35,015 nt of DNA from a virus. Made by a program: the position numbers and the translations under genes. This document shows, piece after piece, positions 1-35,015 of this stretch (positions are counted from its first letter, which is position 1; each line of letters begins with the position of its first letter). A model generated the notes under the pieces. That model did no database searches. It had not been told where the DNA came from and was given only the letters and a program-made list of their open reading frames with translations. The DNA lies in IMG/VR virus record IMGVR_UViG_3300020430_000048, positions 1-35,015 of that record; one strand, 5' to 3'.

Positions 1-2
1 TG

Positions 3-524
3 GATACAGAGTTTGAGGAAGTATTAGATAGTGAAGAGATACTTGTTGACGAGAGTTTGGAAGTAAGAGAAGAGGAAATAGAAATAGTTGGAGAGAAGAA
101 ACCTTTAGGAAGACCTTCTAAATTAGATCCATCTACGCTAAAAAGACTTGAAACTGCTTTGAAGCTTGGAATGTCAATAAAAAAAGCTGTAACTTACTCT
201 GGTATTTCTAGATCAACATTTTATAGGTGGCAAGATAGATATAACAAGATAGATGAAGCCTGTGATGGTGATAGAGATAGTATAAAAAATGTCGATGATT
301 TGGATTTATGGGACTTTTGGGACACTATAAAAAAAGCACAAGTTGAAGGCGAAGCAAGTCACCTTGGAGTTATAACAAAAGCAGCCAATAATGGTATATG
401 GCAAGCATCTGCTTGGTTCTTAGAACGATCAAACCCTGAAGAATGGGGTAAAAGAGAAAAGAATAAATTATCAGATGGTAAAGAAGAAGAAGTAATAACT
501 GTTGAAATAAGATACAGTTCCTAG
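3..524 (+). CDS. Small terminase subunit-like HTH protein (5' end outside window)
   Basis: The reading frame is open to the left edge, so this is the 3' part of a longer gene; the in-frame TTG at 57 is not needed as a start. The visible part begins with an acidic stretch, followed by GRPSKL and a helix-turn-helix (MSIKKAVTYSGISRSTFYRW), then a helical region ending in ANNGIWQASAWFLER and NPEEWGKR. In phage small terminase subunits of the HTH/homeodomain-like type, a GRP-K start, a G-I-S-R-S-T-F-Y-R-W helix and an A-A-W-L-E-R...P-E-x-W-G-x-R end occur in this order. Such proteins bind the packaging site and load DNA onto the large subunit. Odd point: terL starts 4.9 kb downstream instead of next door. 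An HTH regulator is the alternative. Confidence 0.6.
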   Translation, partial: DTEFEEVLDSEEILVDESLEVREEEIEIVGEKKPLGRPSKLDPSTLKRLETALKLGMSIKKAVTYSGISRSTFYRWQDRYNKIDEACDGDRDSIKNVDDLDLWDFWDTIKKAQVEGEASHLGVITKAANNGIWQASAWFLERSNPEEWGKREKNKLSDGKEEEVITVEIRYSS

Positions 525-581
525 TAATCTTAAAATAGAACTTGTTCAAATATAAATTCCTTGATTTGCTTGAACATAAAG

Positions 582-618
582 AAACCCCTGCTATCGCTAG
601 TAGGGGTTTACTTTTATG
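582..618 (+). terminator. Rho-independent terminator after the terS-like gene
   Basis: A 12-bp stem (582-593 with 598-609, one G-T wobble) closes on a TCGC loop and is followed by a T-rich run. It lies 58 bases after the stop at 524 and ends the upstream operon. Confidence 0.8.
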
Positions 619-628
619 TATTGACAAT

Positions 629-672
629 CAAAAGGAGTCGTCCTTTGATCTAGAAAGATCGAAGAAGGACTG
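629..672 (+). other. Structured segment with two competing hairpins
   Basis: Two hairpins share bases. One pairs AAAGGA (631-636) with TCCTTT (641-646) over a GTCG loop. The other is a 9-bp stem, 643-651 with 656-664, with one wobble and an AGAA loop, extendable by GTC (640-642) with GAC (668-670). They cannot form together. A TTGACA hexamer sits at 621-626 just upstream, but no convincing -10 follows at normal spacing. This could be a leader attenuator or small structured RNA for the gene at 750. The remaining gap to 750 is AT-rich and shows only the ribosome-binding site GGGGAG. Confidence 0.35.
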
Positions 673-749
673 CTTAGATATACATTAATTTTAGCAACTG
701 TTAACATAAATGCAAACTTATTGTAAACTTAATCAGGGGAGATAATATT

Positions 750-977
750 ATGGCAAGACCTTTGGGATCTGTTATAGAAAAAAGTAAATATCAAATTGTT
801 AAAAATCTGCTTGATGATGATTATTCTGTTTGTCAATATGGAATAAACACGCCAAGTTTAAGAAAAATTATTGTTGCACTTAGATCTAAAGAAAATTTTA
901 TCATTTATACTTATGATTGTGATTGTGGACTAACAAAAAGAAAACATAAATGTTACGAAAAAGATTGGGCTTCATAA
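750..977 (+). CDS. Hypothetical 75-aa protein, Cys-rich C-terminus
   Basis: A short reading frame with a strong ribosome-binding site (CAGGGGAG) 9 bases before the ATG. The product starts MARPLGSVIEKSKY, has a central mixed helix/strand segment and ends with three Cys (CDCGL...KHKC) in a Lys-rich stretch. The Cys pattern could hold a metal but does not match a family I know. The MARP-x-GS start resembles the AT-hook-like GRP-K starts of phage DNA-binding proteins, which is only suggestive. The next gene starts two bases after its stop, so it is probably co-translated with the gene at 979 and the methyltransferase. Confidence 0.6.
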   Translation: MARPLGSVIEKSKYQIVKNLLDDDYSVCQYGINTPSLRKIIVALRSKENFIIYTYDCDCGLTKRKHKCYEKDWAS

Positions 978-978
978 A

Positions 979-1164
979 ATGTGGAAAAAATTTGGAGAAT
1001 GGGAACAAAGAATTTTTTCAGCACCTTACAACTGGTTTATCAAAAAAGGAATCATAATAGCAATAGAAACTTCAAAGCAAATATACATGACTATGGAGGA
1101 TCTTTACGAATCTAGATATGACGAACCTTACAATGGTAATCCTAACTTTCCAGGTGACGATTGA
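979..1164 (+). CDS. Hypothetical 61-aa protein upstream of the methyltransferase
   Basis: I do not recognise this small protein. It starts MWKKFGEWEQRIF, is aromatic-rich at the N-terminus with a short hydrophobic patch (GIIIAIET), and ends acidic (NPNFPGDD). It has no clear Shine-Dalgarno of its own and begins directly after the stop at 977, so it probably depends on translational coupling. Its stop TGA (1162-1164) overlaps the TTG start of the methyltransferase in the four-base TTGA, which ties all three genes together. Confidence 0.5.
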   Translation: MWKKFGEWEQRIFSAPYNWFIKKGIIIAIETSKQIYMTMEDLYESRYDEPYNGNPNFPGDD

Positions 1165-2771
1165 AATTAGGAAGTATGTTTTCAGGAATTGGTGGAATCG
1201 AACTAGGTTTGATGAGATCTGGTTTGGTTTCTGATGTTGCTTGGCAAATTGATACCGATGAATTCTGTACAGAAATCATAAAGCAAAGATTTCCTAATTC
1301 TTTAGTTTTAAATAAAAAAGTAGAAGATATTAATACAAAGTATCTTCCAGAAGTAGACATAATATCAGCAGGGTTTCCTTGTCAACCAGTAAGTGTTGCA
1401 GGAAATCAGAAAGGAATAAAAGATGAAAGATGGTTATGGGACGAAGTTGAAAGATTTATTAATGAGATACGACCACCAATCTTCGTCTTGGAAAATGTGC
1501 CAAACATCCTCAGAGCAAGTGACGGAGAAGCCATTAACCGTGTCCTCAAAGGTGTGGCCGAAATGCGGTATTATCGATTTGAATGGCAACTTATATCAGC
1601 AAAGTTCGTTGGAGCAAGGCACAAAAGACAAAGATGGGTGGGAGTTGGAATCGTGGGAGACACCGAACACTATGGACTACTTAGAACCAAGATCAGGGGA
1701 AGCTTTGGAGAGAGCGTTGTATCGTGGAGATCCAGAGAGGAAGAGCAAAAGAAAAGGTACTGGCAACTTAAGAGAGAATCCGAAACTCTGGTTGACTCCG
1801 ACAACGATGGACAAGAAGGACGATTCCTTGAAACACGCAACGAAATTGATGCAGGGGAAAACAATAAGATCAACAGGACACAGAGTACAAAGAACATTAT
1901 CGGATCAAGTGTGGATGGATATGATAGAACAGGATCCAACAATAATGGAGTTGTACCAGGATCACGAGATGGTAAACAGACCACTACTTCCGAAACAAGA
2001 GGACTGGGTGGAATATCTGAGAAGTCAAACGACAGCAACAGAATTACACAAACTAACAGGGATAAAGAAAACAACAGTGGATCACTGGTTCAGGAAGGAC
2101 AAGCAGGGGTTCAGCTATCCAAGTCTAGAGGATTGGAGCAAGATCAAACCACATCTCAAGGATCTGAAGTTCGAAAAAGAAATGACGACAGTAGAAGTGA
2201 TAGAGTGGCAGCAGAAGGAAGATTGGCCAACACCAACGACTCAGGACACAGAGCACACGAAGATGAAGATAAACGAAAAGGGAAGAAGACTATCAAAAGA
2301 CGGAAAAACGAGTCACAGTCTAAATCTAGCGGACAAAGTTCAAGTAAGACAATTATCTGCGAAAGAGAACTGGTCAACACCAAGAGCAAGTCAAGCCACA
2401 AAACCAGTGAACAAGAAAGCACCATCGGCAGCGAGTGGATCTCACGGATCTACTCTGGAGATGGATGTTGGGGAACGGAATCCAGAGTTGATTGGTCAAA
2501 GACTGAATCCAGAATGGGTGAACAGACTTATGGGCTTCCCAGATGGGTGGCTGAACTTGGAATGAGTAATCCTTGGGGTACTTCTAATATCTGGGAGGAA
2601 GATATATCAAGAGTCAGAACTAGACAAGAAAATGATATCGATAGATTGAAAGCTTTGGGAAATGCAGTTGTACCTCAATTTATAGAATTGACTGGCAGAC
2701 TGATAATAAAATCAATAATTGAAAATACTTTGATATTTGATACTTCAATTACGGAAGATCCTCATTTGTAA
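1161..2771 (+). CDS. dcm: C5 cytosine DNA methyltransferase, overprinted by a nested gene
   Basis: Transfers a methyl group from S-adenosylmethionine to carbon 5 of cytosine in DNA, probably protecting phage DNA from restriction. Core motifs are in order: I (FSGIGG, 7-12), IV with the catalytic Cys (GFPCQP, Cys74), VI (ENV, 111-113), VIII (HKRQRW, 154-159) and IX/X (RLKALGNAVVP, 495-505). The TTG start at 1161 is required because a stop lies two codons upstream and the next ATG falls inside motif I. At 536 aa it is longer than the usual 300-400. Residues ~170-460 are hydrophilic and low in complexity (S, R, N, G, E), with repeats such as VGDTE, LVDSD, LANTN and LVNTK, and show no recognisable target-recognition domain. 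That stretch overlaps a second ORF in the +1 frame. Confidence 0.9.
   Translation: MKLGSMFSGIGGIELGLMRSGLVSDVAWQIDTDEFCTEIIKQRFPNSLVLNKKVEDINTKYLPEVDIISAGFPCQPVSVAGNQKGIKDERWLWDEVERFINEIRPPIFVLENVPNILRASDGEAINRVLKGVAEMRYYRFEWQLISAKFVGARHKRQRWVGVGIVGDTEHYGLLRTKIRGSFGESVVSWRSREEEQKKRYWQLKRESETLVDSDNDGQEGRFLETRNEIDAGENNKINRTQSTKNIIGSSVDGYDRTGSNNNGVVPGSRDGKQTTTSETRGLGGISEKSNDSNRITQTNRDKENNSGSLVQEGQAGVQLSKSRGLEQDQTTSQGSEVRKRNDDSRSDRVAAEGRLANTNDSGHRAHEDEDKRKGKKTIKRRKNESQSKSSGQSSSKTIICERELVNTKSKSSHKTSEQESTIGSEWISRIYSGDGCWGTESRVDWSKTESRMGEQTYGLPRWVAELGMSNPWGTSNIWEEDISRVRTRQENDIDRLKALGNAVVPQFIELTGRLIIKSIIENTLIFDTSITEDPHL
1423..2565 (+). CDS. Nested 380-aa protein in the +1 frame of the methyltransferase gene, HTH-like centre
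   Basis: The whole 1143-bp ORF lies within the methyltransferase gene. Its ATG has its own Shine-Dalgarno (AGAAAGGA, 1408-1415) at 7 bases. The product has an SSSWKMCQTSS motif (20-30), VWPKCGI (44-50), four W-x-T-P motifs (W78, W123, W268, W317), a helix-turn-helix-like segment (TATELHKLTGIKKTTVDHWF, ~204-223, then SYPSLEDW) and a C-terminal LNPEWVNRLMGFPDGW (361-376). From memory, phage proteins with SSWRTSQ, WPRSGM, repeated LPTPTA and a final LNPxFVEWLMGFPxGW form a recurring family near C5 methyltransferases, annotated only as hypothetical or methylase-related. The function is unknown; DNA binding or a methyltransferase partner is inference. Sampled lines here are about 43-47% GC against about 27% in a neighbouring gene. 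Confidence 0.7.
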   Translation: MKDGYGTKLKDLLMRYDHQSSSWKMCQTSSEQVTEKPLTVSSKVWPKCGIIDLNGNLYQQSSLEQGTKDKDGWELESWETPNTMDYLEPRSGEALERALYRGDPERKSKRKGTGNLRENPKLWLTPTTMDKKDDSLKHATKLMQGKTIRSTGHRVQRTLSDQVWMDMIEQDPTIMELYQDHEMVNRPLLPKQEDWVEYLRSQTTATELHKLTGIKKTTVDHWFRKDKQGFSYPSLEDWSKIKPHLKDLKFEKEMTTVEVIEWQQKEDWPTPTTQDTEHTKMKINEKGRRLSKDGKTSHSLNLADKVQVRQLSAKENWSTPRASQATKPVNKKAPSAASGSHGSTLEMDVGERNPELIGQRLNPEWVNRLMGFPDGWLNLE

Positions 2772-2868
2772 TTTTGTAAATCAATTCATTAGAAGTGTAT
2801 TCACCAATTTTTTTTGGTTTTGATCTTCTAAAATTAGATTTTTGTAGCTTGTAAAGTTTAAATTTCAT
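2749..2868 (-). CDS. Possible leaderless minus-strand microprotein, 39 aa
   Basis: The frame starts with ATG (complement of 2866-2868), reads MKFKLYKLQKSNFRRSKPKK and ends ...NEDLP, overlapping the 3' end of the methyltransferase gene on the other strand by 23 bases. A perfect TATAAT (complement of 2875-2880) lies six bases upstream, so transcription would start at or next to the ATG, as in a leaderless gene. There is no Shine-Dalgarno. The product is strongly basic in its first half. No family is recognised. It is short enough to be chance, though the promoter placement is good. Confidence 0.35.
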   Translation of the reverse strand: MKFKLYKLQKSNFRRSKPKKIGEYTSNELIYKITNEDLP

Positions 2869-2961
2869 CCAAAAATTATACAAAAATTATGGAAAAATTT
2901 GGTTATTTAGTGTTAAAGAAATGTTAAAATTAGCGATACTTGTCGCCAAGAGATTGTTTAA

Positions 2962-2991
2962 AAGCCTTATTTTATAGGCTTAAGATTTTTT
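2962..2991 (+). terminator. Weak Rho-independent terminator
   Basis: AAGCCT (2962-2967) pairs with AGGCTT (2976-2981) over an 8-base loop, followed after AAGA by six T. It lies 190 bases after the methyltransferase stop in a 324-base gap that also holds the minus-strand ORF at 2749-2868, the inverted repeats at 2994-3021 and the pentamer array at 3026-3075. Confidence 0.5.
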
Positions 2992-2993
2992 CT

Positions 2994-3021
2994 TGTCACA
3001 TGTGACATTTGTGACTGTCAC
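2994..3021 (+). promoter_or_regulatory. Two adjacent inverted repeats, candidate operator
   Basis: TGTCACATGTGACA (2994-3007) is a perfect 14-bp palindrome. GTGAC-T-GTCAC (3011-3021) follows. Together they give four copies of a GTCAC half-site in 28 bases. The ten-base string TGTCACATGT recurs at 4315-4324, just before another gene, followed in both places by ATTTGT-x-AC. This is consistent with a dimeric regulator binding at both loci; the regulator is unknown. Confidence 0.45.
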
Positions 3022-3025
3022 GCTC

Positions 3026-3075
3026 TAGAGTAGAGTAGAGTAGAGAAGAGTAGATAAGAATAGAGTAGACTAGAC
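3026..3075 (+). repeat. Ten phased TAGAG-type pentamers
   Basis: Ten consecutive pentamers occur in exact five-base register: TAGAG four times, then AAGAG, TAGAT, AAGAA, TAGAG, TAGAC, TAGAC, running into TATATATA and the AAGGAGAG ribosome-binding site of the gene at 3096. The array sits between the inverted repeats and the start codon. One strand is almost pure purine plus T. Its role is unknown. Confidence 0.7.
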
Positions 3076-3095
3076 TATATATAAAAAGGAGAGAT

Positions 3096-3296
3096 ATGGG
3101 AAAATATTTATTCACTAGGGAAGTAGAAGAACATTTTATTATAAAAGCAGATAGTGAAACAGAAGCTAGAGGTATTTATAATTTAATGACAAATTTTAAA
3201 GATCAATCACTAAATGATATGATTAATCAATTCGAGGTAAGATACGAAGAAAAAATTACAAATTACAAACCTGAGAAAGAGGACGATAATGTTTGA
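3096..3296 (+). CDS. Hypothetical 66-aa protein, paralogue of the next gene
   Basis: It has an excellent ribosome-binding site (AAGGAGAG). The product begins MGKYLFTREVEEHFIIKADS, with EAR shortly after: two likely strands followed by a helix beginning near the Glu-Ala. The next protein (YNVNFVVEANNEAEAF) has the same layout, which suggests an old duplication. The strand-strand-helix pattern with an Ala-x-Ser/Asn-Glu-x-Glu-Ala motif resembles small DpnD/PcfM-like phage and plasmid domains, a weak match by eye. The C-terminus is charged. Confidence 0.6.
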   Translation: MGKYLFTREVEEHFIIKADSETEARGIYNLMTNFKDQSLNDMINQFEVRYEEKITNYKPEKEDDNV

Positions 3297-3456
3297 ATAT
3301 AATGTAAACTTTGTTGTAGAAGCAAATAACGAAGCTGAAGCTTTTGATTTATGGTCTGATGCTGTGCTTGGTAAAAGTGATTGGATTACTCCAACCATAT
3401 CACCAGTAAGAGATAAAAATTATTATGCTTACAGTGGAATAAAACCGAAAGGATAA
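3289..3456 (+). CDS. Hypothetical 55-aa protein, paralogue of the preceding gene
   Basis: The ATG at 3289 overlaps the end of the preceding gene by 8 bases and follows AGAGG at good spacing. The product starts MFEYNVNFVVEANNEAEAF, then continues WSDAVLG and ends with SGIKPKG. The first ~22 residues align with residues 3-28 of the preceding protein (strand, strand, Glu-Ala helix). No function is known. The overlap suggests the two are made together and may form a heterodimer (inference). Confidence 0.55.
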   Translation: MFEYNVNFVVEANNEAEAFDLWSDAVLGKSDWITPTISPVRDKNYYAYSGIKPKG

Positions 3457-3461
3457 AGCTG

Positions 3462-3656
3462 ATGGCAGAAATACCTGAGTTTCCACCAGGAACAAAAAGA
3501 GAAGATGCTATTGATGAACTTATTTCAGATGGTGATCTAAAAGAAATTGTTTTAAAACAATTTAATTATATGAGAATCAAAGGAATTAATTTAGTTCAAG
3601 ATGCTGATGATTTAGTAAACCTATATCTTGGTATTTGTAAAAAATTTGAAGAATAG
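3462..3656 (+). CDS. Hypothetical 64-aa helical protein
   Basis: It starts 6 bases after the previous stop with AAAGGA upstream. The product opens MAEIPEFPPGTKREDAIDEL and is mainly helical and acidic, with DADDLVNLYLGI and a KKFEE end. No family is recognised. It closes a three-gene operon of very small proteins that begins at the pentamer array; a terminator hairpin follows about 70 bases later. Confidence 0.55.
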   Translation: MAEIPEFPPGTKREDAIDELISDGDLKEIVLKQFNYMRIKGINLVQDADDLVNLYLGICKKFEE

Positions 3657-3696
3657 AGATACCTTAAATTAAAATTTTTTAGTCTATGATTGAAAT

Positions 3697-3762
3697 GTCG
3701 GCTACTAAACCGACTTCCTCCCATCATCGGCTGAATCGTAAGGTTCAGCCTTGTCTTTTTTA
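3697..3762 (+). terminator. Tandem hairpins with T-rich tail
   Basis: The first hairpin pairs GTCGG (3697-3701) with CCGAC (3710-3714). The second pairs GGCTGAA (3729-3735) with TTCAGCC (3744-3750) over an 8-base loop and is followed by TTGTCTTTTTT. The second has the form of a Rho-independent terminator for the operon 3096-3656. Both overlap the 3' part of a minus-strand ORF. Confidence 0.65.
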
Positions 3763-3875
3763 ATTATATTTTTTTCTTTTGCAAGATCTTTACGAATTTT
3801 TGCAGCGAGCTTTCTTCTTTCTTTTCTATTTAAATTTTTTGCGTATTCTTTTTTTACTGTAAATATTTTTTCCAT
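3705..3875 (-). CDS. Possible minus-strand basic protein, 56 aa
   Basis: The frame reads MEKIFTVKKEYAKNL, then NRKERRKLAAKIRK, then an acidic-tinged end (YDSADDGRKSV). The NRKERRKLAA stretch is a basic helix of a type often seen in tiny phage proteins. No Shine-Dalgarno is visible. The sequence before the ATG contains TATAAAAT repeats, so a leaderless transcript is possible. The ORF shares its upstream region with the thioredoxin gene on the other strand, and its 3' end lies in the terminator hairpins. Function unknown; it could be chance in AT-rich DNA. Confidence 0.4.
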   Translation of the reverse strand: MEKIFTVKKEYAKNLNRKERRKLAAKIRKDLAKEKNIIKKDKAEPYDSADDGRKSV

Positions 3876-3939
3876 ATTTTATATTTTATAAGTATAAAAA
3901 GAACTTATAAGTTTTGTTTTGTGATATTGTAGATACACT
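3876..3939. promoter_or_regulatory. Divergent promoter region with palindrome
   Basis: AACTTATAAGTT (3902-3913) is a perfect 12-bp palindrome, and TTATAAGT is repeated at 3886-3893 and 3905-3912. To the right, TGA-TATTGT (3922-3930) fits an extended -10 box with nine bases to the thioredoxin ATG and no Shine-Dalgarno. To the left, TAAAAT lies seven bases before the minus-strand ATG at 3875. The layout suits a divergent control region. Confidence 0.4.
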
Positions 3940-4260
3940 ATGATTAGGCAAATTCAGGAAAATGAGTTTTCGGAGGCAATCAATCGAGACATAACAACAA
4001 TAGTCAAGTTTGAAGCTGATTGGTGTGGTCCATGCAAAGCGATTACTCCATCAGTAGAAAAAATCTCAAATGAATGGTCTGACAAAAAAGTCGAATTTGT
4101 TTCATTAGATGTTGATAGGGCAAGCAATGTAGCTACAACTTACAGCATATATTCTGTGCCTACTTTTATAGCTTACAGAAATGGTCAACCAGTTTCTGAA
4201 GTAAGATCTCAAATCAATGAACCAAATATAAGAAAGACTTTTGAAAAGCATATTGCTTAA
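3940..4260 (+). CDS. trxA: Thioredoxin
   Basis: A 106-aa protein of normal thioredoxin length. It carries the redox motif WCGPC at 28-32, the cis-proline segment SVPTF (residues ~73-77) and the VDVD-like strand before it (LDVDRAS). Thioredoxins reduce disulfides in the cytoplasm. In phages they can also serve as polymerase processivity factors (T7 with host Trx) or supply electrons to ribonucleotide reductase; neither partner is in this window. The gene is a single-gene unit: a candidate extended -10 lies nine bases before the ATG, no ribosome-binding site is visible, and a strong terminator follows 10 bases after the stop. Confidence 0.95.
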   Translation: MIRQIQENEFSEAINRDITTIVKFEADWCGPCKAITPSVEKISNEWSDKKVEFVSLDVDRASNVATTYSIYSVPTFIAYRNGQPVSEVRSQINEPNIRKTFEKHIA

Positions 4261-4270
4261 CGCATATAAG

Positions 4271-4317
4271 AAAGCTCTAGGTTTGTAGTTTTCCCTAGAG
4301 CTTTTTTATTTTTTTGT
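4271..4317 (+). terminator. Strong Rho-independent terminator after thioredoxin
   Basis: An 11-bp perfect stem (4271-4281 with 4294-4304) has a 12-base loop and runs into TTTTATTTTTTTG. Confidence 0.9.
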
Positions 4318-4345
4318 CACATGTAATTTGTAACATACTAAAATT
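4314..4345 (+). promoter_or_regulatory. Candidate promoter/operator before the ParB-like gene
   Basis: TTGTCA (4314-4319) could act as a -35. TAACAT (4331-4336) or CATACT (4334-4339) could be the -10, six to nine bases before the ATG. No Shine-Dalgarno is present, so a leaderless or near-leaderless mRNA is likely. TGTCACATGT (4315-4324) repeats the palindromic element found at 2994-3003. Confidence 0.4.
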
Positions 4346-5422
4346 ATGAATATGGGAGAGATAAAATTATCACAATCAAATTATATTAGTTTGGATCTTA
4401 AAGAAGATCTTGAATACGAAGAATGGGTAGAAATAGGAGAGGCACTTACCAATCAAGCAAAACATATTATGTGGTGGCTTGGTGATTGGTGGAATTATGG
4501 CGATCGAAAATATGGAGAATTGGCTTCTCAAGCTTTAGATTTTGGAATACCATATTCAACTTTTAGTAATGCTTCATATGTAGCTAAAAAAATACCTGTT
4601 GAAAGAAGAGTTCCAGAGTTGTCCTGGACACATCATTTTGAAGTTGCATATATTGATGACACAAAAGAAATAGATAAACTTTTAAAAGAAGCTTATGAAA
4701 AAAAATATTCAGTTCGCGATCTAAGATCTGTTGTTAAAAAAAATAAAATTACAAAATTAAATTCTGAAAATAAAGATTTCAATATCGTTGATAGAGCAGG
4801 TGTTAATATAAAAACATCTAATGTTTGGAGTTTTGGTCAATCCGATATAGCCTATGGCGTAGACAATCTACAAAAGACTCCGCCACAAATGATTGCAAAT
4901 TTAATTTATTGGTTTTCAGAACCTGGTACTAGAAAAATAGTGGACATAACTGATAAGTATCAAGTTACATATGATTTAGCAAGTAAATTAAACTTTGAAG
5001 TAGCATCATTTGATCTATATCCTGCCGCAGGAACATCTAAGGTTCAAGAGATAGATTTATCTGTAGAAGCATATCCTAAAGAAGTAAAAGAAGCAGATTT
5101 TATTATCTTTAATGTTTTAGATTTTTTAGATAATCCAATGGATTTAGATGAGGACATGTTCATAAGACAACAGATAATAAGTCTTGGTGTATGTATGAAA
5201 AAAGGAGCAAGACTTATGTTGATATCAAAAGATTTAGAAAAATTAAAAATAGAAAATATTTTTTCTCTAATTTATGAAGAAAATGATTTTTCTATTTTAG
5301 AATTTATTTCTATAAATAACAAAAATAAATTTTCTAAAGATGAAGAGGCACAAGCAATAAAAGATAAAATGCTATTGAATAAGTTTGGATATGTCTTAGT
5401 TCTAGAAAGTCAATCACATTAA
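4346..5422 (+). CDS. ParB-like N-terminal domain fused to a degenerate DNA methyltransferase fold
   Basis: The N-terminal part (~15-130) has EEWVEIGEAL, WWLGDWWNYG, ASYVAKKIP, LSWTHHFEVA and YSVRDLR. In actinophages and other phages this combination precedes MT-A70-type adenine methyltransferase or nuclease domains. The C-terminal half keeps the layout of an amino-methyltransferase (VWSF at 160-163, PPQMIANLIYWFSEPG at 179-194, VD at 199-200, SFDLYP at 221-226, ADFIIFN at 250-256). However, the expected FAGSGTT-like SAM loop reads ITDKYQVTYD, and the catalytic DPPY position reads NVLDF. It is therefore probably catalytically dead and may bind DNA or regulate. The second ATG at 4352 is a possible start. 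It stands alone between the thioredoxin terminator and terL. Confidence 0.65.
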   Translation: MNMGEIKLSQSNYISLDLKEDLEYEEWVEIGEALTNQAKHIMWWLGDWWNYGDRKYGELASQALDFGIPYSTFSNASYVAKKIPVERRVPELSWTHHFEVAYIDDTKEIDKLLKEAYEKKYSVRDLRSVVKKNKITKLNSENKDFNIVDRAGVNIKTSNVWSFGQSDIAYGVDNLQKTPPQMIANLIYWFSEPGTRKIVDITDKYQVTYDLASKLNFEVASFDLYPAAGTSKVQEIDLSVEAYPKEVKEADFIIFNVLDFLDNPMDLDEDMFIRQQIISLGVCMKKGARLMLISKDLEKLKIENIFSLIYEENDFSILEFISINNKNKFSKDEEAQAIKDKMLLNKFGYVLVLESQSH

Positions 5423-5430
5423 ACCATTTT

Positions 5431-5446
5431 TGTTAGTATAAAGTAG
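5431..5446 (+). promoter_or_regulatory. Extended -10 promoter for leaderless terL
   Basis: TGT-TAGTAT (5431-5439) matches an extended -10 of the TGnTAnnnT type. Seven bases separate it from the ATG at 5447, and no Shine-Dalgarno lies between. No good -35 is visible. It would drive the head operon. Confidence 0.5.
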
Positions 5447-6673
5447 ATGGTTCAGAAAAAAAAATTAGTACATAAATTTCCTGATCTACACGAAGCACAG
5501 TTAAAAGTTGCAAAATCTGAAGCAAGGTGGAAGATTTTATGTGCAGGTCGTAGATTTGGTAAAACTCGACTAGGTGTTCAAATGTGCCTGGAAACAGCTC
5601 TTCAAGGTAAAAGGGCTTGGTGGGTTGCACCTACTTATACGATTGCGAGGGTTGGTTGGCGAGATATATTATCAGCTGCAAGATCATATCCAGAGGAAAA
5701 TCAACCAGAAATATCATTAGTAAACATGGAAGTAAAATTTCCATGGTGTAATGGATCAATTGCAGTTAGATCGGCAGATACACCTCATAGACTTCGTGGA
5801 GAAGGTTTAGATTTTTTAGTTCTAGATGAAGCTGCTTTTGTTAAAGAAGATGTATGGCAACAAGTACTTAGACCTACTCTAACAGAAAGAAAAGGTGGTG
5901 CTTTATTTATTTCTACACCTATGGGTATGAGTAATTGGTTTTATCAGTTATGGGAGTTTGCAGATGGTAAAGAAGATTGGGAAAGGTTTCAATTTGCTAC
6001 ATTTGATAATCCTAATATTGATAAGGAAGAAGTAGAACAAGCTAAAGATGAGGTAGGTTCTATTGTTTTTGCACAAGAATATTTAGCAGAATTTGTTGAT
6101 GCAGGACAAGGTATTCTTAAACCAGAGTGGCTAAGATATTTTAAAGAAAAAAGTGGTAATTATTTTGTTCCTGGAGAAACAGTAACTTTACGAGACTGTA
6201 CAAGATTTTGTACTGTTGACTTGGCTACATCTATAAAAGAAGGTGCAGATTACACTGTTATTTCTTGTTTTGCTGTAACTCCAAAAGGTAAAATATTAGT
6301 TTTAGATGTCGTAAGAGAAAGAATGGAAGCACCTGATATAATACCTCGAATAAGACAAAAAATGGCAGAATATGATTTACAATGGGTGGGTATGGAAAGA
6401 GCTGGTTTTCAGCTTTCTTTAATACAATTTGCTAAAAGAGATGGTCTAGCTGTGAAGGAACTAAGAGCAGATAAAGATAAAGTTTCAAGAGCTATGCCAC
6501 TTGCTGCTCGCATGGAAGCAGGAGATATCTTTTTTGAACAAGGCGCACCTTGGTTAGTAGAAGTAGAGCGAGAACTCATGAGTTTTCCAGTAGGTCATCA
6601 TGATGATATAGTGGACTCAATAGGATATGGAGTTTTAAGCGCACAAGTAAAAAGAGAGTGGAGCGCTTACTAA
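5447..6673 (+). CDS. terL: Terminase large subunit
   Basis: The ATP-driven motor and nuclease that packages and cuts concatemeric phage DNA at the portal. The ATPase domain has a Walker A-type loop AGRRFGKT (33-40), Walker B LVLDE (124-128) and coupling motif ISTPMG (155-160). The nuclease domain has the RNase H-like acidic residues Asp258 (TVDLA), Glu317 (MERAG) and Asp386/Asp387 (HHDDIVDS). At 408 aa it is compact but complete. No Shine-Dalgarno is visible; an extended -10 lies seven bases upstream. Its stop directly precedes the portal ATG. Confidence 0.95.
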   Translation: MVQKKKLVHKFPDLHEAQLKVAKSEARWKILCAGRRFGKTRLGVQMCLETALQGKRAWWVAPTYTIARVGWRDILSAARSYPEENQPEISLVNMEVKFPWCNGSIAVRSADTPHRLRGEGLDFLVLDEAAFVKEDVWQQVLRPTLTERKGGALFISTPMGMSNWFYQLWEFADGKEDWERFQFATFDNPNIDKEEVEQAKDEVGSIVFAQEYLAEFVDAGQGILKPEWLRYFKEKSGNYFVPGETVTLRDCTRFCTVDLATSIKEGADYTVISCFAVTPKGKILVLDVVRERMEAPDIIPRIRQKMAEYDLQWVGMERAGFQLSLIQFAKRDGLAVKELRADKDKVSRAMPLAARMEAGDIFFEQGAPWLVEVERELMSFPVGHHDDIVDSIGYGVLSAQVKREWSAY

Positions 6674-9361
6674 ATGGCAGAAAATAAATCAAGATTTCGT
6701 AGGTTTGTTGATTACTTAAATGCACCTACACAAAGACAAGAACAAAAAATTAGTAGATATAATCAAAGCACATCTTTGGATAGAGCAGTTTATGGTTATA
6801 ATACTGATTCAGGTTTTTTCCCAGCTTCTATGCTGGACGATATTGGTGATGGATCAAATAACTCTGCTGTAGTAGCTTGTTTAAATGTTTTGGCAACTTC
6901 TTTTGCTGAACCTAGACCCATGATATTTCAAGATGGGAAAGAAGGAGATCTTGAAGTAATTAAAAACCATCCAGTCTCAAAATTATTAGAAAGACCAAAT
7001 CCTTTTACATCAGGTAACTTATTAGCACACTACATTGTTACTGCTTTATCTGCACATGGTGATGCTTTTCTTTATAAAAATAAAAACAATGATGGTACAG
7101 TAGTGCAACTTATACCTCTAATGCCAGATATGGTAGAACCAAAAGGTGATGAAGAAAAATTAATTACAGAATTTAAATATAGTCCGTATGGTGGATTAGG
7201 GGGTAATAGTATATCACTTCAAGTTGAAGATATAGTGCATATACGAAATGGAATTGATCCAAATAATCATAGGCGTGGTTTTGCTCCACTAAAATCAGTA
7301 TTAAGAGAAATCTTGGGTGATGAGGCCGCAGGACAATATGCAGCAGCACTCTTACATAACATGGCTGTACCAGGTGTCATCCTCTCACCAAAAGATGACT
7401 CAATGGGTGGACCTTCAAAAGAAGAAGCAGAGGCAATCTCTGCAATGTATAAACAAAAATTTGGTGGTAATAATCGTGGTGCACCAATGATACTTTCTGG
7501 TGCAATGAATGTTGAAGTTGTATCTTTTTCTCCAGAACAAATGAATCTTACAGAACTAAGAAAACTTCCTGAAGAAAGAGTATCGGCTGTTTTAGGTGTT
7601 CCAGCTATACTTGCAGGTCTTGGAGCTGGTCTTGATGCAGCAACTTATAATAATACAAGAGAACTAAGAGAATTTTTTACAGAACAAAAACTTGTTCCTT
7701 TATGGAAAGCTGTAGCTGCAGAACTTACGCATCAATTACTTAGAGTAGATTTTGCAGCAGATGATTTGTATGTCAAATATAATCTTGATGATGTAAGAGC
7801 ATTATCAACAGATAAAGATGATGTTTACAAAAGAATGAATACAGCAGTACAAGGTGGATGGATCACTATCGCTGAAGCTAGAAGACAAGCTGGCTTGAGT
7901 GTTGATGATACACACGATTTGTATTTAAGACCTTTAAATATGGTAGAACGCCCAGTCGATGGTAGTAGCGCACCGATGGTAAATGAAGAAGATGAAAAAG
8001 TATCAGAGTTGAGAGACATGATTACTGACTTACAAGAAAAAGTATTGACAACAACCTCTCTAGCTGCAGAAGCTTTGAGGTCTAATTTAATGAAGCCAAC
8101 TCCAACTCAGATAAGTGAAGAAAAATATGTTGCAGAAATGCCAAATGGAAAATTTTGTATTCTTGATCATGAAACAAATGATGTCATCAAATGTTATGAC
8201 ACAGAAGAACAAGCTCGTAATGCTCTTAGCAGAATGAAGAAAAATATTGAAGAAGAAATAGAAAGTAAAATAACTGGTTTTCCTAGCGCGGATGATGATA
8301 TGGAAATATCACTTAGAAATTCAAAATTTAAACAATTTCCAGATTTTAATTATGTAAAAGATCTTAAAGACAATTGGCCTGAAATATGGAGAAGAGCTGG
8401 TACTGGTGGTAATCCTCCAACTTCTTTTACAGGTAATGATGCTTTTAATAGATGGGAAAAATATAGAGCAGGTGACAGATCAGAGTCTGTTTTAAATTGG
8501 GTTAAAAGAAGAGAAAGATTTATGAATAGACATCAAGGTGATAATCGTTTGAATGGTGCAATCGCAGTTATGAAATGGGGTGGTGTTGCAAACATCGGTG
8601 TATCAAAAATGAAAAAATTAGTAAACGATTATAAAAAAGTTGTAAGTGAAAGAAGAAAAATTTCAGATGATCTTCTTGCAGATATAGAAGGTAAAGCTTT
8701 AAGTGCAAGAACAAGAGAATCACTGAAAAAGAAAGTTACAGATCACAATGCAAAAAATCCTAGATATAGAGCAACATTAAGAATGTTGACAGCTTCATAT
8801 AATCGAGGTTTAGCTGCATATAGAAATAATCCTGGTTCCGTAAGAGGTAATGTTTCAGGTCCTTCCCAGTGGGCAATGGCCAGAGTGAATGGCCTGTTGT
8901 TTGCTTTAAGAACTGGTAAGTTTAGAAGAGTCCCTTACGATACTGATTTACTTCCAAGCAATCATCCTAAAAGCACTAAAAAAAGTTCTTCTTTAGTAGT
9001 TGAAGAATTAAAAGTTTCTTTGGAAGAAGCAGAAACTATGTATGAGAGAGGTGATGATTTATATAGTCCAGAAGAAAAAGCTCCTGCTGGAAGTATAAAA
9101 AAAGGTGATGCTGTTTCTTGGTCAATACCAAAACCACCACAAGCATCATCAACTGCACATGGAATTGTCAGTAGTGTGATGACTTCAGGATCTCCAAGAG
9201 TTGGTCAAGACACAGTTGAAGCTACAGCAGAAAAACCTGTTGCCAAGATTAGAGTGTGGGCTATCAATGAAGATGGATCCCACAGTATTACTGATAGATC
9301 TGTTTTAGTAGAAGTTTCTAAACTTCGTAAAATTGACGATTTTCGGCAGGAACAAAGTTAA
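6674..9361 (+). CDS. Portal protein with a long multi-domain C-terminal extension
   Basis: Residues ~45-430 form an HK97-type portal, the dodecameric channel for DNA (VVACLNVLATSFAEPRP; VEDIVHIR; GFAPLKSVLREI; ERVSAVLGVPAILAGL). At 895 aa it is about twice the usual length. The extension holds a short segment with FCILDHETNDVIKCYDT (~490-510), a helical domain with SLRNSKFKQFP and NWPEIWRRAG (~545-655) and one with YRATLRML...RGLAAYRNNPGSVRG...SQWAMARVNGLLFALRTGKF (~697-750). It ends with a beta-rich KKGDAVSWSIP...TVEA...IRVW...DRSVLVEV...LRKI domain (~809-887) resembling the small DUF2945/HVA1-type fold. Such pieces occur in phage head proteins, but their roles are unknown. The ATG follows the terL stop without a gap. 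Confidence 0.9.
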   Translation: MAENKSRFRRFVDYLNAPTQRQEQKISRYNQSTSLDRAVYGYNTDSGFFPASMLDDIGDGSNNSAVVACLNVLATSFAEPRPMIFQDGKEGDLEVIKNHPVSKLLERPNPFTSGNLLAHYIVTALSAHGDAFLYKNKNNDGTVVQLIPLMPDMVEPKGDEEKLITEFKYSPYGGLGGNSISLQVEDIVHIRNGIDPNNHRRGFAPLKSVLREILGDEAAGQYAAALLHNMAVPGVILSPKDDSMGGPSKEEAEAISAMYKQKFGGNNRGAPMILSGAMNVEVVSFSPEQMNLTELRKLPEERVSAVLGVPAILAGLGAGLDAATYNNTRELREFFTEQKLVPLWKAVAAELTHQLLRVDFAADDLYVKYNLDDVRALSTDKDDVYKRMNTAVQGGWITIAEARRQAGLSVDDTHDLYLRPLNMVERPVDGSSAPMVNEEDEKVSELRDMITDLQEKVLTTTSLAAEALRSNLMKPTPTQISEEKYVAEMPNGKFCILDHETNDVIKCYDTEEQARNALSRMKKNIEEEIESKITGFPSADDDMEISLRNSKFKQFPDFNYVKDLKDNWPEIWRRAGTGGNPPTSFTGNDAFNRWEKYRAGDRSESVLNWVKRRERFMNRHQGDNRLNGAIAVMKWGGVANIGVSKMKKLVNDYKKVVSERRKISDDLLADIEGKALSARTRESLKKKVTDHNAKNPRYRATLRMLTASYNRGLAAYRNNPGSVRGNVSGPSQWAMARVNGLLFALRTGKFRRVPYDTDLLPSNHPKSTKKSSSLVVEELKVSLEEAETMYERGDDLYSPEEKAPAGSIKKGDAVSWSIPKPPQASSTAHGIVSSVMTSGSPRVGQDTVEATAEKPVAKIRVWAINEDGSHSITDRSVLVEVSKLRKIDDFRQEQS

Positions 9362-9542
9362 TACCTCTTTTTCTAAGTTTATTAACTAGCCTATCTTGAT
9401 CATATTCATTCAGATGTATCATCCATTGATCGATTATTTGATTTCTTAGACTTTCAGTATTTGCTTTACTTACAAAGTCCATGAACATATTGAATTCACT
9501 GTTGCCACTTAACAGTTCTCCATCATTTCCATTTTCAACCAT
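9318..9542 (-). CDS. Hypothetical 74-aa minus-strand protein
   Basis: It starts MVENGNDGELLSGNSEF and has a helical centre (FVSKANTESLRNQIIDQW, then NEYDQDRLVNKLRKRGI). It lies opposite the direction of the head operon and overlaps the last 44 bases of the portal gene. Its start overlaps the 3' end of the other minus-strand gene (9509-9745) by 34 bases, as in coupled gene pairs. No family is recognised. Because its 3' end enters the portal gene, its transcript would be antisense to portal mRNA. Confidence 0.55.
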   Translation of the reverse strand: MVENGNDGELLSGNSEFNMFMDFVSKANTESLRNQIIDQWMIHLNEYDQDRLVNKLRKRGINFVPAENRQFYEV

Positions 9543-9745
9543 TTGAGAAAATAATCCCTTCCTTCAGCACCACCAAACTGTTTAGCACTGAGATTTGTTT
9601 CTATTTCTATTTTATTATTGTTTAGTTTTACTGGAAAGCGTTTACCAAAAATCTCTACTTCACCTGTTTGATCTGAATATACATTCAATTCAAAACTCCC
9701 AGATGAAATATGCAAAGTTGAAATTACTGATATTTCTCTTTCCAT
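9509..9745 (-). CDS. Hypothetical 78-aa minus-strand protein, leaderless
   Basis: The ATG at 9745 (MEREISVISTLHISSGSF) is chosen because a perfect extended -10 box sits seven bases upstream; the longer frame to 9817 would place its N-terminus over that promoter. The product looks beta-rich (FELNVYSDQTGEVEIFGKRF, then VKLNNNKIEIET), with a helical end (GRDYFLKWLKMEMM). No family is recognised. With the following gene it forms a two-gene minus-strand unit between portal and protease, which looks like a moron (an independently expressed insert). Confidence 0.6.
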   Translation of the reverse strand: MEREISVISTLHISSGSFELNVYSDQTGEVEIFGKRFPVKLNNNKIEIETNLSAKQFGGAEGRDYFLKWLKMEMMENC

Positions 9746-9751
9746 AAAAAA

Positions 9752-9760
9752 ATTATACCA
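9752..9760 (-). promoter_or_regulatory. Extended -10 promoter for the minus-strand pair
   Basis: The complement reads TGGTATAAT, a perfect TGn-TATAAT extended -10, followed by seven bases and ATG. No Shine-Dalgarno intervenes, so the mRNA would begin at or near the start codon. No -35 match is clear. The rest of the gap to 9881 shows only GTGCGCAC (9836-9843) and the protease ribosome-binding site. Confidence 0.6.
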
Positions 9761-9880
9761 CAGATATGCAAAAATGTTTTTTTTATTGGCAACCATAAAT
9801 ACGCTATTTTGTTTCATAATTAGTTATTATTAGATTGTGCGCACCGAATTGAATAAAATTTTAGGATGAGGTAGCGCTAT

Positions 9881-11362
9881 ATGTCTGAAGACAAAGAAAT
9901 AAAAAATATTGAGTTCGAGCTCAAAACTGATGGGGAATCAAAAGGTCAAGTAAAAGCAGTATTCTCTGTATTTAATAATCTAGATAGTGATGGTGATGTC
10001 GTATTGCCTGATGCTATAAACTCTGGTTTTAAATCTGGAGATGTGCCTATGGTATGGTCTCACAAATGGGATATGCCAATTGGTAAAGGAACTATAAAAA
10101 AAGATAACGATAAAGCATATTTTGACGGATCATTTTTTATGGATACAGAGAGTGGTAAAGAAGCTTATAACTTAGTAAAAAATATGGGAGACTTACAACA
10201 ATGGTCTTTTGGTTTCAAAGTTAACGATTCAGAATATGGCAAATGGAAAAAAAGTGCGGAAGAAGAAATAGATGTAAGATATCTTAAAAATTTATCTGTA
10301 TATGAAGTCTCACCAGTCCTTGTAGGTGCAAATCAAGATACTTTTACAATGGCAATAAAAAGTGATAAAGAAACTGAGGGTAAAATAATGCAATCAATTG
10401 AAGTATCTGATGACAACATAGAACAAGTTAAAGCAGTCAGAACAGAAGATGTTTTTGATAATCCTGGAGAAGCTATGGAAAGATCTAAAGATTTATCTTG
10501 TGCTATAGGTGTGCATACACATAAAACAGATGATGGTAAAACTGTTTTTATGCCTTGCAAAACACATGCAGAATATGATGCTGCTGTTGGAGAAGAATCT
10601 GATACTCCAAAAGGCAAAGGTCATACACCGCAACATACTTCAATGCAAGCTTTAGGACAAATAGCAGAAGATATGAAACAAATTCTTGCTTCAATGCCAA
10701 CAGATGAAAATGCTGATTTACCAAGTTGGTGGGTAGATAAACTCACAACTGTAGCAAAAGAAATTAATGAAATAAGAGATTTACTAATTGATCCACAACC
10801 AAAATCTGAGGATCAAGAAAAAGTTTCAGAAAAGAGTGCCAGCGTGCAAGGTAAACGCTTTTCTGATGAGGTAAAAGATGTGCTTGCAGCATTAAATAAC
10901 CTCGTTGCCAGAGTTCAATCTATAGGAGAACTCAGGAAAAAGAATGGAAGGAAGTTGGGGGTTTCAGCAACAGAGGCTCTCAGACAAGTTCAAGAAAGTG
11001 TCCAAGATGCTTTTGATGAACTAGATAAATTCGTTGATGAATTTGGAACGGAGGGTGCATTGGAAACAGAAGCACAAGTAGTTGAAGAAACAGCAGTTGA
11101 GGAACCAAAAGCTGAAGTTGAACTAGAGGAAACTGAATCGGTAACTGAAGAGGTTGTGAATGAGGAATCTCCTGAAGAACCTGAAGAAGATACCGAAGAA
11201 GAGAACGAAAGAGAGACTGAAGAAGAGGTACCAGTAGATGAAGTTTTAGAAACTACTGAAGATGAAGTAGATAATGAGCTTGACGATCTTTGGCTTGAGA
11301 GTCAACAGATTGTTACTGACGCAATATTAACCGACATAGAAATAGAAGAAGAAAACGAGTAA
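9881..11362 (+). CDS. HK97-type prohead protease with acidic C-terminal extension
   Basis: Cleaves scaffold and capsid delta domains during head maturation. The catalytic residues fit the HK97 gp4/S78 layout: His61 (WSHKWDMP), Ser109 (QQWSFGF) and a Glu at 142 (VYEVSPV). The protease part ends near residue 160. The rest, to 493, contains a Cys/His segment (LSCAIGVHTHKTDDG, then FMPCKTHAEYD, ~205-231), also known from other phage head proteins, followed by helices and a very acidic Glu-rich tail (~395-493). The tail may work as a scaffold (inference). A GGATGAGG ribosome-binding site precedes the start. Confidence 0.92.
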   Translation: MSEDKEIKNIEFELKTDGESKGQVKAVFSVFNNLDSDGDVVLPDAINSGFKSGDVPMVWSHKWDMPIGKGTIKKDNDKAYFDGSFFMDTESGKEAYNLVKNMGDLQQWSFGFKVNDSEYGKWKKSAEEEIDVRYLKNLSVYEVSPVLVGANQDTFTMAIKSDKETEGKIMQSIEVSDDNIEQVKAVRTEDVFDNPGEAMERSKDLSCAIGVHTHKTDDGKTVFMPCKTHAEYDAAVGEESDTPKGKGHTPQHTSMQALGQIAEDMKQILASMPTDENADLPSWWVDKLTTVAKEINEIRDLLIDPQPKSEDQEKVSEKSASVQGKRFSDEVKDVLAALNNLVARVQSIGELRKKNGRKLGVSATEALRQVQESVQDAFDELDKFVDEFGTEGALETEAQVVEETAVEEPKAEVELEETESVTEEVVNEESPEEPEEDTEEENERETEEEVPVDEVLETTEDEVDNELDDLWLESQQIVTDAILTDIEIEEENE

Positions 11363-11380
11363 TTTAATTAGGAGATACGA

Positions 11381-12619
11381 ATGGAAGTAAAAGAAGTTCG
11401 TGAGCAAATAGTTGCAAAGTCCGAAGAACTCAAAGGTCTCTTTACAGAGATTGCTGAGCAAGAAGGACCATCTACTCCAGAGCAAAAAAATGCTGTCATT
11501 GAAAGAAATGAAGAGCTAGCTTCTTTAAGAGATGATCTTAAAGTAGCAGAAGCAAAGTCTAAATTAGACGCTTCTGACGGAGCAGTTGCAAGTATTCCTA
11601 CCCCATCAGAACAGCCACAAGCTGAATCTTTTGGAGCAGAAGTACTTAAATCAGCAGCTTACAAAGCTTACACAGAGAATGGTGCTAAGAATATTCAAAG
11701 CACAATTCCTTTTGAAATGAAAACAAACTTAACAACAACTGGATATCCACCTGAGTCTTCAAGACAACCAGGTATCTTAGAGACAGCTTTAAGAGATCCA
11801 AATACTGTTATTAATTTGTTTGATCAGCTACAAACTGATCAAAACGCTTTTGTGTATCTTGAGGAAACAACTTTCACTAACAACGCAGCAGAAGCCGCAG
11901 AGGCAGCAGCAGTTGGTGAAGCAGCACTCGCTTTCACCGAAAGAACAGCAACCATTTCAAAGCTTGGTGTAAACATACCAGTGACTGATGAACTTATGCA
12001 AGATGTTGCAGGCTTAGAGGGATATTTGAACTCAAGACTACAAACAATGATCAGATTAAGATTAGACAGTCAGCTTCTTTCAGGTAACGGTACATCACCT
12101 AACCTTGAAGGACTTTTAGATGCTGGTAAATCAAGCGTTGGTTCTTCCGATCACAACAGTTACAGTGGTAACTTAGGAAGAATTGGATCTGTATACAATG
12201 CAATTACTGACATAAGAGTAAACGCATTTACAGAGCCAGATGCAATCATTATGCACCCAAATGACTGGGCGCAAATTGTTACACAAGTCGATGTAGACTT
12301 CCAAGGAACTGCATCAGCAGGACTCGCAGCTAAAAGAGGCGTGTTCACAACTGCTGGCGGTTATGGTGGCGGTGTCGCTAACCAGCTTTGGGGTCTAAAT
12401 GTTGTACCTACAACAGCTATGCCAGCTAACACTGTGTTAGTCGGTAAGTTCGGCGGCGGTGAAGCAGCACATGTTGTCATGAGACAAGGAATGGATATCG
12501 CAGTTAGTGATAGTCATGGTGAGAACTTTACAAAGAATATCATGGTGATTAGAGCAACAATGCGTGTCGGTTTCCCTGTTTACAGACAAGCAGCTTTCCA
12601 CAAGATAGAAAATATGTAA
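11381..12619 (+). CDS. Major capsid protein, HK97 fold
   Basis: Builds the icosahedral shell. The first ~85 residues form a charged coiled-coil (KSEELKGLFTEIAEQEG...NEELASLRDDLK), typical of the delta/scaffold domain removed by the protease just upstream. The rest has HK97 landmarks: N-arm, LTTTGYPPESS, spine and E-loop (FVYLEETTF), A-domain core (KLGVNIPVTDELMQD, LDSQLLSGNGTSPNLEGLL), IIMHPNDWAQI, LWGLNVVPTTAMP and a final VIRATMRVGFPVYRQAAF. The ribosome-binding site is TTAGGAGA. Codon use is more GC-rich than in neighbours, as expected for the most expressed gene. A strong terminator follows. Confidence 0.95.
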   Translation: MEVKEVREQIVAKSEELKGLFTEIAEQEGPSTPEQKNAVIERNEELASLRDDLKVAEAKSKLDASDGAVASIPTPSEQPQAESFGAEVLKSAAYKAYTENGAKNIQSTIPFEMKTNLTTTGYPPESSRQPGILETALRDPNTVINLFDQLQTDQNAFVYLEETTFTNNAAEAAEAAAVGEAALAFTERTATISKLGVNIPVTDELMQDVAGLEGYLNSRLQTMIRLRLDSQLLSGNGTSPNLEGLLDAGKSSVGSSDHNSYSGNLGRIGSVYNAITDIRVNAFTEPDAIIMHPNDWAQIVTQVDVDFQGTASAGLAAKRGVFTTAGGYGGGVANQLWGLNVVPTTAMPANTVLVGKFGGGEAAHVVMRQGMDIAVSDSHGENFTKNIMVIRATMRVGFPVYRQAAFHKIENM

Positions 12620-12633
12620 TAAATTTACATTTT

Positions 12634-12670
12634 AAATATGGGGGTTATTTTTAACCCCCATATTTTTTAA
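12634..12670 (+). terminator. Very strong terminator after the capsid gene
   Basis: A perfect 14-bp stem (12634-12647 with 12652-12665) has a TTTT loop and a T run at its foot. It would isolate capsid-level transcription from the connector genes. Confidence 0.92.
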
Positions 12671-12685
12671 CATTAGGAGATAAAA

Positions 12686-12751
12686 ATGCCTTATCATTAC
12701 GGTATGAGAAAACCAAAGAAAAAGAAAAAGCCAAAGAAAAGAAAAAGATAG
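12686..12751 (+). CDS. Lysine-rich 21-aa micropeptide
   Basis: An ATG with the ribosome-binding site TAGGAGA at 7 bases opens MPYHYGMRKP, followed by eleven residues that are Lys or Arg except for one Pro, then TAG. Tiny Lys-rich open frames next to capsid genes occur in marine phages and are often left unannotated (from memory). The charge suggests binding to DNA or to the acidic protease tail or capsid interior; both are inference. The good ribosome-binding site supports translation. Confidence 0.65.
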   Translation: MPYHYGMRKPKKKKKPKKRKR

Positions 12752-12767
12752 ATTAGGATAATTAACT

Positions 12768-13025
12768 ATGAGTGAAAAATTTATAAAACCAGAAAAATCT
12801 ATTTGGAAATTACAAGACGGAACCATTTGGGAAGGTCCTGTATCAGAACTTCCAAAAGCAAATGCTGATTTAATTGCAAAAGCTGGATTTGAATACCCAG
12901 AGTCTTTTTTGAAAGAAAAAGGTTGGGGTAAGAAAGCTCCTGCTAAGAAAAAAGCTCCTGCAAAAAAAGAAGCAGCTAAGAAAAAAGTAGAAACTAAAGC
13001 AGTTAAGCCTAAAGAAAATAAGTAA
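12768..13025 (+). CDS. Small head protein with Lys/Ala-rich tail
   Basis: An 85-aa product. Residues 1-50 form a compact part (IWKLQDGTIWEGPVSELP, then AKAGFEYPESF). The rest is a low-complexity tail of KKAPAKK-type repeats, as in histone-like proteins. Genes of this size between capsid and connector often encode decoration or head-completion proteins; the basic tail suggests contact with packaged DNA. No family is firmly recognised. A TTAGGA motif precedes the ATG at 11 bases. The next gene starts 9 bases after the stop. Confidence 0.65.
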   Translation: MSEKFIKPEKSIWKLQDGTIWEGPVSELPKANADLIAKAGFEYPESFLKEKGWGKKAPAKKKAPAKKEAAKKKVETKAVKPKENK

Positions 13026-13034
13026 GGAGTCCAA

Positions 13035-13673
13035 ATGGCTCTTTGCTCATTTTCTGATGTAGAAGCTATTGTAGGCATCGACTTTAGTTCTACTGTACAA
13101 ACATCAATAACAAATAATTTTATACCTTACTCCGACAAAATTATAAAAACTTATATTGGTTATGAAATAGAACAAACTAACCACACAGAAGTTTTATTTG
13201 GTAACAATATGAGAGAATTATCACTTAAAAACTTACCTATAAATTCTATTACTTCAATTGTTGAAGATGGACAAACATTAACAGAAGGAAATGATAATGA
13301 TTTTGTTGTTCATCCTAATGGAAGACTAGAGAGAGTTTTAAGTAGATGGTCTGGCTCAAAACCAAGAAATATAACAGTAGTTTATAATGCTGGATATGGA
13401 ACAATTCCTGAAGATATAAGATTTACAAGCGCAAGAATATCTGCCAGAATGGTTTTGTCGGCTTTGAATTTGGGTAGTCAAGCTAAGGCAGGTGCCGTAG
13501 ATACCCATTTAGCAGATTCGACCGATGGGGCAGATATGGCAATAGTCTTAGAAGAAAGAATAGGCGATCTTACGGTTCAGTTTGCTGATCCTCTAGCTTA
13601 TTTTGATGGAGACTTACTTAAAACATCAGACAAGATGCTACTTTCACCATACAAAAAACAGGTTTTAGTTTGA
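13035..13673 (+). CDS. Head-tail connector (gp6/adaptor-like)
   Basis: A 212-aa protein with the layout of HK97 gp6-type adaptors that dock under the portal: an N-terminal helix pair (LCSFSDVEAIVGIDFS, IPYSDKIIKTYIGYE), a central beta region typical of longer adaptors (LKNLPINSITSIVEDG...VVYNAGYG) and a helix with PEDIRFTSARISARMVLSAL, followed by EERIGDLTVQFADP. Ribosome-binding site AAGGAG. Its stop shares a base with the next ATG (TGATG). Position between capsid and stopper genes supports the call. Confidence 0.8.
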   Translation: MALCSFSDVEAIVGIDFSSTVQTSITNNFIPYSDKIIKTYIGYEIEQTNHTEVLFGNNMRELSLKNLPINSITSIVEDGQTLTEGNDNDFVVHPNGRLERVLSRWSGSKPRNITVVYNAGYGTIPEDIRFTSARISARMVLSALNLGSQAKAGAVDTHLADSTDGADMAIVLEERIGDLTVQFADPLAYFDGDLLKTSDKMLLSPYKKQVLV

Positions 13674-13843
13674 TGGATTTAGTAACCTATACATGGCTCA
13701 TTGGATTTCTAAATTACCATGGTCTAATGTCAGCTCATCTAAATGAATATACAAGAAATAGAGTATTCCAAGAAGAGATAATTAATACAAAATTTGGTGA
13801 GATTATCTCTGGTGAGCAATGGAATATAAACAGGCATCTTTAA
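13673..13843 (+). CDS. Hypothetical 56-aa protein upstream of whiB
   Basis: It begins in the TGATG overlap with the connector gene and ends 25 bases into whiB. The product reads MDLVTYTWLIGFLNYHGL, then MSAHLNEYTRNRVFQEEII and IISGEQWNINRHL. It is helical with a hydrophobic N-terminus. It could be a small connector-associated protein, or simply a translational bridge coupling whiB to the connector gene. No family is recognised. Confidence 0.5.
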   Translation: MDLVTYTWLIGFLNYHGLMSAHLNEYTRNRVFQEEIINTKFGEIISGEQWNINRHL

Positions 13844-14106
13844 ATAATCTATTAAGACTACAAGAACTTTGGTGGCAAGAAGATGCAAATTGCAAAGACA
13901 AAGATCCAGATTTATTTTTCCCAAATAGAGGAGCATCAACAAGAAAAGCAAAAGAGATTTGTAATGCCTGTGAGGTTCAAGAATATTGTTTAGAGTATGC
14001 AATTGTGAATGCCGAAAAGTTTGGAATTTGGGGAGGACTTTCAGAGAGAGAAAGAAGAAAAATTAGAAAAGAGAGAGGCCTTACAAGAAAGAGAAACAGT
14101 GCCTAG
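13819..14106 (+). CDS. whiB: WhiB-family iron-sulfur transcription regulator
   Basis: A 95-aa protein with all WhiB marks: four Cys (25, 48, 51, 57) in the C-x22-C-x2-C-x5-C spacing that holds a [4Fe-4S] cluster, the preceding WWQEDANC, DPDLFFP, and the turn GIWGG (69-73) followed by a basic helix (RERRKIRKERG). WhiB proteins bind region 4 of the primary sigma factor and DNA, and are essentially confined to Actinobacteria and their phages. It is placed inside the head-connector operon, overlapping genes on both sides, so it is made late in infection unless another promoter exists. Confidence 0.95.
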   Translation: MEYKQASLNNLLRLQELWWQEDANCKDKDPDLFFPNRGASTRKAKEICNACEVQEYCLEYAIVNAEKFGIWGGLSERERRKIRKERGLTRKRNSA

Positions 14107-14632
14107 TAGAAAAATACCATCAGTAGAACAAGCCTTTGAATTATTTAGTAATGATCCCTGGAAACCATTATCTGAATGGGCGCAAGAATGGGATTGTTCA
14201 CATGAAAGAGTCAGACAATTAAGAGAGCAAGCTGGTTTTCCACCAATATCAAGCATAGATCATGGTACAGCAAGAATAATAATTGATCGGATAAGATCTG
14301 GAGACTTTTCTCTTACAGTAAGAAACTTGTATGATGATTTACCTATTGGCTTGGAAAAATTTTTGACATGGATGAAAACTGATCCTGCTATATATTTAGG
14401 AGTATTAGAGGCTCAACAATATGTAAAAAATAAAGAATGGTCTCCAGATGAAAAACAATGTAAAAGATGTGGTGAACTTTTGCCTATAAATTTATTTGAT
14501 GTAACACAAAAGTATAAAGATGGAAGAAAAAAAATTTGTAAAAATTGTTTCAACAATCCATCTGAAAAATTAAATGAAATTAAAAAAAAACAAGATTTAA
14601 TAAAAAAGTTAAGAGAAAAACTAGATGACTAA
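14099..14632 (+). CDS. HTH and zinc-binding protein, possible regulator partner of WhiB
   Basis: The frame is open from 14009, but that ATG lies deep in whiB; the GTG at 14099, overlapping the whiB stop by 8 bases after AAGAAAGAG, is preferred (177 aa). The product has a helix-turn-helix with WAQEWDCSHERVRQLREQAG (~27-46), like the G-x-x-R-E-R-V-R-Q-I recognition helix of sigma-70 region 4. A helical middle follows, then a Cys4 zinc site (CKRCGELLP...KKICKNC, Cys 121/124/147/150) and a Lys-rich coiled-coil end. WhiB proteins act by binding sigma region 4, so this neighbour is suggestive. The zinc ribbon also occurs in HNH nucleases, but no HNH motif is visible. Confidence 0.6.
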   Translation: MPSRKIPSVEQAFELFSNDPWKPLSEWAQEWDCSHERVRQLREQAGFPPISSIDHGTARIIIDRIRSGDFSLTVRNLYDDLPIGLEKFLTWMKTDPAIYLGVLEAQQYVKNKEWSPDEKQCKRCGELLPINLFDVTQKYKDGRKKICKNCFNNPSEKLNEIKKKQDLIKKLREKLDD

Positions 14633-14650
14633 ATCTATTTTAAATTCTAG

Positions 14651-14662
14651 TAAAGTATAAGT
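14651..14662 (+). promoter_or_regulatory. Candidate -10 for a leaderless head-stopper transcript
   Basis: TAAAGT (14651-14656) lies six bases before the ATG at 14663, and no Shine-Dalgarno is present. The string TATAAGTATG here recurs at 16472-16481 before another gene, but a 10-mer this AT-rich can repeat by chance. Confidence 0.4.
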
Positions 14663-14998
14663 ATGTCATACGATTATCAAAGCTATTTAAAAGAAGACCT
14701 GACATTACAAACAATGTCAACAAGCTCTGTTGATGAAAGAGGATTATTTAGTTCAAACTTTGCTGATAGTTCTACTGTAAAATGTAGATTAACAACACTT
14801 GACTCAGATGAAGAAGAGGAGTCTAGAAATCTTGATATCTCAGAATTTGATTGTTACATACCAGGTGATACCTCTGTAAAAACTTCTGATAGAGCAGTCA
14901 TTAGTTCTCAAAATTTTGATATTTTAGGTGTAGAAGAAATGAAAGATAGATTTGGTATAGCAGTCATAAAAAAACTTAGACTTAGAAGGAGTTTTTAA
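14663..14998 (+). CDS. Head closure / head-tail stopper protein
   Basis: A 111-aa protein in the usual place and size for the SPP1 gp16/HK97 gp7-like stopper that plugs the connector. It appears beta-rich with an acidic loop (DSDEEEES), LDISEFDCYIPGD, RAVISSQNFDILGVEEM and a final IKKLRLRR, like the strand that ends such proteins (a position marker, a boundary, then the 'Y-x-V-x-x-V' strand). Identification rests mainly on gene order: connector, stopper, gp10-like, tail terminator. The ATG is preceded by a candidate promoter instead of a ribosome-binding site. Confidence 0.65.
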   Translation: MSYDYQSYLKEDLTLQTMSTSSVDERGLFSSNFADSSTVKCRLTTLDSDEEEESRNLDISEFDCYIPGDTSVKTSDRAVISSQNFDILGVEEMKDRFGIAVIKKLRLRRSF

Positions 14999-15966
14999 TG
15001 GCTCAGATTAATCCATCAAGTTTTAACAGATTTCGCAATATTTTTTATCAAGCATCTGCAAAACCTTTTGCTACTGGTGATTTAATATCTATAGGTGTTT
15101 TAGATGATTTAGCAAGAGGTTTAAGAGGTCCTGGTTTGCAAGTTGCAAAATTAATGGGTGATTTAAGATCTTTAGGACCTAGAGGACAAGGTATTGATTT
15201 AAGATTAAGAAGAAGAATAGCAGGTAGATTTGCTGGTAGAGTTGGTCACATAGTAATACCTCAAGGTTTAGGTTTTGTATCTCGTATGATGAACAGATTT
15301 TATGGTAGATTTCTAACCAAAAGTATGAATAATTATTTTAACGAAAAAGTTAGATATAGAGTAAAAATTAATGGTGGTGCTCTTACTCAAGTAGCAAAAC
15401 AAGAATTAAAAGGTGCTGATAAAAGAAGTGTTACAAATCAATTCAAAAGATCTAGTTCACAACTTATAGACATGGGTGTTGATGTTAAACAATTTAATCC
15501 TGCAAATATTCTATCTGCCATACAAAAAAATATGATTGGTAGGGGACCAACAAAAGGTAACGCTCCTATTGATACTGGAAACTTAAGAAGATCAATAAAT
15601 TTGAGAGGGTTTACAAGTTTTGGTGATGGACTTATACAAGGCACTTTAACAGTTGGTAGTTCGAAAGCTAATGCTGGACCTATTGCTGATAAAGCACCTT
15701 ACTGGTGGAAAACAGTATATGGTGGTTTTTATGATTTTGCTCCAGGTAAATTTATACCTCCAAGAAAAAGACATTGGTTTAAATATGCAGTCGAAACTGG
15801 TTTGAGATCAACATTACCAGGAGATTTAGATATCTTAGTAAATGGGACTAGCTATAAAGTAAGTAGTATTCCAATCGATGAGCTTCAACCTCCACCACCA
15901 TCAACTTCTAGCTTTGAATTATCAGCAGAAAATAAAGTAGAGGATCCGTTAGGAACACCAGAATAA
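14998..15966 (+). CDS. HK97 gp10-like neck/tail-connecting protein
   Basis: The 322-aa product contains the hallmark APIDTGNLRRSI (196-207 region) of HK97 gp10-family proteins, followed by beta strands, APYWWKTVYGGFYDF and FIPPRKRHWF. The N-terminal ~130 residues are basic and rich in RGLRGP, RGQGIDLRLRRR-type segments, longer than the usual ~130-160 aa gp10. The C-terminus is proline-rich (QPPPPSTSS). The family joins head and tail. The ATG overlaps the previous stop by one base, with AAGGAG upstream. Confidence 0.8.
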   Translation: MAQINPSSFNRFRNIFYQASAKPFATGDLISIGVLDDLARGLRGPGLQVAKLMGDLRSLGPRGQGIDLRLRRRIAGRFAGRVGHIVIPQGLGFVSRMMNRFYGRFLTKSMNNYFNEKVRYRVKINGGALTQVAKQELKGADKRSVTNQFKRSSSQLIDMGVDVKQFNPANILSAIQKNMIGRGPTKGNAPIDTGNLRRSINLRGFTSFGDGLIQGTLTVGSSKANAGPIADKAPYWWKTVYGGFYDFAPGKFIPPRKRHWFKYAVETGLRSTLPGDLDILVNGTSYKVSSIPIDELQPPPPSTSSFELSAENKVEDPLGTPE

Positions 15967-16442
15967 TGACAGGTTTAATTAGCGCTTCCAATATGCCACC
16001 TGATCCTGAAATAATTGCTAGAGCATGGTGTCTTGAAAAAACCTCTATTACTGATTTAGTTGGTACAAGAGTAGCAACAAGACTACCACAAAATCCTACT
16101 TTACCTTTTTTAGTTATAACAAATGCAGGTGGTTCACTTATTTCATCTGATTCACAAGCCACAATAAATTCAAATTCGATAGTTTTTAATGCTTATGCTG
16201 GAAGATATGGTGGTTCAGGATCTAAAGGAGAACCTGACTTTACATCGGCAAGTAATCTAGCTCAAGCAGTTTTTAAAGAATTAATTATTGAATCTAATAA
16301 TCAAGTTACTACTTCAGGTGGTACAAAGGCACACATATACGGATATACAGTTACTTTGACTCCTACAAGAATAGAAGAGCCTGAATTATTATTAGCTAAC
16401 TTTGAAATAGTTGCTGATATGACATATAGAGCTTCTTCCTAA
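15966..16442 (+). CDS. Tail terminator / tail completion protein
   Basis: A 158-aa protein with the size, position and alpha/beta pattern of lambda gpU/SPP1 gp17-type tail terminators: DPEIIARAWCLEKTSI, LVGTRVATRLPQNPTLPFLVIT, a middle helix (SNLAQAVFKELI) and VTLTPTRIEEPE, close to the common 'R-x-x-D-P-x' strand. These cap the tail tube before head joining. The start overlaps the previous stop by one base; no strong ribosome-binding site is seen, so translation is probably coupled. Confidence 0.75.
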   Translation: MTGLISASNMPPDPEIIARAWCLEKTSITDLVGTRVATRLPQNPTLPFLVITNAGGSLISSDSQATINSNSIVFNAYAGRYGGSGSKGEPDFTSASNLAQAVFKELIIESNNQVTTSGGTKAHIYGYTVTLTPTRIEEPELLLANFEIVADMTYRASS

Positions 16443-16490
16443 ATACTCATTACAAACCTCTTTTAAACTAATATAAGTATGAGGTAAATT

Positions 16491-16799
16491 ATGGCAAAAA
16501 TAAAAGTTAAAGTTAACCCAGTGTATGACGCTGACGCAGTTGGCGATGAAATATTGGGTGTAACATTTACCAAAAACGAATGGACGGAAGTTAATGGGAG
16601 TGACTGGAAAAGACTCCAAGAATCAACTGGTCGTATGTGGAACGGTGAGTATTCTATACCAATGCTTATCGAAGAAGGATCAGATTGGGAGATAAAACCA
16701 GTCATTCAGACTGATATAAATGAAGACAATTCAAATATAGAAAGCGATGAGGAAGCTGACGAACCTTCTGAAGATTGGTATGGAACTGAAGAAGAATAA
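16491..16799 (+). CDS. Hypothetical acidic 102-aa protein
   Basis: Residues 1-55 look folded (MAKIKVKVNPVYDADAV, FTKNEWTEVNGSDWKRL, MWNGEYSIPML), and the C-terminal half is a very acidic tail (ESDEEADEPSEDW). GAGGT precedes the ATG. It sits between the tail terminator and the tail tube genes. The beta-rich start with a 'F-x-x-x-W-x-x-V' pattern resembles small proteins that bind structural partners in phage heads or tails; no family is certain. Confidence 0.55.
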   Translation: MAKIKVKVNPVYDADAVGDEILGVTFTKNEWTEVNGSDWKRLQESTGRMWNGEYSIPMLIEEGSDWEIKPVIQTDINEDNSNIESDEEADEPSEDWYGTEEE

Positions 16800-16811
16800 A
16801 CTAGTCAAAAG

Positions 16812-16829
16812 ATTAGTTGTACAACTAAT
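16812..16829 (+). promoter_or_regulatory. Perfect 18-bp palindrome before the tail tube gene
   Basis: ATTAGTTGT (16812-16820) and ACAACTAAT (16821-16829) form an exact palindrome 21 bases before the tail tube ATG, just upstream of its AGGAG. It could be an operator or, as RNA, a 7-bp hairpin with a GTAC loop. Confidence 0.45.
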
Positions 16830-16849
16830 TAATAAGTTAGGAGAAATAT

Positions 16850-17500
16850 ATGCCAACAACATATAATACAACAGGTACAGTATCCGATGTACTCATAGGA
16901 ACAGGTGTTCTCTATGTTGCTGCAAAAGGTACTGCATTTCCTGCACAGGACTCTAGTACAGCAACCCAATGGGCTGCTAATGCGTCTGGATGGACTGATG
17001 TTGGTTTCTCAGAAGACGGTTGGACTCTAGAATATGATAAAACTTTCGAAGATATCATGGTTGCAGAAGAAATTGATCCTATTAAATCAGTTAAATCTGC
17101 TCAAGAGATAAGACTTACTGGTACTCTTGCACAAGCAAGTTTAACCAATATAAAAGAAGCCTTTGGTGGCGGTACAATTACAGAAAATGATACAGACTTT
17201 GCGTCTGGTTTTGATTCATTAGTACCACCAGCAACAGACGGCTTTACTGAGAAAGCACTTTTGTTAGTGACTGAAGGACCAAGCGGTGCTATCAGGCATT
17301 TACAAATACCTAGAGCTATTAATGTTGGAGCTTTCTCAATGGCACAACAAAAAGCACCTCAAAAAGTGCTTTTAGCCACTGAGTTTAAGCTTCTTGTACC
17401 AGACAGTGCTGCTGCTTCAGTAGGAACTACTGATGGTAAAAAGAACATTTTTAGAATTGTTGATAATACAAATGCAACAACTGAAGGAAGTGTAAACTAA
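16850..17500 (+). CDS. Major tail tube protein
   Basis: A 216-aa beta-rich protein in the canonical place before the frameshift chaperones. Features: IGTGVLYVAAKGTAFP, WTDVGFSEDGWTLEYDKTFEDIMVAEEIDPIKSV split into strands, a LTGTLAQASLTNIKEAFG segment and ATEFKLLVPD. The 'L-G-x-T-x-x-G-x-x-x-x-x-x-x-x-E-D-I' pattern followed by an anti-dimer helix is common in actinophage and other siphovirus tube proteins. It polymerises around the tape measure. The ribosome-binding site is TTAGGAG, with relatively GC-rich codons as for the capsid gene. Confidence 0.85.
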   Translation: MPTTYNTTGTVSDVLIGTGVLYVAAKGTAFPAQDSSTATQWAANASGWTDVGFSEDGWTLEYDKTFEDIMVAEEIDPIKSVKSAQEIRLTGTLAQASLTNIKEAFGGGTITENDTDFASGFDSLVPPATDGFTEKALLLVTEGPSGAIRHLQIPRAINVGAFSMAQQKAPQKVLLATEFKLLVPDSAAASVGTTDGKKNIFRIVDNTNATTEGSVN

Positions 17501-17526
17501 ATTAACTCATAAAGATTGGAGGAATG

Positions 17527-17865
17527 ATGAGTAAAAAATTTAAAGATTTTGATGCTGCTAAAGACGCTCAAAACACAGAGCCTATAACTGTTAAGGTTAA
17601 TGACAAGGAATACGAATTCCCACCATTCTTATCAGCTTCAGTTGTCTTAGAACAACTGACATGGCTTGGTGATGACGGCGCTATAGCAGCTTCAAATCTT
17701 CCAAGATGGTTCATTACTGTTTTCGGACAAGAGAACTATACAAAAATATCAAAAGAGGTTACTTTTCAACAGCTTCAAGAAATATCAGCATGGCTTATGG
17801 AACAATATGGTCTAAGTGATACAGGCGAAGCTACATCAGAGGATGAGGGTGATAACCCAAAATAA
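17527..17865 (+). CDS. Tail assembly chaperone (gpG-like, upstream frame)
   Basis: A 112-aa product (ATG at 17527 preferred over 17524 because GGAGG at 17518-17522 is then four bases away). It starts MSKKFKDFDAAKD, has KVNDKEYEFPPFLSASVVLEQ and a helical end, with an acidic tail (TSEDEGDNPK). Like lambda gpG, it should coat the tape measure during tail assembly. The last two codons lie in a slippery CCCAAAA directly before the stop, so a minority of ribosomes make the fused gpGT form. Confidence 0.88.
   Translation: MSKKFKDFDAAKDAQNTEPITVKVNDKEYEFPPFLSASVVLEQLTWLGDDGAIAASNLPRWFITVFGQENYTKISKEVTFQQLQEISAWLMEQYGLSDTGEATSEDEGDNPK
17856..17862 (+). other. -1 programmed ribosomal frameshift site (C CCA AAA)
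   Basis: CCCAAAA is read in frame as aaC-CCA-AAA and is immediately followed by TAA. A slip to CCC-AAA continues as PKITFKVTDIVEKW in the -1 frame and joins the frame ending at 18188. It has the canonical X-XXY-YYZ form at the conserved position between tail chaperone genes. Confidence 0.92.
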
Positions 17866-18188
17866 CATTCAAAGTCACTGACATTGTTGAGAAGTGGTCT
17901 TTGGTTGAATCTGACTTCAACAAAATATACGGCATATTAGATCCCTTAAAACTTGAATGGCGCAAATTTTACAGATTACTTAGTACAATGCCATTAGAGG
18001 ATTCTTTATTCTTTTCACCACAGTATAAAGAATTAGTGGATCAGAGTTCAGGTGAAAATCCAGTCGATGATGACAAAGATTGGTGGAAAAAAGAACTCGA
18101 TCAACGAAGAGGTAGGACATCTAGACCTAGAGTAGCTACCACTATAGATGAAATGATTACAGATCAAAAAAATATAGGAAGGGAATAA
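17862..18188 (+). CDS. Tail assembly chaperone, frameshifted extension (gpT-like part)
   Basis: This is read only after the -1 slip at 17856-17862. The fusion (from 17527) is 220 aa: 112 from the upstream frame plus 108 here. The extension reads ITFKVTDIVEKWSLVESDF, KLEWRKFYRLLSTMP, then an acidic/Trp part (DDDKDWWKKELDQRRG) and TTIDEMITDQ. A TTG at 17901 is the first in-frame start-like codon but has no ribosome-binding site. The gpT half recruits tube subunits to the chaperone-coated tape measure in lambda. It ends directly at the tape-measure ATG. Confidence 0.85.
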   Translation: MTFKVTDIVEKWSLVESDFNKIYGILDPLKLEWRKFYRLLSTMPLEDSLFFSPQYKELVDQSSGENPVDDDKDWWKKELDQRRGRTSRPRVATTIDEMITDQKNIGRE

Positions 18189-21100
18189 ATGGCCTCACCA
18201 TTAGTAGGTGCAATTCAATTAATGATTGGGGCTACCCCCAATCTTAAACAGCTTGTAAAAGATGCAGAAGATACAACATCAGTTGCTGCTCAACAAGTTA
18301 AACAAGTTCGTGCTGTTGCTTCAACAGTAAATGCAATATCTCTTGTTGGTATTGGTGCAATATCCGTAGGTCTTATAAAAGCTACACAATCAGCAATGGC
18401 TTTCGAAGAAAGTTTTGCAGGTATAGAAAAAACTGTAGATGCTACAGAAGCACAATTCGATAGACTTGCAAAACAAATTATTCAACTAAGTACTACAATT
18501 CCTGTCTCCGCTGATGAATTAAATAGAATTGGTGAGCTTGGTGGACAGTTAGGTATAGCTGTTCAAAATCTTCCAAACTTCATACAAACTGTTTCTACAC
18601 TTGCAACCACAACAAACCTTACCGTTGATAATGCAGCATTAGGTCTTGCTAGATTAGATGCTATAGCTCAAACAAATGGAGAAACTTTTGAAAATGTTGC
18701 ATCAACTATTGTAGATTTAGGAAATAATTTCGCAGCTACTGAGTCAGAAATAATGACTACAGTTTTGCGTATTCAACAAGCTGCAGCTCAAGTTGGAGCA
18801 ACTACACAAGATGCTTTAGCTTTTGCCGCTGCTCTTCAAGCTATAGGTGTACCAGCACAGGCTGGTGGTACAGCTGTAGCTCGTGTATTTCAATCAATAC
18901 AGTCTGCTGTAATTTCTGGAAGTGAACAATTACAAATTTTTGGAAACATTGCCGAAGCTTCAGGTAGAACAACAGCAGAATCTTTTGCACAGTTCTTCAA
19001 AGATGATCCAGCACAAGCTGCATTAGCTTTTATTGAAGGATTAGGAGATATTAATGAAGCTGGCGGAGATGTTATCTCTATGCTTGATGATCTTGATTTG
19101 AAACAAAGAAGAACAATGTTGGCAATATTAGGTTTAGCTGAAGCAGAAGGTTTACTAGCTGATGCTTTGGATACAGCTAGAACATCTTTTGATGAAAATA
19201 CAGCTGCAACAGAAGAAGCAATAAAAAGATATAGAACTACCTCTTCGCAACTAGAAATATTAAGAGGTACTTTTAATGAGTTAGGTATTCAAATAGGTAA
19301 TGAAGTCTTACCTACTTTCAGAGGTATAGTAGACAGTTTACAGGAATTAGTAATTGGTATATCAATTAGTGAAAATGCTTTTGGTGCTATTAAAACAGCT
19401 CTAGGTGTATTTACTGTTGCAGTAATTACTGCAAATAAAGCATTATTAGCTCTTAGAACAACTGCTGTAAGCATAGGTAAGTTTTTTGGACCAGTTGGAA
19501 TCACCTTGTCTGCTATTGCTGGTCTTATTGGTATTTTTGGTGTCAACTCTGCAAGATCAAAAGGTGAGTTTGAACAACTAGTAAGAAGTCTAGATACTTT
19601 TTCAGATGATGGAGAAGTATCTAAAAAAACACTAAATGGTCTTATTGAAACTACTGAAGAGTTTGCATCTGAATTAGATAAGCTTAATGAGGATGATAGA
19701 TTCAATACTAAAAACAGAATTATAAATCAAATTTTAGGTGATCCTGATGAAACACAGGCACACATCGAAGAATTGAAAAAAGAACTAGATTCTCTTACAA
19801 GTGTAAAAGGAGGATTTACAGGTGCACCTGGACTCACACAAACAGAAAGAGATAGAGTCAACATAATAAATGCAGAATTAGAAATTATAAATGCAATTCT
19901 TCCTGCAATAGCTGAGCAAAATAGAAGAAGAGAAGAATCTATAAGACTAGAAGCAATGGAAGCTCTAGGAATACAAGAGCTTGCAGCAAAAGGCACCTTA
20001 CTAAGAGAATTTCAAGAAAAAGCAATAGAAGGTCACTTAGCTTTACAAAAAGCACAAAAAGATGTAACTGATTCAACACAAGAACTTACTGATGAAACAT
20101 TAAATTTAACAACTGTATTTGATGCAATTGAAGATGGTTTGAAAGATGCAACAGACAGTTTATTTACCAGTCTTGATCCATTACCTGATTTAGTTGTAAG
20201 AACAGCTGATGAAATGGTAGAAGCATTTAGAGAAAGATTTTTACTTGCAGAAATATTTAAAGCTCAAATAAAAACTCTTCAAGATGAAGGTTTTGATGAT
20301 CTTGCATTTTTAGCTACACAATTAGGACCTGAGTTTGCTGCTTCATTACAAAACTTATTGAATGATCCAGCTGCACTTAGAGAAATAGAAACAGGTTTAG
20401 AAAATCAAAATCTAAAAACTATTGAACAGTTTAAAATTAATTCACAAAAAGTTGCTTCTGTTGCTGGCGAGGAATTTTTAGTAGCAGGTAAAGATTCAGG
20501 ACAAAAATATGCTCAAGGTCTTATAGAAGGTTTCAAAGGTGAGGTACCAAATACTCAAGAAGCATACGCAGACAATTTAGAAAAAGTTGCACAAATAGCT
20601 GATATAATTTTTGACACTAAATCACCTTCTAAAAGAACAGAACAGGTTGGTAGATTTATCATGCTTGGTTTTGTCAAAGGTATCAAAGCAGAATATCCAA
20701 CACTCGAAAGAGAATTCAAAGGTACAATGATTGATATAGCTGATTTGATAGAAGAAAGTGCTGAAGATGCTGTAAGAAATATATCTGGTGCTTTCTCAAG
20801 TCAGTTTGGTTTATTTAGTTCATCTAGAAGATTACAAAGAGATGAAAAGAGTCTGAACGATTTATATAAAGAAAGAGACCAGCTTCTAAAAGGTAATACA
20901 GCTCAACAAATAAAATCAATAACTGAGGCACAAGATAAAGTAGATTTTCTAAGACTTGCTTATGAAGAAGGTACTGCACCACTTTTTGAATTACAAATTG
21001 CTGAAGAGGAACTAAGAAAAGCACAAGGAGAAAATGCAGAAGAACTCGCAAATATAAATGAAGAGATACTTGATACACAGGCAGCGATTGCTCAAGGTAA

Positions 21101-21758
21101 ACTTTCTGTTGGGCTTGATGCTTTTGGTCTATTACAAGCAGGACCTGAAGCTGTAGATCTTTTCAAAGAAATAGGAAGAGTACTTGATGTTGACGAAACA
21201 CTTATAAAAACAGTCACAGATGCTACAGGGGTGTTAGCACAAACACTAGGAAGAGATGTCGGTGGGGCTATCGATGTTATTGCAGCAGATATTTTTGCTT
21301 TCAAACAACAAGTAGAACAAGAAGAAATAACTATAAGAGTTAATGCAGATACTTCAAGAGCAACACAAAGTATTCGAGATTTATTTGATTCAAGTCAGTC
21401 ATCAAATTCACTGCCTCCAACACTAACTCTAGAGCAGAGAGCTAGAGCTGCATTTGCTGGCTTTGCTGGAGGAGGAAGAATACCTATGTATGCAAATGGT
21501 GGTATTTTAAATTCTGGATATGGAATTGTAGGTGAGTTTGGACCTGAAATGATTCGTGCTATTCCAGGTGGTGGTGTAGATGTTACACCTATGGGTAACT
21601 TTGGATCAAGTAATATAAATGTAGAAAATATAAATGTAAATGTTACAGGTGTTCCATCAGATCCAATGCAGGCTAGAAAAGCAGCAATACAGATAAGAAA
21701 AGAATTATCTAAATTAGATAGAGAAGGTTTAATAGGTACAGGAATAAGAGGTAGATAA
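18189..21758 (+). CDS. Tape measure protein
   Basis: 1189 aa, TP901-type. It sets tail length; at about 1.5 angstrom per residue this predicts a tail near 180 nm (inference). The core has AFEESFAGIEKTVDATEAQFD, LSTTIPVSADELNRIGELGGQLGI and LRIQQAAAQVGATTQDALAFAAAL, then hydrophobic segments (GAIKTALGVFTVAVITANKALLAL; FGPVGITLSAIAGLIGIFG), coiled-coil (~860-960) and the typical end YANGGILNSGYGIVGEFGPEM. The ribosome-binding site is AGGAAGGG. Confidence 0.95.
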   Translation: MASPLVGAIQLMIGATPNLKQLVKDAEDTTSVAAQQVKQVRAVASTVNAISLVGIGAISVGLIKATQSAMAFEESFAGIEKTVDATEAQFDRLAKQIIQLSTTIPVSADELNRIGELGGQLGIAVQNLPNFIQTVSTLATTTNLTVDNAALGLARLDAIAQTNGETFENVASTIVDLGNNFAATESEIMTTVLRIQQAAAQVGATTQDALAFAAALQAIGVPAQAGGTAVARVFQSIQSAVISGSEQLQIFGNIAEASGRTTAESFAQFFKDDPAQAALAFIEGLGDINEAGGDVISMLDDLDLKQRRTMLAILGLAEAEGLLADALDTARTSFDENTAATEEAIKRYRTTSSQLEILRGTFNELGIQIGNEVLPTFRGIVDSLQELVIGISISENAFGAIKTALGVFTVAVITANKALLALRTTAVSIGKFFGPVGITLSAIAGLIGIFGVNSARSKGEFEQLVRSLDTFSDDGEVSKKTLNGLIETTEEFASELDKLNEDDRFNTKNRIINQILGDPDETQAHIEELKKELDSLTSVKGGFTGAPGLTQTERDRVNIINAELEIINAILPAIAEQNRRREESIRLEAMEALGIQELAAKGTLLREFQEKAIEGHLALQKAQKDVTDSTQELTDETLNLTTVFDAIEDGLKDATDSLFTSLDPLPDLVVRTADEMVEAFRERFLLAEIFKAQIKTLQDEGFDDLAFLATQLGPEFAASLQNLLNDPAALREIETGLENQNLKTIEQFKINSQKVASVAGEEFLVAGKDSGQKYAQGLIEGFKGEVPNTQEAYADNLEKVAQIADIIFDTKSPSKRTEQVGRFIMLGFVKGIKAEYPTLEREFKGTMIDIADLIEESAEDAVRNISGAFSSQFGLFSSSRRLQRDEKSLNDLYKERDQLLKGNTAQQIKSITEAQDKVDFLRLAYEEGTAPLFELQIAEEELRKAQGENAEELANINEEILDTQAAIAQGKLSVGLDAFGLLQAGPEAVDLFKEIGRVLDVDETLIKTVTDATGVLAQTLGRDVGGAIDVIAADIFAFKQQVEQEEITIRVNADTSRATQSIRDLFDSSQSSNSLPPTLTLEQRARAAFAGFAGGGRIPMYANGGILNSGYGIVGEFGPEMIRAIPGGGVDVTPMGNFGSSNINVENINVNVTGVPSDPMQARKAAIQIRKELSKLDREGLIGTGIRGR

Positions 21759-21883
21759 TGATTGCCACAAATAAAAACACTGATATATTAAAAAAATGTG
21801 AATCTGATTTTAATTGTGGTAATTATTTTTATCATACAAAATATAGATACTGTGAACAATGTAGAGCAAAGGATTGGTGCTAA
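21758..21883 (+). CDS. Cys-rich 41-aa protein between tape measure and distal tail
   Basis: The ATG overlaps the tape-measure stop by one base (TAATG) and follows AAGAGG. The product has five Cys (14, 20, 32, 35, 41) in a Cys-x5-Cys, Cys-x2-Cys pattern (YCEQC) with aromatics around them and ends DWC. It could be a small zinc-binding protein. Its stop overlaps the next ATG in another TAATG. I know no such gene in this position; both overlaps and the ribosome-binding site support it. Confidence 0.65.
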   Translation: MIATNKNTDILKKCESDFNCGNYFYHTKYRYCEQCRAKDWC

Positions 21884-23118
21884 TGTCAAATACAATAACA
21901 ATTGGTCGATTAACATTTACATCACCAGCTACGTTATCTGATTCAAGAAGTGCTGATATGCACACATTATCAATACAGGGTAAATTAGCACCTGACACAT
22001 TAAATGAAGCAAAATATTTAAGAGATGAATTGCTTGCATGTGCAAATGGATATTACTGTGTGCCTTTCATTTGGCAAGGTGATACATCAGTTTCAGGTTA
22101 TGTAAAAGTAATAAGTGCTTCTGTAAATACTGCAAGAGTTATAAGTGGTGGATATGAATACAATATCGAAATGGAGTTTTTAGGAAATATGGGTGAAATA
22201 GAATTTGAGAGTCAAATGACTGGTGGTTTCATATCAAATGATCATTCTTTATCAAGTTCAACAAGCCAATTTTATGCAGGACCTGTAGATTCTTTCTCAC
22301 ATGATCATAGTTCTCTGCCTGGAACATTTACTAGAGTAGGTGAAGATGGTAACACAATTATTAGATTTGGTTCATCAATAAGAAATACAAATGCAAAATT
22401 TTTAGTTGATCCTGCTGATTTTTATAAAAATTCTTGTGAAGTTTTTACAGATGGAATAGATGATGTAAATAGAATTAGATGTGGTTTAGAATCACCAAAC
22501 AATTCACCATCATCAACAAAAATACAAAATGGATTGGTACAAATGACTTTTGTAAACAACACAGCACAATCAAGGTTTATCATTAAGTCTTATGATACGA
22601 ATGGATATAAATCTTCTACAGAGTTTGCAGTATCAAGAGGAGCTAGCGCTACTGAATTTCAGGGTTGGAGATCTGTACAAATCTTAAAAAATGATCCTGA
22701 AATGGTTACTGTAAGACTTGGAAGTTATTATGAAGCAGCTACAAAAGACAAAAGACTTACTTTCGATGTATCTCTTAGAAGAGGTGCAAGACACTTTTCA
22801 ATAGTTGCAACACAATTTTCATCTGCTCAATTCAACATAAGACCAACTACTACAACTGCATATACTGATAACACCAGCTTTGGAATTACAACAAGTAATG
22901 ATATTGATGGTAATAAAATAATATTAGGATCTCCACAAAATTTTGATGTAGACACAACTAATGGTGGTATAAACTCTACAGCTTCTACTGCAACGCTGAA
23001 AGCTTTTCTAGGATATGAATTCAATGGGAGTTCTGCAACTTCAGAAGACGCTGCAACAAAAGTACGAGATCAGTACTTAGATAACATAGTCGAGGTTGTT
23101 AGATTAGTTAAATCATGA
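21883..23118 (+). CDS. Distal tail protein (Dit-like)
   Basis: The ATG at 21883 is preferred over a TTG at 21874 because it shares the TAATG overlap with the preceding stop. 411 aa: the N-terminal half (ITIGRLTFTSPATLSD, HTLSIQGKLAPDTLNEAKYLRDELLACANG, VPFIWQGD) matches Dit/N-terminal domains that form the ring between tube and hub, and the rest is beta-rich (WRSVQILKNDPEMVTVRLG, FDVSLRRGARHFSI), resembling a carbohydrate-binding-type insertion. Its stop and the hub ATG share ATGA. Confidence 0.75.
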   Translation: MSNTITIGRLTFTSPATLSDSRSADMHTLSIQGKLAPDTLNEAKYLRDELLACANGYYCVPFIWQGDTSVSGYVKVISASVNTARVISGGYEYNIEMEFLGNMGEIEFESQMTGGFISNDHSLSSSTSQFYAGPVDSFSHDHSSLPGTFTRVGEDGNTIIRFGSSIRNTNAKFLVDPADFYKNSCEVFTDGIDDVNRIRCGLESPNNSPSSTKIQNGLVQMTFVNNTAQSRFIIKSYDTNGYKSSTEFAVSRGASATEFQGWRSVQILKNDPEMVTVRLGSYYEAATKDKRLTFDVSLRRGARHFSIVATQFSSAQFNIRPTTTTAYTDNTSFGITTSNDIDGNKIILGSPQNFDVDTTNGGINSTASTATLKAFLGYEFNGSSATSEDAATKVRDQYLDNIVEVVRLVKS

Positions 23119-26100
23119 GCGTTACAGAAAAGCTTATGGCTCCAGGACAGTTTTCTGTCCAACTTGATAAAACCAAAGTACCTAATTCAATTATTAATCA
23201 AATAGATGCCTGGGGGCATATTGTAATAGTTCCAGCAGATGTTAATGTTCAAGAATTTAACGATAGTTCACTTTTAGATCAATCAGATTACACAGGTATT
23301 GTTTATTCACTTGAAATAGGTGATGAACAAAATGTTGTGATTACAGGTCAAGGTCTAGTTGCATATTTAGGAGATAGTGACTCTAGAGGTATGCCTATAG
23401 CTGAAACAGGCGGTCCTACTGGTGTTAGATCATATACAAATACAACTCTTGAAAATGTATTAGACACTACTGGAACTCCTAAAGGATTACTTAGAGATGA
23501 AAGTGGTAATCAAGGACCTATTAGAAAAGGTAATATTACAGATCCTGGTGCAAACTATACAGGAAAGCATTATACAGAATCTGCTTTAAAAGCAATTAAG
23601 TATGTATGCCAGGAGCTAGGTGTAGAATTTAAAGTAAATCAAAAAGGTTTATTAGATGCAGGACCTGTTGGTAATTTATTTGCAGGACATACTTCAGATC
23701 CAACATCTATTATCGTCAGAGGACAAACTGGTGAAGATCCAAACATTACTGGTCTTACAACCTCATCATTGGTTGCACAATTTGATGCTTCTGAATTTGT
23801 AAATAAAGTAGAGTTGGTCGCTTCAAAATATGGCGCAGAAGCAAACTACGGTTCTGCTACTGCAAGTTCAAATCCTTACAAAGACTTATTTGGAACAGCT
23901 CTTAAAAGGACACAGTATGTTTCTGATCCGCAAACACCTAATACATCAAAAAATACAAGAGCGACAGCTTATCTTAATGAATTAAATCTTGTCAAAAAAA
24001 CACTGAATGTATCTTTAGATGAATATGACATATCTGGAGACTTTGAAGTAGGAGATAAAATATTTATTTTTGATCCAGATATTGGTTTTGTTGATACAGA
24101 AGCAGATAGATTAGCAGATAGTAGATCAAGCTTATTTGAAACAGTTTATCAAGGTAGAATATTAAATCCTACAAAAATAAGAATTTTAGGTATTACATGG
24201 CCTATCAAAAATGGTTATGGTGTTTTCTATAGAAAATCTAATGGTACTTATTTAGAATTAACAGATTACTTATTATTCGAAACAGGGGATGTTCAATTAG
24301 AAGTAGGTGATGTTGCACCAACTATTTCGGAAAGTCTTGGATTCAGTGGTTACACACTTGATCAAGTTGGAACAAATGATAAAACAGTACCAAATGCTCC
24401 CTCAAACTTAACTCAAGTTGCTGGAACATATACAGATGGTAATGGTGTTTCAAAGGCTTTTATTAAGTTGTCCTGGACACAACCTACAAACTCAGACGGA
24501 TCAACAATAATTGATGGATCAATTTACAGGATTAGATTCAAAGCTAAAGCGGACAGTTTAAGTAATAATATTACAGACAGTACAGGAACCCAAGTTACTG
24601 ATTATCAATTCCAAAGCGTAACTTTTGGAACAACAGAATTTGTAATATATGATTTATCACCTAATACTTTTTATGAAGTAGGGGTACAAACTATCGATCA
24701 ATCTGGTTTCGATAGTAGTTTTACAACAATATCATCTGTACAAACTCCAAGAGATGGTAGTGCACCAAACAAACCAGCTGGTTTTTCAACAATTGCAAGT
24801 AACCCTCTTAGAGTTCAATTTATACATAAACTAGGACAAGCAAAAAATGATGCTGGTAATGCTGTAAGTCCTGTAGTAGATTTTACTTTGGCAAAAGATA
24901 TTGATCATTTAAATATCTATGCTTCAACAACAAGTGGTTTTAATTTAGCTTATAATTCTACAACTAAAAAAGTTGTAAACTCAAGTTTTAAAATTGGTGA
25001 ATTAAAAGCTTCACACGCTCACATAACAAATGGTATTCCAACTATTGGATATATAGATTTAGATAATGCAACCACACATTTTTTCAGATTAACAGCTGTA
25101 GATAGTTCTGGTAATGAATCTGAACCATCAGATGAACAAAGTGGTAATGCAGATTTAGTTGATACAGCTCATATAGCAAACTTAGCTGTAACTGAGGCTC
25201 TTATAGCGAACGCTGCAATTACAAATGCAAAAATAGCTACTGCTGCTATTGGTACTGCAAATATTCAAGACGCTGCAATAACAAATGCAAAGATAAATGA
25301 TTTAAATGCAACAAAAATAAATGCTGGAACGATTAGTGCAGATCGTATTGCTTCTGGAAGTATTGATACATCTAAACTAAACTTTACACCAGTTTCAGGA
25401 TCAAATGTTGTTGCTACGATAAATGCTTCATCTGAAGGTATAACAATTGATGCTGATACATTAGATCTATCTGGTGTATTAAATGTGGGTGATGCTATCA
25501 ATATTGGTGGATCAGACTCTACGAGCTTTCATGTTGACAGCGATGGCAATATGTTTTTAGGTGCAGGAACTTTAGGAGCTGCGCCTTTTAAAGTAACAAA
25601 CGCTGGTGTTGTTACAGCAACTTCTTATACACTTACTGGAGGCAATATAAATACAGCTACTGTTACTAACCCAGCTATTACTTTATCTAAAAATACAGCT
25701 TCTGATGTACCTACTACTGCTTCGAGTGATAGATTAAAAATTGGTGATACAGTTTTATTTAACAGAGATATAAGTGGCACAAACTATTTGACTACAACAA
25801 AATCATTTTTAGTTCTACCAGATGGTGATGAAGATAATCCTTCTATTGCAATACAAGGTACAAATGCAACAATGGGATTTTTTGTTAATGATCCGTTATC
25901 TGGAGTTACACAAATGCAACTTACAAATGGTGACGATAACGTAGCTAGTTGGTCAACTGCTGATGATAGTTTTTCTGTTCCAAATAAACTAACACTGGGT
26001 GGAACATTACAAGCTGGTGGTGGTACTGGAAATTCAGGTCAAGTTCTTGCATCAACAGGTAGTGGTGTTGAGTGGATAAGCACATCTGGACACTCACATG

Positions 26101-26840
26101 GTAATTTAAGTTTTCCAAACTCTGGTACGGTTTTATCAACAAATAATCATAATCACTCAGGTTTTTTAACAAATAATAATCATAGCCATATAAACGTATT
26201 GACTAATAATAATCACTCTCATGGTAACACCATCACTCCCAATAATCATAATCACAATTTTAATGCAGACATTACAGGATTTAATCATACTAACGAAGTT
26301 GGTCACCATACTCATAACTTTACTGTTGCTGAAGACCCACACGGAAATAGTGAACACAATGCTTCATTTGCCACAAATGCTCAAGTAAACTCAGCTATTG
26401 CAGTACATAATGCAGTGCATCACTCAGATATTCGATTAAAAGAAGATGTACAACCAATAACACTTGGTCTTGATTTTGTTGAAACTTTAAAACCTGTTGA
26501 TTATAAATGGAAATCATCATATTTAGACTCATCAATAGAAGATAACAATATAGAAAATAGTTGGAAGAAAAACCGTATAGATGTACTTAGTAATGTGCAA
26601 CAAGGTTTTATCGCACAAGATTTACAAAAAGCTGTTTATGACTATACAGGTAGTAATAACGCTTTAGGTGCTGTTTATAAAAAGAACTACACTGATAAAG
26701 AACAGAGAGATTACAAAGATGATGAGTTGGGTCATGTCGATATGCAACAATTAGTTCCTGTATTAGTTAAATCGATACAACAATTATCAGCTAAGATAAA
26801 AGTATTAGAAGCTCAAGTAGATGAATTAGGAGGTGTTTAA
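23115..26840 (+). CDS. Tail hub/fibre protein with FN3 domains, His-rich repeats and S74 chaperone
   Basis: 1241 aa. Residues 1-~400 resemble the actinophage ReqiPepy6 gp37-like/Tal-type hub (LMAPGQFSVQLDKTKVPN). Two fibronectin type III-like domains follow (~425-550 and ~550-675), then a helical repeat (AAITNAKIATAAIG..., ~680-760) and beta-fibre. A His-rich tip region has HxH at 993, 1012, 1023, 1034, 1045 and 1065, four of them 11 residues apart. The C-terminus is an intramolecular chaperone (peptidase S74): SDIRLKED from Ser1104, GFIAQDLQKAVYD and a final coiled-coil. By analogy it trimerises the fibre and then cuts itself off before Ser1104. Confidence 0.88.
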   Translation: MSVTEKLMAPGQFSVQLDKTKVPNSIINQIDAWGHIVIVPADVNVQEFNDSSLLDQSDYTGIVYSLEIGDEQNVVITGQGLVAYLGDSDSRGMPIAETGGPTGVRSYTNTTLENVLDTTGTPKGLLRDESGNQGPIRKGNITDPGANYTGKHYTESALKAIKYVCQELGVEFKVNQKGLLDAGPVGNLFAGHTSDPTSIIVRGQTGEDPNITGLTTSSLVAQFDASEFVNKVELVASKYGAEANYGSATASSNPYKDLFGTALKRTQYVSDPQTPNTSKNTRATAYLNELNLVKKTLNVSLDEYDISGDFEVGDKIFIFDPDIGFVDTEADRLADSRSSLFETVYQGRILNPTKIRILGITWPIKNGYGVFYRKSNGTYLELTDYLLFETGDVQLEVGDVAPTISESLGFSGYTLDQVGTNDKTVPNAPSNLTQVAGTYTDGNGVSKAFIKLSWTQPTNSDGSTIIDGSIYRIRFKAKADSLSNNITDSTGTQVTDYQFQSVTFGTTEFVIYDLSPNTFYEVGVQTIDQSGFDSSFTTISSVQTPRDGSAPNKPAGFSTIASNPLRVQFIHKLGQAKNDAGNAVSPVVDFTLAKDIDHLNIYASTTSGFNLAYNSTTKKVVNSSFKIGELKASHAHITNGIPTIGYIDLDNATTHFFRLTAVDSSGNESEPSDEQSGNADLVDTAHIANLAVTEALIANAAITNAKIATAAIGTANIQDAAITNAKINDLNATKINAGTISADRIASGSIDTSKLNFTPVSGSNVVATINASSEGITIDADTLDLSGVLNVGDAINIGGSDSTSFHVDSDGNMFLGAGTLGAAPFKVTNAGVVTATSYTLTGGNINTATVTNPAITLSKNTASDVPTTASSDRLKIGDTVLFNRDISGTNYLTTTKSFLVLPDGDEDNPSIAIQGTNATMGFFVNDPLSGVTQMQLTNGDDNVASWSTADDSFSVPNKLTLGGTLQAGGGTGNSGQVLASTGSGVEWISTSGHSHGNLSFPNSGTVLSTNNHNHSGFLTNNNHSHINVLTNNNHSHGNTITPNNHNHNFNADITGFNHTNEVGHHTHNFTVAEDPHGNSEHNASFATNAQVNSAIAVHNAVHHSDIRLKEDVQPITLGLDFVETLKPVDYKWKSSYLDSSIEDNNIENSWKKNRIDVLSNVQQGFIAQDLQKAVYDYTGSNNALGAVYKKNYTDKEQRDYKDDELGHVDMQQLVPVLVKSIQQLSAKIKVLEAQVDELGGV

Positions 26841-27055
26841 TGGCTCTTGATGAATATAAGTTTATTGTTCCTGAAGAAGAAACAAATGATGAAAAGATAT
26901 CACGCTTGAAATCAGAACTTGTTTCAATGGAAGAAAATTATTATAGACTTTCTCAAGAAGGTGCTACTGCTCAAAAGCTAGATATTTTGGCTATAAATAT
27001 TGAAGCTCTTAGAAATGAGTATGAAAGTATCGGTGGTACATATCCTGAATTATGA
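26840..27055 (+). CDS. Small coiled-coil protein, paralogue of the gene at 27848
   Basis: 71 aa: an acidic start (LDEYKFIVPEEETNDE), a long helix (LKSELVSMEENYYRLSQEG) and a second helix ending LRNEYESIGGTYPEL. The end resembles LKKAYEDLNGSYDLQ of the protein at 27848-28111; both follow or precede fibre genes. They may be fibre assembly chaperones or trimerisation partners (inference). The start overlaps the hub stop by one base and its stop overlaps the next ATG (ATGA). Confidence 0.65.
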   Translation: MALDEYKFIVPEEETNDEKISRLKSELVSMEENYYRLSQEGATAQKLDILAINIEALRNEYESIGGTYPEL

Positions 27056-27807
27056 AATATTCTTTGGGAGGCAAACAATTTATAGAATTCAAAACAGATG
27101 TCAAAGGTCTTGAATCAGTAGCACCTGTTAAACCATCTAAGTTCTTTTTACCAAAATGGTTTAAAAATATGTCCGAATCTATAGAAACACCTGCTGTCCA
27201 TGAAAAAGGTAAGCGTGATTATTTTGGTAAGAAAGGCACGACTGCTAAAAAGCATACGAGTGGTACTGTCAAAAGATGTCCTGCTATAGTTGATTTAATA
27301 ACTGAAGGTTACATAATTCCAATGTGGTGTGATTTTCTTATTCAGAGAGATATGGAAACTTTTGAATGGGATAACAAAAATTTTCGATACGGTATTGAGT
27401 TTCACAGTAAAGAACAAATTAAAGGTTGGAATTTGAAAAAAACAGATTTTCCAGAAGGTATAAAATTTATTAATCCTTGGCGTATATACACACCAAAAGG
27501 TTATTCAGTAATGTTTATAACACCAACATATCAATTTGAAAAAAGATTTACTGTACTGCCTGGAATAGTTGAAACAGATAGTTATCATCATATAAATTTT
27601 CCTAGTATATGGCACACAACAAAAGATGCTGTTATAGAAAGAGGTACGCCTTTTATACAGGTAATACCTTTTAAAAGAGATGATTGGAATTTTGAAGTTT
27701 CACAAATGAATGATTTAGATTTAAAAAATGATGAAATAGAAAAAACTGCACTTTCTACTAAATTTAAAAATGCTTACAGAGATATTGTAAAAAGAAGTAA
27801 GAACTAA
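27052..27807 (+). CDS. Conserved phage protein of unknown function, 251 aa
   Basis: Contains KPSKFFLPKWFKN, VKRCPAIVDLITEGYIIPMWCDF, FINPWRIYTPKGYSVMF, GIVETDSYHHINFPSIW and ERGTPFIQVIPFKRDDW. I recall this signature (LPxWxKN, CPxxxDxxxxGYIIP, NPWxIxTPxGYS, IVxTDxY...NFP, GTPxxQVIPFKRE) from a conserved family in marine and T4-like phages with no assigned function. The G-T-P-x-x-Q-V-I-P end and beta-rich character recall jelly-roll or dUTPase-like barrels, without their catalytic motifs. It lies among tail fibre genes. Confidence 0.6.
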   Translation: MKYSLGGKQFIEFKTDVKGLESVAPVKPSKFFLPKWFKNMSESIETPAVHEKGKRDYFGKKGTTAKKHTSGTVKRCPAIVDLITEGYIIPMWCDFLIQRDMETFEWDNKNFRYGIEFHSKEQIKGWNLKKTDFPEGIKFINPWRIYTPKGYSVMFITPTYQFEKRFTVLPGIVETDSYHHINFPSIWHTTKDAVIERGTPFIQVIPFKRDDWNFEVSQMNDLDLKNDEIEKTALSTKFKNAYRDIVKRSKN

Positions 27808-27820
27808 AAATTTATTCTTG

Positions 27821-27847
27821 TATAGTAAACTCCTTTATGGAGGGTAA
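27821..27847 (+). promoter_or_regulatory. Candidate promoter and leader before the fibre block
   Basis: TATAGT (27821-27826), preceded by CTTG, fits a -10 box. The short leader carries GGAGGG (27839-27844) before the ATG at 27848; CTCC (27831-27834) could pair with GGAG over TTTAT and partly mask it. A separate start for the fibre genes is plausible but unproven. Confidence 0.35.
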
Positions 27848-28111
27848 ATGTCAGAAGATTACGATTACAAAGTATTCACAGACAGTATGAAAAGAAATTT
27901 TCTTCTAAATGAAATATTAAACAGTGAAGTTCTTTTATATCAACTGACTATGGAAGAAATAGATCCTAGATTACCAGGACATGATGAGTGGAAGTATTCA
28001 GTAGACGAAACTTTAAAAAATTTAGAAAATTTGAAAAAAGCTTATGAAGATTTAAACGGATCTTACGACTTACAGGAAATACGAAATGTCATTAACAACT
28101 CACAGCAATAG
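27848..28111 (+). CDS. Small coiled-coil protein before the fibre genes
   Basis: 87 aa, mainly helical: TDSMKRNFLLNEILNSEVLL, then DPRLPGHDEWKYSVDETLKN and LENLKKAYEDLNGSYDLQ. The last segment resembles the end of the 71-aa protein at 26840-27055. A GGAGGG ribosome-binding site lies 3 bases before the ATG. Its 3' end overlaps the fibre gene at 28086 by 26 bases, linking it to fibre production. Function unknown; fibre assembly helper by inference. Confidence 0.65.
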   Translation: MSEDYDYKVFTDSMKRNFLLNEILNSEVLLYQLTMEEIDPRLPGHDEWKYSVDETLKNLENLKKAYEDLNGSYDLQEIRNVINNSQQ

Positions 28112-29267
28112 TTCTACAGAGATAGCTAATTTAGCTTCTCAGGATAACTTTTTTGATACTTCAAGCGCTGGTGAGGGATTTACTCTTTCAAATGCTACAT
28201 TAAAACTAGTTTCTAGAAATCATAATTTACATTTAGATGGTAGAACTATAGTTTCTGATGGAAATTTATCTATTGCTACAACTGCTTCGAATACTGAAAT
28301 AATTTTTGGTACAGCTTCTACTGCTGCTTTGAAAATTGATGGAACTGGTAGATTAGATATTTTATCAGCAAAACTTTTAATTAATGGTGATAATGGAGAT
28401 AGTGGACAAGTTTTGACCACAGATGGTTTAGGAAACATCTCCTGGACAACTCCTGCAACGGCACAACACGCATTTGCAAATATATCTGTTACTGGTCAAA
28501 CTACAATACAAGCTTCATCGACTTCTGAAACTATAGAGTTTGAAGCAGGATCTGGAATATCTATAACTACAAATACAGGTAGTAACCCAAAAAAAGTAAC
28601 GATTGCAAACTCAAACACAGCTGCAAATGCTTTTTCTACCTTTGCTGTTTCAGCAAATGGAGGTAGCGCAAGTGGATCAAATCCAGTAGCAGATTCAGAA
28701 ACAGATACTTTAACTTTAGTTGCAGGTAGCAATATAACTCTTACAGCTGACTCTAACAATGATCAGATAACTATTGCAAGCACAGGCTCAGGTACTGGTT
28801 CGCAAAATCTTTTTAGAAATATATCATCTGCTAATCAAACAACTATTTCTGCTACAAGCACTACTGATACTCTTGCTATAGAATCAGAAAATGATCCAAG
28901 TGGTATTGTAACAAGAGATGGTAATGTTGAAATAACAACAGATAGTTCACAAAGAAAAGTAACACTTAAATCAAAGATACCTATAACTCACAGTCACAGT
29001 GGTAAAATGCCTGTAGTGACTTCAGTTGGAAGTTCCACTGGTATTCCACTTAAAAATCACTTTATACCTGTAAGTACAACAGCAACAGTGAACGGAGGTG
29101 GATCTACAGTAGCTATGAGTACAAGAGCAGTAGAAGTTTTAAAAGCAGATGGTTCTACATTAGATAGACTTGTTATGCCTCCTACTACTTCTGGTAAAAC
29201 TTTAGTATTTACAGCAACAAAGTCTGATGGGAGCACTACTACTAAAGAATTGGATATGGGTGAGTAA
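28086..29267 (+). CDS. Tail fibre protein, 393 aa
   Basis: A Ser/Thr/Asn/Gly-rich beta-fibre. It has LLINGDNGDSGQVLTTDGLG and repeated modules (AFSTFAVSANGGS...DTLTLVAGSNITLT...DQITIAS), which recur as two tandem copies in the large fibre downstream. The N-terminal part (IVSDGNLSIATTASNTEII) resembles shaft repeats; the C-terminal ~90 residues (SHSGKMPVVTSVGS, NHFIPVSTTATV) may be a tip domain. AGGAAA precedes the ATG at 28086, which lies inside the previous gene. Its stop overlaps the next ATG by one base. Confidence 0.82.
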   Translation: MSLTTHSNSSTEIANLASQDNFFDTSSAGEGFTLSNATLKLVSRNHNLHLDGRTIVSDGNLSIATTASNTEIIFGTASTAALKIDGTGRLDILSAKLLINGDNGDSGQVLTTDGLGNISWTTPATAQHAFANISVTGQTTIQASSTSETIEFEAGSGISITTNTGSNPKKVTIANSNTAANAFSTFAVSANGGSASGSNPVADSETDTLTLVAGSNITLTADSNNDQITIASTGSGTGSQNLFRNISSANQTTISATSTTDTLAIESENDPSGIVTRDGNVEITTDSSQRKVTLKSKIPITHSHSGKMPVVTSVGSSTGIPLKNHFIPVSTTATVNGGGSTVAMSTRAVEVLKADGSTLDRLVMPPTTSGKTLVFTATKSDGSTTTKELDMGE

Positions 29268-32200
29268 TGGCAGCTAAAACACCAGTAAGACTGAATTTTG
29301 ATGGATCAGGTAATCTGGATGGTTTCGCAGAGTTTCAATCTGCTGATTTTATATCATTAGCAGATGGTGGAACTGGTGCATCTTATGGTTCTCTAGCAGC
29401 TCTTAGAACTGGTATTGGTCTAGCAATAGGTACTAATGTACAAGCATTTGATGCAGACTTAACAACATTATCAAACATGACTCATTCTGATGGATCATTT
29501 ATAGTATCAGATGGAACTCAATTTGTTTTAGAAGCTGGTTCAACAGCAAGAACATCTTTAGGATTAGGTACAGGAGATAGTCCTCAATTTACAAGTCTTA
29601 CATTGACAGGAAATCTTGATGTAAGAGGTGAAGTTGTAAGCACAGTATCAGAAGTAATTACTATTGATGACGCATTTGTAAAACTAAATACAGGTAACTC
29701 AGAAGTCGATTCAGGAATAATAGTTGAAACATCTGATACTAATGATGCAAGATTGTTTTATGATGTATCAAATAATCGTTGGGTTGCTGGTGAAAATAAT
29801 TCCTTTGATGAATTATTAACACAAACTTCTACAGATACCATTACTAATAAAACAATAAGTGGTTCTTCAAATACAATTACAAATATTGGTAATAGTGCGT
29901 TATCAAATTCTAGCTTTACAGTTACTGATGGTTCTAATTCATCATCAGTAGCACTTGGTGGAACACTAACTTTCACTGGTGGAGCTGGAGTAGATATTGC
30001 AGAAAGTTCAGGTACTTTAACATTTACAGCTGATCTTTCTGAAATACTTACAGATTTTAATGAAAGAGTTGATGATCGTGTTGGAACTATGCTTACTGCT
30101 GGTTCTAATGTAAGTTTAAGTTATGATGATGCTGCTGGAACATTAACAGTTGCTTCAACAGATACAAATACTCAGCTCACTGAAGAAGAAGTAGAGGACT
30201 TTGTAGGCGGTATGCTTACAGGAAATACAGAAACATTAATCACTGTTACATACCAGGACTCCGATGGAACTATAGACTTTGTTGTAGATAATGATTTAGC
30301 AAACTATTCAAATACTAACTCTGGATTTATCACAGCTAGTTCATCAAGCACACTTACTAATAAAGGCATTGATGCTGACAACAACACTATAAGTAACATA
30401 GAAGTTGATAATCTAAAGTCAGGTGTTTTAGATACAGATATTTCGTCAGTTGCTGGAACCGATACAACTCTAGCTTCTGCAAAAGCAATAAAAACATATG
30501 TTGATGCACAATTAACAGCAGCAGATTTAGATTTTCAAGCAGACTCTGGTGGTGCGCTATCAATCGATCTTGACAGTGAGACAATAACATTTACTGGTGG
30601 AACAGGTATTGATACATCAGGATCTGGTAATGAAGTTACTTTTGCTATTGATAGTACAGTGGCAACTCTTACTGGGTCTCAAACTTTAACAAATAAAACT
30701 ATAAGTGGTGCAGATAATACTTTATCTAACATAGGTAATTCATCATTAAGTAACTCCACGGTTTCTTTCGGTGGTGTGTCATTAGCATTAGGAGCTTCAG
30801 ACTCAACACCTGCATTTGATTTAACTGATGCTACTAATTATCCAACATCATCTCTTACAGGTACAATTACTAACGCACAACTTGCTGGTTCTATAGCAAA
30901 TAGCAAACTTGCAAACTCTACTATCACAGTAACAGATGGATCTAACTCGACTGCTACAGCTCTTGGTGGAACTATAACATTTGCTGGCACTTCCAATGAA
31001 ATAGAAGTTTCAGAGAGTTCTGGCACAATAACTGTAGGACTTCCTAATGATGTGACAATTGCAGGTAATCTAACAGTAAGTGGTACAACTACAACTGTTG
31101 ATTCAACTACTGTAACAATTGATGATCCAATGGTTCGTTATGCAGATAACAATTCTGGTAACTCTGTAGATTTCGGTTTTTATGGTAAATATGTACAATC
31201 ATCAACTACTAAGTTTGGTGGTTTAGTATGGGATGCTTCACAATCTGATAAGTTTAGATTATTTCATGGGTTACAGACAGAACCTACTACAACAGTAGAT
31301 ATCTCTGCAACTGGTCATACAGTAGGAACATTAATAGCAAATCTAGAAGGTAATGTAACAGGAAATGTTACAGGCACAGTATCTAGTATTTCGAATTTTG
31401 ATACTGGTGATTTATCAGAAGGTACAAATAAATATTTTACAGACGAAAGAGTAGATGATCGTGTAAACACATTGTTACAAGCAGGTACAAATGTCACTCT
31501 TACTTATGATGACGCAGCAAACACATTAACAATAACTTCTACTGACACAAATACACAACTTACACAAGAACAAGTAGAAGATTTTGTGGGCGGTATGTTA
31601 GATGGTGATGAAACATTTATTACAGTAGCTTACGATGACACAGATGGAAATATAGACTTTACAGTACCAGTCAAAGACGAAGACAACATGGCTTCTGACT
31701 CTGCTAGCCATTTAGCTACACAGCAATCTATAAAAGCTTATGTAGATAGTCAAGTTACAGCCCAAGATTTAGATTTTCAAGCAGATAGTGGTGGTGCTTT
31801 ATCCATAGATTTAGATAGTGAAACACTTACTATATCTGGTACATCAAATGAAATAGAAACATCTGGATCTGGAAATATAATCACTGTAGGTTTACCTTCT
31901 GCTACAGAAATTACAACATCTTTGGGAATTGGTGGTGGTTCTACTAATGGTGTAGTTATTGAACAAGGTTCTATAAAAATTAAAAATGGCGGTACGCAAT
32001 CAGCAATAGATTTTTATTGCGAATCAAATAACGCACACTACGCAAGATTACAAGCTCCAGCACATGCAAACTTTAGCGGTAATCCAACAATTACATTACC
32101 AAGTACAGCAGGTACTTTACAACTTACAGAAGCTGCAGTTGACTTAAATGGTAATAATTTAGTTTTTGATACTGACGGTGACACAAAAATAGTTGCAAGT

Positions 32201-34798
32201 GCTGATGATGTTTTGCAATTAAGTTTTGCAGGTAATACTTCTACACCAATTGAGTTTGGTGCAGGTTACATATCCCTTAAAAATCAAGGTGTTGAATCAT
32301 ATATAAGATTTTATTGTGAGGTAAATAATGCTCACTATGTACAATTACAAGCACCTGCTCATTCAAATTTTAGTGGTAATCCAACTGTCACATTACCTTC
32401 ATCAACACAGACATTAGTTGGTAGAACATCTAGTGATACTTTAACAAATAAAACTATAAGTGGTTCAAGCAATACTTTAAGTAATATACCAAACTCCGCA
32501 TTAACTAATTCTGGTATCACAGTAAGTGATGGATCAAACTCAACTGCTAGAGCATTAGGTAGTACTATTACATTTTCTGGAACTTCTAATGAAGTAGAGG
32601 TTGCAGAAAGTTCTGGCACCATAACAGTAGGTTTACCAAATGATGTAACTATTGGTAATAATTTAACTGTTACTGGAAATCTAGATGTTAATGGTACAAC
32701 TACAACTATTGACACTACTAATACAACTGTTACTGATTCTTTAATAGAACTAGCTAATGGTACTTCTGGATCGCCAAGTAATGACGCAGGTATAGTAATT
32801 GAAAGAGGATCTGCTGATAATGCCTTTATTGGTTTTGATGAAAGTGCAGATAAATTTATTGTAGGAACAGGATCATTTACAGGATCTGATACAGGAAACT
32901 TAACCATATCTACAGGTACATTAGTTGCTAACTTAGAAGGTTCAGCTTCTGCTATAGGTGCTACAGCAGTTACTGGTCTAACAGCAGAAACTTCACAAGA
33001 TAATTCAGACTTAGTAATTATTTATGACGATAGTGCTTCTGCATTAAGAAAGATGACTGTTGGTAATCTTTTACAAAATGCTGGTGCATTTAATAGTTGG
33101 ACACTTCAAGGTGATGCTGGTTCAAACCAAACAGTAAATGATGGAAATACAGTTGATATTGCTGGTGGTACAGGTATTACAACAACAGCTGGAGCTACAG
33201 ATACATTAACAGTTGCAGTTGATGACACAATAATTACAGGACAAGGAACTTACTCTGGAACAGTTGATACTTCAAATGACTTTGTACTTATATATGACCA
33301 TTCAGCAACAGCTCTTAAGAAGATCGCCGTATCAGACCTGAACTCTGCATCTGGTGCAGGCACAATGTCAAACTTTACAATAGCTGCTGACTCTGGTTCA
33401 AATCAAGTTGTTGCAGATGCAAATACATTAACACTTACTGGTGGTTCTGGAATAGACACTTCTGTAGGTGGTACAGATGAAGTTACGATTGCTCTTAATA
33501 CAGAAGCTGTACAAGATATTGTCGGAGCAATGTTTAGCTCTAATACTGAAACAAATATTACAGCTACATATCAAGATTCCGATGGAACTATTGATTTGGT
33601 TGCTGGTGGTGGAACAGTTACAGAAGCATTCAAGACTATATCTGTATCTGGACAAAGCGATGTAGTGGCAGATGGTGCAACAGATACACTTACATTTACA
33701 GCTGGTGCAAATATTACTCTTACTACTGATGCTTCTAGTGACGCAATAACAATTGCAGCAACTGGTGGTGCAGCAAATGCTTTCTCAACGATAGCAGTTT
33801 CTGGACAATCAAATGTTGTGGCCGATGCAGCTACTGATACCTTAACTCTTGTTGGTGGTACAGGTATGACACTTACCACAGATGCAAGTAACGATACAAT
33901 TACATTTACTTCTTCTGGTAGTAGTGGTGGTGGAACAATGCCATTTACAGCTTTTGACGGATCAACAGATAATATAATTTTGAGTTCTGCTGCTACTGGT
34001 GGAGCTTTACCAGTCACATTAGCAGGTGGTACATCAGATCCAATCAATATGACTGCTACTACTCAAACATTGACTTCTTACGCAGATGATGATGGTGATA
34101 CAAAAGTAGAAGTAGAGAGAACTTCAGACAACGATACAGTACATATCAAAGCTGGTGGTACAGATGTAATAACTGCTACAAGCTCAGGTGTCACAATAAC
34201 AAACCTTACAGTCAGTGGCACAACTACACAAGCAAACGAATTAAAAATTACAGATACTTTATTTGAATTAAATGCAGATGGTGGTTCTCTAACAACAGAC
34301 GCAGGTATGATCATAGAAAGAGGATCTACTGGTGATAATGCAGCATTTATTTGGGACGAATCAACAGACTCTTTTGTAGCTGGTACAACTGCTACAGATG
34401 GATCAGCATCTAGTAACTTGACTGTTACAGAGGCAACACTAAAAGCGGCAACTCAATCTCAAAGTGATAACTCAACAAAAGTTGCTACTACTGCATATGT
34501 TGATACAGCAGTAGGTAATTTAAGTTCTAATTCAATCGCTGACGCAGATAATGATACTAAAATACAAGTAGAAGAAAGTTCCGATGAAGATATTATCAGA
34601 GCTGATACTGGTGGACAGGAAAGAGTCACAATTGATAACAATGTTTCAATGTCATCAAGAGGTGGTTTCTTTACACACAACTTAACAATGCACTCATCAG
34701 AAACATTTACAATAGCTTCTACTGAGGGTACTGTTGCTGCTGGTCCACTTGATGTTCAAGGAACTGTAGATGTACAAGGAAGTTTGGTGATCTTATGA
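29267..34798 (+). CDS. Giant repeat-built tail fibre, 1843 aa
   Basis: Extracellular fibre for host contact, built from recurring modules: TNKTISG...NT-I/L-S-NIGNS (near residues 194, 475, 1058 and a variant near 364), ERVDDRV followed by SLSYDDA and VEDFVGGML (266 and 727), DLDFQADSGGALSIDLDSET (twice), FYCE-NNAHY...QAPAH (916 and 1015, 99 residues apart), AGIVIERGS/AGMIIERGS, and SGQS-VVAD-ATDTLT (tandem, 51 residues apart). This style is common in marine phage fibres. No enzymatic domain or S74 chaperone is visible at the C-terminus (FTIASTEGTVAAGPLDVQGT). Confidence 0.88.
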   Translation: MAAKTPVRLNFDGSGNLDGFAEFQSADFISLADGGTGASYGSLAALRTGIGLAIGTNVQAFDADLTTLSNMTHSDGSFIVSDGTQFVLEAGSTARTSLGLGTGDSPQFTSLTLTGNLDVRGEVVSTVSEVITIDDAFVKLNTGNSEVDSGIIVETSDTNDARLFYDVSNNRWVAGENNSFDELLTQTSTDTITNKTISGSSNTITNIGNSALSNSSFTVTDGSNSSSVALGGTLTFTGGAGVDIAESSGTLTFTADLSEILTDFNERVDDRVGTMLTAGSNVSLSYDDAAGTLTVASTDTNTQLTEEEVEDFVGGMLTGNTETLITVTYQDSDGTIDFVVDNDLANYSNTNSGFITASSSSTLTNKGIDADNNTISNIEVDNLKSGVLDTDISSVAGTDTTLASAKAIKTYVDAQLTAADLDFQADSGGALSIDLDSETITFTGGTGIDTSGSGNEVTFAIDSTVATLTGSQTLTNKTISGADNTLSNIGNSSLSNSTVSFGGVSLALGASDSTPAFDLTDATNYPTSSLTGTITNAQLAGSIANSKLANSTITVTDGSNSTATALGGTITFAGTSNEIEVSESSGTITVGLPNDVTIAGNLTVSGTTTTVDSTTVTIDDPMVRYADNNSGNSVDFGFYGKYVQSSTTKFGGLVWDASQSDKFRLFHGLQTEPTTTVDISATGHTVGTLIANLEGNVTGNVTGTVSSISNFDTGDLSEGTNKYFTDERVDDRVNTLLQAGTNVTLTYDDAANTLTITSTDTNTQLTQEQVEDFVGGMLDGDETFITVAYDDTDGNIDFTVPVKDEDNMASDSASHLATQQSIKAYVDSQVTAQDLDFQADSGGALSIDLDSETLTISGTSNEIETSGSGNIITVGLPSATEITTSLGIGGGSTNGVVIEQGSIKIKNGGTQSAIDFYCESNNAHYARLQAPAHANFSGNPTITLPSTAGTLQLTEAAVDLNGNNLVFDTDGDTKIVASADDVLQLSFAGNTSTPIEFGAGYISLKNQGVESYIRFYCEVNNAHYVQLQAPAHSNFSGNPTVTLPSSTQTLVGRTSSDTLTNKTISGSSNTLSNIPNSALTNSGITVSDGSNSTARALGSTITFSGTSNEVEVAESSGTITVGLPNDVTIGNNLTVTGNLDVNGTTTTIDTTNTTVTDSLIELANGTSGSPSNDAGIVIERGSADNAFIGFDESADKFIVGTGSFTGSDTGNLTISTGTLVANLEGSASAIGATAVTGLTAETSQDNSDLVIIYDDSASALRKMTVGNLLQNAGAFNSWTLQGDAGSNQTVNDGNTVDIAGGTGITTTAGATDTLTVAVDDTIITGQGTYSGTVDTSNDFVLIYDHSATALKKIAVSDLNSASGAGTMSNFTIAADSGSNQVVADANTLTLTGGSGIDTSVGGTDEVTIALNTEAVQDIVGAMFSSNTETNITATYQDSDGTIDLVAGGGTVTEAFKTISVSGQSDVVADGATDTLTFTAGANITLTTDASSDAITIAATGGAANAFSTIAVSGQSNVVADAATDTLTLVGGTGMTLTTDASNDTITFTSSGSSGGGTMPFTAFDGSTDNIILSSAATGGALPVTLAGGTSDPINMTATTQTLTSYADDDGDTKVEVERTSDNDTVHIKAGGTDVITATSSGVTITNLTVSGTTTQANELKITDTLFELNADGGSLTTDAGMIIERGSTGDNAAFIWDESTDSFVAGTTATDGSASSNLTVTEATLKAATQSQSDNSTKVATTAYVDTAVGNLSSNSIADADNDTKIQVEESSDEDIIRADTGGQERVTIDNNVSMSSRGGFFTHNLTMHSSETFTIASTEGTVAAGPLDVQGTVDVQGSLVIL
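32012..32425 (+). repeat. Two copies of a 99-codon fibre module
   Basis: FYCESNNAHYARLQAPAH starts at 32012 and FYCEVNNAHYVQLQAPAH at 32309, both followed by NFSGNPT and TLPS. The DNA copies have diverged at many third positions, so the duplication is not recent or protein sequence is being kept. Confidence 0.8.
33629..33934 (+). repeat. Tandem 153-bp (51-codon) fibre module
   Basis: Copy one begins FKTISVSGQSDVVADGATD at 33629; copy two begins FSTIAVSGQSNVVADAATD at 33782. A third relative (FSTFAVSANGG) lies in the preceding gene near 28635. Such shared modules allow exchange between fibre genes. Confidence 0.8.
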
Positions 34799-34932
34799 TA
34801 GATTTTATAGCTGGTTTTTGTATCGGTGTATTAAGTGTTTTATTGATTCTTGTCGCCAAGAATCTTTCAGAAGAACAACATGGTTTTTCTGATGAGTTTA
34901 TGGACTGGATAAAAAAAGAAGGAACAGAGTAA
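34795..34932 (+). CDS. Small single-pass membrane protein, possible holin
   Basis: 45 aa, starting in an ATGA overlap with the fibre stop. Residues 2-21 are a hydrophobic transmembrane helix (FIAGFCIGVLSVLLILVAK), followed by an amphipathic charged end (SEEQHGFSDEFMDWIKKEG). Very small one-helix proteins near fibre or lysis genes may be pinholin-like, spanin-like or unrelated membrane proteins; no lysozyme gene is in view to decide. The DNA of the helix contains an 8-bp hairpin (34845-34864, TCGC loop). Confidence 0.6.
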   Translation: MIDFIAGFCIGVLSVLLILVAKNLSEEQHGFSDEFMDWIKKEGTE

Positions 34933-34942
34933 CGGAGTAGAT

Positions 34943-35015
34943 ATGAGTGAATTAAAAGTAGATGCCATATCAGAATCCACTGGTAATAATGCTGTTCGTA
35001 TGGGACACGCTATTG
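34943..35015 (+). CDS. Fibre-like protein, 3' end outside window
   Basis: The ATG follows CGGAG at good spacing. The visible 24 residues begin MSELKVDAISESTGNNAV. Many marine phage fibre and tail-appendage proteins begin with S-E-L-K-V-D-x-I-x-x-S-T-G-x-N, so another fibre-type gene is likely. The gene runs off the right edge. Confidence 0.6.
   Translation, partial: MSELKVDAISESTGNNAVRMGHAI

Follow-up and report, generated by a model that had tools for sequence, protein, structure and literature searches.

The methyltransferase locus of the window, the 35,015 nt stretch of viral DNA (IMG/VR record IMGVR_UViG_3300020430_000048) analysed here, very probably encodes, judging from its motifs, one heteromeric DNA (cytosine-5) methyltransferase from two reading frames that overlap on the same strand with a +1 offset. 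The outer protein, alpha, lacks motif IX, and the nested protein, beta, carries a putative target-recognition region and a motif-IX-like segment, which suggests that they are probably two subunits of a single enzyme. Fused, split and nested versions of the locus, and a module that changes frame between relatives, also indicate that a two-subunit C5 methyltransferase is the most likely interpretation. As far as can be judged from the sequences, the nested gene most likely does not yield an independent product with a separate function.

In the proposed arrangement, alpha would supply the catalytic large domain (motifs I–VIII) and motif X. Beta, presumably translated separately from its own ribosome-binding site, would supply the small domain, in which target-recognition modules headed by WxTP, one of them with a helix–turn–helix (HTH)-like insert, are arrayed ahead of motif IX. 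Assembly of the two could restore the I–VIII/target-recognition domain (TRD)/IX/X order of a normal C5 enzyme. Between motifs VIII and X, alpha would be a long disordered spacer, an out-of-frame reading of the beta coding sequence, and we propose that the absence of stops in it serves to keep motif X attached. The beta modules may set which phage DNA sites become methylated, and this methylation would probably protect phage DNA from host restriction.

Layout of the locus and translation starts

Alpha (1161..2771; this and all following features are on the + strand) has 536 aa and a TTG start, and comprises C5-methyltransferase motifs I–VIII, a long unstructured middle and motif X. Beta (1423..2565; 380 aa, ATG start, phrog_1008 match) sits entirely within it in the +1 frame. 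An earlier note on this DNA had described a 380-codon frame at this position, wholly inside a methyltransferase gene and with its own Shine–Dalgarno sequence and ATG, and this description proved exact. The Shine–Dalgarno sequence AGAAAGGA (1408..1415) stands 7 bases before ATG1423, and an in-frame stop at 1417–1419, one codon 5' of the ATG, closes the beta frame upstream, leaving ATG1423 and a single AAG codon as the only possible starts. AAAGGA is kept in 17/17 of the nearest relatives, although just 27 of the 136 other glycine codons in this region of alpha are GGA. A 5-mer Shine–Dalgarno sequence is likewise enriched at beta starts (50/83, versus 96/1257 background ATGs). At its own start, alpha overlaps the ORF before it (979–1164): the TTG and the TGA that ends that ORF share bases at 1161–1164, which suggests coupled translation of the two.

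The outer protein carries motifs I–VIII and X

As judged from motifs I, IV (PCQ), VI (ENV), VIII and X, alpha is a DNA (cytosine-5) methyltransferase chain, and it matches PF00145 (6e-43), TIGR00675 (1e-35, over the cut-off) and phrog_363 (1e-48). Alignment to M.HhaI places the AdoMet-binding motif I, FSGIGG (1179..1196), which is invariant in alignments A2/A4, and motifs IV, GFPCQ with the catalytic cysteine (1371..1385), and VI, ENV (1491..1499), both in invariant columns, as well as the motif VIII region, RHKRQRWVGVG (1617..1649). Motif X, LKALGNAVVPQ (2646..2678), with an invariant LGN..P, is read in the alpha frame 3' of the beta stop, so that the nested frame does end before the last methyltransferase motif, as had been noted. 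When alpha was compared with single-chain C5 enzymes by hhalign, motifs I–VIII were aligned (E 4e-47) and a second match, weak in score and in the right place, fell on motif X. Motif IX was absent from the alpha chain in this comparison, and a motif-IX-like segment ends beta instead. The earlier description of an outer gene with intact motifs thus holds for I–VIII and X and fails for IX, which is located in the nested frame. The AF2 model of alpha adopts the M.HhaI fold over residues 1–170 (pLDDT >77, mostly >90), falls below 50 over residues 211–486 and improves again at the motif X helix.

The nested protein carries a module array and a motif-IX-like segment

The beta protein contains an array of WxTP-headed modules. 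Module A (WETPNTMD...; 1654..1788) is a putative target-recognition module defined in alignment A1. Module B (WLTPTTMD...; 1789..1977) is followed by its HTH-like part (TTVDHWFR; 1978..2178), module C (WPTPTTQD...; 2224..2358) is cleanly missing in four relatives (L015, L016, L021 and L022), and module D (WSTPRASQ...; 2371..2496) completes the array. Beta motif IX (QRLNPEWVNRLMGFPDGW; 2497..2550), with invariant L361, MG, P and GW, follows directly. It was placed by hhalign against single-chain C5-methyltransferases, in which the end of beta fell on their motif IX (RRLTPRECARLQGFPDTF), the right place with a weak score (P 0.057, Prob about 1%). The WxTP modules stand ahead of motif IX, where a target-recognition domain is expected. 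In the –1 frame, the WxTP heads are shadowed by the VGDT, LVDS, LANT and LVNT segments of alpha.

The sole clear whole-length family of beta is phrog_1008 (a partial match, E 1.7e-9), a phage family labelled DNA methyltransferase, and this agrees with an initial impression of likeness to phage proteins that occur alongside methyltransferases. No family for beta was found in NCBIfam, and no match in the PDB by sequence up to E 10; a Pfam match to Period_C (E 0.049, below the cut-off) was taken as chance. The structure model is poor outside the HTH-like part (mean pLDDT 53.8), and about 72–87 in the core of that part. A fold search with beta returned weak HTH matches alone, including the small regulators Aca11, SinR and C.BclI, and none at E 0.001 or better. 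Most beta proteins lack the HTH segment; what stays constant among them is the WxTP modules and motif IX. In Staphylococcus phage Alsa_2 (L042, 1922–3064), a segment with 48% identity over 64 aa to the HTH-like part lies inside an amino-methyltransferase with a TSPPY motif, and this module therefore seems common to unrelated methyltransferase classes.

Both frames are kept open, and selection divides the locus into three zones

When the alpha codons were shuffled synonymously, the nested frame acquired 9.1 stops on average and never fewer than 3 in 2000 trials; with the beta codons shuffled, the alpha frame acquired 16.2 on average and never fewer than 5. None is observed in either frame. Related loci were gathered via the nested protein or the methyltransferase and retained if a nested ORF was present. 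In the main set of 85 distinct loci, both frames are open and the offset is always +1. Over these loci, 846 alpha-frame stops were expected from synonymous shuffling and one was seen, compared with 494 expected and 0 seen for the beta frame within nested ORFs; the latter figure is partly built in, since an open nested ORF was the condition for including a locus, and the alpha-frame count carries more weight. Stops in the nested frame of homologous genes, which the earlier note had named as evidence against a nested gene, are thus absent from this set.

Selection was examined in 17 closely related loci. In these, third-position variation of alpha is 0.39–0.44 outside the overlap and about 0.09 inside it, the opposite of the unconstrained synonymous variation that had been named as a second sign against the nested gene. 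It is 0.06–0.14 over the part of the overlap that encodes motifs V–VIII. In the rest of the overlap, the third codon position of beta is the most variable over most of the stretch. The overlap-aware test that had been suggested was made with an own script that counts site classes in the manner of OLGenie. Where the N-terminal domain of beta (beta 1–77) lies over alpha motifs V–VIII (1423..1653), omega is 0.05 for alpha and 0.09 for beta, values drawn from non-independent pairs with few SS sites. Under the same limits, omega from about beta 78 to 380 (1654..2562) is 0.07 for beta and 1.0–1.3 for alpha.

The overlap is truly double-coding across motifs V–VIII in the nearest relatives. Downstream of motif VIII, beta is constrained and the alpha residues are neutral, but the alpha frame is free of stops (12.3 expected in 1654..2562, 0 seen). 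Together, position variation and omega define three zones. The first contains alpha alone, the second is truly double-coding, and in the third beta is accompanied by a neutral, stop-free alpha reading. The confidence pattern of the alpha model agrees with this division. The proposal that both frames are functional is supported by purifying selection on both over beta 1–77; further on, alpha is merely kept open.

Fused, re-split and module-shuffled relatives

Several relatives distribute the same segments differently between chains. In gp4 of Gordonia phage Sanjuju, one chain carries motifs I–VIII, four LPTP modules, motif IX and motif X. In another form, alpha has motifs I–VIII and beta has both IX and X, preceded in the mycobacteriophages by the target-recognition part; this was found in the mycobacteriophages Zaka, EagleEye, Funston and Ryadel and in loci L096, L105, L146 and L154. 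In seven of eight loci of this form, alpha stops 7–14 residues past motif VIII, compared with a median of 206 in nested loci. The motif X segment of beta in L105 is 51–70% identical to alpha segments of nested relatives. A locus from a Pelosinus MAG (L131, 2299–3555), in which alpha continues in one frame into WxTP modules, IX and X, was considered as a natural single-chain enzyme and downgraded, a leftover beta N-terminus being present in the +1 frame; its one-chain form may be a natural frameshift fusion or an assembly error.

One module also changes frame. Module B with its HTH-like part is read in the beta frame in the window and in the alpha frame in L025, L058, L061, L062 and L065. Residues 114–325 of the window beta are about 50% identical (E<1e-52) to alpha of the last four. 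In L073, module B with the HTH-like part is in beta, after motif IX. WxTP modules are gained, lost and reordered between relatives, and among close relatives there are clean losses, of module C in L015 and of two modules in the comparison of L026 with L024. Exchange of segments between the chains is expected if alpha and beta build one enzyme. It is tentatively suggested that beta may be a swappable multi-target recognition subunit, each WxTP module of which could read a different DNA site. By gaining, losing and moving modules between frames, phages might then retune a split methyltransferase by shuffling within an overlapping gene, with the other frame as a neutral spacer.

No nested motif-IX frame was found in the canonical single-chain phage enzymes of IPP18, EC-F1, Javan65, phiKp_4 and phi3T–SPbeta. 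Alpha was located by profile in the sampled phages.

Comparison with known split and multispecific enzymes

By motif layout, M.EcoHK31I is the best-matching precedent for the window locus. According to the work of Lee, Kam and Shaw in 1995, its small polypeptide was reportedly encoded within the large one in an alternative frame, and the enzyme is said to need the two polypeptides in vitro. C5 enzymes have the motif order I–VIII, target-recognition domain, IX, X; in M.EcoHK31I (specific for YGGCCR), the large subunit has motifs I–VIII and X and the small subunit motif IX, and the predicted TRD is placed in the large subunit (PMC3404938). The enzyme has been termed naturally split (PMC3439449). 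In the window locus, I–VIII and X are similarly on one chain and IX, by a weak-score match, on the other, and the small subunit is nested in +1, an arrangement shared by 85 distinct loci. Unlike M.EcoHK31I, the module array is in the small subunit, and beta, at 380 aa, has several modules and an HTH-like insert.

M.AquI has its catalytic motifs I–VIII on one chain and part of the TRD and motif IX on the other (PMC3404938). The window locus has the same division, but it keeps motif X in alpha, whereas the small subunit of M.AquI carries IX and X. The AquI-type split is seen in the eight loci described above with IX and X in beta, and in Zaka, Funston, Ryadel, EagleEye, L105 and L146 it is in overlapping frames. 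Multispecific phage C5-methyltransferases of the SPR, phi3T and H2 type have serial target-recognition modules between VIII and IX (references listed in PMC8936443). These enzymes are single-chain with a canonical motif IX, whereas the window modules are on a separate nested polypeptide and start with WxTP. The two chains also correspond to two phage families both labelled DNA methyltransferase, alpha to PHROG 363 and beta to PHROG 1008. New here are the breadth of the arrangement in phages, the multi-module beta with an HTH-like insert, the three-zone coding and the movement of modules between frames.

Alternative interpretations

The first reading of the sequence was that the locus makes a second, possibly DNA-binding protein beside the methyltransferase. 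Beta would then be an independent protein, such as a regulator or nuclease partner, embedded by chance in a complete methyltransferase gene. The HTH-like segment, with the best local model confidence and its weak matches to Aca11, SinR and C.BclI, is consistent with this. The methyltransferase gene, though, is not complete without beta, which carries the missing motif IX; in fused and re-split versions, beta segments and methyltransferase motifs share one chain, and it is the HTH segment, rather than the WxTP modules or motif IX, that most beta proteins lack. An independent beta is thus unlikely. Of the original suggestion, the DNA binding probably stands, and the separate function probably does not, since beta carries a segment that alpha lacks. 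The existence of fused relatives (Sanjuju, possibly L131) could instead point to a programmed ribosomal frameshift that joins the frames into one long polypeptide, with separate initiation of beta unimportant. This is still less likely: beta ends at its own stop before motif X, so that two opposite shifts would be required, inspection by eye showed no slippery heptamer at either junction, and the conserved Shine–Dalgarno sequence and the in-frame stop immediately before beta argue for separate initiation.

Two simpler interpretations, in which one of the frames is incidental, are already contradicted. Genes of skewed composition do carry long chance ORFs, and the nested frame might be such a by-product of codon bias or repeats, with alpha alone translated; yet it stays open in 0/2000 synonymous shuffles, beta has omega of 0.07–0.09 and the most variable third positions over most of the overlap, and a beta module is homologous to segments of other proteins, all of which leaves this interpretation practically without credence. 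That beta alone is functional in the overlap, alpha ending early and its reading to motif X being incidental, would fit the neutrality of alpha residues between VIII and X (omega about 1). It is scarcely more credible, given the shortage of alpha-frame stops in this zone and across the 85 loci, the conservation of motif X in the alpha frame, and the termination of alpha right after VIII precisely where beta holds X. A two-subunit enzyme encoded by overlapping frames remains the preferred interpretation.

Distribution and annotation

The nested arrangement is present in IMG/VR contigs and in genomes assigned to many bacterial phyla, including Bacillota, Bacteroidota, Chloroflexota, Planctomycetota, Spirochaetota, Myxococcota, Synergistota, Nitrospirota and Pseudomonadota. 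It is also found in the isolate phages Hades, SEN5, Lc-Nu, Harrison and Jacopo and in the assembled phage cta39025. Long WxTP frames nested in +1 are also present in Haboob and a Klebsiella record, where the motif-IX pattern is unmatched, and most relatives that the first motif search had not picked up have a nested +1 beta too, with a variant motif IX. Matches to the Klebsiella-type gene occur in 37 of 5426 E. coli genomes, mostly over half the query. In a tree of the N-terminal part of alpha, which was quick, with weak deep forks and a sampling that favours nested forms, the canonical single-chain enzymes are one group (99), and overlapping or fused forms arise several times amongst nested ones. 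A long same-strand overlap of this kind, at first considered rare, is not so in phages, and a large group of phage C5-methyltransferases is normally organised with the nested overlap.

Many database records list one frame only, and amongst the annotations examined none names phrog_363 and phrog_1008 proteins as nested subunits of one enzyme. In Paenibacillus phage Jacopo (L043, 2483–3538), gp56 and gp57 are annotated as two overlapping methyltransferases; the records of this phage and of phage cta39025 (L044, 2468–3310) give one frame as a hypothetical protein, or both as DNA methyltransferase, uncommented. A literature search found no description of nested phage C5-methyltransferases; Pavesi's review covers other overlaps.

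In annotation, a large group of phage and prophage C5-methyltransferases appears as single proteins or as pairs of unrelated methylases, and the sequences put the target-reading half in the nested frame. If this is correct, no activity would be expected from expression of the annotated gene on its own, the seeming lack of motif IX would be explained, and the VADTN/LANTN repeats of such proteins would be the out-of-frame shadow of WxTP modules. The locus is an example of a long gene nested completely within another on the same strand, with labour clearly divided between the two, and its natural fused and re-split relatives allow tests of overlapping-gene evolution.

Elsewhere in the window, a 358 aa ORF (4346–5422) with no PHROG match has a thioredoxin-like gene on one side and the gene for the terminase large subunit on the other. 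A TAGAG tandem repeat of 9.8 copies (3026–3074) is situated just upstream of a small ORF (3096–3296).
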